Origin: Methylocaldum sp. 14B
Lineage (GTDB): Bacteria; Pseudomonadota; Gammaproteobacteria; Methylococcales; Methylococcaceae
DNA: 64,000 nt
NCBI RefSeq assembly: GCF_002005105.1
Contig: NZ_MSCV01000031.1
Location: forward strand, 1 to 64,000
Direction of reading: 5' to 3'
The position numbers and the translations under genes are program-made. Position 1 is the stretch's first letter. Every line of letters begins with the position of its first letter. Positions 1 through 64,000 of the stretch are shown piece by piece. The notes below the pieces were generated by a model that saw only the letters and a program-made list of their open reading frames with translations, ran no database searches and was not told where the DNA came from.

Positions 1-58
1 GAAGGTTTGAGTCGATCTATCCTGACTGTAGGCGCCAACGACTTCCGCCGGGCACGTT

Positions 59-1489
59 TCAGTCGTCGAAATCCGTTCCGGAATCCCGGCCGGCAAGCCC
101 CTCATCCAGAAACCGGAAAATGGCCGGATTCCCGCAACCCGCGGCATTGAAGCGCAGCCAGGGCGAGGCTTCCTGCTGAGGCCTGAACAGGGCGCCCGGG
201 GCGAGCATGATGCCCTGCTTGGCGGCCGCGGCGGCTAAATGCGTGGCGTTCTCGGACGCGTCGCGGCGCGCCCAGATGAACAGTCCGTCCTCCGCGTCCT
301 GGTAAATTTCCAGCCCGCTGCTTTCGAGGTTTCTGACCGCCTCGCCGCGCGCCTTGCGGAGGCGTGAGCGCAGTTTTTCCAGGTGTTTCCGGTAATAGCC
401 GTCGGTAAGGAGTTCGTAGACCAGCCGCTCGTCGATTTCCGAGGTGGTCAGGCTGGTCAGGAGCTTGAGATCGGTGAGGCTCTCGGCGATTTCGTACTTG
501 CAGGCCAGGAAGCCGACCCGGAGACTTGCGGAAACGGTTTTCGAAAAACTGCTGACGAACAGCACCCGCTCCAGCTGGTCGAGCGTCGCAAGGCGCGTCG
601 CCTGTCCGGTCAACAAATCGCCGTAGATATCGTCCTCCACGATCATCAGATCGTAGCGCTCGGCCAGTTGCAAAACCCGGTAGGCCACCGCCTGGGTAAT
701 GCTGACGCCGGTCGGGTTGTGGAGCAGCGTGTTGGTGAAAAACACCTTGGGCCGGTGCTCCTCGATGAGGCTTTCCATCGCGGCGGTATCCGGCCCCTGA
801 GTAGTCCAGGGTACGCCGACCAGCCGCGCCCCCGAAAGCTTCAGGTAACCGAACAGGGTGTAATAGCCGGGATCGTCCACCAGCACGGCGTCGCCCGGTT
901 TGACGAACAGCCGGCTGATCAGGTCCAGGGCATGAGTGGCCCCGCGGGTGGTGACGATCTGCCGGGGAGAGCAGCCGATGCCCTGATCGTCGAGCCGCCG
1001 CGCCAGCAGGGACCGCAGCGGTTCGTAGCCGGCCGGCAGACCGTATCCGGTCAGATAGGTGCCGCTCTTGCGGGCGAGGGTGCGGAGGCTGCGCTGAATG
1101 CCCTCGCCGTCCATCCATTCGCCGGGCAGCCAGCCGGCGCCGGGCATGGCGATGTGCGGCTGTTCCTGCAAGGCGTTGCGGAGCAGCCAGAGCACGTCCA
1201 TGGCCCGTTCAAGCCGGCAGGACTGATTCACCGCAGCGCCGGATTCCGAGCGTTGAGCCACGTAAAAACCCGACCCCTGCCGGGATTTCAGATAGCCCAT
1301 CGCCACCAGCCGGTCGAAGGCCTGGACCACGGTGAACTTGCTGACCCGATGCTCGCTCGCGAAATGCCGGATCGACGGCAGGCGCGCGCCGGGCCGCAAG
1401 GCGCGCTCGTCGACGCGCTGCTTGATGCCCGCCACGATCTGTTCGATCAAGGGCCGGCTGTCGTGGGGATCGAGGTTGAGGGAATTCAT
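59..1489 (-). CDS. MocR/PdxR-type regulator (GntR winged helix fused to fold-type I aminotransferase)
   Basis: This 476-residue protein is a DNA-binding regulator that senses a PLP- or amino-group metabolite. The N-terminal GntR winged helix spans about residues 10-77 (motif PSIRHFASEHRVS). A linker leads to a full aminotransferase-like domain from about residue 115. Visible PLP-site residues are HNPTG (N258), VEDDIYG (D286/D287) and Lys317 in SSFSKT. Length and order match the MocR subgroup of GntR regulators. It is divergent from an EamA exporter starting at 1618, with a 128-bp shared upstream region, which is the usual arrangement when a MocR protein controls its neighbour. The effector is unknown. 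It could in principle keep aminotransferase activity, but regulation is the norm for the family. Confidence 0.93.
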   Translation of the reverse strand: MNSLNLDPHDSRPLIEQIVAGIKQRVDERALRPGARLPSIRHFASEHRVSKFTVVQAFDRLVAMGYLKSRQGSGFYVAQRSESGAAVNQSCRLERAMDVLWLLRNALQEQPHIAMPGAGWLPGEWMDGEGIQRSLRTLARKSGTYLTGYGLPAGYEPLRSLLARRLDDQGIGCSPRQIVTTRGATHALDLISRLFVKPGDAVLVDDPGYYTLFGYLKLSGARLVGVPWTTQGPDTAAMESLIEEHRPKVFFTNTLLHNPTGVSITQAVAYRVLQLAERYDLMIVEDDIYGDLLTGQATRLATLDQLERVLFVSSFSKTVSASLRVGFLACKYEIAESLTDLKLLTSLTTSEIDERLVYELLTDGYYRKHLEKLRSRLRKARGEAVRNLESSGLEIYQDAEDGLFIWARRDASENATHLAAAAAKQGIMLAPGALFRPQQEASPWLRFNAAGCGNPAIFRFLDEGLAGRDSGTDFDD

Positions 1490-1617
1490 GATTGTTATGG
1501 CTCCGCGACCGGTACAGGATGGCCGAACGGATCGTCAACTGTATCTGTATTGTCCGCCGGCGGCAATTTATTGTACGGCCACCACGCTACGAAAACACGC
1601 TCGGGGAATCGGTTGTC
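1490..1617. promoter_or_regulatory. Divergent control region between MocR-type regulator and EamA exporter
   Basis: These 128 bp separate two divergently transcribed genes and must hold both promoters. A tandem CTGTAT CTGTAT lies near 1540-1552, with an inverted relative GGTACAGG near 1511-1518. MocR regulators commonly bind direct repeats, so this is a plausible operator. No convincing -35/-10 pair was identified. The assignment is inferred mainly from gene arrangement. Confidence 0.3.
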
Positions 1618-2598
1618 ATGCAGTCGAACACGTCGAAGATACGCCGGGGTTGGCTTCTCGCTATTTGGGGAATTGCCGGCTTCAGTCTGACCTTGCCCGC
1701 AACGCGCGTCGCCGTCCTGCATCTCGATCCCTGGTTCGTTGCCTTTGGACGCGGCGTACTTGCGTCTGGACTGGCGGCAATCGCTTTGCTGGTCACCCGG
1801 CAACCTTGGCCGAAGCGTCATCAGCTTCGAGGCTTAGCCTTGGTCGCATTGGGGGTCATCATCGGCTTCCCGGTGCTTTCGGCCTGGGCCATGCGCGAAC
1901 TGCCGGCGTCCCACGGCGGCATCGCGCTTTCGGTCACGCCCTTGGCCACGGCCTGTTTCGGCGCGTGGTTGGCGGGCGAGCGGCTGCCCGGACGCTTTTG
2001 GATCGCGGCGCTGATCGGTGCGGCCGCGGTGTTCGCGTTCGCCTTCGAAGCCGGGGGCGGCAGCCTTCGCTCGGGCGATCTCTGGCTGTTCGCGGCGTCT
2101 TTGCTGGCCGCGCTCGGTTATGCCGAGGGCGCCAGGCTGACCCGCATTCTGGGGGGCTGGCAGGTGATCAGCTGGGCCCTGGTGCTGTCGGTGCCTTGGT
2201 TGCTGGGACCGCTGTGCTGGATCATGGCGCATACCGATCTCTCGGCGCCGTTCGACGCTTGGGCCGGGTTCGCTTATGTCGCCGTGGTCAGCCAGTTCCT
2301 GGCATTCATATTGTGGTATCGCGGTCTGGCCGTGGGCGGTATCGCAAAGATCGGCCAGATACAACTGCTGCAGCCATTCCTGACCTTGGGCGCCTCCGCG
2401 TTATGGCTGGGGGAGGCGTTGAGCGGTTCGCTGCTCGGCGTGGCTGCCGTCGTAGTGACAAGCCTTTGGGTCAGTCAGCACTCTCCGATGCGGCAGTCGG
2501 CGGAAATCAAGCGCGAAGGCCGCCGAATTCGCCATTCAATGACATTACGGACCGAGAAAAATCAAATCTTAATGAGGAACGATCATGAAGCTTTATGA
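1618..2598 (+). CDS. EamA/DMT-family exporter
   Basis: This 326-residue integral membrane protein has about ten hydrophobic helices in two EamA repeats, typical of drug/metabolite transporters that export small metabolites. The chosen ATG at 1618 opens a short basic leader (KIRRGW) directly before the first membrane helix. The reading frame can be extended to 1492, but those 42 residues are not family-like and would lie in the divergent promoter. The last 14 bp overlap the downstream GST-like gene, so the two are probably co-transcribed. The divergent MocR-type gene is the likely regulator. The substrate is unknown. Confidence 0.88.
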   Translation: MQSNTSKIRRGWLLAIWGIAGFSLTLPATRVAVLHLDPWFVAFGRGVLASGLAAIALLVTRQPWPKRHQLRGLALVALGVIIGFPVLSAWAMRELPASHGGIALSVTPLATACFGAWLAGERLPGRFWIAALIGAAAVFAFAFEAGGGSLRSGDLWLFAASLLAALGYAEGARLTRILGGWQVISWALVLSVPWLLGPLCWIMAHTDLSAPFDAWAGFAYVAVVSQFLAFILWYRGLAVGGIAKIGQIQLLQPFLTLGASALWLGEALSGSLLGVAAVVVTSLWVSQHSPMRQSAEIKREGRRIRHSMTLRTEKNQILMRNDHEAL

Positions 2599-3178
2599 CA
2601 TGGAATTATCGGGTAACTGCTACAAGATAAGGCTGTTTTGTTCATTGTCAGGGGTGAACTACGAATCCATACCCGTCGACCTGATGAAGGGGGAACACAA
2701 GCAGGCGGCCTTCCTGGCCCGGAACCCGCGCGGCCAGGTTCCGGTGCTGGACGATGCCGGCACCGTCGTATGGGACTCCATGGCGATTCTGGTGTACCTG
2801 GCCAGAAAATACGGGGGCGAACGGTGGCTCCCTACCGAGGCGGAAACGATGGCCAGGGTCATGCAGTGGCTGGCCTTGTCGGAAAACGAAATCCTGTACG
2901 GGCTTGCACGGGCTCGGGCGGTAACCAAATTCAACCGTCCCTGGGATCTGGCGCAATGCCAGGATCTGGGAAGATCCGGATTGGGGGTCATGGAAAACCA
3001 TCTCGAAAAAAATCGATGGCTCGCCGCCGACCACCCAACCATAGCGGATATCGCCTGTTATCCGTACGTCGCTCTCGCTCCGGAAGGCGGCGTCGTACTG
3101 GACGAATTTCCACACATCGGGCAATGGATCGCACGCATCCGGTCCTTGCCCGGTTACGTGGGCATGTCCGGTCTCTGA
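2585..3178 (+). CDS. Glutathione S-transferase family protein
   Basis: This 197-residue protein has an N-terminal thioredoxin-fold GST domain (about 1-78) with the glutathione-binding elements RGQVPVLDD and VVWDSMAIL, and a helical C-terminal domain ending near DHPTIADIACYPY. The N-terminal SGNCYKIRL segment resembles the Ser/Cys-type active-site region of bacterial GSTs. It overlaps the upstream exporter by 14 bp and has a plausible AGGA ribosome site about 9 bp before the ATG. The substrate is unknown; detoxification or a small-molecule thiol transfer linked to the exporter is an inference. Confidence 0.88.
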   Translation: MKLYDMELSGNCYKIRLFCSLSGVNYESIPVDLMKGEHKQAAFLARNPRGQVPVLDDAGTVVWDSMAILVYLARKYGGERWLPTEAETMARVMQWLALSENEILYGLARARAVTKFNRPWDLAQCQDLGRSGLGVMENHLEKNRWLAADHPTIADIACYPYVALAPEGGVVLDEFPHIGQWIARIRSLPGYVGMSGL

Positions 3179-3458
3179 TAGTCCATTCGGCATTTGAATG
3201 AACATTTATTGTGGTGGCTTAGCGGAACGTAACCCACCGACTCAAGGTGGCTTGGTCGAGCCGTTACGCCGGGAAAGGATTCCCGGCCTACTAAACCAAC
3301 ATTTTTCGGTTTGGCGTAGCGCACGAAGTAGGTCGGCAATCCTTTGCCGACGCAGCCCGTCGGCGGGAGCTCTGTCGGCAAAGGATTGCCGACCTACGCA
3401 TCTCCGATGCTCGCCGCCAAGCCGCAATAAAAAACGCTCTAGGAAGGTAAAAAAATCC
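3179..3458. repeat. REP-rich intergenic region with twin palindrome and degenerate copies
   Basis: The 280-bp gap holds three repeat modules. At 3328-3397 there are two facing 24-bp arms, GTAGGTCGGCAAT... and its reverse complement, each itself palindromic. At 3268-3291 there is a single variant arm ending GGCCTAC. At about 3182-3245 there is a degenerate copy of the repeat seen at 28769-28896 (shared TCGGCATT-GA-TGAACATT followed by a GTGGTGGCTTAG/GTAACCCACC pair). The motif AAAACGCTCTA at 3433-3443 recurs beside other copies of this family. No gene is seen. Confidence 0.85.
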
Positions 3459-4268
3459 ATGCGTATTCCCATCTATCAGATCGATGCATTCACCGATCGC
3501 CTGTTCGGCGGCAACCCGGCCGCCGTGTGCGTGCTCGGTCGCTGGCTCGACGATTCCGCGCTGCAATCGATTGCCGCGGAAAACAATCTTTCCGAGACCG
3601 CTTTCCTGGTCGGCGGGAACGGGCGTTACAGCTTGCGCTGGTTCACGCCCACGGTCGAGGTGGACCTGTGCGGCCACGCGACTCTGGCCGCGGCCCATGT
3701 GGTGTTCCGGGAAATGGAGCCGGCCTTGCGGGAAGTGATCTTCGACAGCCGCAGCGGCGAGCTCCGGGTTCGCCGCGAGAACGAGCTCATGACGCTGGAT
3801 TTTCCGGCGAGTCACGGCATGATTTGCGATTGCCCGGACCTCCTGGCCGAAGGGTTGGGCCGCAACCCCCTGGAAGTCCTGCGCGGTGCCATGTACCTTT
3901 GCGTTTTTGCCGACGAAGAGGACATACGCTCCTTGCAGCCCGACTTCTCGGCTTTGGCCAAGCTCGACCTCATGGGCGTCATCGTCACGGCGCCGGGCCG
4001 CTCGGTGGATTTCGTTTCGCGCATGTTCGCACCCAAGGTCGGCATTCCGGAAGATCCGGTGACCGGCGCGGCCCACTGCCTGCTGACGACCTACTGGGCG
4101 GAGCGCACCGGGAAAACCCGCTTCTCCGCGAGACAACTGTCCAGCCGGGGCGGCGAACTGGAATGCGAACTGCGGGGGGAACGCGTTCTCATCTCGGGCC
4201 GGGCCGTAAAATACCTGCAAGGCGAAATACTGCTTCAATCCTTTACCGAGGAATCAACGATCCCATGA
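3459..4268 (+). CDS. PhzF-family isomerase/epimerase-like protein
   Basis: This 269-residue protein matches the PhzF fold family (diaminopimelate-epimerase-like twin domains) along its length. Landmarks are FTDRLFGGNPAAVC near the N-terminus, the catalytic Glu46 in NNLSETAFL, DLCGHATLA, and GIPEDPVTGAAHC in the second half. The ATG at 3459 is preceded by AGGAAGG at 3441-3447. An in-frame extension upstream to 3198 would run through REP repeats and is rejected. Its stop overlaps the next start (ATGA), giving a tight PhzF-aminotransferase pair. Most PhzF relatives outside phenazine clusters have unknown substrates, and no other phenazine genes are present here, so phenazine synthesis is unlikely. 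Confidence 0.9.
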   Translation: MRIPIYQIDAFTDRLFGGNPAAVCVLGRWLDDSALQSIAAENNLSETAFLVGGNGRYSLRWFTPTVEVDLCGHATLAAAHVVFREMEPALREVIFDSRSGELRVRRENELMTLDFPASHGMICDCPDLLAEGLGRNPLEVLRGAMYLCVFADEEDIRSLQPDFSALAKLDLMGVIVTAPGRSVDFVSRMFAPKVGIPEDPVTGAAHCLLTTYWAERTGKTRFSARQLSSRGGELECELRGERVLISGRAVKYLQGEILLQSFTEESTIP

Positions 4269-5464
4269 CGCTTCGATTGTCCCGCCGTGCCGAGCGGCTC
4301 ACCAGTTCCCTGATCCGCGACATCCTGCAAGTCACCCAGCGGCCCGGCGTGATTTCCTTCGCCGGCGGATTGCCCGCAGACGAACTGATGCCGCCCCTGG
4401 ATTTCGAAGGCCTCGCCGACGACTACCGCCAGTACGGCCCCAGCGAAGGCGAACCTGCCTTGCGGAGCCTGATCGCGCAGAACCTGTCCACATTGGGGGT
4501 GGATTGCAACGCGGATCGGGTGCTGGTCACGTCCGGCTCGCAGCAGGGCATCGACCTGGTCGGGAAGCTGTTCGTCGACGAAGGCTCGCAGGTCTTGCTG
4601 GAAGCGCCCACCTATCTCGCCACGATCCAGGCGCTCGGCGTGTACGGCGCGGAATTCGAAGGACTTCCGCTGTCCGCCGACGGCGTCGATCCGGATACGT
4701 TGCGCCTGGCCATAGACCGTCGCCGACCGGCTTTCGTCTATTTGATCCCGACTTTCCAGAACCCTTCCGGGTATTGCTACTCGGACGAAGTCCGGCGCGC
4801 GGTAGCCCAGGTTCTGGACGAAACCGGCGTGCCCCTGATCGAAGACGATCCGTACCGGGACCTGGTCTACCAGACGGTCGACCGTACCCCGATCTGCGCC
4901 TATCTGGAACGGGCGCCCTGGGTTTATCTCGGGAGCTTTTCCAAGATCACCGCGCCGGGCCTCAGGGTGGGCTATCTCGCTTCGTCGCCGGAACTCTTCT
5001 CCGGACTGGTGCGGCTGAAGCAGTCGAGCGATCTGCATACCAACCGCATCGGCCAGGCCTGGCTCACGCGGTTTCTGAGCTCGGCCGGGTTCGACGAACA
5101 CATGGCGCGGATGATCCGGGTCTACGGGGAACGGCGCGACGCCATGCAGGCCGCCCTCCTGCGCCATTTCGAGGGGCTCGCCGAGTGGCGGGCGCCTGCC
5201 GGCGGCCTGTTCTTCTGGCTGCGTCTGACCCGCGAGTGCGATACCCTGGCGGCGCTCCAGGCGGCCCTCACGCGCGACGTGGCGTTCATGCCGGGCGAAC
5301 CGTTCTTTCCCGCAAGAGACCAGCGTTACCCGGCCTTGCGCCTGAACTTTAGCCATGCGGCTCCGGAAAACATCGAGCGGGGCATCGGCCTGATCGCGGA
5401 AATTCTGGGGGAAATCACCGACCGCGGTGGAAACCGCACGAACAGCCCGTCCTTGTCCGTCTGA
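4265..5464 (+). CDS. PLP-dependent aminotransferase (class I/II, 2-aminoadipate-type)
   Basis: This 399-residue fold-type I aminotransferase shows GGLPADELMPP near residue 35, YGPSEGEPALR at 57-67, NPSGYCY near 167, IEDDPYRDL at 192-200 and the PLP-binding Lys227 in YLGSFSKIT. It lacks an N-terminal winged helix and is therefore enzymatic rather than a MocR regulator. The pattern resembles the LysN/2-aminoadipate and aromatic aminotransferase group. The ATG at 4265 overlaps the PhzF stop. The run continues with a GST and an exporter, which suggests that a modified amino compound is processed and exported; that is inference. Confidence 0.92.
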   Translation: MTLRLSRRAERLTSSLIRDILQVTQRPGVISFAGGLPADELMPPLDFEGLADDYRQYGPSEGEPALRSLIAQNLSTLGVDCNADRVLVTSGSQQGIDLVGKLFVDEGSQVLLEAPTYLATIQALGVYGAEFEGLPLSADGVDPDTLRLAIDRRRPAFVYLIPTFQNPSGYCYSDEVRRAVAQVLDETGVPLIEDDPYRDLVYQTVDRTPICAYLERAPWVYLGSFSKITAPGLRVGYLASSPELFSGLVRLKQSSDLHTNRIGQAWLTRFLSSAGFDEHMARMIRVYGERRDAMQAALLRHFEGLAEWRAPAGGLFFWLRLTRECDTLAALQAALTRDVAFMPGEPFFPARDQRYPALRLNFSHAAPENIERGIGLIAEILGEITDRGGNRTNSPSLSV

Positions 5465-5494
5465 ACTTTTTTCATCGAAAAGGAGTTGTCTTTC

Positions 5495-6145
5495 ATGAAT
5501 CTGACCCTGGTCATCGGCAACAAGAATTATTCCTCCTGGTCGCTGCGCCCCTGGCTGTTTCTGAAACACCACGGCATTCCCTTCGAAGAGGTCCGGATTC
5601 CCCTCTATCGAGAAGACACGGCAAGCCGCATCGCCGCCTATTCGCCGTCCGGAAAAGTGCCCGTACTGGTGAACGATGGGGTTACTGTCTGGGATTCCCT
5701 GGCCATACTCGAATATCTGGCGGAACGCTTCCCGGAAACCGGCGGATGGCCGAAAACACTTTCCGACAGGGCAAAGGCCCGCTCGCTCGCGGCGGAAATG
5801 CACGCAGGCTTTCAGGCCTTGCGCACGCATTGCAGCATGAACTGCCGGCGACAGTCCGCAAGCAAGGAATTGCCCGAGGACGCTCAAAAGGATGTCGCCC
5901 GAATCGGGCAAATCTGGCGGGACTGCCGGGAGCGGCACGCGAATGACGGTCCTTGGCTGTTCGGCCGCTTCACCGTCGTCGATGCCATGTACGCACCGGT
6001 GGCCTTGCGTTTTTGGACCTATCGGCTCGATGCAGGTCCCGTGGCGCAGGACTACGTGAATACGGTGCTCGGCCATCCTGCCATGGTTGAATGGATCGGG
6101 GCCGGCAAATCGGAAACCGAGGTCATCCAGGCGTTCGAGGAATGA
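5495..6145 (+). CDS. Glutathione S-transferase family protein (second copy)
   Basis: This 216-residue GST-like protein has NYSSWSLRPWL at residues 10-20 (Ser-type active-site region), SPSGKVPVLVNDG and TVWDSLAILEYLAE in the thioredoxin domain, and a helical C-terminal half with FTVVDAMYAPV. The start was set at ATG 5495 because AGGAG at 5481-5485 lies 9 bp upstream; a TTG at 5486 is in frame but too close to that site. The stop overlaps the next start (ATGA). It is only distantly similar to the GST at 2585, so this is not a recent tandem duplication. Confidence 0.9.
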   Translation: MNLTLVIGNKNYSSWSLRPWLFLKHHGIPFEEVRIPLYREDTASRIAAYSPSGKVPVLVNDGVTVWDSLAILEYLAERFPETGGWPKTLSDRAKARSLAAEMHAGFQALRTHCSMNCRRQSASKELPEDAQKDVARIGQIWRDCRERHANDGPWLFGRFTVVDAMYAPVALRFWTYRLDAGPVAQDYVNTVLGHPAMVEWIGAGKSETEVIQAFEE

Positions 6146-7062
6146 AAACGAGGATTTGGCTAGCGTTGCTGGCGGTTTATTTCGTTTGGGGCTCGACCTA
6201 TCTGGTGATCCGCTTCGCGGTGGAAACGCTTCCGCCGTTTCTGTCGGGCGGGCTCCGCTTCCTCGTTTCGGGCGCGATCCTGCTGATCTGGCGACGCGCG
6301 GCCGGAGATGCCATGCCGACCCTTCGCCAATGGCGATCGGCAGCCATCGTCGGCACCTTGCTCCTCCTCGGCGGCAACGGGCTGGTCTCATGGGCCGAGC
6401 AGACCGTTCCATCGGGCATTGCAGCGCTGATTATCGGCGCGGTGCCGATGTTCATGGTGATCGCCGACGCGCTCAGGCCGAACGGCGTCAGACCGACGGC
6501 CCGAGTGATCGCCGGGCTGGCCATCGGCTTCACCGGGATTTACTTGCTGGTCGGCCCGTCGGAATTCTCGGACGACCTGCATTTGGACGCTCTCGGCGTG
6601 GCGGCGCTCCTGATCGCCGGATTTCTATGGGCACTCGGCTCGATCTGCGGCAAAACCATGAATCTGCCGAAGTCCGCCTTGATGACGACGGGCGCGGAAA
6701 TGCTGGCCGGCGGTTGCGCCCTAATGGCCGCGAGCGCCATGAACGGCGAATTGAAGGGATTCAGCTTTTCGGAGGTTTCCACCGACTCGTGGCTGGCATT
6801 GGCGTATCTCATCGCCTTCGGGTCTATGATCGGTTTCGTCGCGTACGCCTGGCTCTTGCAAAACGCGCCGATTCCGCTGGTGGCGACCTACGCCTACGTC
6901 AATCCGCTGGTGGCGGTGTTCCTCGGCAACTGGTTCGCGCAGGAACCGCTGACCCCGCGCATCCTGTCGGCATCGGCGATCATCATCGGATCGGTGGTGT
7001 TCATCAATAGCACCGGCCGGTCGAGAGCCAGCAAGGAAGCGGTGGTCGCGGTGAACGAATAA
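6142..7062 (+). CDS. EamA-family exporter, YedA-like
   Basis: This 306-residue membrane protein has ten hydrophobic helices in two EamA repeats. It opens with WLALLAVYFVWGSTY and carries PSGIAALIIGAVPMFM in the first repeat and TYAYVNPLVAV in the second, as in YedA-type drug/metabolite exporters of the same length. The ATG at 6142 overlaps the GST stop by 4 bp, so it ends the PhzF-aminotransferase-GST-exporter run. Together with the 1618-3178 pair, the locus holds two exporter/GST couples. The substrate is unknown. Confidence 0.9.
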   Translation: MKTRIWLALLAVYFVWGSTYLVIRFAVETLPPFLSGGLRFLVSGAILLIWRRAAGDAMPTLRQWRSAAIVGTLLLLGGNGLVSWAEQTVPSGIAALIIGAVPMFMVIADALRPNGVRPTARVIAGLAIGFTGIYLLVGPSEFSDDLHLDALGVAALLIAGFLWALGSICGKTMNLPKSALMTTGAEMLAGGCALMAASAMNGELKGFSFSEVSTDSWLALAYLIAFGSMIGFVAYAWLLQNAPIPLVATYAYVNPLVAVFLGNWFAQEPLTPRILSASAIIIGSVVFINSTGRSRASKEAVVAVNE

Positions 7063-7070
7063 TCCTCTTT

Positions 7071-7102
7071 CCCCGTATTCCGCTGCGCTGCATACGGGCT
7101 AC
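7071..7102 (-). repeat. Solitary REP palindrome (GTAGCCCGTATG type)
   Basis: Read on the minus strand, this begins GTAGCCCGTATGCAGCG and closes with CGGAATACGGGG, so CCGTAT/ATACGG form the stem. A GTAG head followed by an imperfect palindrome with a GAGCGAAGCG-like loop is the classic REP layout. It lies 9 bp after the exporter stop codon and could act as a 3' stem for that transcript. Confidence 0.75.
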
Positions 7103-7129
7103 GAAAACGCAGATTGGAGCAATAGTCTC

Positions 7130-7654
7130 ATGTACGAGCTCAGCTATTACGAAACCATGGCCGAATACAACGCCTGGATGAACGAGAAGCTCTACCGGGT
7201 GTGCGCCGAAATTCCCGACGAACTCCGGAAAAAGGATCTCGGCGCTTTTTTCGGCTCGATTCACGGCACGCTCAATCACCTGCTCCATGCCGACCTCATC
7301 TGGATGGGACGCTTGGCTGGGCTGCCGTTGACAACGGCAGCCCTGGGCCAGGAACTTTATTCCGCGTTCGACGACTTGCGGCGGGAGCGCGAGACGATGG
7401 ACCGGAAGATTCTCGACTGGACCCGGACACTCTCTCCCGAACGTCTCGCTCAGCCCTTCACCTATACCAGCCTTTCGGACCGTAAAACGCGCACCCGGCC
7501 CTTCTGGCTGCTGGTCGCACATCTCTTCAACCATCAGACCCACCACCGAGGACAACTGACGACCTTGCTGAGCCAACTGGGGCTCGACTACGGCGTCACT
7601 GACCTCCCCTGGCTTCCCAGCCTCTGCGAACTCGATCCGGCCGAGTCAGGGTGA
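7130..7654 (+). CDS. DinB-family putative metalloprotein
   Basis: This 174-residue helical protein starts YYETMAEYNAWMNEKLY. It carries the DinB/YfiT-type metal ligand pattern: a His in HGTLNHLLHADLIWMGRL near residues 46-63 and a paired HLFNHQTHHRGQL near 131-143. DinB-like proteins form four-helix bundles binding a divalent metal and often act as thiol transferases; the substrate is unknown here. It lies 67 bp after the exporter, past a REP, so it may have its own transcript. Confidence 0.88.
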   Translation: MYELSYYETMAEYNAWMNEKLYRVCAEIPDELRKKDLGAFFGSIHGTLNHLLHADLIWMGRLAGLPLTTAALGQELYSAFDDLRRERETMDRKILDWTRTLSPERLAQPFTYTSLSDRKTRTRPFWLLVAHLFNHQTHHRGQLTTLLSQLGLDYGVTDLPWLPSLCELDPAESG

Positions 7655-7679
7655 TGCGCCGGAGGGCGTCCGTCGAGCT

Positions 7680-8138
7680 TCAATCGTTCCTGAATGTCGA
7701 TCGCAATACGATGACCGCCCCCTTGCCGAAACCGTAGCTGGTGAGGACGATACTAGCCAGCAAAAACAGCCGAAACGCCGCCGGAAACAAACCGTCCGAG
7801 GGCGTGGGAGTATCCAGCACCGGAAACATCGCCTGCATCAAAAACAGGCTGGAATTGGTGAAGGCACCGACCACCATGGCCCAGCGCACATGCCAGGGCA
7901 GCGGCACTCTGGCGGCATAGAAGCCGAAAATCAGGGCGCTCATGAGCAGGAAATCCAGATGCGCCTGCAAGAGGCGGGTGAACTTGCCCGGAAAAATGGC
8001 CGGCAGCACGGGCAGACCGAATCCCAGGCCGACCATGCACCAGGCCAGAACCAGAGCCATCAACAGCCACAGCGCGGCGCCTCTGAGCAATATCATGTTT
8101 CCCGCGAGTCCTGAATCTTGCTGCATCGTCAATCTCAT
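7680..8138 (-). CDS. Unrecognised small integral membrane protein (four helices)
   Basis: This 152-residue protein has four predicted membrane helices: about residues 18-45, 58-78, 83-105 and 120-140. I do not recognise the family. HLDFLLMSALIFGFYAAR and TNSSLFLMQAMFP are distinctive segments and might help a search; the size and topology recall four-helix HabA-like proteins, but that is only a resemblance. The start may be the ATG at 8138 or the one four codons later. It converges on the DinB gene and is divergent from the AraC-type regulator, which may control it. Confidence 0.65.
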   Translation of the reverse strand: MRLTMQQDSGLAGNMILLRGAALWLLMALVLAWCMVGLGFGLPVLPAIFPGKFTRLLQAHLDFLLMSALIFGFYAARVPLPWHVRWAMVVGAFTNSSLFLMQAMFPVLDTPTPSDGLFPAAFRLFLLASIVLTSYGFGKGAVIVLRSTFRND

Positions 8139-8304
8139 CGTGAATTCCGGTTACAAATCGGTGCCGCGCAGTATGAATATTTCCGCCTTTGTCCGCTGGA
8201 TCGGGACGGAAAGAAAACTTGACTGAAACGGCGGTTTCGCCGTTTACAGCCGTTTGCCGCACGCCTACTATCCGGAGCCATCGAGAAAAACGCGAACCTG
8301 ATCC

Positions 8305-9270
8305 ATGCACACATCGAATACCAAGGCCTTAACGCTATCCACAGCCGATGTGCCCAGAAGCGAGAGGCAGGGCTGGCTGCGGGAAGTCATTGGCCGGGAG
8401 TACGTCAAGGTGGAAATCAGCCCACCCGCCGACGGCGCATTGTTCAACGAGATGACGATATATCCGTGGGAAGACCTGCGCCTCTCCGCTATCCGGTCCA
8501 ACGCCATCGGCATCGAACGGCTGCCGGGCGAGCCGTATCGATCCGATCAGGACGCCTATTTCGCGGTGGTGTTGCTCTCGGGCCAATACTCCCTGGAACA
8601 GCAGGGACGGGAGGTTTTTCTAAGACCCGGCGACATCACCCTCTACGATGCCACCCGGCCCCACCGCATCTACTGCCCGCGGACTTTTTCGAAACTGATC
8701 GTCTCTATTCCGCGCACGATGCTGAGAGACAGAATTGCCGGAATCGAGCACTGCACGGCGCTCCGGATTCCCGGAAAAGACGGCATCGGCGCCGTGGCGT
8801 CCATGTTCCTTCGCGGGTCCGCCAGCCAGGCGGGCCGCTTGAATCCGCACGAGTTCTCCGCCCTTGCCGAACAGTCGCTCGGCCTGCTGACCCTCGCCAT
8901 AAATTCGGCGCGCCCCGCGAACTTTCATCTCTCCCGCAGCCGTTCGCTCTCCCTCTACCGGGTCAAGGCGTTCGTCGAGCGGCACCTTTCCGACCCCGGC
9001 CTGAATGTCGAATCGGTCGCGAGCGGCGTGGGCTTGTCGGCCCGCTATATCAACGATCTTTTCAAGGACGAGGAGACCTCCCTGATGCGCCATGTCTGGC
9101 GGCGCCGGCTGGAAAATTGCGCGAAAAACCTGCTCGACTCGGCGCATGTAGGCCACAGCTTGTCCGAAATCGCGCTCCGCTGGGGGTTTAACGATCTGTC
9201 GCATTTCAGCCGGGCTTTCAAGCAGCGCTTCGGCTGCTCGCCGCGGGAATATCGACAGCGGGAACACTAA
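8305..9270 (+). CDS. AraC-family transcriptional regulator
   Basis: This 321-residue regulator has an N-terminal cupin-like sensing domain (about 15-190, AraC-binding-like type, with DAYFAVVLLSGQY and RPGDITLYDATRPH). The C-terminal AraC double helix-turn-helix spans about 220-320 (VESVASGVGLSARYINDLF, then LSEIALRWGFNDLSHFSRAFKQRFGCSPREYR). The second HTH signature is intact. It is divergent from the small membrane protein at 7680-8138 across 166 bp. This N-terminal type is found in FeaR-like regulators, but nothing nearby identifies the inducer. Confidence 0.93.
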   Translation: MHTSNTKALTLSTADVPRSERQGWLREVIGREYVKVEISPPADGALFNEMTIYPWEDLRLSAIRSNAIGIERLPGEPYRSDQDAYFAVVLLSGQYSLEQQGREVFLRPGDITLYDATRPHRIYCPRTFSKLIVSIPRTMLRDRIAGIEHCTALRIPGKDGIGAVASMFLRGSASQAGRLNPHEFSALAEQSLGLLTLAINSARPANFHLSRSRSLSLYRVKAFVERHLSDPGLNVESVASGVGLSARYINDLFKDEETSLMRHVWRRRLENCAKNLLDSAHVGHSLSEIALRWGFNDLSHFSRAFKQRFGCSPREYRQREH

Positions 9271-9386
9271 ATGCCTGCGCGCAGATTCGGCACGATTGAC
9301 CGTTCCATCGAAAAAATTCGGCATCGGGTGAATGGAGAAGTGGAATTGAGTTCGCTATTGCGTCGTCCTGCCTTGCAGAGAGATCC

Positions 9387-9778
9387 ATGAAAAAGAAACG
9401 ACTTGCACTTTCGGCAATCACGCTCCTGCTTTCCGCATCCGCATTATCCGGCAGCTTTATTTCCATCCGCGATCATCAACATCTCAATATCCCATGTCTT
9501 ATATTCGGGATTATCGGATTTTCCGGCGGGATTTTAACCGCGGTTCGCCTTTCCATCGGAAGACAGCTCGTAATGGTTTTTATTCATTACAGGTGGTTTT
9601 CATTTATGGTGAAAACTTCGTTTTCAAATTGGATCCCGGATTCGCCATACCTTTGAATATGCTGGAAGGTTCCATACAAGATGTCGCAAACCCGAGAGGG
9701 CTTGGTATCAATCTATTTGCGATATTACTTTTGGTGCTGAGTTCAAAACGCATTCTCATAGATCATGATTACCCTTGA
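9387..9778 (+). pseudogene. Frameshifted small membrane-protein gene
   Basis: Two overlapping frames look like halves of one protein. Frame A (9387-9656) starts with a signal-like segment (KKRLALSAITLLLSASAL) and continues through IPCLIFGIIGFSGGILTAVR. Frame B (9494-9778) has a protein-like second half, FIYGENFVFKLDPGFAI and INLFAILLLVLSSKRI. Joining A to B near 9550-9600 gives a coherent ~125-residue protein with three hydrophobic segments, whereas each frame alone degrades where the other becomes sensible. This may be a natural disruption or a sequencing error. The family is not recognised. Confidence 0.5.
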
Positions 9779-10028
9779 AAAGCTCGAGATATACCAACGA
9801 TTCGACGGCGACATCGATGGCTGGATTCGGGGCTCGCGACATCCCGATTCATCCGGCATGACCGATGCCGACTGGTCTTTGATCGATGAGCTGCGAACCG
9901 CGCTCCACATTATCGCTTCGGGGGCGGCCTCTCCGCGGTTTGCCGCGGCGACTGAACGGAAACTGCGCTTATCCGTGGCCGATGAACGAACTCGCGAGGC
10001 GTTGCGCAAACTCGCAGTGCCAAAATGA
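9765..10028 (+). CDS. Short uncharacterised protein
   Basis: This 87-residue soluble, acidic-to-neutral protein is predicted mostly helical (MITLEKLEIYQRFDGDIDGW..., ending ALRKLAVPK). Its start overlaps the end of the frameshifted membrane gene, suggesting the two belonged to one operon. The pair is AT-richer than the flanking ABC transporter genes. I do not recognise the family. The coherent codon use and overlap make it likely to be real. Confidence 0.55.
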   Translation: MITLEKLEIYQRFDGDIDGWIRGSRHPDSSGMTDADWSLIDELRTALHIIASGAASPRFAAATERKLRLSVADERTREALRKLAVPK

Positions 10029-10156
10029 GCTACACGACCCGCGAACCGTTTCGAGTCGCGCATCGGAAGCCGGCGACAATCGACCCTGTCCTGTCGCGGA
10101 ACAAATTTAGAGGGCGGGTCCACGAAATTCAGGCTATTAACCGGTATTATCGCCGC

Positions 10157-10909
10157 ATGCTCAAACTGTCACGGGTCACCAAAAGCTATGACGGCGTTGC
10201 CGTGCTTCGCGACATCGATCTCTCGATTCCCGAGGGGCAGGTGGCGGTGATCATCGGCGCGAGCGGCTGCGGCAAATCCACTCTGCTCCGGCTGGCGAAC
10301 GGCCTGGTCCTCCCGGACCGAGGCACCGTCGAGTTGATGGGCACGCCGGTCACCGCCTCGACGGCTCTGGCACTGCGCCGCCGAATGGGCTATGTCATCC
10401 AGGAGGGCGGACTGTTTCCGCACTTGACCGCCCGCGGCAACGTGGCCTTGATGCCGGGCCGGCTCGGCTGGTCATCCGCGCGAACAGAGGCGCGGATGAT
10501 CGAACTCGCAGAACTGGTCCGCCTGCCTACGGGAGCGCTCGACCGCTACCCGTCCCAACTCTCCGGAGGCGAACGGCAACGAGTGGCCCTGATGCGGGCG
10601 CTGATGCTGGACCCCGAGATCCTGCTGCTGGACGAACCGCTCGGCGCACTGGACCCGCTGATCCGCTACGAACTCCAGACCGATCTCAAGACGCTGTTCA
10701 CCGCTCTCGGGAAAACCGTTCTAATGGTGACGCACGATCTGAGCGAGGCCGGCCATTTTGCCGACGAGATCGTGCTGCTGCGCGAGGGCTCCATCGAACA
10801 GCGAGGGCCGATGACGGCTTTGATCGATTCGCCGGCCACCGAGTACGTCGCGCGCCTCGTGCGGGCGCAGCGCAGCCTGGTCGACGGACTTGTGCAACGG
10901 GCGACATGA
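10157..10909 (+). CDS. ABC transporter ATPase, osmoprotectant (OpuCA/ProV) type
   Basis: This 250-residue ATP-binding subunit has Walker A GASGCGKST at residues 34-42, a Q-loop in YVIQEGGLF, the signature LSGGERQRVALMR, Walker B ILLLDEPLGALD and a switch His in VTHD. It has no C-terminal CBS domains, unlike ProV. The ATG at 10157 was chosen because it opens directly into the ABC domain; the frame is open to 10025 but that leader is not conserved-looking. The stop overlaps the next start (ATGA), so it powers the fused permease/binding protein encoded downstream. The family imports quaternary amines or related compounds. Confidence 0.93.
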   Translation: MLKLSRVTKSYDGVAVLRDIDLSIPEGQVAVIIGASGCGKSTLLRLANGLVLPDRGTVELMGTPVTASTALALRRRMGYVIQEGGLFPHLTARGNVALMPGRLGWSSARTEARMIELAELVRLPTGALDRYPSQLSGGERQRVALMRALMLDPEILLLDEPLGALDPLIRYELQTDLKTLFTALGKTVLMVTHDLSEAGHFADEIVLLREGSIEQRGPMTALIDSPATEYVARLVRAQRSLVDGLVQRAT

Positions 10910-12402
10910 TCTACCGGCTGACCCTGCTCTTGAGCTTGTGGATCGGTTACGGCTCGGCTCCTGAAGCCGGGGAGACGACGGGGGTGGCCGTGGGTTCCAA
11001 GGAGTTCACGGAATCGGTGATCCTCGGCGAGATCGCGACCCAGATCCTCGAAAACGCGAGGATCGACGTGCAACACCGAAAGCAGCTCGGCGGGACGCGG
11101 TTCCTTTGGCAGGCTTTGATCGATGGCGAGATCGACCTCTATCCCGAATATACCGGGACTCTGATCGAGGAGGTTCTGGGCGGCCGGCTACAAGGGAAGC
11201 GGGACTTGGCGACGCTGCGCCGGGTCCTGGCGGAACAGGGCGTGTCGATGACCGAGCCGCTCGGATTCAACAACACCTATGCCCTGGGGATGATGACCGC
11301 TCGCGCGGAACGCTTGGGAATCACCACCATCTCCGAGCTGCGCGACCACCCGGAGCTCAAGTTCGGTTTCAGCAACGAATTCATGGCTAGGGCGGATGGA
11401 TGGCCCGGGCTCAAACGAGCCTACCGCTTACCCCAGCAAGCGGTCGTGGGTCTGGATCATGGGCTCGCCTATCGCGGCCTTGCCGGCGGCCGCCTGGATG
11501 TGACCGACCTCTATACCACCGACGCGGAGATTCAATACTACTCGCTCCGGGTGCTAGAGGATGACCGAGGCTATTTCCCCGACTATCGCGCCGTGTTTCT
11601 TTACCGGGCCGACCTCGCCGAACGCCTGCCGGCCGTCCTTCCGGTACTCCGGCAACTGGAAGGCCGGATTTCGGAGAAAGAGATGACCGCCATGAACGCG
11701 GCGGCCAAGCTCGGCAAGGTATCGGAGCGCAAGGTGGCCGCCGACTTCCTGCGGAAACGGCTAGCCATCGCGTCCGACGGCGAGGTCGAGGGCTTGGCTG
11801 CCAGCCTGTGGCGCCACACGCTCGAACATCTCTCTCTGGTCGCAATCTCGCTGGCCGCCGCCATCCTCGTGGCCATTCCGCTGGGTATTCTGTGCGCGCG
11901 TAGACCGCGCCTGGGAAGGCTGGTACTTGGAGCCACCGGGATTCTTCAAACGATACCGTCGCTGGCGCTCCTCGTGTTCATGATCCCGCTGCTCGGAATC
12001 GGAGCCTGGCCGGCCATCACCGCTCTGTTCCTGTACAGCCTCCTGCCCATCGTGCGCAATACCTGTACCGGGCTTCAGAACATTCCCGGTCCGCTGCTCG
12101 AATCGGCCGATGCGCTCGGCCTCCCCCGCTTCGCCCGGCTACGACTGGTGGAGTTGCCCCTGGCCTTGCGCACCATCATCTCCGGAGTCAGGACGGCTGC
12201 CGTGATCAACGTCGGCATGGCGACCCTTGGCGCGCTGATCGGTGCGGGAGGATATGGGCAGCCGATTCTCACGGGCATTCGCCTGGACGATACGGGATTG
12301 ATCCTCCAAGGGGCTATCCCTGCCGCCCTGCTTGCGCTATTGATCGAGGGCGTCTTCGAGCTCGCCGAACGCCGGCTGGTACCAAAGGGGTTGCGCGGGT
12401 GA
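10906..12402 (+). CDS. Fused substrate-binding protein and permease of an osmoprotectant-type ABC importer
   Basis: This 498-residue protein has a signal-like N-terminus, then an OpuAC-type binding domain (about 25-285: GSKEFTESVILGEI, LGGTRFLWQALIDGEIDLYPEYTGT). The C-terminal permease (about 300-495) has six helices, TIPSLALLVFMIPLLG and the EAA-like coupling loop ESADALGLPRFARLRLVELP. Binding domain first and permease second is the reverse of the EgtU-type fusion. With the ATPase at 10157-10909 it makes a self-sufficient two-gene importer. Glycine betaine, choline or a related amine is likely; ergothioneine is possible. The exact substrate cannot be read from sequence alone. Confidence 0.92.
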   Translation: MIYRLTLLLSLWIGYGSAPEAGETTGVAVGSKEFTESVILGEIATQILENARIDVQHRKQLGGTRFLWQALIDGEIDLYPEYTGTLIEEVLGGRLQGKRDLATLRRVLAEQGVSMTEPLGFNNTYALGMMTARAERLGITTISELRDHPELKFGFSNEFMARADGWPGLKRAYRLPQQAVVGLDHGLAYRGLAGGRLDVTDLYTTDAEIQYYSLRVLEDDRGYFPDYRAVFLYRADLAERLPAVLPVLRQLEGRISEKEMTAMNAAAKLGKVSERKVAADFLRKRLAIASDGEVEGLAASLWRHTLEHLSLVAISLAAAILVAIPLGILCARRPRLGRLVLGATGILQTIPSLALLVFMIPLLGIGAWPAITALFLYSLLPIVRNTCTGLQNIPGPLLESADALGLPRFARLRLVELPLALRTIISGVRTAAVINVGMATLGALIGAGGYGQPILTGIRLDDTGLILQGAIPAALLALLIEGVFELAERRLVPKGLRG

Positions 12403-12448
12403 CCGGAAACCTCCCGGCGTTGCACAACCTTTCGCAGCCCGCCGGGGC

Positions 12449-12958
12449 TTACGACCCGCTAACCGTCTTGAGTCTCGTATCGATCTGCCGAGCCAGGTTC
12501 TCGATGCCCTTGGCGGTGAAGTTCTGCTGTTGGCCCTTGACCTCGACGATGAAGTCGCCGACGACATTGCCGGTCTTGGTATCGATCAAATGCGCCATGA
12601 GATAGACGAACAGGAAACTCGGCTTGTGCAACCGTCCGACGACGACGAACTCGCTCCCGCTATTTTTCCCGAGCTCCGCCGCTTCGTCCGAATGATCCCA
12701 GAGGTATCCGAACCCCTTGGTGGCGGCGGCTTGAGCGGCCGGGTCGGTCGCATCGATGTGATAGCCCTTGCCACTCAAATGTTCCTCCAGTAACCGTTTT
12801 AGCGAGGCCGTTCTTTCCACTTCTTCGGCAACGCCCGGATTCGAGGTGACATCGTTCAACTCGAAATCCAGAACCCCAATACTGGAATTCGCGCGTACCG
12901 GAAGGGAAACGAGGATCGCGAGAGTAAGGACTGAAATGATCTTGCTTAAGACAGACAT
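12449..12958 (-). CDS. Secreted protein of unknown function (DUF2380/DUF3280-like), copy 1
   Basis: This 169-residue protein starts with a clear signal peptide (VLSKIISVLTLAILVSLPVRA) and has a compact alpha/beta body: SIGVLDFELND, GSEFVVVGRLHKPS and LIDTKTGNVVGD. It has the same order of motifs as the neighbour at 13107-13673 (VLDxEL, then a VVG/VGW strand, then a D-x-x-TG strand), so the two are divergent paralogues. The fold recalls the N-terminal domain of TolB/CsgG-like proteins. The start is the ATG at 12958, which opens the signal peptide. The DUF assignment is from memory of similar annotations and is tentative. Confidence 0.72.
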   Translation of the reverse strand: MSVLSKIISVLTLAILVSLPVRANSSIGVLDFELNDVTSNPGVAEEVERTASLKRLLEEHLSGKGYHIDATDPAAQAAATKGFGYLWDHSDEAAELGKNSGSEFVVVGRLHKPSFLFVYLMAHLIDTKTGNVVGDFIVEVKGQQQNFTAKGIENLARQIDTRLKTVSGS

Positions 12959-13106
12959 GACTATGCTCCTATCGTAAATCCTGCTCGATGCCGCTGATCG
13001 CTGTTCAAACTTCGTGGCCGGGCACATCGATCGCTTTCGTCACATTCAGCTTTTCGAGCATGCTTGCTTTCTCCGGAAGTTGGACCGGAAAGCCCAAGGC
13101 GGACAG

Positions 13107-13673
13107 CTATTGCCTTCTTGGCGGCCTTTCCCGCAGGTCTTGGACGAAATAGGCTATGGCCCGGCGCCAGGATTCGTCCTTGTCACCCCGAAAATCGAAG
13201 GCGCGGTTGATCAGGGTTTGCCCCGTGGCGACGTCGCGGATTTGGATGTGCAGGCTGAGGACCAGATTGCTCATTCGGAACACCCATCCGACGAGAACCC
13301 GCTCGGCGCCGAGCCGCCGGGCGATGTCCAGCTCGCAGCCGTTGCAGGCATGCAGATAGCGGGCCGACTTCAGCTCGGCGACGAGTTCGGGAGCCGGCCC
13401 ATGATCCACCACCCGGTACAACCCGCTGCGGCTCAGATCGTCCCGCAAAACCTCGGTCATGACAGCGAGCCGCCTGCCCCACTCGGCCTCCCGCGTGCTG
13501 TCGCCGAGATCGCCGGTGAGTTCCAAGTCCAGCACTGCGAGCGTCTTAAGATCAGGACTTTCACCCGTCGACGCCCGCTCGGCCGGAGGACTGTTCTGAG
13601 ACCAGACGGGGGAATGGACTAGCACCAGAACTGCAAAAATCGAGATCAGCCGAACGAACGGGGAACGATGCAT
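13107..13673 (-). CDS. Secreted protein of unknown function (DUF2380/DUF3280-like), copy 2
   Basis: This 188-residue exported protein has a signal peptide (FVRLISIFAVLVLVHSPVWS), then LAVLDLELTGDLGD, a CNGCELDIARRLGAERVLVG segment with a CxxC pair, and IRDVATGQTLINRAFDF. The CxxC could be a disulfide or a ligand site. It shares motif order with copy 1 at 12449-12958. The start was set at the ATG at 13673; the open frame extends to 13787 but crosses the TetR operator region. It is divergent from the TetR-type gene and is its probable target. Confidence 0.75.
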   Translation of the reverse strand: MHRSPFVRLISIFAVLVLVHSPVWSQNSPPAERASTGESPDLKTLAVLDLELTGDLGDSTREAEWGRRLAVMTEVLRDDLSRSGLYRVVDHGPAPELVAELKSARYLHACNGCELDIARRLGAERVLVGWVFRMSNLVLSLHIQIRDVATGQTLINRAFDFRGDKDESWRRAIAYFVQDLRERPPRRQ

Positions 13674-13773
13674 CGGAATCGCCTCATTGAAATCCAGCCT
13701 TCTTACCGGGTACGCTGCTTGGGTCACAGCGAGTTCTTCGCCCAAGCTACGGCTCAGATTACAGCATAACAAT

Positions 13774-13816
13774 TGACGTTTCGTCAAAATTTATCCATAC
13801 CGTCAAAATCATGACG
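13774..13816. promoter_or_regulatory. Likely TetR-type operator (paired TGACG inverted repeats)
   Basis: Two inverted repeats of the same half-site lie just upstream of the TetR-family start: TGACG-TTT-CGTCA at 13774-13786, and CGTCA-AAATCA-TGACG at 13801-13816, the second covering the ATG at 13811. Two dyads in the divergent region, one over the start codon, fit autoregulation and control of the gene at 13107-13673. Binding itself is inferred. Confidence 0.65.
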
Positions 13817-14542
13817 AAATTAACCCGAAAGCAACGTGAAATCATCGCCCGGAAGGAATTAATTTTGGACATATCGGCGAAGCTGATCGCCGAACAGGGC
13901 TTCAGCAACTTCGGGATGGACCGGATAGCGGAGTTGACCGAGTACTCCAAGGGCACCATTTACCAGCACTTCCAGTGCAAGGAGGAGGTGCTGATGCACC
14001 TTTGCATACGCGGACTCCGAACCTGGCGCGACTTTTTCGATCGCGCGCTGAAGCTCCGCGGCAACAGCCGCGAACGGCTGCTGGCCATACACCTGGCCCA
14101 CCACTTCTACGCCAAGCTGTACCCGGTGGAATACGAAAGCATTTACACGGTCAAGTCCGCCGGCGTCCGGGAAAAAATCTCGCCGGAGAGCCACGCGGCT
14201 CAAAACGAGCTCATGAAGGACGTGATCGACCGGGTCGTCATCGTCATCGACGAAGCCATCGAAAACGGCGACTTGAAGCTGCCGGGGACCATGGCGCCGC
14301 AGGACCTGGTCTACGGTTTCTGGGCATTGCATTACGGCGAACTCATGTTCGAAACCTTCAACTTCCCTTACCGGAACATGGGGATCGGCGACCTGGAGAA
14401 CAACGTCCGGCTGGTTTTGCGGACCCTGCTGGACGGGCTTCCCTGGGAACCGGTCTCGACCCGGCACGACTACACCGCTTCGGCGGAGCGCATCATGCGC
14501 GAAATCTTTCCCGAGGAAGCGGCGGCGATCGCGGCACGCTGA
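13811..14542 (+). CDS. TetR/AcrR-family transcriptional regulator
   Basis: This 243-residue regulator has an N-terminal TetR helix-turn-helix at about residues 14-60 (ILDISAKLIAEQGFSNFG, then IAELTEYSKGTIYQHFQCKEEVL) and a long helical ligand domain. At 243 residues it is longer than the typical ~200. It is divergent from two exported DUF proteins, with paired inverted repeats at 13774-13816 as the probable operator. The ligand is unknown; the FxCKEE tail of the HTH is standard for the family. Confidence 0.93.
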   Translation: MTKLTRKQREIIARKELILDISAKLIAEQGFSNFGMDRIAELTEYSKGTIYQHFQCKEEVLMHLCIRGLRTWRDFFDRALKLRGNSRERLLAIHLAHHFYAKLYPVEYESIYTVKSAGVREKISPESHAAQNELMKDVIDRVVIVIDEAIENGDLKLPGTMAPQDLVYGFWALHYGELMFETFNFPYRNMGIGDLENNVRLVLRTLLDGLPWEPVSTRHDYTASAERIMREIFPEEAAAIAAR

Positions 14543-14728
14543 GATCGTTTTATCGTTCTGAAAGAGCAGGGGCTTCGCTAGGTGGCGCTTCGATCGCCGC
14601 CTCCGGTGCCTCCACCTCAGCCTGTGCAACCAGCCGACGGAGACGTCCCTATTCGAAATGTCCAGCAAGTTCCGCGTCCGCAGAATTGCTAGAATCCGCC
14701 GTTTAACTCCAGGAAAGCATTCATCTGC

Positions 14729-15178
14729 ATGGGAACAGGACTTCGGAAAACGGTCGGGCGTCGCAAACATAGACCTCCGGCCAGCGGCGAAGCACGCCGC
14801 CCCTTACACCTTCCCCGCCTCTGGCAAGGCATCGGCTGGCTGATGGTCGCCGTCGTGGTCTGGCTGAGCCTGACGCCGGAACCGCCTCAGCCGCCCACGC
14901 CGTTGCTCGCTTGGGACAAGGCGCAACATGCCTTGGCGTATGCCTCGCTGACGTACTGGTTTCGACAGGCCTTCCTGCCCCGTTGGCGCTGGCCGCTGTT
15001 TCTCCTTTTCCTGGGGATCGGACTGGAATTTCTTCAAGGACTCAGCAACGTGCGTACATTCGATCCGGTCGACATGGTCGCCAACGGTATCGGCGTTTGC
15101 CTCGGCCTGGCGCTCAGCCGCACCCCGCTCGGAAGGCTGCTTGCGAAGATCGATGCGCTTGTCGGCGGCAAAGGCTAG
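14729..15178 (+). CDS. VanZ-like membrane protein
   Basis: This 149-residue protein has a basic N-terminal leader and then four hydrophobic segments of the VanZ-like domain: MVAVVVWLSLTPEP, the WDKAQHALAYASL motif (conserved D-K-x-x-H-x-x-A-Y), FLLFLGIGLEFLQGL, and FDPVDMVANGIGVCLG (conserved D-x-x-D-x-x-A-N). VanZ-like proteins are membrane proteins of unclear function, some affecting glycopeptide sensitivity. The stop codon TAG (15176-15178) overlaps a repeat beginning AGGCCGCTCGG that is also present at 28852-28876. Confidence 0.85.
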   Translation: MGTGLRKTVGRRKHRPPASGEARRPLHLPRLWQGIGWLMVAVVVWLSLTPEPPQPPTPLLAWDKAQHALAYASLTYWFRQAFLPRWRWPLFLLFLGIGLEFLQGLSNVRTFDPVDMVANGIGVCLGLALSRTPLGRLLAKIDALVGGKG

Positions 15179-15310
15179 GCCGCTCGGCGGGTTACGGCCT
15201 TACAATACTTTCCGGTCCGGTTTAGCGGTCCAAGGGAGAGTAGGTCGGGAATCCTTTCCCGACGCAACCGTCGGAAAAACGGCTTCGTCGGCAAGGGGTT
15301 GCCGACCTAC
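15177..15310. repeat. REP twin palindrome 3' of VanZ-like gene
   Basis: At 15240-15263 an arm begins GTAGGTCGGGAATCC and at 15287-15310 an inverted partner ends TTGCCGACCTAC, with ~23 bp between. The two arms differ: one carries TCGGGAATCCTTTCCCGA and the other the GGCAA/TTGCC form, but each arm keeps its own internal pairing. A 25-bp stretch starting AGGCCGCTCGGCGGG at 15177 is shared with 28852-28876. Confidence 0.85.
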
Positions 15311-15422
15311 TATTAGCCCACATTTCTCGCACGCCTTTGTCGCAAGGGTGTCAAGGCGCTGCACCGGCCAGCAGGGAGCCGGCGAACAGCGCAGTGCCCG
15401 AGGGGTACGGCAAAGCCCCTGG

Positions 15423-16034
15423 CTACTTCCCTCCCCCCTCGCCACCCTCGGTGTCGATCGTCGGCGCGTCCATGCTCTTCTCGATGGCCCTGATGGCTTC
15501 CAGTTTCTCCCGAAGAATTTTCGCCTCGTCGGTCGGGGGATTGGTCTTATCGACCGTCTTCGAGTCCGGGGCACAAACCGTCGCCTGTTTGCGGTCCGGT
15601 TTTCGTTCCGCGGCTACCGCTTTTCTCGACAGACTCCCGGCCCGCTTCAGAGTCTCCATTTGAATGGCAACCAGGTTCTGTACCCTTCCGTCCGGCATCC
15701 GCTCGGGGGGTATGGCCCCCACGGACGCCAAGATCTTGGTCGTGTCGCCGCAGGCTTCGGAAAGCGTTCGCGCAATCAGAAGGTGCAAGCGCACGCCGAC
15801 GCCCGGATTTTGCCGGTAATGCTTGAGCATCCGCCGGCATTCCTCGGCGCGAGATGCGGCGGTTTTATTGGCGAACGCGGCGCCGAAGCCCAGCAGTTCG
15901 TCGATATCCGATCGCGAATAGGCATCGTGGGAAGGTGTGTAATACGAAGCCCGGTAGCGGTCCGGGTAGAATTCCGCGCAGCCGGCCAACACCGAGAGCC
16001 CCATTAAAACTGTACTGCGGACAAGCATGTTCAT
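15423..16034 (-). CDS. QseG-like outer-membrane lipoprotein
   Basis: This 203-residue predicted lipoprotein has a signal peptide ending in the lipobox LAGC (Cys19). A helical, Arg/Lys-rich body follows (GAAFANKTAASRAEECRRML, LHLLIARTLSEACGDT), with a charged C-terminal coiled-coil-like segment (DEAKILREKLEAIRAIEKS). It directly abuts the sensor-kinase gene (TGA then ATG with no gap), the qseE-qseG arrangement of enterobacteria, where QseG is a lipoprotein tied to the kinase. Sequence similarity to QseG proper is weak; the assignment rests mainly on gene order and lipoprotein character. The expected response regulator is not downstream. Confidence 0.6.
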   Translation of the reverse strand: MNMLVRSTVLMGLSVLAGCAEFYPDRYRASYYTPSHDAYSRSDIDELLGFGAAFANKTAASRAEECRRMLKHYRQNPGVGVRLHLLIARTLSEACGDTTKILASVGAIPPERMPDGRVQNLVAIQMETLKRAGSLSRKAVAAERKPDRKQATVCAPDSKTVDKTNPPTDEAKILREKLEAIRAIEKSMDAPTIDTEGGEGGGK

Positions 16035-17507
16035 TCAGGCAGCCTCGACCAGCGGTAATTGAACCCGGATGCGAGCGCCTTGTTTGTCCTGCCGCGGTTC
16101 GAGAACCTCGATCTTTCCGCGCTGATTGGCGACGCACTCGCTGGCGATGGCCAATCCCATTCCGGTACCTTCGGTGGCGAGGCTGGACGCGGCCTTGCCC
16201 CGGTAAAACGGTTCGAATACATGCTTGCTTTCCTCTTCGTCGATACCGGGCCCGTCGTCTTCGACCTCCAGCTCCATGTTGCCCCCCACGGCGCGGAGAA
16301 TGATTCGAATTTCGCCGCCTACGGGCGAGTAGCTCACGGCATTGGAAATCAGGTTGTCAATAATGGTTTGTAGCTGGTCCCGATCGCCGGACACCTCGAC
16401 CGGCTGGACCAATTCCTTGACCGTCAAGGACTTCGCTTGCAGGCGAGGCCGGTGATCCGCGATGACGGACCTTAACAGATCCTGCATCTTAACGCTTTCG
16501 GCGACATTCTGTTCCGGTTCCTCGTGAAGCCGGTTGTAGCGGGTCAGCTCCGCCAACAACTCTTGCAGCTTTTGAATGTTCGTGGTCAGCGTCCGGCCGA
16601 TTTCGCGCTGTTCAGGACCGGCTTCGTCACTCATCATCTCGAGCTGTTCCGCGCTTTCGACGATCCGGGCCAGCGGCGTCTCGATCTCGATCGACACATT
16701 ATCCATCAACTGCCGTTTCGACTCTTCGAGCGAGCGCAGGCGCGTCCGCAACAATTCCAATTGATCGCCGAGATACCGAAGATCTTGCGGCCCCGCCACG
16801 CTGATAGGCTTTCCGAAATCCCGCGCCGTCAGCCTTCGGATCGCTTCGTCCAACTGCCGGACCGAGCGGCTGAGCAAGGTCAGCAAGAACAGGATGACGG
16901 CAACCGAAGTAGGCAAGAGAAATCCTGCCTTGATCACCAGATCCTGCTGAACCGATCTCGACTGTGCGTAGAGCTGTTTCGCCTCCCGGTCGACCTGTTC
17001 CGAGATTTCCTGCCACAAAGCATTAGCCGCCGCATGCAAACCTTGAAATGCCTGGTCGTCGGGCAGGGCGACGCGATCGCCGGTGTCGGAGCTGATGATT
17101 TGCTCGTAAACCAAGCGCTCTTGCTCCGACAACTGATTGATCGAAAGCGCGACTTTTTCGTCCACGCCCATTTTCAGCAGTTCGCCCAAGGCCTCCCTCA
17201 GGGAGTTCCGAACGGTTTCGTAAGACTGCCGCTCATAGGGCTGGCGCAAGGCCGGATGCGCCAAAATGACGAAGAGCTTGGCTTTTCGCTCGATATCGGA
17301 AACCATTTGTAGCGCCGAGCGGGCGGTTTTCACCTGCTCGACGATCTGATAAAAGGTTCTTTGCTCCAGCCGCGCGATGTCGCGCATGGCGAAGGCCGCA
17401 TACATCACGGCAAACAGCAAGGGAACCAGAACGACCACGAACCCTATGGGGATCAGGTATTTCAGCGAGAATAACTTTTCGAATCTCATCCGCTTCAAAT
17501 CAATCAT
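16035..17507 (-). CDS. Sensor histidine-kinase homologue lacking the phospho-acceptor His (QseE/GlrK-like)
   Basis: This 490-residue inner-membrane protein has a first helix at about 13-36, a periplasmic helical sensor (about 37-185), a second helix (about 186-206), a HAMP-like segment, a dimerisation domain and a HATPase domain. The ATPase boxes are intact: DNLISNAVSYSP (N box), DDGPGI (G1), FEPFYRG and GTGMGLAI (G2). The H-box reads NVSIEIETPL, where NVSHELRTPL is expected, so residue 273 is Ile (codon at 16689-16691) instead of His. CAT/CAC to ATC needs more than one base change. The start at 17507 opens IDLKRMRFEKLF before the first helix. Autophosphorylation by the standard route is not expected. 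Confidence 0.88.
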   Translation of the reverse strand: MIDLKRMRFEKLFSLKYLIPIGFVVVLVPLLFAVMYAAFAMRDIARLEQRTFYQIVEQVKTARSALQMVSDIERKAKLFVILAHPALRQPYERQSYETVRNSLREALGELLKMGVDEKVALSINQLSEQERLVYEQIISSDTGDRVALPDDQAFQGLHAAANALWQEISEQVDREAKQLYAQSRSVQQDLVIKAGFLLPTSVAVILFLLTLLSRSVRQLDEAIRRLTARDFGKPISVAGPQDLRYLGDQLELLRTRLRSLEESKRQLMDNVSIEIETPLARIVESAEQLEMMSDEAGPEQREIGRTLTTNIQKLQELLAELTRYNRLHEEPEQNVAESVKMQDLLRSVIADHRPRLQAKSLTVKELVQPVEVSGDRDQLQTIIDNLISNAVSYSPVGGEIRIILRAVGGNMELEVEDDGPGIDEEESKHVFEPFYRGKAASSLATEGTGMGLAIASECVANQRGKIEVLEPRQDKQGARIRVQLPLVEAA

Positions 17508-17662
17508 TGCCGCATCGTTGGGTTCGCAAACCGACCTCGACGATGCCGTAACACTCTTGTGACCTCCCTTATGATAGGGATTTATCGTCCGGTCGTGTTG
17601 AATGGCGTGTTCGCCCCACGAGCGACTTCCTGCGCAGCGGCGTATTCTGCAAGGTGAATCGA

Positions 17663-20600
17663 ATGACAAAGCATTTTTTTTCGAAGGGCGGATTTGCCAT
17701 TGCGGCGGCAACCTGGCTGACTTTGGCTACCGGCGCCGAACTCTCGGGATTGCCGGTTCCGGGCAGCGCCGAGAATCCTGCTCTGCTGCTCGAACTCGGC
17801 AGCCAGCCGCCGTCGGCCGCAGCCCAGGACAATGCGACGCGTGTTTATAAGGGCGATGTCAGTGCGCACGAAGGAGACGCCTCGATTCAAACCGGTCCGG
17901 ATGATATCAGTTCGCTGCATCCGGGATTCGGCTCGTGGAGTGTCGCTTTCCGATTCAAACTGGAACCCCGGGCAAACGCGAGCCCCTACACCTTTTGGGC
18001 GCGCTGGCGGCAAGGCGGCGAACCGGAGGTTTGCGTGCAGACCTTCGAGATTTGGGCGGGACCCGATGCCTCGAAGCTCGAACAACGCGCGGTCGTGAAG
18101 CTGAAACCCAAGGGCTGGGAATACGCCTGGATCGGCGCGGAAACCCCGCTGACGCTCAAGGCCGACGATACCGTAATCGAAATCCGCGACAGCGGAGCCG
18201 GCCACGACGCCAAGATTTTCGACGCTTTTCTGCTCGGCGGCCCAGAGTCGCCGACGGCGCTTCCGGAACAAGGCACTAACGAACTTCCGGCGGTTCTTCT
18301 GGAATTGGGCAAAACGCCGCTTTGGATGTCGGCGGGCAAAGATCCCGCGATTCGGGTCCATCCCGGAACCGCTGCGGGACTCGAAGGCGCGGGCTCGATC
18401 CTGACCGAAAAAGACGAAGTCCAGGTTTTTCATCAAGGCTTCGGCGCTTGGGGCGCGAGCTTTAGGTTCAGCCTCGATCCCGCCGTTCCGCCCGGCCTCT
18501 ATCGCTTCTTCGCAAGGTACAAGAGCGGCGGCGAAGTGTCGCAGGTCGCCCAGACCTTCACCGTAAAAGCCGGCGCCGATCCGAATGCACTGGCCGCTCG
18601 CGGCGAATTTGTAGTGACCAACACCTCGCCCTGGGAATACCAGTGGGTGAAAGGCGCTGCCACCGTGGCCATCTTGCCGGGCGACAAGGTGCTGCAAATA
18701 GAAAACGCGGGTAAAGCTGACGGCGCGAAGGTTTTCGATGCCTTTCTCCTCAAGATGGAAACGCCGCTCGGCGACTGGATGAGCGCCTCGGCGGCGGAAG
18801 CCCGAAACCGCTTTCTGGCGCGGACGAAGAGTGTGTCCGATCCTAGCGGACAGCTCTACGTGCTCGACGGCAAGGGCGATCATGGCGAAATTTTGTTCCG
18901 GGGATTGGCGGCCGATGCCGCACGCCAGCGGGTTCAAAAGCTCCGGGTGAACTATTCGATCGGGCCCGAAGCCGAGGACATGGCACGGCGCCTCAATCTG
19001 CCCGCGCTGCCCGCCGCGCTCGTAACCGACAACAACTACACCGTGCTCAGCGCCCTCGCCTCGCCGAAAAACGAAGCGGCCGTGGCGAAATTTCTCGCCG
19101 ATCCGGAACACGCGGGCACGATGCTCACAATCCCGGCCGTCACATCAGACGCGCCTACCACGCTCCATAACGGCGTGCCCGAAGCCTGGCTGGTGGGCGG
19201 ATTGCAGGATGGCCTTGCGGGCGTTTCGATTTACGGCCTCGATAGCGAAACCGTGCTGCGTCCGAATCCCGGCCAGCCCTACCTCAGCACCGCCATGATG
19301 GGCGGCAAGATAAAGACCTGGCAAAAGGCTCCGGCCGCAGCCAATGGCGTCACCGTCATCGAGCCCGCCACCGATCACTCCTACGGCTGGTCGCGCGGAA
19401 CCGGCTACGCTCAGCTCTATCTTCACGTCGACCAGCCGACCCAGGCGCTGCTGAAATTGCGCCAGTCCGGGATCAGAACCGCCGGATGGCTGGACGGGGA
19501 GCCCCTCTCCTTCGCCGACGATCCGAACCCGCCGGCCGACTTCCCGGTTCCGGGCGAACCCGCCAAGAATGCGCTACAGGGATTCACCACCGAGGGTCTT
19601 GCGGTCACTGCCCTGCCGGAACGCGCCGAGCCTTCACAGGCCGCGCCCTTGGCGCTTGCGCCGGGGTGGCATCGTCTGTTGGTCAAGCTGGCGATGCAGC
19701 ACGATAAAGGCGAAAGCTTCTTCTTTGCCGCTCGATTTACCGATGAGTCCGGAAGTCCGCTCGATTCGATCAAGACGCAGCTCGCCGATCCGAACGCCGA
19801 TTTGGCGCTAGCCGGCGTGGCCGCGAAGCTCAGGCCGTTGGTGTACGTCGACGCGCCTGCCAATCTGCCCCGACCGGGCGACCCGCTCAAGCTGCGCGCC
19901 GACATCCGCTGGCATCCGATTCTGGAGGAAACCGAACTGCCCGCTCCCCTGCCCCGCTTCCGCGCCAAGCTGCGCCTCAGGATGACGGATTACCGGGGCA
20001 ACGAGGTCGCCGTGAAAGAGGTCGATGGATTCTTCCCCGGCGAGGCCACGCTCGATTTCGGAAAAACGCCCAAAACGGGCTATTACGCCGTCTACCCTTC
20101 CCTGCACACACCCGACGGCAAGCTCATCATGGCCTATCCCGCCGACGGCTTCACCGTGGTTCGCGGAAACGCCGCCCAAAAGGAACGGCTGGACAAGAAA
20201 AAGCTCTGGAACAACGACTATTACGCCTTCTTCGACGGCGACAAAGGCTTCCGCCAGGAGGGCGGATACTTCGCCTGGCTGGAGCGCACGGGCATCTACA
20301 AGAGCTACGGCTCCTATCCCGGATTCCCGCCGGAGCATCAAACGAAGTGGGAACGCGCCAAGTCGCGCGGACTGGTCTTCTTCGGCGACACCTCGGGCGA
20401 CAGCCATTGGCTCAACGACAAGCCGGAAGACGGGCGCGCCTTCATCGAAAAGGCCTCGGCCTATACCCGCTTCTTCAAAGCGACCAACGAAATCGACATC
20501 CGCCGCGAAGGGGAATGGCAAAAACTGCGCGCCCCCGCCCATTGGGTCGAGCGGGCTAAGTGGGAGTACGAAGCGGTACACGGGGCCCGGAAGGACGGCC

Positions 20601-21355
20601 ATTACGTCGGCGGCAGCCTGGTGCGCCCCGGCGATACGACGGATGACGGAGGCTATGCCGGGGGCTTGAGTTCGGGAAAGTGGTTCGCCGAAGTGCTCAA
20701 GCTCGGCCTCGACAAGTACCAGGACGCCTGGGACGTCCACGCCTATCCGCAACGCCCGCCCCGCTTCGGCCATCCTATCGGCAACGGCTCCACCGAAGAC
20801 GAACGCGGCGTTCTCTCGGCTTACGAAAGTCTCGGACGCAAGAACACCCTGCCGTTCTGGCTGGGCGAAGCCGGCGCCAAGACCGCCCATGGTTTCACCG
20901 GCCGCCGCTGGCAGGCGGAACAGGCCGCGAAGATGATCGCCTGGGCCAACAGCCGCAGCGACTACTTGGGGCTGGCCTTCTGCCTCGGCCACGAATACGA
21001 CTGGGGCTACGGCCGCCTCTGGGACTACTCCATGGGTCACAAACCCGCCGAGGCGGCTCTCTACACCGCCGGCGCCCTGATCGACGGCTTGCCCTACAAG
21101 GCCGTGGACACCCAAGACGCCAACATCCAGGCCGCCTATTTCGGCGAAACCTTCATGATCTGGCGGACGGACGAGCAGACCGGCGATTGGCCGCTAAAGC
21201 TCGATCCGGCGAAGGCTTGGGTCGTGGTAGACGTGGTGGGACATGCTGAGCATCTTGCGGTCGATATGAACGGCAAAGCGGCTGCCAGGGTATCCGCGAG
21301 TCCCTTGTATATTCTGAGTAAGGGGGATTATGAAAGGTTGATGCGGGGGCGGTAG
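17663..21355 (+). CDS. Very large secreted glycoside-hydrolase-like protein (clan-A-like barrel)
   Basis: This 1230-residue protein has a signal peptide (GGFAIAAATWLTLATGA). Two tandem beta-sandwich-like modules at about 39-192 and 209-365 share PA(L/V)LLELG, HxGFG(S/A)W and AKxFDAFLL. A mixed middle region (about 370-840) follows, then a C-terminal domain (about 845-1180) resembling a (beta/alpha)8 glycosidase. Candidate catalytic residues are Glu943 in ATNEID (acid/base) and Glu1069 in WLGEAG (nucleophile), spaced as in clan GH-A. The ATG at 17663 has AAGGTG 6 bp upstream; a GTG at 17654 is also in frame. It sits alone between a kinase and a REP. No family is recognised; polysaccharide binding or cleavage is inferred. 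Confidence 0.75.
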   Translation: MTKHFFSKGGFAIAAATWLTLATGAELSGLPVPGSAENPALLLELGSQPPSAAAQDNATRVYKGDVSAHEGDASIQTGPDDISSLHPGFGSWSVAFRFKLEPRANASPYTFWARWRQGGEPEVCVQTFEIWAGPDASKLEQRAVVKLKPKGWEYAWIGAETPLTLKADDTVIEIRDSGAGHDAKIFDAFLLGGPESPTALPEQGTNELPAVLLELGKTPLWMSAGKDPAIRVHPGTAAGLEGAGSILTEKDEVQVFHQGFGAWGASFRFSLDPAVPPGLYRFFARYKSGGEVSQVAQTFTVKAGADPNALAARGEFVVTNTSPWEYQWVKGAATVAILPGDKVLQIENAGKADGAKVFDAFLLKMETPLGDWMSASAAEARNRFLARTKSVSDPSGQLYVLDGKGDHGEILFRGLAADAARQRVQKLRVNYSIGPEAEDMARRLNLPALPAALVTDNNYTVLSALASPKNEAAVAKFLADPEHAGTMLTIPAVTSDAPTTLHNGVPEAWLVGGLQDGLAGVSIYGLDSETVLRPNPGQPYLSTAMMGGKIKTWQKAPAAANGVTVIEPATDHSYGWSRGTGYAQLYLHVDQPTQALLKLRQSGIRTAGWLDGEPLSFADDPNPPADFPVPGEPAKNALQGFTTEGLAVTALPERAEPSQAAPLALAPGWHRLLVKLAMQHDKGESFFFAARFTDESGSPLDSIKTQLADPNADLALAGVAAKLRPLVYVDAPANLPRPGDPLKLRADIRWHPILEETELPAPLPRFRAKLRLRMTDYRGNEVAVKEVDGFFPGEATLDFGKTPKTGYYAVYPSLHTPDGKLIMAYPADGFTVVRGNAAQKERLDKKKLWNNDYYAFFDGDKGFRQEGGYFAWLERTGIYKSYGSYPGFPPEHQTKWERAKSRGLVFFGDTSGDSHWLNDKPEDGRAFIEKASAYTRFFKATNEIDIRREGEWQKLRAPAHWVERAKWEYEAVHGARKDGHYVGGSLVRPGDTTDDGGYAGGLSSGKWFAEVLKLGLDKYQDAWDVHAYPQRPPRFGHPIGNGSTEDERGVLSAYESLGRKNTLPFWLGEAGAKTAHGFTGRRWQAEQAAKMIAWANSRSDYLGLAFCLGHEYDWGYGRLWDYSMGHKPAEAALYTAGALIDGLPYKAVDTQDANIQAAYFGETFMIWRTDEQTGDWPLKLDPAKAWVVVDVVGHAEHLAVDMNGKAAARVSASPLYILSKGDYERLMRGR

Positions 21356-21360
21356 CTGGT

Positions 21361-21392
21361 TGATGGGTTTCGCTTCGCTCTACCCATCCTAC
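21361..21392 (-). repeat. RAYT-type REP palindrome, left partner of an identical inverted pair
   Basis: On the minus strand this 32-bp REP begins GTAGGATGGGTAGAGCGAAG and ends ACCCATCA. It is identical, in opposite orientation, to the REP at 22999-23030. The two bracket the HEPN-like and DUF2971-like genes. It starts 5 bp after the stop of the large secreted protein. Confidence 0.88.
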
Positions 21393-21512
21393 GGTGTGAA
21401 CCAAAGTTTTTAGAAGCATTGATCATAAATCAGGCGCTTTATCTGTCACTTTTGATACAAAATAAGACGTTATATAGAACTTCTATTTCAAGTTGGGCAT
21501 TTAAGGGAGCAT

Positions 21513-22118
21513 ATGGCTAAAGACGCTGTATATTCGGGAGAGCGCGAGGTTCGCACCTTCGTTGACTTGAATCATGGGGCCAATGTTCTCTTACAGAAGT
21601 CATTGGAAGACGAGAAGGGCAGCTACTACACGACCATGGCTTCACTGCTGATGAGAGCTTTCACTTTCGAGGCATACCTCAATCACCTGGGTAGTCATCT
21701 ATTCGACTTCTGGCCGGAAATCGAATCAATCAAGGTCTTGGATAAGTACGCCGCCCTTTGCAAGCACCTGGGGATCACGACCGATTTCTCAAAGAGACCA
21801 TACCAAACTCTCAGTGCGCTCTTTAAGTTCAGGAACGCCATAGCGCATGGCAAATCGGTAATTCTCGAAGAATCCAAAGAGGTTAGTTCTAAAGACGAGC
21901 CACACCGCCATACGCCCAAAGCCCATTGGGAAGAATACTGCACAGAGTCGAATGCAAAGCGGGCTGAGGAAGATGTATCGGCAATTATCAAAGAAATGCA
22001 TGAGGCGGCGGAATTGGGCGACTACCCGTTCATTCACGGAGTTGGCGTAGGTTCGATATCGCTCAAGCCTGCCCAACAAACCGCTGCACGCGACCGCGTT
22101 AAGAAACGCACCGCGTGA
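21513..22118 (+). CDS. HEPN-like domain protein
   Basis: This 201-residue soluble protein is predicted to be largely helical. It carries FKFRNAIAHGKS with Arg107 and His112, the R-x4-H pattern that forms the RNase site of HEPN domains. The preceding helices (TTMASLLMRAFTFEAYLNHL) also suit a HEPN bundle. A GGGAG-type site precedes the ATG. Its DNA is AT-richer than the surrounding genes, and it sits with a DUF2971-like gene between identical inverted REPs, suggesting an accessory cassette. HEPN proteins are common toxins and defence RNases, but non-toxic HEPN proteins exist. Function is not established. Confidence 0.6.
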   Translation: MAKDAVYSGEREVRTFVDLNHGANVLLQKSLEDEKGSYYTTMASLLMRAFTFEAYLNHLGSHLFDFWPEIESIKVLDKYAALCKHLGITTDFSKRPYQTLSALFKFRNAIAHGKSVILEESKEVSSKDEPHRHTPKAHWEEYCTESNAKRAEEDVSAIIKEMHEAAELGDYPFIHGVGVGSISLKPAQQTAARDRVKKRTA

Positions 22119-22170
22119 GCGGCAACGTTCGGCGTCAGTTCAGCGCCAGTGATCATCGGTGGACTCCGAG

Positions 22171-23097
22171 ATGAATAGCTCAGAAGATTCCCAACGCCCT
22201 CTTGCCCCTTTGGGAAGTATCGAACCCCACGCGCCACTACTGCGCATTCCGCCGCAAGACCAATTGCTGTACAAGATCATGACGGTCGAGAATCTCTTGC
22301 GCTCAGTCACCGGCAATTATCTCTACTTCAGCCGCGTCGACAGTTACTCGGACTTCCCCAACGCTGACGAGAACGACAGCCGGCAGTTACCAAAGGATCA
22401 ACCGGCCAATGCTGCCGCTAGGTTCCAGAAGGCCCCGGACTTTTCCGTGGCGCATTATTACGACGAATGCAGGAGCAGAACCTTTGCGAGCTGCTTCTCC
22501 GTCGAGAACTCCGACTATATCTGGAACAACTACGCCAACGGTAGCGAGAAGGGCAAAGTCTGCGTCGTGTTCGAGTTTGGGAAGCTGCGAGCCATGCTCA
22601 ATCGCGCATTGAATCCCGAAGGCGCCGTCCTTCTATATGAAGGCAATCCCTGTCGTCAGATATTCTCGGTAAATTACGGCTTGGTTAGCTATGTCGATTG
22701 GGACACCCATCAGACAAACGAGACGTATCTGTCCAATCCAATTCTCTACACGTACATCAAAGACGCCGATCGCTTCAGCGAAGAGAAGGAGTTGCGCATT
22801 TCCTTTTCTGCCATTGGCATTGGGCACTTCGCTCTAAAGGACGGCACATTTATTCACTTCCCGCCCTCCCTGCAACTTGAGTTCGACTTTCGAGAGGCAA
22901 TTGCGGGCGCCGCAATTCGAGAAATCCTGTTGGCACCTGAGGCCGACTCTGGTTTCCTGATGCACGAGTTGAGCAAGCTCCGAATTGAACCAGCCCGCGT
23001 AGGATGGGTAGAGCGAAGCGAAACCCATCAATCCGAGAAGCCTATTCGAAATCCAAATCGTCCATCTCGGAACCCGCCCAATCCTTCGAGCCCGTAG
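22171..23097 (+). CDS. DUF2971-like protein with REP-derived C-terminal tail
   Basis: This 308-residue protein shows DUF2971-like features: LLYKIMTVENLL, NYLYFSRVDSYSDFPNA, FASCFSVENSDYIWNNYA, KVCVVFEF and FSEEKELRISF. The family has no assigned biochemical role. From about residue 277 the frame runs through a REP (22999-23030), giving the telltale VGWVERSETHQ, and stops at the TAG of the next REP's GTAGG head (23095-23097). About 32 residues are therefore repeat-derived and the original stop is lost. The start is set at ATG 22171; a GTG at 22159 is in frame. It lies 52 bp after the HEPN-like gene and is probably co-transcribed. Confidence 0.72.
   Translation: MNSSEDSQRPLAPLGSIEPHAPLLRIPPQDQLLYKIMTVENLLRSVTGNYLYFSRVDSYSDFPNADENDSRQLPKDQPANAAARFQKAPDFSVAHYYDECRSRTFASCFSVENSDYIWNNYANGSEKGKVCVVFEFGKLRAMLNRALNPEGAVLLYEGNPCRQIFSVNYGLVSYVDWDTHQTNETYLSNPILYTYIKDADRFSEEKELRISFSAIGIGHFALKDGTFIHFPPSLQLEFDFREAIAGAAIREILLAPEADSGFLMHELSKLRIEPARVGWVERSETHQSEKPIRNPNRPSRNPPNPSSP
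22999..23030 (+). repeat. RAYT-type REP palindrome inside the DUF2971-like reading frame
   Basis: This 32-bp REP begins GTAGGATGGGTAGAGCGAAG and ends ACCCATCA, with TGGGT/ACCCA as stem. It is an exact inverted copy of 21361-21392. It lies within the 3' end of the DUF2971-like frame and is translated there. Confidence 0.9.
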
Positions 23098-23125
23098 GCT
23101 GGGATGAGTGAAACGAATCCCAGCA
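23094..23125 (+). repeat. RAYT-flanking REP (CTGGGAT variant), left
   Basis: This REP begins GTAGGCTGGGATGAGTGAAA and closes with TCCCAGCA; the stem is TGGGA/TCCCA. It faces an inverted relative at 23758-23789, and the transposase gene lies between them. Its first four bases supply the stop codon of the upstream DUF2971-like gene. Confidence 0.88.
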
Positions 23126-23135
23126 AATCAAGCTG

Positions 23136-23669
23136 TTACTCCCATTGACACGCCGCGACATCCGGCGAGATCGACGCCCAGTCGGCAGGGTAGACGCCCC
23201 GTTCGACCCAACGATGAAAGGACGAATAAGGCCAATCCTTCGGAGATTGCACGTAGCCATGTTTGACCGGGTTGAAGTGAATGTAATCCAGGTGTCGGTG
23301 GTAATCCCGTTCGTCCCGAATGACATGCTCCCAATACCGGCGTTGCCATATGCCTCGCTCGCCTTTTCTCCGGCGGCTCGCCGAAATGCGCTCTTCTCCA
23401 TCGATTCGGCGGGAAAAGCGCGCCTTTATTAAACGCCAGCGGGTTGAGAAATCGTCATCGGCCGGCGGCAGTTGCCACACGCAATGGAGATGGTCCGGCA
23501 AGACCACAATGGCCTCGATCGAGAAGGGATGCGATTTCCGAGTCATCTTGAACGCTTCGCGCAGATCGGCAATATGCCGCGTGAGAAGGTCGTTGCCGCA
23601 CCTTTCCGCCAGATTCACCGTAAAAAAGTACACTCCGCCGGCAATTTTGGCTCGTTTATAGACACGCAT
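23136..23669 (-). CDS. REP-associated tyrosine transposase (RAYT)
   Basis: This 177-residue Y1/HUH-type nuclease has the metal-binding DHLHCVW motif at residues 59-65 (His60, His62) and the RAYT C-terminal helix RDYHRHLDYIHFNPVKHG at about 121-138. The catalytic Tyr is probably in this helix (Y123 or Y129). RAYTs recognise and cleave GTAG-headed REPs as single strands and are thought to spread them. The gene is framed by inverted REPs of one variant (23094-23125 and 23758-23789), plus a third at 23682-23712, the standard REP-RAYT-REP unit. The frame is intact and may be active. Confidence 0.93.
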   Translation of the reverse strand: MRVYKRAKIAGGVYFFTVNLAERCGNDLLTRHIADLREAFKMTRKSHPFSIEAIVVLPDHLHCVWQLPPADDDFSTRWRLIKARFSRRIDGEERISASRRRKGERGIWQRRYWEHVIRDERDYHRHLDYIHFNPVKHGYVQSPKDWPYSSFHRWVERGVYPADWASISPDVAACQWE

Positions 23670-23681
23670 GAATCGAGTTTA

Positions 23682-23712
23682 GCTGGGTTCCGGTTCCTTC
23701 AACCTAGCCTAC
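23682..23712 (-). repeat. Divergent REP upstream of RAYT
   Basis: On the minus strand this begins GTAGGCTAGGTTGAAGGAAC and ends AACCCAGC. Head and stem layout match the other REPs, but the sequence between has drifted. It lies 13 bp upstream of the transposase start and may overlap its promoter. Confidence 0.65.
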
Positions 23713-23757
23713 CGAGATTATGGAAAGATTAGAGTACAAGATAGATAGAGCCGCGTT

Positions 23758-23789
23758 TGCTGGGAATCGCTTCGCTCGTCCCAGCCTAC
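23758..23789 (-). repeat. RAYT-flanking REP (CTGGGAC variant), right
   Basis: On the minus strand this begins GTAGGCTGGGACGAGCGAAG and ends TTCCCAGCA. It is inverted relative to 23094-23125 and differs at a few loop positions. The pair frames the RAYT gene. Confidence 0.88.
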
Positions 23790-23891
23790 CGGACTGCTTA
23801 CCCCGCCCCAAACTTGTCACAAAAATGAGGAACTACCGTAAATAAATTGTTCTCGAATTGAAAGGATGCGCCTTTGAGGAAGGAGGGAATC

Positions 23892-25247
23892 ATGAAGGCG
23901 TTAAGGAATAACGAGCAGGGAACGGGCAGAGCGAAGAAACATCTCCGTGCAGGCTTGTCGGTCGCCCTGCCGTTGATGGGGATCTGGTCGCAGACGGCGC
24001 TCGCCCAATTGACCTGCGGCATCACGCAGCTCACCGACGGGAACACGTTCGGAGCCATCGTCCAGCAAAACAATGCGTCCATAAGCGCCGACGGCAGCCG
24101 CATCGCCTTTCATCTCGACGCGGACCTGACGGGAGGCAATGCTGACCGCAATTTCGAGCTCTTCCTGTTCGATACCAATACGAACACCGTCACCCAGATT
24201 ACCAATACGACGAGCGGATCAGCGCCGGCCAACCATGCTCCCTCTCTGAACGCGGACGGTACCCGTATCGCCTTCGAGTCGACTGCGGATTTGACCGGGC
24301 AGAACCCGGAGCTGAACAGAGAGATCTTTGTGTTCGACGCCACGGCTGGCGCCGTCACGCAGCTCACCGAAAACGCCGGAATCGGCCAGGCCTTCCTGCC
24401 ATCCATCAACGCCGACGGCACCCGTATCGCTTTCGAGTCCAACGCGAATCCGACCGGTCAGAACCCTAACGGCAACTCTGAAATAGACCTGGTCGACACG
24501 GCGGCCAATAGCACCACTCAGATCACCAATTCCCCCGCCAGGGCCGGCAGCTTCAATGCGTCGATCAGCGCAAACGGCACCCGCATCGCCTTCGAATCCG
24601 ATGAGGACCTGACCGGCGGGAATCCCGACTTCAACCGGGAGATATTCCTGTTCGACACAGCGACCAACGCCACGACGCAGCTCACCAACTCCATCGCAAG
24701 CGCGGCCGGAATCGGCAACTTCGCTCCATCCATCAATGCCGACGGTACCCGCATTGCCTTTCACTCCAACCAGGACCTGACGGGCGGCAACACCGACGGC
24801 AACGACGAGATCTTCCTGTTCGACGCGACCGCAGGCGTACTCACGCAGATCACCTATTCCACCGAGGGCGACCCTCTCCTCGAGAACTACTCCGCATCGA
24901 TTAGTGGCGACGGCGCCCGTATCGCCTTTGTGTCCGGCCGGGATTTAACCGGGACCAACCCCGACGGCAGTCTCGAAATCGTCTTATTCGATATCACTAC
25001 CGGCGCCTTTACGCCGGTCACCGATGCCGCGGCGGGCAGCAGTATCAGTCCTTCGATCAGTTTCGACGGGAGACGCATCGCCTTCGTGTCGAGGTCCGAC
25101 CTGACCGGGGGCAATAGCGACAACTTCGATGAAATATTCCTGGCCGACTGTGTAGAACCCGAGGAAACGCCACTCGATGACGGCCTTACAGACGGCGGAA
25201 GCAATGCCGAATCGGTGAGTACGACTTTCTTATCTCGAGGCCGGTGA
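23892..25247 (+). CDS. Secreted seven-bladed PD40 (TolB-like) beta-propeller protein
   Basis: This 451-residue protein has a signal peptide (LSVALPLMGIWSQTALA) and then seven repeats of about 50-55 residues. The pattern is (S/P)I(S/N)ADGxRIAFxSxxDLTGxN followed by EIFLFDxxT and a TQ(I/L)T strand; blade 3 has NPTG for DLTG, and blade 7 ends with LADC. Seven blades make a closed propeller. A short acidic/Ser-Thr tail follows. The ATG at 23892 has a strong GGAGGG site 7 bp upstream; an upstream start at 23874 would put that site inside the gene. PD40 proteins bind partners or cell-surface ligands; no TolA/Pal genes are nearby, so this is not TolB itself. Confidence 0.88.
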   Translation: MKALRNNEQGTGRAKKHLRAGLSVALPLMGIWSQTALAQLTCGITQLTDGNTFGAIVQQNNASISADGSRIAFHLDADLTGGNADRNFELFLFDTNTNTVTQITNTTSGSAPANHAPSLNADGTRIAFESTADLTGQNPELNREIFVFDATAGAVTQLTENAGIGQAFLPSINADGTRIAFESNANPTGQNPNGNSEIDLVDTAANSTTQITNSPARAGSFNASISANGTRIAFESDEDLTGGNPDFNREIFLFDTATNATTQLTNSIASAAGIGNFAPSINADGTRIAFHSNQDLTGGNTDGNDEIFLFDATAGVLTQITYSTEGDPLLENYSASISGDGARIAFVSGRDLTGTNPDGSLEIVLFDITTGAFTPVTDAAAGSSISPSISFDGRRIAFVSRSDLTGGNSDNFDEIFLADCVEPEETPLDDGLTDGGSNAESVSTTFLSRGR

Positions 25248-25508
25248 TCATCGGCGGGGATTCCGTCTCCGGGACTACCAAACGTACGCTCACGGGAGAC
25301 GCGTCGAGGGCATCTTGAGCGATTAAGAACCGCGCAGGATGGGTAGAACACAGCCTTCCCGGCTTGCCGCCATTTCAATAAGAACCTGCAACGATTCCGC
25401 CCGACTCGTGATCTAAGGGTGACAAACCGGGTGCAGACGCTTCGGCGACTTTGCGCTCGGAACCGGACGTTTGTTCCGCCGATAAGCGCATTCAAAGGAG
25501 GGATTACC

Positions 25509-26033
25509 ATGCAAATGCAAGTGCCGAAAATCGATCGAGTGCTGGTGGGCGAAGCCTTGGTAGGAGAAGGCAAAGAGGTCGCGCATATCGATCTGATCAT
25601 GGGACCGCGTGGCAGTAATGCGGAGACCGCATTCTGCATCGCTTTGACCAATCAGAAGCGGGGCGACAATGCGCTGCTGGCGCTGGTCGCTCCCAATCTC
25701 ATGGCCAAACCCCACACGGTGTTGTTCAACAAAGTCGAAATCAAGAACGAGAAGCAGGCGACCCAGATGTTCGGGCCGGCGCAGCGCGGCATTGCCAAGG
25801 CCGTGGTGGACAGCGTCAGGGACGGCATCATCCCGATGGATGAAGCCGAGAACACGTTCATCTGTGTCGGCGTCTTCATCCATTGGGAAGCCGACGACGA
25901 CGACAAGATTCAGGACTGGAATTACGAGGCGACCAAGCTGTCGATCAAGCGCGCCATCGAAGGATCGCCCACGCCAGCCGAAGTCATCGCACAGGAGGAA
26001 GTGGCGCATCATCCGCTGGCAGCGCACGATTAA
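25509..26033 (+). CDS. fae: Formaldehyde-activating enzyme (5,6,7,8-tetrahydromethanopterin hydro-lyase)
   Basis: Fae condenses formaldehyde with tetrahydromethanopterin to give methylene-H4MPT, the entry to C1 oxidation and detoxification in methylotrophs. This 174-residue protein matches the family throughout: [24 protein letters not shown] at residues 13-36, with His26 at the position of the catalytic His; [24 protein letters not shown]; and [16 protein letters not shown]. The ATG at 25509 has GGAGG 7 bp upstream; the frame opens at 25419 but those residues are unlike Fae. No other H4MPT-pathway gene is in the window, so this is an isolated copy. It could be a Fae paralogue; the conserved His and intact core favour activity. 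Confidence 0.95.
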
Positions 26034-26061
26034 GGAAAGGCAAGGGTTAGGGCGCCATTAC

Positions 26062-26238
26062 ATAGGATGCGCTGACGAAGGAAGGGTTGCGACTAAAGCA
26101 ACCGTTTGCGATTGGAAGGGTCGCGACTAAAGGTCCGTTTGCGATTGGAAGGGCAGCTCTGATGCTCCCAGAGATGCCATTTGCGATTGGAAGTGCATCG
26201 TTCGCGATTGATGCGCTTCCTTCGTCAGCGCATCCTAT
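26062..26238. repeat. Element with perfect 23-bp inverted ends enclosing a hairpin-unit array
   Basis: The arms 26062-26084 and 26216-26238 are perfect reverse complements (left arm starts ATAGGATGCGCTGACGAAGG). Between them lie four units (26082-26115, 26116-26148, 26149-26190, 26191-26220). The first three each consist of AAGGG, a variable insert, then a constant GTTTGCGATTGG or close variant. Inserts 1, 3 and 4 are self-complementary: GGTTGC/GCAACC at 26085-26103; GGCAGCTCTG/CAGAGATGCC; and AAGTGCATC/GATGCGCTT with one mismatch. No open frame of interest crosses the element. A related array is at 41952-42050. Confidence 0.8.
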
Positions 26239-26302
26239 AAATCGTAGGCTTCAGGCCTCGAATGCCGAATGGAAGAAGAAAGGCAGCGTCGGAGCTACCC
26301 AA

Positions 26303-27583
26303 TTAGAGGACGGTTTGCTGCTCGCCCCAGCGGGGGCTTTTCCTCTTCTCCGATAAATTCGGGACCCGGCGGCCGTGATCTTCGGACCATCGGCGCCCGG
26401 CCGCTTCCAGCATCGGATTTCCGCAGTGGACGAAATCCGCGGCCATCCGCGGATTTCCCAGCAAGCTCAGAGCATCGATCAGCCGGTCCTCGGTTCCGGA
26501 CTCGCCTTTTTCGATCTGTCCGCCGTAGGTTTCGGCCAGCGGAGCGACACTCTTGATTCTTGCGGAGATCGCATCCGCCGCGCGCGAATCCTTGGCCTTC
26601 CGGAGCGCTGCTGAGGCTCCGTAGCGAATTCGCCAATCCGGATTTTCCAACGCGGCTATCAAGGGGACGGTCGCGCCGGGCCCAATCGTCAGCAACGCTT
26701 CCCTGACCGCCCGCCGAAACTCGCTGTCGTCGTCCCTAAATCCCGCGATCAGGGAGTCGACAGCCGGCCGGCCGATGCTCGCCAAGGCTTCGGTTACCCC
26801 GGACCGGACGCCCGGATCATTGTTCCGCAGTGCCGCTACCAGAGCCTCCGCTGCGGACGGACCGATCGCCGCTAGCGCTTCCGTAAGCTTGGCCCGGAAC
26901 CCCACTTCGCTGTCCTTGAGCGCTGCGATCAAGGATTCGACCGCCCGAGCGTCGTTCAAGCGTCCGAGCGCGACCGCCGCATCCCACTGGACCGAGGGTT
27001 CGGCGTCTTTCAAGGCTTCCGCCAGCGGTTCCACCGCGCGGGGGTCGCGAAGATTCCCAAGCGACTCCACGGCTTCGCGGCGAACCAGAGCGTCGCTGTC
27101 GAACAAAGCTCCGATCAGCGGTTCCACGACCGAAGGATTTTTGATTTCTCCGAGCGCCTTCGCCGCTCCCCATCGGACCGAAGGCTCGCTGTCCTTGAGA
27201 GCATTGACGAGAAGCTCGACCGCCGACCCGTCCATCTCTCCCAGCGCCACGGCAACCGCCCATCGAACCGCCGAGTCGTCGTCCCTCAAGCTGCCGATCA
27301 GCGGCTCGACCGCCCTCGGATCTTTGAGCTCGCCCAATGCCTCCGCGGCTTTCCGCCGAACCTCAGGGTTATCGTCGCGCAAGGCGGCGACGACCGAATC
27401 GAAGACCTGCGGATCGCCCGTTTCGCCCAGCTTCTCTACGGCCTCGCGGCGGACGACCGAATTGTCCTTTTTGGCGGCATCGATCAAAGCACCCACTGGC
27501 TGGGAATCCTCCGCCGCCATCCCGGCGGAAACGAACCCCCAGAAGAGCAACGTCAGCCGAACTTTTCCTTGTGTCTTGCTCAT
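26303..27583 (-). CDS. Secreted HEAT-repeat (PBS-lyase-like) protein
   Basis: This 426-residue protein has a signal-like N-terminus (VRLTLLFWGFVSAGMAA) followed by about ten HEAT-like repeats of 31 residues from residue 30 to about 345. The repeat pattern is DDxxxVRxxAAEALGEIxDPRAVEPLIxAL. Such solenoids are scaffolds for protein binding; the PBS-lyase name reflects sequence similarity only. The last ~70 residues (DRLIDALSLLGNPRMAADF onward) diverge from the repeat and become basic. A GC-rich hairpin followed by TTTT at 26324-26341 lies within the 3' coding end on the opposite strand. Ligand unknown. Confidence 0.85.
   Translation of the reverse strand: MSKTQGKVRLTLLFWGFVSAGMAAEDSQPVGALIDAAKKDNSVVRREAVEKLGETGDPQVFDSVVAALRDDNPEVRRKAAEALGELKDPRAVEPLIGSLRDDDSAVRWAVAVALGEMDGSAVELLVNALKDSEPSVRWGAAKALGEIKNPSVVEPLIGALFDSDALVRREAVESLGNLRDPRAVEPLAEALKDAEPSVQWDAAVALGRLNDARAVESLIAALKDSEVGFRAKLTEALAAIGPSAAEALVAALRNNDPGVRSGVTEALASIGRPAVDSLIAGFRDDDSEFRRAVREALLTIGPGATVPLIAALENPDWRIRYGASAALRKAKDSRAADAISARIKSVAPLAETYGGQIEKGESGTEDRLIDALSLLGNPRMAADFVHCGNPMLEAAGRRWSEDHGRRVPNLSEKRKSPRWGEQQTVL
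26324..26341 (+). terminator. Possible intrinsic terminator for plus-strand transcription
   Basis: GCCCC (26324-26328) and GGGGC (26333-26337) can pair across a 4-base loop, followed by TTTT. It could stop transcripts reading through from fae, 290 bp upstream, before they enter the convergent HEAT gene. The stem is short, so this is a weak call. Confidence 0.3.
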
Positions 27584-27606
27584 GTCACCACCCAGAAAAC
27601 GGACTT

Positions 27607-27751
27607 AGAGGGTGAGTGGGAAGCGTAGCGAGCAGCTCGAGGGCGAGACGCCCGGCACGCAAGGCCCCGGAGCGTACACGAAGTACATGAGGAGGCCGAG
27701 TACCGCGCAACCAAGCCATCGGGCTGCGTAGTAGCTTCCCACACACCCTCT
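27607..27751. repeat. MITE-like element with 18-bp inverted ends
   Basis: The arms 27607-27624 (AGAGGGTGAGTGGGAAGC) and 27734-27751 pair at 17 of 18 positions. Inside are GTAGCGAGC (27625-27633), a central GCGTACACGAAGTACATGAG (27672-27691) and GCGTAGTAG next to the right arm. The same ordered signals recur at 32911-33100, so this is one copy of a family. It fills the gap between the HEAT gene and the first glycosyltransferase gene; its last base overlaps that gene's TAA stop. Confidence 0.8.
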
Positions 27752-28677
27752 TAGGGCAAAGCCCGGCGCCAGTAGGCTCTATGCAGGCTTAGGCGCCGGT
27801 TGAGAAACAAGGGCAGCTTCCGGTGCAAGGAACTTCCCATTTTGAAGCCCAGCCACTTGAGGCCGGTCCGCAGCAGGGCGGACGGAATCAGCCAAGGCGC
27901 GTTTTTCACGAGATAGCGAAGTTCCGACAGGACGTAGCGCCGACCTTCGCCGGCCGCTTTCCCGAAGGTTTGCTGCAACCAAGGGGTGCGGGCGTGAAAC
28001 ACGCCGATATCGAAATAGCGCTTGAATTCGTCCGCGTAGGAATAATCATGCGAATGGTGGACTTGGGCATCCGCGCGGTAGGCGATTTTCCAGCCCGACA
28101 GCAGCATTTTTCCGGCGACGAAGGTGTCTTCGTTCATGACGGTGTCAGTGGGAAACCCGCCCACCTCGAATAGAGCACTGCGCCGGTAAGCGGCAAACGA
28201 ATTGGATATGAACGCGGTCTTGATGCCGAGCCGGCGGCGATCATCGAAGCTTCGCACCTGACTCTGCGGCGGGTAATTGAAAAGACGAGCATGGGCGCCG
28301 ATCGGCCTGGAATCCCGATGAGGAAGCTGCCGTCCGTATGCAGCCCCGACCCGTTCGTCCGCAAAAGCTTCCAGAAGGCGCTCGATGGCATCGGGGCCGG
28401 CGAGCAAGGCATCCTGGGTCAGAAAGACGATGATCTCGGCTTCCGGCAAAAGGCCGATTCCGAACTGGCGGGTTCCGCCATGGTTGAAATCGGCCTTGGC
28501 GATGACATGCACGTCGAAACCGTGGGAACGCGCCAGGACAGCCGTGTCGTCGCTGGACGAAGAGTCTATGACCAGGCGGCAATCCGGCTTTCGGGTTTGT
28601 CGATCGAACGCGGCGAGCCAGGTTTTCCAGAGGCCGCCTGCATTCAGGGTTGGAACAATCAGGCCGATCTTGGTCAT
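27751..28677 (-). CDS. Family 2 glycosyltransferase, rhamnosyltransferase-like
   Basis: This 308-residue cytoplasmic glycosyltransferase has a GT-A fold: IGLIVPTLNAGGLWKTWL at the N-terminus, RLVIDSSSSDDT at about 34-45, FNHGGTRQFG, VFLTQDALLA in place of a plain DxD, and GGFPTDTVMNEDTFVAGKM with the likely catalytic base. The FNHGGTRN-like and TQDA motifs are typical of the RfbF/WbbL rhamnosyltransferase subgroup. It is the last gene of the exopolysaccharide locus and probably adds one sugar of the repeat unit. The stop overlaps the end of a MITE-like repeat. Confidence 0.85.
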   Translation of the reverse strand: MTKIGLIVPTLNAGGLWKTWLAAFDRQTRKPDCRLVIDSSSSDDTAVLARSHGFDVHVIAKADFNHGGTRQFGIGLLPEAEIIVFLTQDALLAGPDAIERLLEAFADERVGAAYGRQLPHRDSRPIGAHARLFNYPPQSQVRSFDDRRRLGIKTAFISNSFAAYRRSALFEVGGFPTDTVMNEDTFVAGKMLLSGWKIAYRADAQVHHSHDYSYADEFKRYFDIGVFHARTPWLQQTFGKAAGEGRRYVLSELRYLVKNAPWLIPSALLRTGLKWLGFKMGSSLHRKLPLFLNRRLSLHRAYWRRALP

Positions 28678-28768
28678 GAGAAAACTCCGAGTAATGCGAA
28701 TGAATACGGTCTTGTGCCGGGAAAACGGCCGGGTATGGGAGCCTGTCCTGAAACCGGCCTAATTCCAG

Positions 28769-28896
28769 TCGGCATTCGAGTGAACATTAACCGTAGGGTG
28801 GGTTAGCCCCTCGGCTCCGCTCGGGACAGGCTCCGCGTAACCTACCGATTCGAGGCCGCTCGGCGGGTTACGGCCTTGCGGCCTAACCCGCCCTAC
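28769..28896. repeat. Composite REP pair between glycosyltransferase genes
   Basis: A head GTAGGGTGGGTTAG at 28793 faces an inverted partner ending CTAACCCGCCCTAC at 28896, with two internal hairpins (for example GGTTACGGCC/GGCCTAACC). The segment 28769-28806 resembles 3182-3217, and 28852-28876 matches 15177-15201. The element fills most of the 259-bp gap between the two genes. Confidence 0.75.
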
Positions 28897-28936
28897 AAAC
28901 ATGAATGCCTTATTGAAAGCGATTTGGAATAAGAGC

Positions 28937-30148
28937 TTATTCCGGCCTGCAAAGAGCTATTTCCTGAGACGAAGCGTTCGTATTGGAGCCCTTCAGCACC
29001 CGCCAGACCTGCTCGCCAAGCCTTACCGGATCGAGATGCGTCTCGACGTACCGTCTAGCGTTTTCCGACATCCGTTCCCAGTCCGTTCGGCTCAACGACT
29101 GCGCCCGGCGCAGGATTTCGCATGCCGAATCTTCGCTGCGGTCGAAGATGAAGCCGGCGGCCATGGCTTCGACATGATCCCAAGCCAAGCCTCTGGCGAC
29201 CAGGACCGGCCGTCCAGCGGCCATGGCTTCGGCCACCACGTTGCCGAAGTTCTCGCGCATGCCGCCGGTTTCCTCGAGGCCGGACGGAAGCGCGAGATAA
29301 TGGCTGTCCGCCAGCAGCGCCGCGACCTCGGCCTGTCCGAGATAACCTCGATAACGGATGGCCCCGCCGGCCTGCTCGACCAGAGCCTGAAATTCCTTGA
29401 AATAAGCCCCGTCCACGCTGCGTCCGGCGACCACCAGGCGGTCGGCTTCGCGCCGGGTCCTGAGCCAGGCTCGGATGAACGCGTTGATGCCTTTTTCCTG
29501 CTGAATGTGGCCGAGAAAACAGATCTGTATGCCTTCTCCCTCGGGATAATCCGCAACCTTCACAGGCCGGCTGTCGATGCCGTTCGGAACCAGCAGGATG
29601 CGGGCATCCTCGCCGAGGACATTCCTGATCCCTTCCGCTTCGGTCTCGCTGGTGCAATGAATGGCGATCGCTCGCCGTAACGTGGGAAACGTGAGCCATC
29701 TATAGAACAGCCACTTGTGCGGTTTCCGCCGGCGGATCAGGGCGACGTGCTCGGGCATCAGACCACCGTGCACCGCAACCATGAAACGGCGTCTCAGCAG
29801 CACGCAGAAGATGGCCGCAAGCGTGGACGGCCAGGTGGCGATGCCGTGGATATAGACGACCGGCGCCTTGACGCACAATCCGAACAGCTTGGGGATGGCC
29901 CCGAGCCCGAACCCCCAGCGCTTGAACCCATAAGACCGGTACAGACCGACCTCCACCGTATCGCCCAATCGCACGTCCGACGGTTCCAGCCGGCGGTCGA
30001 TCGATTCGCTGGAGGATACCAGCGAAATCTTGAGCCCCGACTCCGCCCATGCCTTGGTCAAGACCGCGGCCGTTACCGATACTCCGCCATAACCTTTGGC
30101 GGGAGGAATGTGCGTCGAAACGACCCCTACATCCATCACATTATCCAT
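28937..30148 (-). CDS. Family 4 glycosyltransferase
   Basis: This 403-residue GT-B enzyme has the N-terminal acceptor domain start GVVSTHIPPAKGYGGVS and a C-terminal nucleotide-sugar domain: ILLVPNGID near residue 195, FLGHIQQEKGI, RGYLGQAEVAALL, and ALPSGLEETGGMRENFGNVVAEAMA with the E-x7-E pattern. The start was set at ATG 30148 because GGGAG lies about 8 bp upstream; the frame also opens at 30163. It overlaps the upstream glycosyltransferase by 8 bp. It probably transfers one residue of the exopolysaccharide repeat unit; sugar and linkage are unknown. Confidence 0.9.
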   Translation of the reverse strand: MDNVMDVGVVSTHIPPAKGYGGVSVTAAVLTKAWAESGLKISLVSSSESIDRRLEPSDVRLGDTVEVGLYRSYGFKRWGFGLGAIPKLFGLCVKAPVVYIHGIATWPSTLAAIFCVLLRRRFMVAVHGGLMPEHVALIRRRKPHKWLFYRWLTFPTLRRAIAIHCTSETEAEGIRNVLGEDARILLVPNGIDSRPVKVADYPEGEGIQICFLGHIQQEKGINAFIRAWLRTRREADRLVVAGRSVDGAYFKEFQALVEQAGGAIRYRGYLGQAEVAALLADSHYLALPSGLEETGGMRENFGNVVAEAMAAGRPVLVARGLAWDHVEAMAAGFIFDRSEDSACEILRRAQSLSRTDWERMSENARRYVETHLDPVRLGEQVWRVLKGSNTNASSQEIALCRPE

Positions 30149-31007
30149 GGCCGTATCTCCCATATGCGCAAAAGCCCCGCCATACGCCGATCAAATTGTT
30201 ATAGGAATAAACGAACCTTTTCCGATTCATCAATACCGCGGCCACCATCATTTTTATCACGGGTGCGACAAACATTTTTCTCGCAATGTAATACAGCATC
30301 GACAAATCATATTCGTTCGTGAACTTCCGGATATAGGCGCCGACCCCTGCGGAATACAAAAGCATCCTGTCCGTACCGACTTTATAATTGTCCTTATCGG
30401 CATGATATATTTTTATATCCGGGTCATAAAAAGCCTTGTTTCCGGCGCGCAGCAACCGGTAAAGCAACTCGAATCCTTCGGCGCCCGGATATTTGCCCCC
30501 TATTCCGAACTCGTGATCCAGATAAAACTCGCTCCGATCCATCCTTTTCAGGTTGAAAAAGTGGGTAAACTCGACGCCCATCATATAGAACTGGGAGAAA
30601 TATCTGGGCCATTTCGAATTGACGCCTATACTGAACCGGGTTTCCGAAAAATCGTAAGAACCGGCCGATAAAATGGCGATGTTCGGTTTATCCCGGAATT
30701 CCTCGACCACTTTTTTCAGAACGTCTTTTTCATAAACGCAATCGTCGTCGGGAAATGCGATGATATCCCCTTGCGCAAAGCGGATGCCGTAATCTCTGGC
30801 TCTCGAATTTCCCTTGAAATCCACTTTTATGTGGTTTACCGGAAAGCGGGTCTTGCAGGAAGCGATGACGGAATCTATTTTTCCGTCTCTGTTTTGGTCG
30901 ATGACAATCAGCTCGAAATCCCGATAAGTCTGATTCTGCAATGAATTCAAGAAATAAATCAGCTCTACATCCCTTCCAAGCGTCGCCAGAATAAGTGAGC
31001 ACTTCAT
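30141..31007 (-). CDS. Family 2 glycosyltransferase
   Basis: This 288-residue GT-A enzyme opens CSLILATLGRDVELIYFLNSL. It shows FELIVIDQNRDGKID, NSRARDYGIRFAQGDIIAFPDDDCVYE with the DxD-type DDD, and EGFELLYRLLRAG further on. The C-terminal region has a hydrophobic segment (IARKMFVAPVIKMMVAAVL) that may bind the membrane. The ribosome site AGGAGGAGG is strong. The DNA is clearly AT-richer than the flanking genes, as are the next two genes upstream, suggesting a transferred glycosyltransferase block. Confidence 0.88.
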   Translation of the reverse strand: MKCSLILATLGRDVELIYFLNSLQNQTYRDFELIVIDQNRDGKIDSVIASCKTRFPVNHIKVDFKGNSRARDYGIRFAQGDIIAFPDDDCVYEKDVLKKVVEEFRDKPNIAILSAGSYDFSETRFSIGVNSKWPRYFSQFYMMGVEFTHFFNLKRMDRSEFYLDHEFGIGGKYPGAEGFELLYRLLRAGNKAFYDPDIKIYHADKDNYKVGTDRMLLYSAGVGAYIRKFTNEYDLSMLYYIARKMFVAPVIKMMVAAVLMNRKRFVYSYNNLIGVWRGFCAYGRYGHG

Positions 31008-31024
31008 AGCAAATACCTCCTCCT

Positions 31025-31867
31025 TTATTCAAGGATGACTTTCGAGCAAGGCGTCACGCCCTCCGAAGAAACCGGCTTCCGATTGGCGTCCGCCTTTGCT
31101 TGCAGGTATATGGTGGCCTCATACCAGGTGAACATCAGAGCGAACTCCAGCCCTGCGGCGCCGTCCAAAAAACCCCGCCGCAGTACAAAGTGATACAGAA
31201 ATCTGGCGAATATCCTGAATACCGAGCGCCCGAGCCAAACGCTCAAGCGGCCGCGCGCCGTCATCACGGCTCCCGCGGTGGGATGCAGCCTCACTTCCTG
31301 CGCCGCTTTGCCGACATGCTTGTGCATCCATTCGATGATTTCGCCGTAATAGAAATAATGGTCGTAAGGAATGGGCGAATACGAAATACGGCAAGTATCG
31401 AGCACGGCTTCGCCATGACCGGTATGATTGGTAACGAATTTTGCGGTATCCCTGCGCACCAGTCTCGGATGATAAATCGGGTAACCCGGAGCGTAATCGA
31501 GCCGTTTCCCGCGCAGATAAAGAATCGACGGCGCCATCACGACATCGATCGAATCCGAGGCGGCGATCTGCGATTCGAACCAGTTATAGAACCTAGCCGG
31601 ATAAATCTCGTCAGCGTCGACGAACAAAATCCAGCGGCTTTTGATATTGCAGCGCTGCAGCGCGAAGTTGCGCTGCTCCGCGAAGCCCGGCCAGGGATTT
31701 TCGTAAACCGTGCAGCCGCGCTCTTTCGCGATCGAAATCGTCCGGTCGGTACTCCCGGAGTCCACGATCACGATGGGGTATCGGTTGGGTATCCCGTCCA
31801 GGCAACGGGGGAGATTGTCTTCCTCGTTCTTGGTCAAAATCACGATGGTCAGCATACGATTATTCAT
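31025..31867 (-). CDS. Family 2 glycosyltransferase, WaaE/KdtX-like
   Basis: This 280-residue protein matches the small GT2 group around WaaE/KdtX: LTIVILTKNEEDNLPRCL, YPIVIVDSGSTDRT, GFAEQRNFALQ, WILFVDADEIYP with the metal-binding DAD, and YYGEIIEWMHKHVGKAA. These enzymes usually add glucose or a related hexose to LPS core or capsule chains. The ATG at 31867 follows GGAAGAG; the longer frame to 31945 overlaps the upstream methyltransferase and is rejected. There are 17 bp to the next gene, so the two are co-transcribed. Confidence 0.88.
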   Translation of the reverse strand: MNNRMLTIVILTKNEEDNLPRCLDGIPNRYPIVIVDSGSTDRTISIAKERGCTVYENPWPGFAEQRNFALQRCNIKSRWILFVDADEIYPARFYNWFESQIAASDSIDVVMAPSILYLRGKRLDYAPGYPIYHPRLVRRDTAKFVTNHTGHGEAVLDTCRISYSPIPYDHYFYYGEIIEWMHKHVGKAAQEVRLHPTAGAVMTARGRLSVWLGRSVFRIFARFLYHFVLRRGFLDGAAGLEFALMFTWYEATIYLQAKADANRKPVSSEGVTPCSKVILE

Positions 31868-31889
31868 TTCATCTCTTCCGTTGAACCAG

Positions 31890-32885
31890 CTACGATTTGA
31901 CGGCGTATACGCTGATATACGTGCCCATTCCCAGCGAATTGACAACTTGCGAAAACGGCTTTTGCAGGTTTATCACCAGGGATTCCAGAAAAGACGACAA
32001 CATCTGTCCGGCTTTGATGCGTTTTGCCAGTGCCTTCGGTTGAATTCTGGTTGTCTGTTCCATTTTCACCACCTTAAGTCCGTTATGTTCGAGCAGTAAT
32101 CTCAAACCTTTTTCCGTAAAGTAATTGACATGTTCCGGCACCCATAAACAGGCATTATCCTGAGTACCGAGCAGTTTCACGTTAAACGATTCGAAATTGG
32201 GCACGGCACAAGCCAGAACACCGCCCGGCGCCAATAGTCCGGATACTTTCCTGATCGCCTGTTCCGGTCCCAAAAGGTGCTCCAGCACCTGCGACATCAT
32301 GACTACCCCATAAGGTTCTGAATCCTGAAAGGAGTCGAACATGAGAGGTATCGGCTCGTCCCCGTTGAGCTCCTTGAAAACGGCATTTTCATATCTGCCG
32401 GGATTGATGCTGACGGTGCGATAACCTTCTCTTCTGAGGGCCTGCGTGTAGAATCCGAAACCCGAACCGATATCCAGCGCTCGTTTGTTTCCCGAACCGT
32501 TATACCGATCCGCATTGCGCGCCATGCGTGCGGCGTCGACCGTGATGTTGGGGAATTTCGCCTCGCGCGCGAGGATGTCCGCGACCGTCACCGGTTCGGT
32601 AAGCGCTTGGCCCGAGTATTGGTAAATGGTTTTCAGCCAATCCGCATGAGGCGGCCGATTCAGAAAACCGGTACCGCAATCGGAGCAGCGCCAGATATGA
32701 AAGGTCTCGACGCTGCTGTCCAGGGTGTACTGGTAACGCTTCCTTCGCCAAAAGCGTAGATTCTCGCTGCCGCAGGCAACGCATTCCCGCAGAATGTCTC
32801 CGTATATGGCGGAACCCGTCGATGCCAGCACCGCATCGCTCTCGTCCCAGGCGATATCAGAGAAAAAATACAGAGGTACGGGCAT
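31890..32885 (-). CDS. SAM-dependent methyltransferase with N-terminal zinc-ribbon
   Basis: This 331-residue protein has an N-terminal four-cysteine motif (CVACGS ... CSDCGTGF, about residues 35-73) typical of sugar C-methyltransferase-like proteins. A class I methyltransferase domain follows: RALDIGSGFGFYTQAL is motif I (about 136-151), and VVMMSQVLEHL and LLAPGGVLACAVPNFES come later. SD sequence AGGAG lies 8 bp before the ATG. Within the polysaccharide locus it probably methylates a nucleotide sugar or the growing repeat. Distantly related proteins methylate other small molecules. Confidence 0.85.
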   Translation of the reverse strand: MPVPLYFFSDIAWDESDAVLASTGSAIYGDILRECVACGSENLRFWRRKRYQYTLDSSVETFHIWRCSDCGTGFLNRPPHADWLKTIYQYSGQALTEPVTVADILAREAKFPNITVDAARMARNADRYNGSGNKRALDIGSGFGFYTQALRREGYRTVSINPGRYENAVFKELNGDEPIPLMFDSFQDSEPYGVVMMSQVLEHLLGPEQAIRKVSGLLAPGGVLACAVPNFESFNVKLLGTQDNACLWVPEHVNYFTEKGLRLLLEHNGLKVVKMEQTTRIQPKALAKRIKAGQMLSSFLESLVINLQKPFSQVVNSLGMGTYISVYAVKS

Positions 32886-32910
32886 TTACCTAACTCCTAT
32901 GGAATACGAG

Positions 32911-33100
32911 GTTGTGAAGAAACCTACTGCGCGGCCCGCCTCCACTCCTGCGATGCTCAACGTACTCCAATGTACGCCTGCGCTTGTCATGCCGCACGTT
33001 CCCTGTGCGGCACCCTCCGGGGGCGGCACTGCCGTGCAAATCGGCTGTCGTGCCGATTTGTCGGCGCGGAGGCGGGCCGCTCGCTACGGTTTTTCACAAC
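32911..33100. repeat. MITE-like element with 33-bp imperfect inverted ends
   Basis: The arms 32911-32943 and 33068-33100 share GTTGTGAA and GCGGCCCGCCTCC perfectly, with drift between. Read on the minus strand, the order is arm, GTAGCGAGC (33079-33087), a central GCGTACATTGGAGTACGTTG, then GCAGTAG next to the other arm. That is the plan of the element at 27607-27751. It occupies most of the 274-bp gap between the flippase and methyltransferase genes; no gene is seen. Confidence 0.8.
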
Positions 33101-33159
33101 TTCTGGGTTGAAATCAATTTCGAAAGGCGAATCTTCCAGATTCGGATCATCCGCTCCGT

Positions 33160-34491
33160 TCAACAACTCGTAGCCTCGGGCTCCGGATACAAGCCCTCCC
33201 GCCGAGCCGCGCCCATCATCCGCCAAGGCCTCGCCAGCATGGCCATGACGAAGGCCTCGATGCCGAAATAAACGGGAGCGGCCATGGCCGCGCCAATCAG
33301 ACCGTATTTCTGAATCATTAAGGGTATGGCGACGGCGGCGGCGATGGCCCCGCACAAACGGCCGACCAGCAAGGGCCGCGTCCGCTTGACCGCCAGCAGA
33401 GGTTGCGAGGCCACCATCCCCAAGGCTTGCAGCGCGCAACCGGCCCCGATGATGGGCATCAGTACGGCCGCGGAGTGATAGCTCCCCGCCAGCAGCAAGC
33501 CGGCCACCCAGTCTTTCAGCACCACCAGGGCCACGACGCCCGCTATGCCCATGGCGGCCACGCAACTCAGCCAAATCCAGAAGATCTTGAACGCCTGCTC
33601 TTTCCGGCCCGCCGAGAAATGCTGGAAGTACACCGGCTGAAAAGTGCGCAACAGCACGATGGCGCTACGGTTGAACGCCTCGTTGGTCAGGGTGTATGCG
33701 GCCGCGTAGATGCCGACATCCGCCGCCGTCATCAAATAGCCGACGATATACCGGTCGCCCAGGCCGCTGAACCAGGACAACAGTTCCATCGGAATCAGCG
33801 GCACCGCATAAGCCCTGACGTCCCGTTTGAGGTTCCCCAGAACTGCCGAACGATGCCGGATCCTTTTGCTCCGTTTGGGCCTGTGAACGAACGACCAGAC
33901 CGTATTTGAGGCGATACTGGCAAAGGCATAACCCAAAAGCACCCAGGCGGCGTTCGGCCCCCAGTACCACACCAACAGAATGGCGAACAGCGGCCGCAGA
34001 ATGCCGTCGCTGGTCTGCCAAAGGCTGGCTTCGCGCTGCCGGCGTTCGCCGATCAACAATTGGAATCCTATTTCCCGGCGCACGGTAGCTAAAAAAAGCA
34101 GGGCAGCGACCCCGAACAACCAGGGATCCAACCCGGTCATCTGGCTGTACGCCGCCCCTCCGAACGCCAGAAAAAACACGGCGACTGTGCTTGAACGCGC
34201 GGCCAGACCGCGGACGACCCGGTGCAACGCCGACCGCTTGCCCGGTTCCAGACACTCCGGCAGCAGACGCATTCCCGCACAGATAAACGGATAGGCAAAA
34301 ATGCCGACGCCGAGCGCCACGATGCCGGTCAGCAAGGCGACCTGGCCGTAAACCTCGGGCGAAACCAATTCGGTGATGATCCGGGTGCCCAAAAGAAGCA
34401 CCACGCCCGACCCAACCTGGCCGAGCAATGCCCAAGAGGCGTCTCCGAAGATGCGCCGTCCCGACGAGGGTTTAACGGATTTGTTCGCCAT
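33160..34491 (-). CDS. Polysaccharide flippase (Wzx-type, MOP superfamily)
   Basis: This 443-residue protein has about 12-14 hydrophobic helices with the family start IFGDASWALLGQVGSGVVLLL. Charged residues lie in the loops between, and RYIVGYLMTAADVGIYAAAY lies near the middle, a hallmark of MATE-like polysaccharide flippases. It would turn the lipid-linked repeat unit across the inner membrane. The start is ATG 34491, overlapping the upstream polymerase gene by 20 bp; an in-frame extension to 34542 is basic and unlike the family. Confidence 0.88.
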   Translation of the reverse strand: MANKSVKPSSGRRIFGDASWALLGQVGSGVVLLLGTRIITELVSPEVYGQVALLTGIVALGVGIFAYPFICAGMRLLPECLEPGKRSALHRVVRGLAARSSTVAVFFLAFGGAAYSQMTGLDPWLFGVAALLFLATVRREIGFQLLIGERRQREASLWQTSDGILRPLFAILLVWYWGPNAAWVLLGYAFASIASNTVWSFVHRPKRSKRIRHRSAVLGNLKRDVRAYAVPLIPMELLSWFSGLGDRYIVGYLMTAADVGIYAAAYTLTNEAFNRSAIVLLRTFQPVYFQHFSAGRKEQAFKIFWIWLSCVAAMGIAGVVALVVLKDWVAGLLLAGSYHSAAVLMPIIGAGCALQALGMVASQPLLAVKRTRPLLVGRLCGAIAAAVAIPLMIQKYGLIGAAMAAPVYFGIEAFVMAMLARPWRMMGAARREGLYPEPEATSC

Positions 34492-35728
34492 AGCCGCGGT
34501 AACTCGCCGCCGTCGCCCGCGACGGCTGTAAATTCGGCGCACGCGCGGTTCCCACGACCGCGCCCCACAGGAACATCAGCATCGCATTCTGGGGAAAATA
34601 CTCCCAAAGATTGAATGGCAAACCCGCCACGACAATGAAGGTCATCGCCAATCCCTTTTGCGGATAACCGGACATTTTGGCGGACATCCAGACGAACACC
34701 AGATAAGCCAAGAGGCCGATCAAGCCGTACCCGTTGAGCAGAAAAAGATACAGGCTGTCAGAATCGAACTGCCCCGGAAAATGTTCGGCGCCGAACAAAA
34801 CGTTGATGGTATTGGAACCTAGCCCGAGCCCCCAGCCGAACAGAAGATCCGGCATGTCATTGATATTGTTGCTCAGCATTCTTTGCCACAGCGTGATGCG
34901 GCCGTCCTGCGTGGGATCGGCATCGTCCCGGCCGCTCAGCAGCGGGCTCGAAGCCAACAGCAGCGCGCCGACCGCGAGAGCTGGGGCTGGCAGCACCAAG
35001 GCCCAGCGGTCGCGGGGACGCACCGCCGAAAAGAACTGAAAGAAAAGAACCAAGAAGGAACTGAGCAGCGCCGTCCGAGACCCGCTCAGCAACGCCAGAA
35101 AGGTGGTCGCGTACATCCATCTCCGGACGTTTGGGGCTTCGGCGAGCGCAAAGAAAAGTGTGCAGGTCGACATCGCCGCGCCGAACAGATTGGGACTGAC
35201 GAAGGTACCGAACGGACGGCCGCCGCCCAGAATCGACACTCCGACCAGAGGCGGCGCCCACAGCGCCTGGGCAATGGCCAACACGCCTTGCAGGACGATG
35301 TAATAACGAAGGTAAGACGTGAACTTCAGGATCACCGTCTCGGCCGCGCCCAGCCGCGCCGTCATGAAGCCGATCAGTGCCAGCGGCAGGTATTCGAACA
35401 CGCGAAGGCCCGACATCGGCACCACCAGCGGCAAATCCAGAAACAGCGCGTAGGCGACCTCGAACAGCGCATAGCTCGCGACCACCGCGAGGAAAGCGAA
35501 CATCGAACCAGTCGCCGCGCCGTTCCAGAACCGCCGTTCCAGCGCCGCATAGCCGACCACGACCACCAGCATCACTTCGCGCAAGATGCGCAACCCGAAG
35601 TCCTGCTCTCCGTAAACCTCCTTGACCCCGTTCCACGCCGATTCGACCTGAGGCAGCGAGGCAAGAGCCGACACGCTCACCAGAGCGATCAGAAGTACGG
35701 GTAGGTCTTTTTCGAGTCGGATTTTCAT
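34472..35728 (-). CDS. O-antigen ligase/polymerase (Wzy-like)
   Basis: This 418-residue protein has about ten to eleven helices and a large periplasmic loop around GGGRPFGTFVSPNLFGAAM and GWGLGLGSNTINVLFG. FGTF.SPN.FG is the Wzy_C/O-antigen-ligase signature. It would join flipped repeat units, or transfer chains, on the periplasmic side. It overlaps the flippase gene, and the ATG opens a short basic leader before the first helix. Distinguishing polymerase from ligase is not possible here; its place in a wza-wzc-wzx locus favours polymerase. Confidence 0.85.
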   Translation of the reverse strand: MKIRLEKDLPVLLIALVSVSALASLPQVESAWNGVKEVYGEQDFGLRILREVMLVVVVGYAALERRFWNGAATGSMFAFLAVVASYALFEVAYALFLDLPLVVPMSGLRVFEYLPLALIGFMTARLGAAETVILKFTSYLRYYIVLQGVLAIAQALWAPPLVGVSILGGGRPFGTFVSPNLFGAAMSTCTLFFALAEAPNVRRWMYATTFLALLSGSRTALLSSFLVLFFQFFSAVRPRDRWALVLPAPALAVGALLLASSPLLSGRDDADPTQDGRITLWQRMLSNNINDMPDLLFGWGLGLGSNTINVLFGAEHFPGQFDSDSLYLFLLNGYGLIGLLAYLVFVWMSAKMSGYPQKGLAMTFIVVAGLPFNLWEYFPQNAMLMFLWGAVVGTARAPNLQPSRATAASYRGYGEQIR

Positions 35729-35807
35729 CGTTTATAAAGTTTCTTGGCTGTTTGCAGTGCCAACCAAAGCTCTCTTTAATGGTGCCGCTAATGCGGCGGG
35801 TTATTTG

Positions 35808-36453
35808 GATGCGGGTCTCGCCCCGCCGGCGAGATACTTTTCTTTGTGCGGCCAAAGAAAAGTACCCAAAAGAAAGGCCGCCCGAATGGCGCCCCTAATC
35901 CTGCGCTTCTCGCCTCGGACCGGGGGCGACCGAAGGGCCATCCCTGTCCCTCGGTCGCCGCGCGCGATCCCTCGCGCGCCCTTTCAGGCTGTTCCGGTCC
36001 GAGGCTCCGATGCTCGGGGTCGCCATACGGGAAGGAGACCGAAATCCTTTTTATCGAACAATGGTCAATCCCGAAACAGACTACTGTGAGGCGATTGCCG
36101 ATCTCGCCAGTGGAGTGTGGATAGAGTTGTTTAAGCGGACAAAGACGTGTGTTTTCCTCCCGTTTGCCGCGCCGAGCACCGGAGCTTTCGGCGGGAATAA
36201 CCCGTAAGGGGCGCAGAATGGATTCTGCGCGGCGATCGAGGGCCAAGGATGGCCCTTCGATCGCCTCTCGCCGAAAGCGAGGAGCACAGGATTCAAGCGG
36301 CAACCGGGCGGCCTTTTCTTTGGCTACTTTCTTTTGGCCGAGCAAAAGACCAATTCGCCAGGAGCGAATTGGGACAGCGGAACGCTGGCCCGAAGGGCGA
36401 AGTCCACGGACGGACTTCGCAGCGTAGTCCGCGTGCGGGGCGACACCCCGCTT
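35808..36453. repeat. Giant imperfect inverted repeat, copy 1 (intergenic 35729-36539)
   Basis: The 811-bp gap between the polymerase and tyrosine-kinase genes is filled by a ~646-bp repeat. The left end GATGCGGGTCTCGCCCCGC and the right end, read inversely AAAGCGGGGTGTCGCCCCGC, are related, and the two halves mirror each other (gccgcccg..., cctg(c/t)gct(t/c)ctcgc..., atgctcgg...). A 12-bp perfect stem TACTTTTCTTTG/CAAAGAAAAGTA lies at 35835-35864. A homologous element is at 54186-54793. Long open frames cross it in several frames but encode no recognisable protein. Confidence 0.8.
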
Positions 36454-36539
36454 TAAAACAAATCCCCGCCGAAGGCGAACATCTACGTGCTTGCCCAACA
36501 TCAACCAGCTTCCTCACACTAGAAAAAACCAAAATCCTT

Positions 36540-38774
36540 TTAAACCGCCTTCGGATACGCATACCCGTAATACGGGTAATACGACGACCCTTCTTTCATG
36601 TCGTTCATGATGAAGCCGTTCGGCTTGATGCCCACGTGCTGGAAGCGACGGAAGCTGACCTCCAGTTCCTGCGCGGTGTAGCGTCCTTCCTTGACCACCA
36701 GGAAGGTGGCGTCGGCGTGTTTGCCGATGATGGCGGCGTCGGTGGCGCCCAGGATCGGCGGCGAGTCGATCACGATGTGGTTGTAGAAGGCTTTCAGGTC
36801 CTCCAGGATCGCGTCCAGGCCGCCGAGCACCAGCAATTCCGCGGGGTTGGACACGTTCCGCCCCTTCGAGATGAAATCCACTCCCACCTCGGGAAGGCTG
36901 GTGATCGTCTCGGCCAGAGAAGCCGTACCGGCAAGGAGATCCGAGAGCCCCTGCTCTTTCTGAACGGAAAAGGCTTCATGCAGCCGACCGTTGCGGAGGT
37001 CGGCGTCGATGATCAGCACCCGCTTCCGGATGCTGGCCAACAGCGCAGCCAGATTCGAACTGACGAAAGATTTACCCATGCCGGGCGCGGGACTGCTGAT
37101 CATGATGATCTTGCTTTCGCCGCTGGCGAGCGTGGCTTCCAGAGTCGTCCGCAGGGCGCGCAGCGATTCGACCGAAATGTCGTGGGGCGCCTGGCTGGCC
37201 AGCACCGCCGGTTGATCCTGATCGACCAATCTCGCCAGACGCTTTTGCTTCTTGCTGTGCGGTATCGCCGCGTAAAGGGGAATCCCGACCCGGTATTCCA
37301 GCAGTGCCGGGTAATTGTCGTGACGCTGCAGCGAATTGCGCAGGAATACGATCGCCGCCCCCAAGGTCATGCCCAGCACCGTGGCTATGGCGATAAGAAG
37401 CATCGGCTTAGGCCAGTGCGGTTTTTCCGGGATAACGGCAAAATCGACGATACGGGAATTGCCGATCGATCCCGCGGCGGCCACGCGCTGTTCCTGGGCA
37501 CTGTTCAGCAGCGAGGTATACAGCTCGGTATTGACCTGCACGTCGCGCGACAGGCTCACCATGTTTTGCTGCGTGCGCGGCAGCTCCTTGATCCGCTTGT
37601 TGAGGTCCGCCAGCTTGCGCTCGACCCGGCCGATCTGGGCTTTGGTCGCCATCATGTCGGGGTGCGCGTCCGTAAGGCGCTGGGTCTGTTCCTCGTACTT
37701 TTGTCTGAGCTGGATGCCCAGGGTTTCCATTTCCGCCGCCTGCTTCAAGAGCACCTCGGCCTCGGCGGAGATGTCGACCGCGCCGTGTTGCTGCCGGTAT
37801 GCGCTCAATGCCTGCTCCGCCCGTTCCAGACGCTCCTTCACGACAGGCAACTGGCTTTCGAGGAAGGCCAATTTTTGCCCGGCTTCCGCCGATTCCCAGT
37901 TCACCGTCGCATTTACATAGGTCGTGGCGATGTCGTTGACCGATTTGGCGAGCTGCTCAGGCTCGCGCCCCTTGAGTTCGACGTTGAGAATATCCGTATC
38001 CTTGGAGGCTTCCTTGACGGTGAACGCCTTCTTCAGTTTTTCGATGGCCGTCAGTCGGCTTTCCCGGGTCAGATCGAAATAAGTGCCGGGATGGGCCTTG
38101 AGTTCCGAAACCTTGATCACGACCGGTACGGCTTCGCCCACATCGATCTCGACGCTGTCGCCTACCCGTCCCTCGCCCACCGGTTCTCCCTTGGGGTCGA
38201 GCAGTTGAAAGCGCCCGCCGTCCAGAGCGATCAGGGTGAAGTCTTTTCCCAGATACCGATCGGGAACGGTGAAATCGGCGACCTTGATCCTCTCGCCGCC
38301 GAATGCCCAGCGGTTGAAGCCCCACCAGGCGCCGGCCACGCCGTCATGCGGATCGTGCCAGCGCGCGAGCGTCTCGCCGATCAGAGGAAGATACCTGGGC
38401 GTGACCTCCACCGTCAGATTCAGACCGTCGACGACCTTGCCGAGAACCGAACGGGATCTCAGGATTTCGACCTCCCGCTGCGCCCTCGGATTTTCGGCCT
38501 CGGCCGGAGACTTGCTGGCCTCGCTGCGGAGCGGGGCCGTGAGCAGTGCCTTGTTCTTGTCGATCCGCAACAGGGCATCCGCCTTGTACGTGCGGGGCGC
38601 GAAGATCAGATAGACCACCGTCACCGTCAATATCGAAAGCAATGTCAGAAGGATGGTTTTCTTGCCTTCGAGCAACAGATCGACATAGTCCCTGATGCTG
38701 ACGCTCGGCTCCTCGATCCGCGACAGGTTCGGCGGCGGGAGCAGGCTAATCTCGTTATGTCCGTGCATATTCAT
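36540..38774 (-). CDS. Wzc-type polysaccharide co-polymerase/tyrosine autokinase
   Basis: This 744-residue inner-membrane protein sets chain length and gates export with Wza. A first helix (about 40-60) begins the Wzz-like domain. A large periplasmic coiled-coil region (about 290-420, ending near LPRTQQNMVSLSRDV) and a second helix (about 457-477) precede the cytoplasmic BY-kinase. The kinase has Walker A APGMGKS at about 560-568, LIIDADLRNG (A') and HIVIDSPP (Walker B). The C-terminus carries a tyrosine cluster (SSYYPYYGYAY), the autophosphorylation tail. No cognate phosphatase gene (wzb) is present in the locus. Confidence 0.93.
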   Translation of the reverse strand: MNMHGHNEISLLPPPNLSRIEEPSVSIRDYVDLLLEGKKTILLTLLSILTVTVVYLIFAPRTYKADALLRIDKNKALLTAPLRSEASKSPAEAENPRAQREVEILRSRSVLGKVVDGLNLTVEVTPRYLPLIGETLARWHDPHDGVAGAWWGFNRWAFGGERIKVADFTVPDRYLGKDFTLIALDGGRFQLLDPKGEPVGEGRVGDSVEIDVGEAVPVVIKVSELKAHPGTYFDLTRESRLTAIEKLKKAFTVKEASKDTDILNVELKGREPEQLAKSVNDIATTYVNATVNWESAEAGQKLAFLESQLPVVKERLERAEQALSAYRQQHGAVDISAEAEVLLKQAAEMETLGIQLRQKYEEQTQRLTDAHPDMMATKAQIGRVERKLADLNKRIKELPRTQQNMVSLSRDVQVNTELYTSLLNSAQEQRVAAAGSIGNSRIVDFAVIPEKPHWPKPMLLIAIATVLGMTLGAAIVFLRNSLQRHDNYPALLEYRVGIPLYAAIPHSKKQKRLARLVDQDQPAVLASQAPHDISVESLRALRTTLEATLASGESKIIMISSPAPGMGKSFVSSNLAALLASIRKRVLIIDADLRNGRLHEAFSVQKEQGLSDLLAGTASLAETITSLPEVGVDFISKGRNVSNPAELLVLGGLDAILEDLKAFYNHIVIDSPPILGATDAAIIGKHADATFLVVKEGRYTAQELEVSFRRFQHVGIKPNGFIMNDMKEGSSYYPYYGYAYPKAV

Positions 38775-38905
38775 GACTCAATCCACATATCGATTCGGTT
38801 GAAAGAGACTGAAGTCCATTCGTATCTTCGAAGCCATTTGCCGGGAACAACAAACGCCCCTTCGATTTCACGCCGGCCAGGCTTATCTCGGACGAACCGT
38901 CAGTT

Positions 38906-38978
38906 GTAGGTCGGCAACCCTTTGCCGACGAAGGTGCCGGTAGTATCCATTAGCGTCGGGAAAGGATTCCCGACCTAC
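38906..38978. repeat. REP twin palindrome between wzc-like and wza-like genes
   Basis: The left arm 38906-38929 begins GTAGGTCGGCAACCC; the right arm 38955-38978 is the inverted TCGGGAAAGGATTCCCGA form. As in 15240-15310, the two arms differ in sequence but each remains palindromic. It lies in a 259-bp gap within the operon, with no gene. Confidence 0.85.
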
Positions 38979-39033
38979 TGCGGGTTCTGCTTCGGGAGAG
39001 AAGTCGAAAGACGAAGCGCTTCCGGCAACCGGG

Positions 39034-40188
39034 CTAGAACCCATAAAACGCCCCTCGGGTCATGACCTGGCTAAAGGACGACGGCAGCAACTGGTTGAGT
39101 ACCCTCGACCATTGAGTGACACCCGCCGTACCCACGAAAACGATGTCGTGCGGCTGCAGCGAAAATTGTTCGGCCAGAATCATGGCATCGGGCGATTCCC
39201 CGTCGAGCTGAAAAATTTCCGGCTTGGTCTGTCCGGCTCGAATGACGTAAATCTCCTCCGTGTTGGAGGTATTGAAGTCGACTCCGTTGGATTCCGACAA
39301 AGCCTGCGCGAGCGTCATTTTGCCCTTGTGGATTTGCAGCGCCTGCTGCCGCCCCACTTCGCCGGTGACGAAGACCTTGCTGTGGTAGCGATCGGGTACG
39401 TTCAGCACGTCGCCGTCCATCAGCTGCAAGTTCTGGCCGTTATTGCCCTGTTCATAAAGGGCTTGGAGGTTGATCGGATAGAGCTTTTCCCCGCGCGACA
39501 AGGTCACGTGACTCAAATCCGCCTCCGCCGTCACGCCGCCCGCGCGACTGATGGCTTCCGCGACATTGAGCGGCGTATCCACCATCGACTGGACCCCCGG
39601 ATGTTTCACCTCGCCGACCACGGCAACTTTGTGGGCCTCGAACGAGAGCACGCGGACATCGAGCTTGACCTTCTTGAAATATTTGGAAAGCCCCTCGCTC
39701 AACAGATCCCTGATTTCGGACACGGTTTTGTCCGCCACGTGAACGGTGCCGACATAGGGATAGAAGATCGTGCCGTCATCTTGAACGACCTTGCCCGCCA
39801 GTTCGGGCAGAATCTTCTCTCCGCCCGGATCGTTGAGCTCGGGGTGATCCCAAACCGTGATCTGCAACCGGTCGTGCGGCCCGACCCGGTACGGCCCCGC
39901 CCCCGCTTCCGAGCTCGGCAGGGTGAGCTTACTGGCGTCTTGCAGTCTTGCGTTTTCCCGCTCGATGATCAAATCGGCGGTGATCGGCACGATCTTGACC
40001 TTCTCCTTGACCAGCTTGCCGTCCTTCATGACCGGCACGGTCGCGTCCGAGATATCGCTGCCCCGCTTCATATCCATGCCGGGGGTCAGCGAACAGCCGG
40101 GGAGAAAAACGGACAGCCACAGCGCCAGAATCCCGGCCAGCGCCCCCGGCTTCCCGACCAACGAATTCGAAAATGACGATGCAATCAT
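39034..40188 (-). CDS. Polysaccharide export outer-membrane lipoprotein (Wza-like)
   Basis: This 384-residue lipoprotein has a signal peptide with lipobox LPGC (Cys32). It then has the Poly_export domain (about 98-190: YRVGPHDRLQITVWDHPEL, FYPYVGTVHV) and two SLBB-like domains (VAVVGEVKHPGVQ; VFVTGEVGRQQAL). An octameric outer-membrane channel for polysaccharide is the known role of the family. The C-terminal amphipathic helix region (WSRVLNQLLPSSFSQV) matches the Wza membrane helix. The gene lies between the initiating transferase and the Wzc-type kinase. Confidence 0.93.
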   Translation of the reverse strand: MIASSFSNSLVGKPGALAGILALWLSVFLPGCSLTPGMDMKRGSDISDATVPVMKDGKLVKEKVKIVPITADLIIERENARLQDASKLTLPSSEAGAGPYRVGPHDRLQITVWDHPELNDPGGEKILPELAGKVVQDDGTIFYPYVGTVHVADKTVSEIRDLLSEGLSKYFKKVKLDVRVLSFEAHKVAVVGEVKHPGVQSMVDTPLNVAEAISRAGGVTAEADLSHVTLSRGEKLYPINLQALYEQGNNGQNLQLMDGDVLNVPDRYHSKVFVTGEVGRQQALQIHKGKMTLAQALSESNGVDFNTSNTEEIYVIRAGQTKPEIFQLDGESPDAMILAEQFSLQPHDIVFVGTAGVTQWSRVLNQLLPSSFSQVMTRGAFYGF

Positions 40189-40219
40189 GGATGCTTACCC
40201 CTTTCCCGCAAGGCCCACA

Positions 40220-41647
40220 TCAATAGGCGTTCTTGTTGACGAAGCCGGATACGACGGTTCTCATGGCGATCTCCAGATCGAACCAGACCGACCAGTTCTG
40301 GATGTAATAAAGATCGTGCTCGATGCGCTTGTTCAGGTCGGTGTCGCCGCGCCAGCCGTTCACTTGCGCCCAGCCGGTGATGCCGGCCTTCACCATGTGC
40401 TTCTTCATGTAGTTCGGCACCTGATCCTTGAACACTTCCACGAAATCCGGGCGCTCGGGCCGCGGGCCCACCAGAGACATGTCGCCCTTGAGCACGTTGA
40501 TGAGCTGCGGCAGTTCGTCCAGGCTGCTCTTGCGCAGGAAGGCCCCGAACGGCGTGGCGCGGTTTTCGCCGGGCTTGGCCCAGACCGGACCGGTTTTCGA
40601 CTCCGCGTTCACCGGCATGGACCGGAACTTCAGCATGACGAACGACCGATTGTTCCAGCCTACCCGCTCCTGGCGATAGAACACCGGACCCGGCGAGCTG
40701 AGCTTCACCCCGACGGCGATGAGCAGCATCACGGGGCTCGCCAGAATCAGGAGGATCAGCGCCAACAGGCGGTCTTCGATTTCCTTGATGTAGCGGTTGA
40801 TGCCGTGCAACGGCGACACCGAAATATCGAGCGTCGGGATGCCGGCGACTTCGTTCAGATTCAGGAACTTGCTCATCTTGAAAGCGAAGCAGTCGATCAC
40901 CAGCCGGATGCTGACCGGCAAATGACGCAGTTCGTGAAGCACCTGTTCCGCGCGCGACTCGCCCTTGAACGGAAACGCGACCCAGACTTCGTCGATGGCT
41001 TCGCGCGTCACCAGGGACGCCAGATCCTTGAGCCCGCCGAGCCGAGGCAGGGAAACATCTCCGGCCAGCCCTCTGGGATTGGCGCGGTCGTCGACATAAC
41101 CGATCACCTGCAAACCGGCCCACGGCGATTCGTTCAACTGCCGGCTCGCGGCGATCGCCATCTCGTTCAGCCCGACCATCACGATCCGGCCTTGCTGCCA
41201 GCCGCGGGCGCGCAATATCCGGAGCACGCGCGAAAGCACCGCTCGCGAGAGAACGACGAACAGAAAGCCCAGCACACCCCAGGTCGCGATCCAGCGATAG
41301 CTGGAACCAAGCCACACATGCAAGCGGACCAGGGCGACGATGGATACGACCGAGATCAAGGTGAATAGCCAGGCTCGCAGGATGCGGACCAGTTCCCCCC
41401 GCATCGCGTCGTTACGCCACGGGCGATAAATCTGCCCGATCTCGAAGAAAATGATGGCTCCCAGAATGCCGAGAGCGATCACGACCCTATGGTCCTGATC
41501 GATGACCGGCTTCTGATGCCAGAAATAAAAGGCGACCCAAGCAGCGGCCAGCAGCATCGCGATGTCCAGAAATCTCAACAACACGATCACTGTGTGCCCA
41601 TACTGTTTGTAAAGTCCTCTGAATACGATTCCAAAACCGAGTGGCAT
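40220..41647 (-). CDS. Undecaprenyl-phosphate sugar-phosphate transferase (WcaJ/GumD-like)
   Basis: This 475-residue polyisoprenyl-phosphate hexose-1-phosphate transferase has four N-terminal helices (about 20-130), a nucleotide-binding-like middle (RIVMVGLNEMAIAA) and a membrane re-entrant helix (about 283-305). The catalytic domain has FYRQERVGWNNRSFVMLKFRSM, FLRKSSLDELPQLINVLKGDMSLVGPRPERP and GITGWAQVNGWRGDTD. It starts repeat-unit assembly by moving a sugar-1-phosphate, usually glucose, to undecaprenyl phosphate. It is the first gene of the minus-strand locus. GAGG precedes the ATG. Confidence 0.95.
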   Translation of the reverse strand: MPLGFGIVFRGLYKQYGHTVIVLLRFLDIAMLLAAAWVAFYFWHQKPVIDQDHRVVIALGILGAIIFFEIGQIYRPWRNDAMRGELVRILRAWLFTLISVVSIVALVRLHVWLGSSYRWIATWGVLGFLFVVLSRAVLSRVLRILRARGWQQGRIVMVGLNEMAIAASRQLNESPWAGLQVIGYVDDRANPRGLAGDVSLPRLGGLKDLASLVTREAIDEVWVAFPFKGESRAEQVLHELRHLPVSIRLVIDCFAFKMSKFLNLNEVAGIPTLDISVSPLHGINRYIKEIEDRLLALILLILASPVMLLIAVGVKLSSPGPVFYRQERVGWNNRSFVMLKFRSMPVNAESKTGPVWAKPGENRATPFGAFLRKSSLDELPQLINVLKGDMSLVGPRPERPDFVEVFKDQVPNYMKKHMVKAGITGWAQVNGWRGDTDLNKRIEHDLYYIQNWSVWFDLEIAMRTVVSGFVNKNAY

Positions 41648-41839
41648 GTTCGTGAACCTCTTGTTATTCCTCGCGACATCGAGAAGGCTGCCGAGTACGG
41701 AGACAGAGACAGCCTTCGAGCATTAGCCTACGGGAGCAAGATGAGCGAACTGCCGAGGGAAAAATTAAAATCAGATGAGGATTGGATTATTTTTGGCGAA
41801 GGGTTCTTGGAGCAGTTTCCACTCGCACGGAAGGATTGA
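41645..41839 (+). pseudogene. Possible gene remnant opposite the exopolysaccharide promoter
   Basis: A plus-strand frame reads coherent protein-like sequence (IPRDIEKAAEYGDRDSLRAL, then KMSELPREKLKSDEDWII) to a TGA at 41839 but has no credible start. An ATG at 41741 would give 32 residues. It is AT-richer than the shadow frames of the region, and its codons look selected. It may be the 3' end of a lost gene. The family is not recognised. Confidence 0.25.
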
Positions 41840-41899
41840 CTGCAAATGGCCTGTTAGAGTGTTTTTCACCGCCGTTCAGCGGCGAGGATCGGGAAATTC

Positions 41900-41923
41900 G
41901 TAGGTCGGCAATCCTTTGCCGAC
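41900..41923 (+). repeat. Orphan REP arm
   Basis: This begins GTAGGTCGGCAATCCTTTG and lacks its normal facing partner. After a loop ending GGCTTTGTCGG (to 41951), the hairpin-unit array starts where the second arm is expected. The REP therefore looks interrupted by the array. Confidence 0.75.
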
Positions 41924-41951
41924 ACACCGAGTTGGCGAAGGGCTTTGTCGG

Positions 41952-42050
41952 AAGGGCAGCTCTGGCGCTCCCGGAGATGCCGTTTGCGATTGGAAGGGTC
42001 GCGACTAAAGCGACCGTTTGCGATTGGAAGGGGCCGATTAAAGCGTTTTC
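41952..42050. repeat. Hairpin-unit array, second copy
   Basis: Units at 41952-41993 and 41994-42027, with a partial third to 42050, repeat the plan AAGGG, insert, GTTTGCGATTGG. Insert 1 (GGCAGCTCTGG/CCGGAGATGCC) corresponds to unit 3 of the array at 26082-26220. Insert 2 (GGTCGC/GCGACC around GACTAAA, 41997-42015) corresponds to its unit 1 but with both stem bases changed to keep pairing. Confidence 0.75.
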
Positions 42051-42087
42051 CATCCCGGTGTACAGATTCGTTCCGGGAGGGGAGAAC

Positions 42088-42158
42088 GTAGGTCGGCAAT
42101 CCCTTGCCGACAAAGCCCTTCGCCGAGCCGATACGTCGGCAAGGGATTGCCGACCTAC
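42088..42158. repeat. REP twin palindrome upstream of nuoN end
   Basis: The left arm 42088-42111 begins GTAGGTCGGCAATCCC; the right arm 42135-42158 is its exact inverse (TCGGCAAGGGATTGCCGA core). GGAAAACGCTCTA follows at 42184-42196, the same motif found beside copies at 3433 and 60622. Confidence 0.85.
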
Positions 42159-42230
42159 ATATCCGAATCCCTTACACCGATTCGGAAAACGCTCTAAACG
42201 CCCGTTTGCGATTGGAAAAGGATTGCCGAC

Positions 42231-43682
42231 CTACTGCTGCGCGGCGCTTTGCTTCGGAACGTTGATCTCCGGATGCAGCAGATCGATGAAGGGAGCCGGG
42301 TAAACCCCCAGACCGAAAATCAGGAGAAGCAATATCGCCAGCACCAGATGCGCCCCGACCGGCCGGGCCTCCGGTCTCGCTTGCAGTGCGGCGGGCGCTT
42401 GGGCCATTTGAAAGACGATGCGGATGTAATAGTAGAGCCCCAGTCCACTGCCGATGATGAGCGCGCCCAGCAGCATCCAGAGCGCCCCCTGACTTCCGGC
42501 GGCGAACAAATAGAACTTGCCGATGAAACCGGCGGTCAGCGGTATGCCGGCCAGAGAGAGGAGCGCCACGCTGAACACGGTCGCGAGCCAGGGACGAGTC
42601 CAGAACAGGCCGGTATAATCGTCCAACTCCTCCGCTTCGCGATCGGCCGGACTCATCACCGTCACCACGCCGAATGCCGCCAGCGTCATGGCGAAATAAG
42701 CGGCGAGATAAACCAACAGCGCCTCGGCCGCCAAGTTTCCGCCAACGACGTTCGCCGCGACCGGCGCCACCAGCAGATAGCCCATGTGACCTATCGAAGA
42801 ATAGGCCAGAATGCGCTTGACATTGTTCTGCCGCAAGGCGAGAAAATTGCCCACCAGCATGGAAACCACGGCGATCAAGGCCAGAAGTACGCTCACCACC
42901 GGAACGCGAAAAACGCCGCTTTCCAGTCCGTAGCGCAGCAGCAGGATAAAAACCGAGCCCTTGGAAACCGTGGCGAGCAGGGCCGTGATCGGCGCCGGCG
43001 CCCCTTGATAGACGTCGGCGGTCCACAGATGAAAGGGCACCAGCGATAGTTTGAAACCCACGGCCACCAGGATCAGAATGGTTCCGATGACGGAAGGAAA
43101 GGTTCCGGGCCTCCCGCCCAAGACCGCGAACTCCATGGTGCCCGTCTCGGCGTAGACCAAGGCCATGCCGAACAGCAGGAAAGCCGAGGCTACGCCGGAC
43201 AGCACGAGATATTTGATGCCCGCTTCCAACGCCCGGATTTCGCGCAGCGGATAGGCGATGAGCGCGAACAGCGACACGCTGAGGATCTCGAGCCCCAGGA
43301 AGAACGACGCAAAATGATGGGCGGCCGCCAGAACTCCGGCACCCAGCAGCGCCGTCAGAATCAGCAGATATACTTCTTCCTGGTGGCCCTCGCGAACGCG
43401 GAAATACTCCCAGCACAGCACCGCCGCGACCAGGCCCGCGGCGTAGGCCATGACGGTAAAGACCAGGGCGTAGCGATCCACCAGCACGAGCGGCGTGATC
43501 AGCCTCGGCACGAGATCCGAAACCAGCGGGACCGTGATCAGCGAGATCAGAATGCCGGCGACCGTCAGGAGGAAGGCGAGACGATGATTGCGGTGTACGG
43601 CGATGGCCAGCATCACGATCACCGCCACGGCCGACAGCACGATCAAAGGCAAAAGCGCGAGAAGATCGGTTGTGGTGATCAT
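42231..43682 (-). CDS. nuoN: NADH-quinone oxidoreductase subunit N
   Basis: This 483-residue antiporter-like membrane subunit of complex I has about 14 helices. It shows VYLLILTALLGAGVL, the helix with PFHLWTADVYQGAPAPI (conserved Lys/His-flanked proton path), LRQNNVKRILAYSSIGHMGYL and GGIPLTAGFIGKF-like AGIPLTAGFIGKFYLF. It is the last gene of the operon. Its start overlaps the nuoM stop (ATGA). The stop TAG (42231-42233 on this strand) is part of the GTAGG head of an adjoining REP half. Confidence 0.97.
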   Translation of the reverse strand: MITTTDLLALLPLIVLSAVAVIVMLAIAVHRNHRLAFLLTVAGILISLITVPLVSDLVPRLITPLVLVDRYALVFTVMAYAAGLVAAVLCWEYFRVREGHQEEVYLLILTALLGAGVLAAAHHFASFFLGLEILSVSLFALIAYPLREIRALEAGIKYLVLSGVASAFLLFGMALVYAETGTMEFAVLGGRPGTFPSVIGTILILVAVGFKLSLVPFHLWTADVYQGAPAPITALLATVSKGSVFILLLRYGLESGVFRVPVVSVLLALIAVVSMLVGNFLALRQNNVKRILAYSSIGHMGYLLVAPVAANVVGGNLAAEALLVYLAAYFAMTLAAFGVVTVMSPADREAEELDDYTGLFWTRPWLATVFSVALLSLAGIPLTAGFIGKFYLFAAGSQGALWMLLGALIIGSGLGLYYYIRIVFQMAQAPAALQARPEARPVGAHLVLAILLLLIFGLGVYPAPFIDLLHPEINVPKQSAAQQ

Positions 43683-45208
43683 GGCTCTCCCCGATCCGCC
43701 AAACGCTCGCCCGGCGGTTGCGAATCATTCGGCTGGGCGACGCCCTCTCCCCAGCCTCTCAAACTATTCTTCAGCCACGTATCGGAGACGTCCAGCATGG
43801 ACTGCGGATACATCCCGATCCAAACCGTCGCCACGATCAGAAAACCCATCAGGGCCAATTCGCGCGCGCCGAAATCGCGGATTCGATGAATCTCCCGCGT
43901 TTCGCCGTGGAAAGCCCGTTGAATCAGGATCAGCGAATAAACCGGCGCTATGATCAAACCCAAGGCCGCGGCTGCCGTCATGGCGGCATCCACCCGGTAA
44001 GCGCCCAGCAGCACCAGGAACTCGCCGATGAAATTGCCGAGCCCCGGCATGCCGAGCGCAGCCACGGAAAAGAACAATCCGATGGCCGCCATGCGCGGCA
44101 CATCGGTCCATAACCCGCCCATCCGATTCATATCGCGGGTATGGATGCGCTCCTGCACCGCGCCGGCCAGGACGAACAGGGCGGCCGACGAAATGCCGTG
44201 GGCCAGCAAGGTAATCACCACTCCTTGCAGCGCCAGCGCATTCCAGGCAAACAGCCCGACCAGCACGAATCCCATGTGGCTGACGCTGCTGTAAGCGACC
44301 AGTCGCTTCATGTCCGACTGCGCGAAAGCGAGCATGCCGCCATAAAGAATGCCGGCCACGCCCAATCCCATCGCGATGGGGGAAAAATCGGCAACGGTTT
44401 CGGGAAACAGCGGGATCACGAAACGCAGCAAGCCGTAGGCGCCGGTTTTCAGCATCACCCCCGCCAGAATGACGCTGCCCCCGGTCGGCGCCTGGGTGTG
44501 CGCGTCCGGCAGCCAGGTATGGAACGGCACGCCCGGCAGTTTTACGGTGAAGGCGATGAAGAATCCCAGCATCAGCCACCAGGCGGTATTGAGCTCGAGA
44601 CTCGTCTGCAAGAGGTCGAAGTAGTCGAAGGTATAAACGCCGGCATCTCGTTGATGGATGATCACCAGAACCACCATGGCCAGCAACATCAAGAGTCCCG
44701 AGACCTGAGTGAACAAAAAGAACTTGATCGCCGCGTAAGCCCGGTTCTCGTGTCCCCACAGCGCGATCAGGAAATACATGGGTACGATCATGATTTCCCA
44801 GAACACGAAGAACAGAAACAGATCCAGCGCGAGGAACACTCCCAGCACACCGGCCAGCGTCCACAGGAGATTGAAGTGAAAAAACCCCACCCGCTCCCTG
44901 ATCTCGGTCCAGGACGCCGCCACGGCCATGAGACCGAGAAAAATCGTCAAGACGACCAGCAACAGACTGACGCCGTCCAGTCCGAGATGAAAGCTGATGC
45001 CGAAGCGGGGTATCCAGTGCAGGCGGATATCGTCCAGCCAAACGCCGGCTTCGGGAAAGCCGCCGGCGAAATAAGGGATCAGCAACGCCCCGTCCACTAT
45101 CAACGTCATGAGGGCGATCCAGCGGGGGGCGTTCGCACCGTAGCGCTCCGCCTGCCAGGCGAGCAGGCCGCCGACCGCCAGCACCAGAATCAGCGCTGCG
45201 AGCATCAC
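43679..45208 (-). CDS. nuoM: NADH-quinone oxidoreductase subunit M
   Basis: This 509-residue antiporter-like subunit of complex I has about 14 helices. Landmarks are LGLDGVSLLLVVLTIFLG, FWEIMIVPMYFLIALWG (conserved Glu), GVPFHTWLPDAHTQAPTGGS, SDMKRLVAYSSVSHMGFVL, and GMPGLGNFIGEFLVL. It forms one of the three proton-pumping modules in the inner membrane. ATGA overlaps on both sides tie it to nuoL and nuoN. Confidence 0.97.
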   Translation of the reverse strand: MMLAALILVLAVGGLLAWQAERYGANAPRWIALMTLIVDGALLIPYFAGGFPEAGVWLDDIRLHWIPRFGISFHLGLDGVSLLLVVLTIFLGLMAVAASWTEIRERVGFFHFNLLWTLAGVLGVFLALDLFLFFVFWEIMIVPMYFLIALWGHENRAYAAIKFFLFTQVSGLLMLLAMVVLVIIHQRDAGVYTFDYFDLLQTSLELNTAWWLMLGFFIAFTVKLPGVPFHTWLPDAHTQAPTGGSVILAGVMLKTGAYGLLRFVIPLFPETVADFSPIAMGLGVAGILYGGMLAFAQSDMKRLVAYSSVSHMGFVLVGLFAWNALALQGVVITLLAHGISSAALFVLAGAVQERIHTRDMNRMGGLWTDVPRMAAIGLFFSVAALGMPGLGNFIGEFLVLLGAYRVDAAMTAAAALGLIIAPVYSLILIQRAFHGETREIHRIRDFGARELALMGFLIVATVWIGMYPQSMLDVSDTWLKNSLRGWGEGVAQPNDSQPPGERLADRGEP

Positions 45209-47037
45209 GACAAAATCCCCAGCGCGATGGCCAACACGGTTCCCCCCGTGAAAGCGGCGACATACCAGCGCAATTGTCCGGTTTGGGTGGCGGCGAACGC
45301 GCGATGCGCATACTGGCTGGCGGCCGCGATCCCCCGGTAGATATCGTCCGCGATATCGCTGCTATTGACGGCGGCCAGCCAGCGGAACGGGTTGACCAGC
45401 AGCTTTCCGTACAGCCAATCGAATCCCCAGCCGCTGAACCAGAAGCGGTGCAGCATATCGCCCCATCGGGTTTCCGTCAGGGCTTCGACCGGGTAGGTTC
45501 GGAGCAGATAGAGGAGAACCGCGATACCCACCCCGACGAGCGGCGCCAGATCGGTGAAGATCCCGGCGATCAATCCCAGCTCGCCCGGTTCGGATCTCGG
45601 AAACACCGAACCCAGCGGCATCGAAACAAATCCTCCCAGCAAGGCCAGTGCGCCCAGCAGGATGAGCGGGACACTCATGGCGAACCCGAGATGCTCCGAA
45701 GCCCGCTCGTTTTCCGGGCCGAAAAAGGCGATGAACACCAGCCGAAAGCTGTAGATGCCGGTCAACAGCGCCCCTAGCGTTCCGGCAGCCCAGAACCAGA
45801 AGCCGTTCTCCGCATGGAAGGCGGAAGCCAGGATCTCGTGCTTGCTGAAATAGCCCGAGGTGAACGGCAGAGCGGTCAGGGCGGCGCTGCCGATGACGAA
45901 GCTCCAAAACGCGATCGGCAGCCGTTTTCTGAGTCCTCCCATGCGGAAGATGTCGTGTTCGTGGTGATAGCTGTGAATCACCGCTCCGGCGGCGAGGAAC
46001 AGGAGCGCCTTGAAATAGGCGTGGGTCGTCAGATGAAAAATCGCCGACGAGAACGCGGTCACCCCCAGCGCCAGAAACATGTAACCGATCTGGCTGATGG
46101 TGGAGTACGCCAGAATCCGCTTGATATCGCGCTGGGTCAGCGCGGTGAAACCCGCGATCAGCAGGGTGACGGCACCGACCGCGGCGACCAATTGCAGCAC
46201 TGCGGGCGCCAGTTCGAACAGGGTGTGGGTGCGGGCGATCAGATAAACCCCGGCGGTAACCATGGTCGCGGCGTGGATCAGGGCGCTGATCGGCGTCGGA
46301 CCGGCCATGGCGTCGGGCAGCCAGGTTTGCAGCGGCAATTGGGCCGACTTGCCGACCGCGCCGCCCAATAGCAGCAGGGCGGCGAGCGCGGCCATACCGG
46401 AGCCGACCGGCCAGGCCGCGGAGGCTCTGTTCAAGAGTGCTTGAATGTCCAGGGTGCCGAGCCGCGCGAACAGAAGAAACAGGCCTATCGCCATCGCCGT
46501 ATCGCCTACCCTCGTCATCACGAAAGCCTTCCGGGCCGCCGCGCCGTTCTCCGGATTCTCGTACCAGAAGCCGATCAGAAGATAGCTGCACAGACCGACG
46601 CCCTCCCAGCCCAGGTACAACAGCACCAGGTTGTCCGCCAAGACCAGGACTAGCATGGCGAATACGAAAAGATTCATGTACGCGAAGAAACGGGCGTAGC
46701 CGGCATCGTCCGCCATGAAGCCGACCGAGTAGACATGGATGAGAAATCCGACGCCGGTCACCACGAACATCATGTTCAGCGACAAGGCGTCGAGATAAAG
46801 CGAGAAGCCGGATGCGAAATGGCCCACTCGCATCCAGGTCCACAGCGTCTGACGGTAGGGTTCGAGCGAGCCGCTCAAGAACTCGATGCCGACCAGCGCC
46901 GCGAGCACCGCCGACAACCCGACGGATCCGGCGCCGATCCAGGGCACCCAGCGCCTCGGCATATTCCCTTGGCTCGCCACCAGAATCAGAAAACCGATCA
47001 ATGGGAAAAGCGGAATAAGACCCAAGTAGTTCAGCAC
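45205..47037 (-). CDS. nuoL: NADH-quinone oxidoreductase subunit L
   Basis: This 610-residue largest membrane subunit has 14 core helices plus the long C-terminal lateral helix and anchor. Visible motifs are LMFVVTGVGFLIHVYSVGFM, YLGWEGVGLCSYLLIGFWY (conserved Glu), SAQLPLQTWLPDAMAGPTPISALIHAATMVTAG, DIKRILAYSTISQIGYM and LPFTSGYFSKHEIL. The start is a GTG at 47037 with AGGAG about 8 bp upstream. A 326-bp gap carrying a REP hairpin separates it from nuoK, unusual for this operon. Confidence 0.97.
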   Translation of the reverse strand: MLNYLGLIPLFPLIGFLILVASQGNMPRRWVPWIGAGSVGLSAVLAALVGIEFLSGSLEPYRQTLWTWMRVGHFASGFSLYLDALSLNMMFVVTGVGFLIHVYSVGFMADDAGYARFFAYMNLFVFAMLVLVLADNLVLLYLGWEGVGLCSYLLIGFWYENPENGAAARKAFVMTRVGDTAMAIGLFLLFARLGTLDIQALLNRASAAWPVGSGMAALAALLLLGGAVGKSAQLPLQTWLPDAMAGPTPISALIHAATMVTAGVYLIARTHTLFELAPAVLQLVAAVGAVTLLIAGFTALTQRDIKRILAYSTISQIGYMFLALGVTAFSSAIFHLTTHAYFKALLFLAAGAVIHSYHHEHDIFRMGGLRKRLPIAFWSFVIGSAALTALPFTSGYFSKHEILASAFHAENGFWFWAAGTLGALLTGIYSFRLVFIAFFGPENERASEHLGFAMSVPLILLGALALLGGFVSMPLGSVFPRSEPGELGLIAGIFTDLAPLVGVGIAVLLYLLRTYPVEALTETRWGDMLHRFWFSGWGFDWLYGKLLVNPFRWLAAVNSSDIADDIYRGIAAASQYAHRAFAATQTGQLRWYVAAFTGGTVLAIALGILS

Positions 47038-47157
47038 CCGTATTTCTCCTTGTTAGTTAAAGGGTTGTCCTGCTTCTATCGCTTTTCAGGGGAATGCCCC
47101 CGTCCCTCGGTTTCCTTGCGAGCGCATGTACCAATGTGGTGTACGCCCGAAGCTGCT

Positions 47158-47214
47158 GTAGGTCGGCAATCCTTTGCCGACGCAGGATTTATCGGCAAAG
47201 GATTGCCGACCTAC
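47158..47214. repeat. REP hairpin between nuoK and nuoL (gap 47038-47363)
   Basis: The arms 47158-47181 (GTAGGTCGGCAATCC...) and 47191-47214 (ending TTGCCGACCTAC) pair across a short loop of 9 bp, so a long RNA or DNA stem is possible. The 326-bp gap holds no gene. The hairpin lies inside the transcript of a complex I operon and could cause pausing or processing. Confidence 0.85.
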
Positions 47215-47363
47215 AACTCTTTCGGCCTCCATTTTGCGGGGTGTAGGGCGGCGTTTCCTATACCATGTCGCAAGATGGCGGTGAAAAATCTTCTAAATTC
47301 CGACCCCTTCACGGCGTCGATGTTTTTGATCCATCCAGCCGATCGGTTTCACGGCAGCGGCAC

Positions 47364-47675
47364 TCAACCCTTCATCCGGCTCAAAGCGTCCACATCCAAG
47401 GTCTCGAACCGATGATAAATCTGCGTCACCAAGCCCATGGCCACGCCTACTTCCGCCGCCGCCATCGCAAGCACCAGCAGGAACATGATTTGCCCGTCCG
47501 CCTGATTCCAGCGCGAGCCGGCGACGATGAAAGCGAGCCCCGTCGAATTCAGCATGATTTCCAGGGAGATCAGCATGAAGATCAGGTTGCGCCGCACCAG
47601 AACACCGGTAAGCCCCAGCGCGAACAGGACGGCCGCCAACAGCAGTCCGTGTGCCTCGGGAATGGTTCCGTTCAT
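47364..47675 (-). CDS. nuoK: NADH-quinone oxidoreductase subunit K
   Basis: This 103-residue subunit has three helices, typical for the family: [41 protein letters not shown] (conserved Glu in the membrane) and [23 protein letters not shown] (second conserved Glu). It lies between NuoJ and the antiporter-like subunits in the proton path. The start is ATG 47675, overlapping the nuoJ stop by 4 bp; a longer frame to 47909 is a shadow of nuoJ. Confidence 0.97.
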
Positions 47676-48169
47676 TTCTTCACCTCCTGCCGGGTCAAGT
47701 GATAAGCTCCGACCAATCCGGCCAGGAGAAGCATGGACGCCAATTCCACTGCCAGCACATAAGGTCCGAGCAGCCGAATACCCACCTCCTTGGATGCGAC
47801 GATATGGCCGAGCGCGGCCCGCTCTTCCTGCATCAGGACGAAGATCAGCTCGGTCAGCAGCACCGCCGCCATCGCGGACGGCCACCGCCACGCGGCAGGC
47901 GGCAGCCACTTTCTCTCCTGCTCCAGGGTTCGCCGCCCCAGATTCAGCATCATCACCACGAACAGGAACAGCATCATGATCGCCCCGATGTGAACGATGA
48001 TCTGGAGCATCGCTCCATAGTACGCCCCCATGAGAAAGAACACGACGCCCGAAGCCAGCAGGGACAAAATCACGTACAACAGGGCGTGCACCGCGTTGAG
48101 CGAAACGATCACCAGCAGCGTGGAAATCACGCTGATCAAGGCGGAGGAATAAAACAGGACATACAGCAT
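47672..48169 (-). CDS. nuoJ: NADH-quinone oxidoreductase subunit J
   Basis: This 165-residue subunit has five helices, starting [18 protein letters not shown], with the conserved [51 protein letters not shown] core split across residues 25-75. It is part of the membrane arm near the quinone site and couples to NuoK. It lies 12 bp after nuoI and overlaps nuoK. Confidence 0.97.
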
Positions 48170-48181
48170 GGGGTCGTTCTC

Positions 48182-48709
48182 CTAAGGCAACAGACTCCGG
48201 ACGTCCACCGGCGGCGCCTCGTTCTCGGCCTCGCCCTTATCCTTTCCGGCCACGCTTTTCCCGGCGACGCGGTAGAAGTTGTAATCGTGATATTTGCCGG
48301 TCCCGTCGATCAAAAGATGCTCCTTTTCATAAACCATGTTGCGGCGGTCGTACTCGCTCATCTCCATGTCCGGCGTCAACTGAATGGCGTAGGTCGGACA
48401 GGCCTCCTCGCAAAACCCGCAGTAGATACAGCGGGAAAAGTTGATGCGGAAGAACTCCGGATACCAGCGGCCGTATTCGTCCTGGGTCTTCTGCAGGGCG
48501 ATGCAGTCCACGGGACATGCCACCGCACACAGGTTGCAGGCCACGCAGCGTTCCTCCCCGTCGGGGTCGCGGGTCAGCACGATTCGTCCGCGATAGCGCG
48601 GGGCCAGGGCCGGCTTCTCCTCGGGATATTGCACGGTGTCCGCCTTGGTGAACGTATGCTGAAACACCGTCCACAGCGTCTGGAACTGAGTCAAGAAGTC
48701 CTTCAACAT
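48182..48709 (-). CDS. nuoI: NADH-quinone oxidoreductase subunit I
   Basis: This 175-residue peripheral subunit carries two [4Fe-4S] clusters (N6a, N6b). Both eight-Cys patterns are intact: [15 protein letters not shown] (about residues 58-72) and [16 protein letters not shown] (about 97-112). These pass electrons from the NuoG/D side to NuoB. The protein begins with an amphipathic helix ([19 protein letters not shown]) that sits on the membrane. A small hairpin lies in the 61-bp gap to nuoH. Confidence 0.97.
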
Positions 48710-48715
48710 GACGGC

Positions 48716-48735
48716 TCACCCACAGCCATGGGTGA
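48716..48735. repeat. Short inverted repeat between nuoH and nuoI
   Basis: TCACCCA (48716-48722) and TGGGTGA (48729-48735) form a perfect 7-bp stem with a 6-base loop. It lies in the 61-bp intercistronic gap. It may be a processing or attenuation hairpin; no evidence beyond the sequence. Confidence 0.4.
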
Positions 48736-48770
48736 TACAGGCGAAGCCAGCTTTTCGTTCCTCCGATGCC

Positions 48771-49715
48771 CTATCGCCATAGGATGACGGCTCCGGTAAC
48801 CAGTAAATTCAGGAACGACAGCGGCAGCATCACCAGCCACCCGAACGACATGAGCTGGTCATAGCGCGGTCTCGGCAGGGAACCGCGCACCAGAATGAAC
48901 AGCAGGATAAAGACGGCGGTCTTGATCGTGAACCAAGCCAGGGGCGGCAAGACCGGCCCCAACCAGCCGCCGAAGAACAGAGTGACGATCAGGGCCGCCC
49001 CGAGGGTAACGCCGATGTACTCGCCGACGAAGAACATGCCGAACTTCATGCCGGAATATTCGGTGTGATAGCCGGCCACCAGCTCGTTTTCCGCTTCCGG
49101 CAGATCGAACGGGGTGCGGTGAGTTTCCGCGAGAACCCCGATAAAGAACAGGATGAATCCCAGAAATTGCGGCACCACGAACCATCCGTCCCTTTGCGCT
49201 TCCACGATGGCGCGCAAATCGAAGGTTCCGGCCAGCATGACGACCCCCAACGCGGACATCGCCAGAAATACCTCGTAACTGATGGCCTGCGCCGTAGCCC
49301 TCAGGGAACCGATCAGCGAGTATTTGCTGTTGGACGCATAACCGGCCAGAACCACGCTGTACACCGACAGCGCCAGGACCGCCAGCACATAAAGCAAATC
49401 GAAGTCGAAATCGATGATTCCGATGTCCGGCGCGATCGGAATCACCGCGAAAGCGGCCAGCATGCATCCCATGATCACGACCGGAGCGAGCACGAATACC
49501 GGTTTGTCGGCGAAGGGCGGAATCCAGTCTTCCTTGCTCAGGATCTTGAGCATATCGGCGACGACCTGGAACAGTCCCAGAGGTCCCACGCGATTGGGGC
49601 CCAGACGGTCTTGCCAGATGGCGAGCAGCCGGCGTTCGACCCAGATCAAGAGCGCCGCCACGGTGATCAACGCCCCGAGAATGCCGGCGATATCGAACGG
49701 CGACCCCAGCGTCAT
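48771..49715 (-). CDS. nuoH: NADH-quinone oxidoreductase subunit H
   Basis: This 314-residue subunit has eight helices and forms the quinone chamber with NuoB and NuoD. Landmarks: [26 protein letters not shown] (conserved basic loop), [73 protein letters not shown] (acidic loop, residues ~200-235). The ATG at 49715 overlaps the nuoG stop by 4 bp; an in-frame start at 49748 would lie inside nuoG and lacks family similarity. Confidence 0.97.
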
Positions 49716-52390
49716 GGCCTCTCCCCTTCTTTTTCGATGGCGATCCATGCCGGAAGATCGCTACGGAACAGACCGGCAAGGCCGGCGGAGATGCCCACGG
49801 CGCCTCTCGGCAAGGACGATTCCAGCCTCAGCGGCAAACGCACGACGCGCTCGTTCAGCCGCACCGCCAGGGTCTCGCCGACGCCGAGTCTTTCCGCATC
49901 CTCCGGGTGCAGCGCGGCATAGGCTGCCGGCACCCGCTCCGCCAATGGCGGCGATAGCGCGCTCAGCTCCTCGCTGCCGAAAACGTGGTAAAGCGGGATG
50001 GCCCGCCAACGGGCTTCGTCGCGTAGACGGTAGGGCACTTCGTCGAACCAGCGGGGCTCCGCTGTTTCCGGCGACTCGAAAAGCCTCACCCCGGGATCGC
50101 CGCCTCGCAAAGCCCCGCCCACCTCGTCCTGAAATTTGTTGACGGCCTGCTGATGCGAATTCCAACCTGGCGCCCAGACGAATGGCAATAATGCCGGCGG
50201 CACGTCGACACTTGCGCCTTCCATGGAAAACGCCAAAGCCGAATCGGGGTCGTCGGGCGGCTTGGGTTCATGGATTTCCCGGTTTGCAAACATCGCGGTC
50301 CGTCCGCTATAGCGATGGGGTTCGCGCGGGACCTTTTCGCCCTCGACACGAAAACCCGCCGGCGGAGCGGCGTTCCGGATCGGCCCGAATTCCGGCAGAG
50401 CCGCGGCACAAGCGGCGGTAAGCGCATCGATGTTCGACCAGCGTTTCGCTGCGGCATCGGCTAGCCAGCGCCAGCTGTCGCGGATTTCGCCGCTGCCCGG
50501 CATGACGGAATAAAACCGTTGCGCCCGCCCCTCGAGGCTGACCAGAGTGCCCTCGGTTTCCGCAAACGTGCTTCCCGGAAGAAGTAATTGGGCCTTGGCT
50601 GCAGTGCCGTGGCGAATATGATCGATCACCACCACATGCCGCGTGCCGTTGAAAAAGCTGTCCACGGCCCCGGCGTCCGCCCGCCGGTAAAGATCGTTCT
50701 CCAGCACGATCACGGTGTTCAAGTCTCGGGTCTTCGCCGCGGCGAAGGCGTCCTTGACGCTGCGCTCGTCCATCATCGCCAATCCGAGCGTATTGCATTC
50801 CGGCACGACATAGCACAGATCGACAGCCCTTCCTTCTCGCCGGTTGCTCAAGGCTAAGGCGATATTGGCCGCCGCCCGGACCACGGAGAGACTGCCGCAA
50901 CCGGTGCCCGAGACGATGAGCGGATGCGCCGCGGCAGTGAGGGTATCGCCGATGAGTTCCGCCAGATGTTCGTCCTCTTGGGAAAGGTCGGCCACCGCCG
51001 GCGCGCTGGCATCGATCCGGTTGGCGATTGCCAGGCCCAGCCGCGCGATGTCTTCCGGCGTTCCCCGGCAGATCGCTTCCGCTATGTCGTCCAGCCGGGT
51101 AGCGTTAGGCGCTACGACGAACAGCGGGCTCTTCTCGCCTTGAGCCGCCTCTCTTACGGCGGCATCTTGCCAGCGCGGTATCTTGAGCCGGTCGGCGCGT
51201 TCGAAAGCGCGGTTCCGAACCGCCTGGCGCAACGCGAGCGCCACACGCGGCGCGGTATTCGCCACGTCTTCGCCCAGGATCAAGACGGCGTCCGCCTGCT
51301 CCACCTCCCGCAGCGACGGATTATGGACCGGCCAATGTCTCAGCACGTCCAGTATGGCCGCTGCCAGCGATGCCTCCCCCTGGGCAAAACCGGCATAAAA
51401 ATGCTCGGCGCCGACCAGTTCCCGCAGGGCGAAGTTGACTTCCAACGAGGCGCGGGGAGAGCCGATTCCGATCGTGTGACCGCCCAGCAAGCCTTGAAAA
51501 TGGGCCAGCGCGGTCTCCCCGGAGACCGGCTCTCCGCGAAGCATCGGCTGGCGTATGCGCCGCTCGCTATTGACGAATCCATAGCCGAAGCGGCCCCGAT
51601 CGCAGAGAAAATAGCCGTTCACCTCTCCGTTATAGCGATTGACGATGCGCCTAAGCGTTCCGTAGCGTTCGCCGGGGCTGGTATTGCATCCCACCCCGCA
51701 GTGCACGCAAATCGAGGGCGCATGCTGTAGATCCCACTTCCGGACGTAATGCTGGCTGAACGTCCGATCGGTGAAAACTCCGGTGGGACAGACCTCGACC
51801 AGATTGCCGCTGAACTCGTTTTCCAGAACGCCGTCCTCGAAGCGCCCGAAATAGACGTTGTTGCGGGATGCAAACACGTCGAGGTCCTTGCCTCCGGCGT
51901 AGTCGCGGTAAACCCTAACGCAGCGGTAACAGGCGATGCAGCGGTTCATCTCGTGATTGATGAACGGTCCCAGATACTGGTTTCGGTGGGTGCGCTTCAA
52001 GCCGCGATAGCGACGAAAGGTATGCCCGGTCATGACCGTCATGTCCTGGAGATGGCACTCGCCGCCCTCCTCGCACACCGGACAATCGTGAGGATGATTG
52101 GTCATCAGGAACTCGATGACTCCGGCGCGGAACTCCCGTGCCTGAGGAGCTTCGAGGGACACGCGGAGGCCCTCGGTCACCGGGGTCATGCAGGCCATGA
52201 CCAGCCGCCCCTGGGCGTCGCTCTCGTCCTTGTACTGCACGACCGCGCATTGCCGGCAGGCGCCCACGGACCCGAGGGCCGGATGCCAGCAGAAGTACGG
52301 CAAATCTAGCCTCAACGACAAGCAGGTCTTGAGCAGATTGTCTCCCGCTTTTACGTCGTAGGTCTGGCCGTCTACCGTGATTTTTGCCAT
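49712..52390 (-). CDS. nuoG: NADH-quinone oxidoreductase subunit G
   Basis: This 892-residue peripheral subunit carries the longest Fe-S chain. The N-terminal ferredoxin domain has [15 protein letters not shown]; then [12 protein letters not shown] (the His-ligated cluster), CIACYRCVR and CVHCGVGCN near residues 225-232. The C-terminal part is molybdopterin-oxidoreductase-like without cofactor. The middle region is shorter and more divergent than in E. coli NuoG, but the length is normal. It starts 13 bp after nuoF. Confidence 0.97.
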
Positions 52391-52403
52391 GGATTGAATC
52401 CTA

Positions 52404-53678
52404 TCAGGCCACCCTTGCAGTCGATGCCGGTTTCAAATAGCGTTCGAAATCGGCCCGGAAATATTTCAATGCGCTCTGTAACGGCTCGGCGGCCCCGGGC
52501 GCGAGCGCGCAAAAGGTATTGCCGGGTCCCATCAGGCGCGCGAGCTGTTCGAGTTGGTCCAGGTCCTCCGGCCGGCCACGTCCGGCCAAAAGGCCTTCGA
52601 GGAGTTCGACGACCCAAGGCAGCCCATCCCGACAGGGGGTACACCAACCGCAGGATTCCTGCGCGAAAAACCGCTCCAGGTTGAGCACCATTCGCACCGG
52701 ACAGGTCTGATCGTCCAGCACGATCATGGTGCCGGTGCCGAGCCGGCTGCCGGCTTTCATCATCGCGTCGAAATCCATGGGCAGATCCAAGTGCTCGGGC
52801 AGCAGAAAATCCGTGGATGCGCCGCCGGGCAGGAACCCTCGCAGCGTATACCCCTCCTGCATGCCGCCGGCGCATTCCTCGATCAGTACCCGGATCGGCG
52901 TGCCCATGGGCAGTTCCCACAACCCCGGCTTCTTGACCCGACCGCTCGCGCCGAACAGCTTGGTGCCGGCATCCTCGCCCCGGCCCAATCCCCGGTACCA
53001 GTCCACGCCGTTGCGGATGATATGGGGCACGTTGCAAAAGGTCTCGACATTGTTGACGACCGTCGGACGGCCCCACAGTCCGCTGATCTGGGGAAACGGC
53101 GGCTTGGCGCGCGGTATTGCGCGCTTGCCTTCGAGCGAATTCAGGAGCGCGGTCTCTTCGCCGCAGATGTAGCGCCCCGCGCTGGTATGAAGATGTATCT
53201 CCAGATCGAAGTCCGAGCCCAGAATGTTTTTGCCGAGATAGGCGGCGCTACGCGCTTCCCCCAAGGCTTGCTCAAGCCGGCTCGCGGAAAGATGGTATTC
53301 GCCCCGGAGAAAGATATAGGCCGTATCGGCCTGCACGGCATAGGCGGCGATGACCACGCCTTCTATGAGCTGGTGCGGGTCGGCCTCCATCAGCAGGCGA
53401 TCCTTGAAAGTGCCCGGCTCCATTTCGTCGGCGTTCACCACCACATATTTCTGCTCCGCCGACTCGCCCTGCGGCACCAGGCTCCACTTGACGCCGGTGG
53501 GAAACCCGGCACCGCCGCGCCCGCGCAACCCGGAATCCTTGACCGCCCCGATCACGTCCGCAGGCGCCATTTCTTTCAAGGCTTTGGCCAAGCCCTCATA
53601 GCCACCGGCGCGGCGGTAATCGTCCAGCGTCACCGGCGAGAGATCGGGCTTGATGTTCTGCGTCAGCGGTCTGTCCAT
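52404..53678 (-). CDS. nuoF: NADH-quinone oxidoreductase subunit F
   Basis: This 424-residue subunit binds FMN and NADH and oxidises NADH. It has GLRGRGGAGFPTGVKW (FMN/NADH site, about 49-64), YVVVNADEMEPGTFKDR, the glycine-rich ALLNSLEGKRAIPRAKPPFP, and the N3 cluster pattern ESCGWCTPCRDG near residue 342. Together with NuoE it forms the NADH dehydrogenase module. The start overlaps the nuoE end by 16 bp. Confidence 0.97.
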   Translation of the reverse strand: MDRPLTQNIKPDLSPVTLDDYRRAGGYEGLAKALKEMAPADVIGAVKDSGLRGRGGAGFPTGVKWSLVPQGESAEQKYVVVNADEMEPGTFKDRLLMEADPHQLIEGVVIAAYAVQADTAYIFLRGEYHLSASRLEQALGEARSAAYLGKNILGSDFDLEIHLHTSAGRYICGEETALLNSLEGKRAIPRAKPPFPQISGLWGRPTVVNNVETFCNVPHIIRNGVDWYRGLGRGEDAGTKLFGASGRVKKPGLWELPMGTPIRVLIEECAGGMQEGYTLRGFLPGGASTDFLLPEHLDLPMDFDAMMKAGSRLGTGTMIVLDDQTCPVRMVLNLERFFAQESCGWCTPCRDGLPWVVELLEGLLAGRGRPEDLDQLEQLARLMGPGNTFCALAPGAAEPLQSALKYFRADFERYLKPASTARVA

Positions 53679-54160
53679 GTCTGGCCGTTCCTTTTTAATA
53701 GCTCATCGATTTTCGATTCGTCCACGTCTTCGTAAAGCTCTTCGCCGACCATCAGCACCGGCGCGCGATCGCATGCGCCGAGACAGACGATCGGCAGCAG
53801 CGTGTAGCGTCCGTCCGCCGTGGTTTCGCCCAAGCCGATGCCCAGCCTTTCGGACAGATGCTCACGGATTCGGTCGGCTCCCAGCATCCAGCAGCTCACG
53901 CTGTCGCAACAAAGAATGACGTTTTCGCCGACCGGCCTTCGAAAGATCAGGTTGTAAAACGTCGCCACCCCATCCAGTTCGTCCGGCGACATCTCCAAGA
54001 GCCCGGCAACGGTTTTCAACGCTTCATCCGACACCCAGCCGCGATATTTCTGCACGATCTTGAGCGCCTCGACGGAAGCGGCGGATTTGTCCGGATAATG
54101 ACCCGCGGCCGCGAGGATTTCGGCGGTTTCCTGTTCGCTCAAGATGCGGGTTTCGTTCAT
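53663..54160 (-). CDS. nuoE: NADH-quinone oxidoreductase subunit E
   Basis: This 165-residue thioredoxin-fold subunit holds the [2Fe-2S] cluster N1a; ligands are in ILCCDSVSCWMLGAD (about 82-96) and CLGACDRAPV (about 125-134). The N-terminal helical domain ALKIVQKYRGWVSDEALKTVA is typical. The ATG at 54160 opens NETRILSEQET; a much longer frame upstream is repeat-derived. The upstream gap to nuoCD is 734 bp and is filled by a large inverted repeat, so nuoE onwards may depend on read-through or on its own promoter. Confidence 0.97.
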   Translation of the reverse strand: MNETRILSEQETAEILAAAGHYPDKSAASVEALKIVQKYRGWVSDEALKTVAGLLEMSPDELDGVATFYNLIFRRPVGENVILCCDSVSCWMLGADRIREHLSERLGIGLGETTADGRYTLLPIVCLGACDRAPVLMVGEELYEDVDESKIDELLKRNGQTWTDR

Positions 54161-54185
54161 AAGAGAACCCGAAAAATCATTTTTT

Positions 54186-54793
54186 GATGCGGGGAACCGC
54201 CCCGCACGCGGGTTACTTTCTTTTGTTCGGCCAAAAGAAAGTAACCAAAGAAAACGCCGCCCGGATGACGCACTTTTCCTGCGCTTCTCGTCCTGGCCGC
54301 GGGGCGTCCCGAAGGGACTTCCATGTCCCTCGGGACACGTGCGCAATCCTTTGCGCACCCCTTCGGGCTTTTCCGGTCCAGGACTGCGATGCTCAGGTGC
54401 GTCATACGGGATATTGCTATTTTTGTCCCGTGCGGCATGCCCGAGCATCGCAAGCTTTGGCGCTGGAATGCCCGAAGGGGCGCGTCAGGAAGACGCGCGG
54501 CGACAGAGGAGCAGGGAAGCTCCTTCTGTCGCCCCAGCGCCAAAGCGAGAAGCGCAGGAAAAGCATGCCGCTCGGGCGCCGTTTCTTTTGGTTACTTTGG
54601 ATTTGCGCCTGTCCTGGCGCAAACCCTTCGGGCGCACTTCGCGCGTCCAAATTTGTTCCCGACAAATTTGTCTTTGGGCAAGCAAAGACAAACTCGCCGG
54701 GAGCGAGTTTGGACCGCCGAAGACGGGCCCAAAGGGCAAACCCCATGGATGGGGTTTGCAAAAGTAACTCGCCCGCGGGGCGAGACCCGCATC
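54186..54793. repeat. Giant imperfect inverted repeat, copy 2, within the nuo operon (gap 54161-54894)
   Basis: This ~608-bp element has related ends: GATGCGGGGAACCGCCCCGC at the left and, read inversely from 54793, GATGCGGGTCTCGCCCCGC. A 15-bp perfect stem GGTTACTTTCTTTTG/CAAAAGAAAGTAACC lies at 54211-54246. It corresponds to the 12-bp stem of copy 1 at 35835-35864, with changes on both sides that keep pairing. The element contains several chance open frames but no protein that I recognise. It lies between nuoCD and nuoE. Confidence 0.82.
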
Positions 54794-54894
54794 TAAAATC
54801 ACCGGCAGCACCAGCTGCCACTACCCCGAACCCGCTGGCTAGACCGACATCCTCAACCTCCGCAAACAAGCCATTTAGAAACGTCATATCCCCC

Positions 54895-56685
54895 TCACCT
54901 ATCCACATCCGACATCACGAAATCGATGCTCCCCAGGATCGCGATGAGATCGGCGATCATGAGGCCGCGCGACATCAGGGGAATCATCTGAAGATGGGGG
55001 AACGAGGCGGTACGGACGCGGGTACGGTAGGACGTCGTGTTGCCGTCGCTCGTCAGGTAATAGCGATACAGCCCCTTGGTCCCTTCCACGCAGGCGGAGC
55101 CCTCCCCGGCCGGGATTACCGGCCCCCAGCTGACGTTCAGAAAGTGCTGGATCAGCGTCTCGATGTCGTGCATGGTCCGCGCTTTCGGCGGTGGAGTCGT
55201 CAACGGATGAAACGCCTTGTAGGGGCCCGATGGCATGTTGTTCAGGCATTGCTCGATGATTCTTAAGCTCTGCCGCATCTCTTCTACCCGCACCTGACAT
55301 CGGTCGTAGCAGTCCCCGTTTTTCCCCGACGGGACCTCGAATTCGAAATTTTCGTAGCCGGAATAGGGGCGCGCCTTGCGGTAGTCCCAGGCGAGACCTG
55401 TGGCCCTTAACCCCGGTCCGGTAGCGCCCCAGTCGATCGCCTCTTTCGTGTCGTAAACGCCGATGCCCTGGGTGCGCCGCTTGAGGATGCTGTTCGCCAG
55501 CACCATCTTGTCGTAGTGCGCCAGCCGTTTCGGAAAATAGTCGACGAATTCCCGCACCTTCTTGTCCCAGCCCTCGGGCAAATCCATCGCCGTGCCGCCG
55601 ATGCGAAAAAAGCTGGAGTGCATGCGCCCACCGGTAATGGCTTCGATGATTTCGAAGACCCTCTCGCGATCGACGAACATGTAGAAAACCGGCGATAGTT
55701 GTCCGACGTCCTGCGCGAAGGTGCCGTAAAACAAGAGGTGATTGTTGATCCGGTAAAACTCCGAGATCATCACCCGAATCGTCTGCGCCCTGGGCGGCAC
55801 CTCGATGCCGGCCATTTGTTCGAGCGCCATGACGTAAGGCAGGTTGTTCAGCGAGCCGCCGAGATAATCCACCCGGTCGGTATAAGGGATGTAGGTATGC
55901 CAGGACTGGCGTTCCCCCATCTTTTCCGCGGCGCGATGGTGATAGCCGATATCCGGCACGGCATCGACGATTTCCTCGCCGTCGAGCTGCAGGGCGATGC
56001 GGAATACCCCGTGCACGCTGGGGTGGTTAGGGCCGAGATTGAGAAACAGAAAATCGCTGCTGTCCTTCTGCCGCTGCATGCCCCATTCCTCGGGCACGAA
56101 CCGCAAGGCCTCCTGTTCCGCCTCCTGCTTTTGCTCGGGCAACGAGAACCGCCCCATCTCGGTGGCCCGAGCCGGATGATCCTTGCGCAGCGGATACCCT
56201 TTCCAGGTGGGCGGCATCAGGATACGGCGGAGATTCGGATGGCCCTCGAAGCGAATCCCGAACATGTCGAAGACTTCGCGCTCGTACCAGTTGGCGTTGG
56301 GCCAAAGCGAGGCGATGCTCGGCACGCTCAAACCGCCATCGGCCAAGGCGACCTTGAGACGGATATCCTCGTTCCGATCGAAAGACAAAAGATGATAGAC
56401 CAGCGTGAATTCGCTGGCCGGGAGCCCATCCCGGTATTGGCGCAGGCGCTCGTCCACCGCGGTGAGATCGAACAGCATGGGGTATGGCCGCTCGGTCTCG
56501 CGCTTCAGATAAGTCAGACAATCGACGAAACGGTCCTTGCTTACCCAAAGGGTTGGAATGCCGTCATAGGTGGATTGAACGGTAAATTCGTCATCCCCGA
56601 AACGGCGCCGGAGTTCGCCGACGATAGCGCCGGTCTTCGGCCTTTCCGTCGTTGTCGCGCTGCCTGCCGTCGTGGTAAAAGTCAT
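54895..56685 (-). CDS. nuoCD: NADH-quinone oxidoreductase fused subunits C and D
   Basis: This 596-residue fusion has a NuoC domain (about 25-190: [43 protein letters not shown]) joined to NuoD (about 205-596: [66 protein letters not shown]). The C-terminal FVMSDVDR is normal. NuoD provides the quinone-site His and Asp. Fused nuoCD is typical of many gammaproteobacteria. It is 10 bp downstream of nuoB. Confidence 0.97.
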
Positions 56686-56695
56686 CCTAAATACC

Positions 56696-57334
56696 TTAAA
56701 GGCGATCCGGACTGCGCAACTCGGTGGCCCTCATGCGCTCCGGAGTCTTGAGGTCTCGGAAGCTTTTGATCGGCGCTTTCTGAACACCGCCTTCGCCGAC
56801 CGTCCAGCCTAGGGGCCGTCTCTCTTTTCCGATCGACTCCTGCAGCAGGATCAGACCTTCGAGCAAGGCGTCCGGACGCGGCGGGCAGCCCGGCACATAC
56901 ACGTCGACCGGCAAAAATTTGTCCACACCCTGAACCACACTGTAAACATCGTACATCCCGCCCGAATTGGCGCACGACCCCATGGAAATCACCCAGCGCG
57001 GCTCCAGCAACTGCTCGTAGAGACGCTTGATGACCGGAGCCATTTTCATGAAGACCGTGCCGGAAATCACGATCAGGTCCGCTTGCCGCGGGCTTGCCCG
57101 GATCACCTCGGAACCGAAGCGGGCGATATCGTAACGGCTCGTGAAAGCGGTGGCCATTTCGACGTAGCAACAGGAAAGCCCGAAATTGAAAGGCCAGACG
57201 GAATTCGCTCGACCCCAGGCGATCAGGTCCTCCAACTTCGCCATGAGCAGGTTGCGGCGCATGGCTTCCTCGCTGACGCGCTCGCCGGGGCGGGGCGCTG
57301 GGTCGGAATCGGCTTTGGTAAGAGTCCACTCCAT
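56696..57334 (-). CDS. nuoB: NADH-quinone oxidoreductase subunit B
   Basis: This 212-residue subunit ligates the terminal [4Fe-4S] cluster N2 near quinone. The ligand pattern is complete: [21 protein letters not shown] and [27 protein letters not shown] and [11 protein letters not shown] are family segments. The C-terminal ~35 residues extend past the core as in several gammaproteobacteria. It lies 12 bp after nuoA. Confidence 0.97.
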
Positions 57335-57346
57335 CCCGTACTCCCC

Positions 57347-57760
57347 TTAAATTTGTAGTCGGGCATCCTGCAATTTCTGCCGCTCGGTACGCCAATCCAG
57401 AGCGCCGATCCGCCAGAGATAAACCAGAGCGGCCAGCAAAATGCCGATGAACACCAGCATTTCGATGTACCCGATCCACCCGGCCTCGCGAAAGGCGACG
57501 GCCCAAGCGAGGATAAAAACGGCTTCCAGGTCGAAGATCACGAAAAAGATGGCGACCGGATAAAACCGTATGGTGAGGCGCACATGAATATCGCCTACTG
57601 GCACGACGCCGGATTCAAAAGGCTCGCCGGTCGCGCGTCCGCGACTGGGCCGGGCAAGAAAACGGGGGATCACCAACATCGCCGCGATTACGACCATGAT
57701 CGCCGCGATATAAGCGATGAACGGCCAAAGATTCGATGCCTGCACCAGATCGGCATTCAT
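57347..57760 (-). CDS. nuoA: NADH-quinone oxidoreductase subunit A
   Basis: This 137-residue first gene of the operon encodes a three-helix membrane subunit with the family signature FESGVVPVGDIHVRLTIRFYPVAIFFVIFDLEAVFILAWA split at residues 50-90 (conserved Glu and Asp). The ATG at 57760 opens MNADLVQASNLWPFIAYIAAI. A longer frame from 57874 is not needed. The promoter should lie in 57761-58029. Confidence 0.97.
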   Translation of the reverse strand: MNADLVQASNLWPFIAYIAAIMVVIAAMLVIPRFLARPSRGRATGEPFESGVVPVGDIHVRLTIRFYPVAIFFVIFDLEAVFILAWAVAFREAGWIGYIEMLVFIGILLAALVYLWRIGALDWRTERQKLQDARLQI

Positions 57761-58029
57761 GCCACTCCTCCGGATGTGCTGCAGCGGACTGCAAGGGCGA
57801 TCAACTTGCCCGCAGATTAATCGGACCGGCCGCAACCGGCCTATAAGTAGAAATACATAGTTCCGAAGAACCATTCGGGACGAACGGCGTTTGGGGCTGA
57901 GTCAGGAAGACGAGCGACAGGAAGGCGGCCATGCGGCATTCACAGGCCCTTGGCAGTCGCTGCGTTGCAAGCACGTCCGCGATTTTAGGATAATAGCCGC
58001 TCATTTTTCCCGTCCTAACCATTCCCCGC
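57761..58029. promoter_or_regulatory. Divergent upstream region of nuoA and argS
   Basis: These 269 bp separate the minus-strand nuo operon and the plus-strand argS and should hold both promoters. A plausible ribosome site precedes nuoA (GGAGTGGC), whereas argS has only a weak purine stretch. No clear -35/-10 or operator was recognised. Frames crossing it are shadows. Confidence 0.4.
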
Positions 58030-59790
58030 ATGAAAAAACGTCTGGAGAATCTGCTGCATGGCGCCGTTTCCGCATTGAAAGCGAATGGCGAGCTACCTCC
58101 CGATATCGATCCGACCATTATGGTGGAGCGTGCGCGCGATGCGCAGCACGGCGATTTCGCCTCCAATCTCGCAATGACCCTGGCAAAGGCCGCCAAATGC
58201 AATCCCCGACAGTTGGCGGAAAAAATCGTGGCGGCACTGCCCCATGATGGCATCGTCGCCAAGCTGGAGGTCGCAGGCCCCGGATTCATCAATTTCTTCA
58301 TCGATCCCAAGGCTCAACATCGAATCGTCGCCGATATTCACGAAGCCGGGCACGAGTTCGGCAAGACCGCCGTCGGCGCCGGCCGCAAAGTTCAGGTGGA
58401 ATTCGTCTCGGCCAATCCGACCGGCCCCTTGCATGTGGGACACGGGCGCGGCGCGGCCTACGGCGCCGTGGTGGCGAACCTGCTTGCTGCCGCCGGATTC
58501 GAGGTACACCGCGAGTACTACGTCAATGATGCCGGCCGGCAGATGGATATTCTGGCCGCCAGCGTGTGGCTCCGCTACCTGGAAGAATGCGGCGAGGTGC
58601 TGACCTTCCCGAGCAACGGTTATCGCGGCGAATACGTTCGGACGATTGCCTGGGATCTGCACAAGCGAGTCGGGGAGAAATACCGGCGGCCGGCCGCCGA
58701 AGTCATGGCGGACATTCCACCGGACGAGCCCCAGGGCGGCGATAAGGAAGTTCATATCGATGCGCTGGTGGCAAGGGCCAAGTCGCTGCTCGGCGCCGAC
58801 GATTACCGAATCGTGTTCGACGCCGGCCTCAACAGCATCCTCGACGACATTCGCCAGGATCTGGAGGAGTTCGGGGTTCATTACGACGAGTGGTTTTCGG
58901 AACGCAGCCTGGCCGATACCGGCGCCATCGAGCGTGCGCTGGAAAAGCTTCAAGAAGCGGGCTATCTCTACGAAAAAGACGGGGCAACCTGGTTCGCTTC
59001 GAGCCGGCTGGGGGACGAAAAGGACCGGGTGGTGGTTCGAGAAAACGGTCAGATGACCTATTTCGCATCCGACATCGCTTACCATTTGAATAAGCTGGAG
59101 CGCGGCTTCGATCAAATCATCAACATCTGGGGCGCCGATCATCACGGCTACATTCCCCGCGTCAAGGCCGCCATCAAGGCATTGGGGGGCGCCCCGGAAC
59201 GGCTCCACGTGCTGCTGGTCCAGTTCGCGGTGTTATATCGCGGGGAAGAAAAAGTCCAGATGTCCACCCGCTCCGGAGAATTCGTAACGCTCCGGCAGCT
59301 TCGCAACGAAGTGGGCAAAGACGCGGCCCGGTTCTTCTATGTCATGCGAAAATCCGACCAGCATATGGATTTCGACCTGAAGCTGGCCACCTCGAGGACC
59401 AACGAAAATCCGGTTTATTACGTGCAATACGCTCACGCGCGGATTTGCAGCGTGTTTAGGCAATTGGACGAAAAAGGCTGGAAACGCGACCTCGCCGGCG
59501 GCATGAATCGTCTGGACCTATTGACGGAAACGCACGAGTTGGCATTAATCAACACGCTGTCCCGCTATACCGAGGTTGTGGAACAATCGGCCGTTCAGCA
59601 CGAGCCTCATCATCTGGTGCATTATCTGCGCGAGCTGGCGTACGAATTCCACACTTATTACAACGCCCACCAGTTCCTGGTGGAGGATGCCGCGTTACGG
59701 GATGCCCGGCTCAATTTGATTGCCGCGGTGAGACAGGTTATCGGCAACGGTTTAAGCCTGCTGGACGTTTCCGCACCCGAAGCAATGTAA
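58030..59790 (+). CDS. argS: Arginyl-tRNA synthetase
   Basis: This 586-residue class I synthetase charges tRNA-Arg. It has the N-terminal tRNA D-loop domain (about 1-105). The catalytic core carries the HIGH-type motif in [21 protein letters not shown] (split 115-135), [16 protein letters not shown] and [16 protein letters not shown], and a KMS-like [11 protein letters not shown] in place of KMSKS. The C-terminal anticodon helical domain ends [10 protein letters not shown]. Length is normal. It is followed by a SPOR protein 4 bp later, as in the common argS-ftsN arrangement. Confidence 0.97.
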
Positions 59791-59794
59791 AGGC

Positions 59795-60457
59795 ATGTCC
59801 AAGGACTATAAGCACCGGATTCCGGGATACCGAAAACGCCAGCTCCAAATTCCGAGACGTTGGGGCCTAGCGGCGGTCGGCATTGCTGGTGCGATCGGGC
59901 TCGTTGTGTACGTTTTCTCAGGTGCCGATAGCGAGGCCCCTCCAAAGGCCCCGGAACCCGTGTCCATACCCGCGCCGGCGCCTCAAGCCGCTGCTGCGGT
60001 TCCGGAAGCCGAAAAAAAGAGTCAGCCCCAGCAGGAAAGGAAACAAAACACCGAGGGCAAGAAAACAGCCGCCCAAAAACCCGAGCAGAAACCGCAACCG
60101 ATCAAGTCGCGCGAGCCCCGGTTTACTTTTTATAAGATCCTCCCCGAAAAGGAAGTCATCATTCCTGAAAGCGAGATTAAAACGATCAAGCGGGAAGAAA
60201 GCCAGGGAAGCAAACCCACCGCAGCGCTTTATCTGGTGCAGGCAGGATCTTTCGACAATCTACAGAATGCCGAGCAACTGAAGGGCGACCTGGCCAAGAT
60301 CAAGATCAAGGCCAAGATCGAAATGATCGAGATCGATAATTCGGCCTGGTACCGCGTCAAAATCGGCCCGTACGCCACTCTGGCCGATGCCGACAAGATC
60401 AGGGCCTACCTGCGCAAGAAAGGCATCGACAGCATCGTGCAGAAAGCGGCGAAATAA
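59795..60457 (+). CDS. SPOR-domain protein, FtsN-like
   Basis: This 220-residue bitopic inner-membrane protein has a short basic cytoplasmic tail (KRQLQIPRRWG), one helix (about 24-42), and a long Pro/Ala/Lys/Gln-rich periplasmic linker. A C-terminal SPOR domain (about 143-218: YLVQAGSFDNLQNAEQLKGDL, WYRVKIGPYATLADADKIRAYL) binds denuded peptidoglycan at division sites. Placement 4 bp after argS matches ftsN in many gammaproteobacteria. The essential FtsN motif is not clearly identifiable, so no symbol is given. Confidence 0.9.
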   Translation: MSKDYKHRIPGYRKRQLQIPRRWGLAAVGIAGAIGLVVYVFSGADSEAPPKAPEPVSIPAPAPQAAAAVPEAEKKSQPQQERKQNTEGKKTAAQKPEQKPQPIKSREPRFTFYKILPEKEVIIPESEIKTIKREESQGSKPTAALYLVQAGSFDNLQNAEQLKGDLAKIKIKAKIEMIEIDNSAWYRVKIGPYATLADADKIRAYLRKKGIDSIVQKAAK

Positions 60458-60777
60458 CTCCTTTGCCCCACCGTACCGGATTATCCGGCGATCCGATTGC
60501 TCAAAATGCGGGCCAAAATAATTTGTAGGTCGGCAATCCTTTGCCGACAAAGCCCCTCGTCTACCGCGTGTGTCGGCAAAGGATTGCCGACCTACTGCAG
60601 CTTGGGAGCGCTACGCCGAACCGGAAAATGCTCTAGAGATCCCATGAGGGCTCGACCGATCGCTTAAGGAAGCTCTGAACAAGTTGATTCCGTTCATGGT
60701 TCGACAAGCTCACCACGAACGGAATCAATACCTTACCGTTCGTCCTGAGCCTGTCGAAGGACTTAATCAGAGCTTCC
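60458..60777. other. 320-bp convergent intergenic block with two repeat elements
   Basis: This gap between the SPOR gene and the convergent monooxygenase-fold gene holds a REP pair (60525-60595), the motif GGAAAATGCTCTAG near 60622-60635, and a MITE-like element (60664-60781). No gene or clear intrinsic terminator is seen. Confidence 0.6.
60525..60595. repeat. REP twin palindrome 3' of SPOR gene
   Basis: The left arm 60525-60548 begins GTAGGTCGGCAATCC, and the right arm 60572-60595 ends TTGCCGACCTAC; the arms are exact inverses of each other around a 23-bp spacer (AAAGCCCCTCGT...). This is the same family and spacing as 3328-3397 and 42088-42158. Confidence 0.88.
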
Positions 60778-60781
60778 TTAA
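60664..60781. repeat. MITE-like element with TTAAGGAAGCTCTGA ends
   Basis: The ends 60664-60678 (TTAAGGAAGCTCTGA) and 60767-60781 are perfect inverse 15-mers. Inside lie two nested repeats: GATTCCGTTC/GAACGGAATC, and the widespread GTTCGTCCTGAGCCTGTCGA palindrome. The terminal TTAA suggests a TA- or TTAA-duplicating non-autonomous transposon. Its right end supplies the TAA stop of the gene at 60778-61080. Confidence 0.82.
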
Positions 60782-61080
60782 AGGACGACCTCGAAACCCT
60801 CGAACTGAGGCGGTCCGAGGTAGAGCTCCTTGCTTCCGCCCGCGCTGGCATGAGCGTTGCGAAATGCCTCCGAACGCGTCCAGGCTTCGAAAGCCTCTTT
60901 CGACTCCCACGTCGAATGGGAAGCGAACAGCGTGAAGTCCTCATTGCTCGGACCTTGAAGCAGATGAAATTCACGGAATCCCGGAACTTCATGCAAGTAG
61001 GTTTCACGATTCCGCCAGATTGCAATGAATTCGCTCTCTTTCCCTAAAGCAATCTTGAATCGATTCATGGCAATGAACAT
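60778..61080 (-). CDS. Antibiotic-biosynthesis-monooxygenase-fold protein (ABM/IsdG-like)
   Basis: This 100-residue alpha+beta barrel protein reads FIAMNRFKIALGKESEFIAIW, then VPGFREFHLLQGPSNEDFTLFASHSTWESKEAFEAWTRSEAF. These are signature segments of the dimeric ABM superfamily, which includes heme-degrading IsdG/HmoB proteins and small oxygenases. The N-x-H-type heme ligands of IsdG are not clearly present, so heme use is unproven. GAGGAG lies 6 bp before the ATG. Its stop TAA comes from the end of a MITE-like element. Confidence 0.82.
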   Translation of the reverse strand: MFIAMNRFKIALGKESEFIAIWRNRETYLHEVPGFREFHLLQGPSNEDFTLFASHSTWESKEAFEAWTRSEAFRNAHASAGGSKELYLGPPQFEGFEVVL

Positions 61081-61115
61081 CTCGAACTCCTCTTAAATCG
61101 TTTTTTCCTCAAAAT

Positions 61116-62480
61116 TTACGCTACCAGCCGGTAACACGGCTCGTAACGCACGCCCGGAAGCTTCATGCGGCCCTGTGCGACGAACGCCGCCAACAACTCA
61201 TCCAGAGGCTTCAAGACCTCCGCGTCCCCCCTCAGCTCGAAAGGCCCATGCTCCTCGATGGTTCGTATGCCTTCCGCCTTCACGTTTCCAGCCACGATTC
61301 CGGAAAAGGCTCGGCGCAGGTTGGCCGCCAGGTGGTGAGGCTCCTGCTGTCGATGCAATTCCAACGAAGCCATATTCTGATGCGAGGGTACGAAAGGGAT
61401 CTGGAACTGCTGCTCTATCTTCAGCAGCCAGTTGAAATAGTAGGCGTCACCGTTCTGTTTCCGGAATTCCCGCACCAGGCTGATCCCCTCTTTCATTTCC
61501 CGGGCAACGCCGGCGGGATCGTCGACGATGATCCGATAGCATCGGCGCACGTCTCGACCAATCGTCGAAACCATAAACCGGTCGATAAGCTCGAAATAGC
61601 CGGCGCACTCCGCAGGCCCCGTCAAAATGACCGGAAAAGGCAAATTCTTGTTGTCGGGGTGAAGCAGGATACCCAAGAGGTGGAGAATCTCCTCGGCCGT
61701 GCCGACGCCACCCGGGAAGATGACGATGCCATGCCCGAGTCTTACGAACGCTTCGAGGCGTTTTTCGATATCCGGCATGATGACCAGCTCGTTGACGATG
61801 GGATTCGGAGGCTCCGCGGCGATGATTCCCGGCTCCGAAATGCCCACGTAGCGGGCCTCGTAGATACGTTGTTTTGAATGGCCGATCGTGGCGCCTTTCA
61901 TCGGCCCCTTCATGGCTCCAGGGCCGCAGCCGGTACAGACGTTGAGCCCCCGCAACCCCAGCTCATGGCCGACCTCCTTGGTGTAATCGTATTCTTCCCG
62001 GCTGATCGAATGGCCTCCCCAGCATACGACCAAGTTCGGAGAGGTATTCGTGATCAGGCTGCCCGCGTTGCGCAGAATGTGAAAAACGGCGCTGGTGATA
62101 TCTTCCGACTTGCCCAGATTGAACGCCGAATTCGATACGATCTCCGATCCGGTGAAAACGATATCCCTAAGCACCGAAAACAGATGCTCCCGTATGCCTT
62201 TGATCATCTCGCCGTCGACGAAAGCCGAGACCGGCGCGTTCAGCACCTCCAGCTTGATACCGCGCTGCTGTTGCAATACGCGAATGTCAAAGTCTTTATG
62301 TTGCTCGAGCACCAGCTTGGTGTCATCGACAGCGCTGCCGCAATTCAGGACCGCCAGCGAACAACGCCGGAAGAGCTCGTGAAGACCGCCCTGGCTGGTA
62401 TCGAGCAGCTTCGCCACTTCCAGCTTGGACAAAACCTCCAGAGTGCCTTCCGGCCTTACCTGAGCGTTGATTGTTTGCAT
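61116..62480 (-). CDS. ppnN: Nucleotide 5'-monophosphate nucleosidase PpnN
   Basis: This 454-residue LOG-like enzyme hydrolyses purine and pyrimidine nucleoside monophosphates to base plus ribose 5-phosphate; the E. coli enzyme is activated by (p)ppGpp. Collinear motifs with E. coli PpnN are FRRCSLAVLNCGS, VVCWGGHSI, LNVCTGCGPGAMKGPMKGA, PGGVGTAEEILHLLGILLHP (LOG motif), FSGIVAGNVK and the end FVAQGRMKLPG. Length equals that of E. coli PpnN. AAAGGAATTCCG precedes the ATG. It is 35 bp from the monooxygenase-fold gene, so the two may be co-transcribed. Confidence 0.97.
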   Translation of the reverse strand: MQTINAQVRPEGTLEVLSKLEVAKLLDTSQGGLHELFRRCSLAVLNCGSAVDDTKLVLEQHKDFDIRVLQQQRGIKLEVLNAPVSAFVDGEMIKGIREHLFSVLRDIVFTGSEIVSNSAFNLGKSEDITSAVFHILRNAGSLITNTSPNLVVCWGGHSISREEYDYTKEVGHELGLRGLNVCTGCGPGAMKGPMKGATIGHSKQRIYEARYVGISEPGIIAAEPPNPIVNELVIMPDIEKRLEAFVRLGHGIVIFPGGVGTAEEILHLLGILLHPDNKNLPFPVILTGPAECAGYFELIDRFMVSTIGRDVRRCYRIIVDDPAGVAREMKEGISLVREFRKQNGDAYYFNWLLKIEQQFQIPFVPSHQNMASLELHRQQEPHHLAANLRRAFSGIVAGNVKAEGIRTIEEHGPFELRGDAEVLKPLDELLAAFVAQGRMKLPGVRYEPCYRLVA

Positions 62481-62757
62481 CGGAATTCCTTTGTTAGATC
62501 TTCCATTGATTATTGATAAGCATTCTGTCGCACTCCTTAAAAAGAAGAACTTCCCAGAACCTGTGGATAAGTTTGTGGAATGCAGTCTTAAAACACTTTT
62601 GAAACCCCGCCGGTCCTGATCTTTCCCTAATTTGACGATTTTTATTCTTGGGCCAAAACATGCAAATAATCAAAAACTTGCCAAAAACGTCAAAAACCTG
62701 ACGCCGGTACACCGAAAGCACTGAAAAACAACTCATCCGTTGTGCATAACTTTTGCG
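62481..62757. promoter_or_regulatory. AT-rich upstream region of ppnN with phased A-tracts and a DnaA-box-like site
   Basis: This 277-bp region is markedly AT-richer than its surroundings. A5 runs at 62672-62676, 62683-62687 and 62692-62696 are spaced about one helical turn, with further A-tracts at 62655 and 62724, a pattern known to bend DNA. TGTGGATAA at 62562-62570 is the complement of TTATCCACA, the DnaA-box consensus; only one full copy is seen. It should contain the minus-strand ppnN promoter. Confidence 0.4.
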
Positions 62758-63393
62758 CTATGTCAAAACACCGTCGCTCGAGCCGTGACAGACCTCACCC
62801 CAAGCGGGATGCTCGCGAATTAGCCTTAACGCATTATGCAGCAGGGTTTTGCCGGGTTCTCGGCGGTGCCAGGTGGAGGCCCCGGACGGGTGAGGCAAGG
62901 GTATTACGTCTATCTCTAGACTTTCTCGACAAAGCTCGTGCCTAAGCCCGATCACCTGATCCAGTCTATCGGCGACGAGAATTTGACGGATCGCCAGCTT
63001 GCCGACCGGAATAATGAGCTTGGGTCTTATAAGCCGAATTTCGGCATTCAGCCAATCGGCGCAACGATCGATCTCCTCCGGAGACGGAACCCGATCGCCG
63101 CCTTTCGGGTTCTTGCCGGGAAAGCAGCGGCATACGGCCGCCATGTAGATGTTGCGGCGAAAATTGTCTTCGGATATGCCTATCTCGGCAAACCATTTGA
63201 AAAGGGTTTTTCCCGCTGTCCACGCAAACGGCTTTCCGAATTGCCCTTCCTTGCCGCCCGGCGCCTGGCCGATGAGGATCACGGGCGACAACACGGCGCG
63301 CCCCATCACCACCGGACCGATCATCCCGGCGCAACGCACGCAGTTCTTCAAGGCCTCTTGGTGGAGGATCAATGAGCGCAACCGCTCGTTCAT
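62758..63393 (-). CDS. Uracil-DNA glycosylase family protein (family 4/5-like)
   Basis: This 211-residue protein is a base-excision repair enzyme candidate. The N-terminal CVRC and a later Cys pair (AAVCRCFPGKNP) fit the [4Fe-4S] cluster of family 4/5 UDGs. Motif 1 is GQAPGGKEGQFGKPF at about residues 42-56 and motif 2 is PLPHPSGASTW near residue 165. GQAPG instead of the usual GEAPG puts Gln where family 4 has Glu, so the subfamily is uncertain. It is 14 bp from opgH on the same strand. Confidence 0.88.
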   Translation of the reverse strand: MNERLRSLILHQEALKNCVRCAGMIGPVVMGRAVLSPVILIGQAPGGKEGQFGKPFAWTAGKTLFKWFAEIGISEDNFRRNIYMAAVCRCFPGKNPKGGDRVPSPEEIDRCADWLNAEIRLIRPKLIIPVGKLAIRQILVADRLDQVIGLRHELCRESLEIDVIPLPHPSGASTWHRREPGKTLLHNALRLIREHPAWGEVCHGSSDGVLT

Positions 63394-63406
63394 GGGCGGT
63401 CGCTCC

Positions 63407-64000
63407 TCAGGACGGTTGAGGGGTGTCCTTGTCCTTCCGGCTCCAAGCCAAGGTGTGCAACCGAGTCAGCGTCTCCGGATCGGAAATCAAGGCACGCTTG
63501 TCGGCGGCGGACAGCGTTTCCGGCCCCTCTTCCACCAATTGGTACACCAAAGCGCGCAACTGGTGGCGCTGGCGCTTTTTCACCGGACGATCGGGCAAAA
63601 GAGCGAAGTGGAGGGAATACGTTCCCGGATCGGCAACGTTCAACTCGCCTTCATTTTGCGCACCCGCTTGCTCGGTACGGGCAAGATTTTCGTGGAGCAG
63701 TTCGACGACACGCGGCGCCTTATACTCTTCCGGAGTCAGGAAAAATCCGAGTTTACGGGCGAGCGAACCCACCGACGTGCTGCTGGAAAGGATCGAAACG
63801 GGTATGGCAAGGACCAACCCGGCCAGAACGGGAATCAGCCACAGGAAAAAGTCAGGCACATACTCGTAGCTCAGCCATCCGGCACCCAACCCGGTCAGCG
63901 TCTGCCCGCCGTGAGCCAGAGTGGCTTCCTTGAGGCTCAAACGGTGATCGCCGCGATTTTGCGGAGGCCAGCCGACGCTGCGACGCAGCAAAATGGCGAC
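63407..64000 (-). CDS. opgH: Glucans biosynthesis glucosyltransferase H, C-terminal part (truncated by window edge)
   Basis: The visible ~198 residues match the C-terminus of OpgH/MdoH, the membrane glucosyltransferase that makes osmoregulated periplasmic glucans: RRSVGWPPQNRGDH, a helix pair FFLWLIPVLAGLVLAIPVSI, SVGSLARKLGFFLTPEEY and ALLPDRPVKKRQRHQLRAL. The frame stays open to the right edge (VAILLRRSVGW at 64000), so the start lies outside the window. The stop is at 63407-63409. Partial because of the edge, not because of a break. Confidence 0.93.
   Translation of the reverse strand, partial: VAILLRRSVGWPPQNRGDHRLSLKEATLAHGGQTLTGLGAGWLSYEYVPDFFLWLIPVLAGLVLAIPVSILSSSTSVGSLARKLGFFLTPEEYKAPRVVELLHENLARTEQAGAQNEGELNVADPGTYSLHFALLPDRPVKKRQRHQLRALVYQLVEEGPETLSAADKRALISDPETLTRLHTLAWSRKDKDTPQPS

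Follow-up and report, generated by a model that had tools for sequence, protein, structure and literature searches.

Identity and boundaries of the window array

The DNA at positions 26062–26238 of the window, by which is meant the whole 64,000-nt stretch analysed here, raises the question of what kind of element is built from short constant segments alternating with variable inserts, and how it came to lie where it does. The window is contig C31 of the source genome (G000), a 5.62-Mb draft, and was compared with three congeners (G001, G002 and G003) and with other genomes, among them G017, from another genus. A preliminary description of the DNA had reported the array of constant segments and variable inserts, and the sequence and repeats are as given there, including a perfect 23-bp inverted repeat (26062–26084/26216–26238) that was taken to bound the array. 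The region is parsed as follows.

26062–26081, no strand assigned: left part of the host palindrome, ATAGGATGCGCTGACGAAGG, which ends in GG at the insertion point and forms a hairpin with 26191–26238
26082–26115, + strand: unit 1, AAG + 19-nt hairpin insert + GTTTGCGATTGG (sequence parse)
26116–26148, + strand: unit 2, 18-nt insert GGTCGC-GACTAAA-GGTCC + GTTTGCGATTGG (sequence parse)
26149–26190, + strand: unit 3, 27-nt insert + ATTTGCGATTGG (sequence parse)
26191–26238 (48 nt), no strand assigned: remainder of the host palindrome, starting with AAG (joined-flank fold)

Positions 26082–26190 are occupied by three head-to-tail units, each composed of AAG, an insert and a tail, the tail of unit 3 (ATTTGCGATTGG) having one mismatch to GTTTGCGATTGG. 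The insert of unit 1 reads GGTTGC-GACTAAA-GCAACC (26085–26103, 19 nt). Inserts 1 (19 nt) and 3 (27 nt) fold, and insert 2 (18 nt) pairs incompletely; the latter joins the 5' half of the 19-nt type to the 3' half of the 17-nt type, and by this composition unit 2 looks like a chimera or recombinant. When the flanks 26062–26081 and 26191–26238 are joined they fold as a single 68-nt hairpin with 30 pairs, an 8-nt loop and an energy of -57.2 kcal/mol, and the three units therefore sit within one arm of one 68-nt host palindrome. The joined-flank fold also rules out a reading of 26062–26238 as one unit bounded by terminal inverted repeats, since the inverted ends are part of the separate host hairpin of 30 pairs and do not bound the array. 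Of the four inserts that had been counted, the fourth is TTCGCGATTGATGC, the centre of the host palindrome, and the number of units is three.

The gene directly upstream of the array, at 25419–26033, encodes Fae (formaldehyde-activating enzyme, PF08714, 226 bits). A repeat related to GTAGGATGGGTAGAGCGAAGCGAAACCCATC may, as an inverted pair, make up the 68-nt host hairpin (ATAGGATGCG...TGCATC). GTAGGATGGGTAGAGCGAAGCGAAACCCATC adjoins a Y1_Tnp gene (window 22999–23669) and is a repeat different from the units; matches of about 35 nt to the GTAGGATGGGTAGAGCGAAGCGAAACCCATC stretch recur in G001 and G003, some forty among the matches listed.

Unit architecture and copy number

A second array in the window contains a relative of insert 1 at 41997–42015, with exactly the sequence that the preliminary description gave for it, GGTCGC-GACTAAA-GCGACC. 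The features around it are listed here.

41900–41923, + strand: GTAG REP GTAGGTCGGCAATCCTTTGCCGAC, shortly ahead of the second array; copies of this REP also bracket the Y1 gene at locus L015
41952–41993, + strand: 27-nt-type unit (sequence parse)
41994–42027, + strand: 19-nt-type unit, with the insert at 41997–42015
42028–42045, + strand: cut-off 5' half of a further unit, 17-type (sequence parse)
42204–42215, + strand: lone GTTTGCGATTGG tail of a truncated unit (core search)

The general form of the unit is AAG, a hairpin insert of 17, 19 or 27 nt and GTTTGCGATTGG, for a total of about 32–42 nt. It forms a single hairpin whose feet differ (AAG on one strand, GCAAAC on the opposite one) and carries no gene. 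The exact 12-mer GTTTGCGATTGG occurs 315 times in G000 against 1 occurrence of the reversed pattern. Inserts were surveyed in loci from five genomes by taking every exact 12-mer together with the nearest exact AAGGG up to 35 nt upstream, with no filter on pairing or length; the survey took in 137 exact cores against the 315 genome-wide exact cores in G000, of which a part was sampled (an 825-kb sample plus 26 targeted stretches). An AAGGG head was present for 167 of 234 cores and absent for 67, and the insert length was 17, 19 or 27 nt in 159 of the 167, as it was in 93/96 of a smaller set. The 18 cores out of 73 that had no AAGG head in range were mostly holders of nested units, a few being degenerate or truncated, and in several clusters inverted units were found inside the loops of 27-nt units.

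Two half-units stand head to head as CCAATCGCAAAC-GGTCATCCCAGGACGGCC-GTTTGCGATTGG at L046 1944 and L092 3331, an arrangement common to G000 and G003 whose sequence resembles the outcome of a deletion at a short repeat within a nested unit. In G000, contigs C6, C8 and C11 have an end in or next to a unit array; such arrays seem to interrupt the draft assembly, and copy number may therefore be underestimated.

Covariation of the hairpin stems

The 35 distinct 27-nt inserts align without gaps. In this set 92.5% of stem cells are paired against 70.9% in shuffles, and the covariation score is 0.629 against 0.209 in shuffles, a value reached by 0/500 of them, while six slid registers gave scores of 0.047–0.157. 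Two of the five covariation measures failed to beat the shuffles: neither pairs changed on both sides (94/500 shuffles reach the observed value) nor further pair types (115/500) were in excess in the 27-nt inserts. The preliminary description had named many non-pairing inserts, or the lack of any excess of compensation, as findings that would count against it; both were looked for and neither was found.

It had further proposed that pairing of the stems is selected. Compensation does go well beyond chance, and this part of the proposal stands; selection is not thereby shown, since hairpin-templated correction would produce the same pattern. That the covariation arises from templated repair, in which one arm is copied onto the other, and not from selection or from any need of movement, is a serious possibility that falls somewhat short of probable. 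Such repair needs no function and would account for the strong compensation even at freely varying stem positions, but the stem varies against a loop, feet and length that hardly change, a pattern suggesting that a fixed shape is recognised. This explanation competes with selection on pairing and not with mobility.

Insertion point and host palindromes

Hosts were reconstructed with a recursive parser that excises the innermost units first and so restores plain palindromes. With the caret marking the junction, the restored hosts comprise GTAG REPs (..GTCGGG^AAGGGATTCCCGAC..), CACCCCGGCAGG^AGTGCCGGGG, CCCTCTGGG^AGAGGG, palindromes of the CCCCC type, the GGATGCG palindrome and the loops of units. 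In a wider set the parse gave 222 units, of which 19 enclose a nested unit, and 121 junctions; the parser used for it required some pairing and tolerated two core mismatches, and its output includes at least one false unit, the conserved coding stretch at L053 10141. After removal of 21 of the 121 junctions at which the left flank is itself a unit tail, 100 remained, and GG precedes the unit at 90 of these, with GG^A/G at 88; on the other strand the junction reads (T or C)^CC. A stem of at least 6 bp was found around 59/100 junctions as compared with 167/2000 control GG^R sites taken 250–1800 bp away, no 6-bp hairpin being scored at the other 41; the junctions are not all independent, and part of their spread is hitch-hiking in copied host repeats. 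The unit ends in TTGG and begins with AAG, and its own 3' end is thus another target.

Related empty sites were sought for 79 junctions, 23 of which were dropped because the left flank is a unit tail. Within the DNA sampled, an intact related empty site was found for 24 of the remaining 56, or 22 when two self-matches (the window array and L059) are subtracted, against 0/112 controls in which 7 nt had been removed. Comparison of the host repeats at the empty sites revealed no target duplication longer than 2–3 nt; with TTGG at its end and AAG at its start, the unit would mask a duplicated GG or GGA. In several GTCGGC-type hosts (L021, L023, L046, L050 and L051) the base after the unit is G, and the empty copies have C. 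A sequence resembling GAGAAATGCGGGCTAG recurs next to the ends of several arrays (L016, L024, L053, L168 and L177) and may be a further host element.

Differences between relatives and units within genes

The composite at 26062–26238 is wholly missing in G002, whose alignment breaks off at 26058 and picks up again at 26301, the two parts being separated by 7 bases; G002 also lacks the 62 nt to the right of the palindrome. At the same locus G001 differs over a longer stretch, and the genes that flank the window array are no longer neighbours in G003.

Locus L048 holds a gene for a 1063-aa error-prone DNA polymerase (NCBIfam NF004225, 1489 bits, cut-off 939) that includes a 126-nt in-frame cluster of three units, one of them nested (L048 7794–7919). 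The polymerase genes of G001, G002 and G003 are without this cluster and are joined at the same place, and the site has no host repeat. In G002 it reads CGATTGG^A; the target already resembles the unit end, and 7 bases are ambiguous for duplication. An array shared by G000 and G003 is longer in G000 by exactly one 42-nt unit, with a left flank that is 96% identical and, in G003, 1.2 kb of other DNA some 13 nt past the end of the shared array. A TrbC-like gene (PF09673) has two units in G000 and one in G002, a 42-nt difference between flanks that are 99% and 91% identical, and the G000 frame is open. An outer-membrane efflux gene (PF02321) likewise has a 33-nt unit in frame, close to its start. 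The in-frame units at L048 7794–7919, L174 2020–2103 (the TrbC-like conjugation gene) and L173 2054–2086 (the efflux gene) are all read in the same frame (..RLRL), and their lengths are divisible by three. At L176/L089 and at L053 7164 units are absent from the relative, with junctions not clean enough to count, and in G003 (L144) a REP beside a conserved flank holds two units, the likely orthologous REP of G000 being empty.

These comparisons bear on the alternative that the units are passengers of mobile GTAG REPs or of larger repeats, and that arrays change by recombination, slippage and gene conversion. Palindromes unrelated to one another (CCCCGGCA, CCCTCTGGGAGAGGG, CCCCC-type, GGATGCG and GTAG REPs) hold units at one and the same GG^R point, also in G017, and the polymerase-gene site is without a host repeat and empty in three relatives. 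These findings make the alternative unlikely, although several clusters do have the same composite host, the second unit of the window array and the half-units placed head to head in L046 and L092 look recombinant, one-unit array differences could result from unequal crossover, and the polymerase-gene target has 7 bases in common with the unit end.

Distribution among genomes

The search of related genomes with a covariance model, which the preliminary description had proposed, was run with a model built from the 27-nt unit under strict filters, with 106 candidates scored per genome and E values up to 0.001, and found units in 14 of the 61 genomes searched, G000 included. There were at least 143 matches in G000 and at least 34, 34 and 96 in the three congeners; elsewhere at least 38 were found in G005, which is placed in the window's family, at least 23 in G030, at least 15 in G017 and at least 8 in G009, with 3 or fewer listed in six others. 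The exact 12-mer GTTTGCGATTGG occurs 24, 30 and 84 times in the three congeners and at least once in 29/61 genomes, the highest counts outside the genus being 23, 22 and 13 and the remainder 6 or fewer.

A scan of a genome collection for CCGTTTGCGATTGGAAGGG, in which records of the source genome itself or of near ones may be missing, returned 13 stretches, 6 from a metagenome-assembled genome (MAG) titled Methyloversatilis universalis TT109_59_23 and 5 from 'Methylococcaceae bacterium isolate 8'. Single matches in a Burkholderiales MAG and a Bacteroidetes MAG had no hairpin unit and are likely due to chance. The stretches from MAG TT109_59_23 (L056, L058, L059, L062, L063 and L068) have their matches at the same coordinates as congener G002, and two of them (L058 and L068) are 84–91% identical to G000; from these sequences the title of the MAG is probably a mislabel.

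Candidate mobilising enzymes

One candidate gene lies in the window itself.

23136–23669, - strand: Y1_Tnp (RAYT-like) gene (PF01797, 27.2 bits, cut-off 23)

No unit core was found within 1.5 kb of its Y1 match. G000 has 7 Y1_Tnp matches in all, and 0/7 of these loci are bracketed by units; Y1 genes are present in 54 of the 61 genomes, G000 included, and co-occurrence with units is therefore uninformative. Locus L015 is the REPtron of the GTAGGTCGG host REP, and L087 (on C21 of G000) and L015 have 15 GTAGGTCGG REP matches (at most 1 mismatch) within 3.3 kb around the Y1 gene. In L012 the Y1 match lies between two GTAGGGCGG repeats, with a pair of units just outside, within 300 bp; for this locus, and probably for L009, the open frame picked was not the Y1 frame and only the flank repeat counts are used.

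In the relatives, 30 Y1 loci (L101–L130) were inspected out of 66 Y1 matches listed, and none of the 30 contains a unit core at a tolerance of 1 mismatch. Distances from Y1 genes to units were also measured for 28 Y1 places in G003 and 6 in G017 against the core places, 65 of 84 being listed for G003. A broken Y1 gene of G003 has a unit 195 bp away, on one side only; among the core places listed, the next Y1 places of G003 have units at 1.6 and 2.1 kb, and the nearest distance in G017 is 3.0 kb. The IS605-type elements of G003, which stand at TTGAC, were rejected as a source, their ends being unrelated to the unit, and an exact-anchor test of these elements gave no match. No autonomous copy, with the halves of a unit around a gene, was seen among the clusters listed, and no mobilising gene was found among the Y1 genes examined.

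The cleavage site bears on the nature of the enzyme as well. In the TnpAREP proteins that have been studied, cleavage is at CT or CA, with the dinucleotide set by a guide at the hairpin foot (PMC8266576). In silico, the feet of the unit (AAG and GCAAAC) and its junctions (GG^R and Y^CC) do not fit a CT/CA cut directly; shifting the guide by a single base on the second strand (CAAA) would allow it to pair with the T that precedes the cut.

The main alternative to a Y1 enzyme would be a recombinase with a GG core. More broadly, units might be moved by a recombinase or a double-strand transposase that targets palindromes (IS110/IS1111-like, IS3-like or a GG-core site-specific recombinase). The inserted unit has GG at each end, the arrangement expected of a shared 2-nt core, and IS110 elements use a 2-nt core; a 2-nt (GG) or 3-nt duplication, which is compatible with the unit ends, would fit enzymes other than Y1. 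Insertion sequences specific for REPs are also known (IS1397, IS621 and ISPpu9; PMC1525189), and the cut differs from the CT/CA of the studied REP transposases (PMC8266576). The unit has neither separate terminal inverted repeats nor a gene, however, and we rate movement by such an enzyme as improbable.

A probable mobile single-hairpin element

A mobile element had been one of the options left open for the array, and it is the one with which the comparison of sequences agrees. As a joint best explanation, we consider it on balance probable that the unit is a non-autonomous, single-hairpin mobile element that moves in a single-stranded DNA form, likely through a Y1 (HUH) enzyme; the case for its mobility is drawn from comparison between genomes and between sites. 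On sequence comparison, units are found at GG^A/G in palindromes of several unrelated repeat families, in the loops of other units and occasionally in genes; the 3' end of a unit (TTGG followed by A) is itself a further target, from which head-to-tail arrays arise, and sister species have gained or lost whole units. Movement would involve a folded single strand of DNA, which a trans-acting enzyme would cut and join after GG; this enzyme would most likely be a Y1 (HUH) transposase related to RAYTs and to IS200/IS605, and hairpins would be hit because their single-stranded tips are exposed. A Y1 enzyme is the likeliest guess, since single-strand transposition is compatible with the lone small hairpin, the fixed short target and the preference for folded sites. 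More tentatively, the units may form a third class of bacterial REP-like mobile DNA that is without the GTAG or CGTC tag and specialises in other palindromes, homing to GG^A at the hairpin tips both of unrelated repeats and of its own copies, so that repeats come to be nested like Russian dolls, with a mobilising enzyme that follows a novel cleavage rule; this is possible, and we would not put it more strongly. That the units are instead functional RNAs or regulatory hairpins kept by selection at each site is very improbable, even though 28 of 33 junctions in a smaller G000 set lie outside ORFs of at least 200 aa, which cover 75% of the sample, and 5 inside, since the Rfam search of the window gave 0 matches above the gathering threshold, sites differ between congeners, and some units lie in coding sequence, in frame.

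REPs are very numerous, yet their spread is poorly shown. The element described here offers fixed-point events that can be read by comparison, in the form of empty orthologous sites, one-unit differences, and nesting in its own loops, along with a clear target rule, and it makes directly testable the question of what moves REP-like hairpins and whether the mover seeks folded DNA. It also illustrates a way in which simple hairpins can develop into nested palindromic repeats, and in which such repeats add in-frame peptides to proteins.

Comparison with known systems

The likeness to a CRISPR array is superficial, as had been noted before: judged on the inserts alone, these are hairpins with three main lengths and turn up repeatedly throughout the genome. 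A classical MITE has separate terminal inverted repeats, and the unit has instead one hairpin with unlike feet. Rickettsia palindromic elements (RPEs) are likewise palindromic inserts in genes that keep the frame (PMC10969869), but RPEs are about 150 bp long and noted for their insertions in genes, whereas the units lie mainly outside long ORFs and are nested in repeats. REP-targeting insertion sequences (IS1397, IS621, ISPpu9 and ISPsy8) insert into REP palindromes, in some cases invariably at one point (PMC1525189), but have a transposase gene of their own, in contrast to the gene-less units of 32–42 nt. With IS200/IS605 elements and their gene-less derivatives the unit has in common insertion next to a short fixed sequence and a hairpin near the element end; it differs in having one hairpin only, and a 2–3-nt duplication could hide in its ends.

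The closest resemblance is to REPs of the GTAG and CGTC types, with their REPINs and BIMEs, which are also short, high-copy and mostly extragenic hairpins with complementary stem variants, found in arrays and in some cases within genes. Complementary stem variants and intragenic REPs have been reported, as have REPs inside other palindromes (GTAG-15, GTAG-23 and CGTC-1; PMC3733652). The earlier statement that no described class has this structure was accordingly too strong, REP-like palindromic elements, some of them inside other palindromes, having been described (PMC3733652). In the open-access literature searched, no description was found of a unit that has a 12-nt tail and no tag and is positioned at GG^A close to the tips of several unrelated palindromes and of itself; the GTTTGCGATTGG string is present in one unrelated paper. 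The unit is set apart from REPs by its 3-nt 5' foot and conserved 12-nt 3' tail and by its position at GG^R near hairpin tips, its own included. It has no CGTC tag at either end, unlike CGTC REPs, and no GT[AG]G tetranucleotide at its 5' hairpin foot, the feature that defines the GTAG REP and REPtron, although subclasses 2.6 and 3 lack it (PMC6006769). It differs from the GTAG REP/REPtron further in that no Y1 gene examined is bracketed by units and that the CT/CA cleavage dinucleotide was not seen at the junctions in silico. In the broad sense the unit is a REP-like repeat, a short palindrome in tens to hundreds of copies that is mostly extragenic, and by its sequence the element is REP/MITE-like, without the GTAG or CGTC tag.
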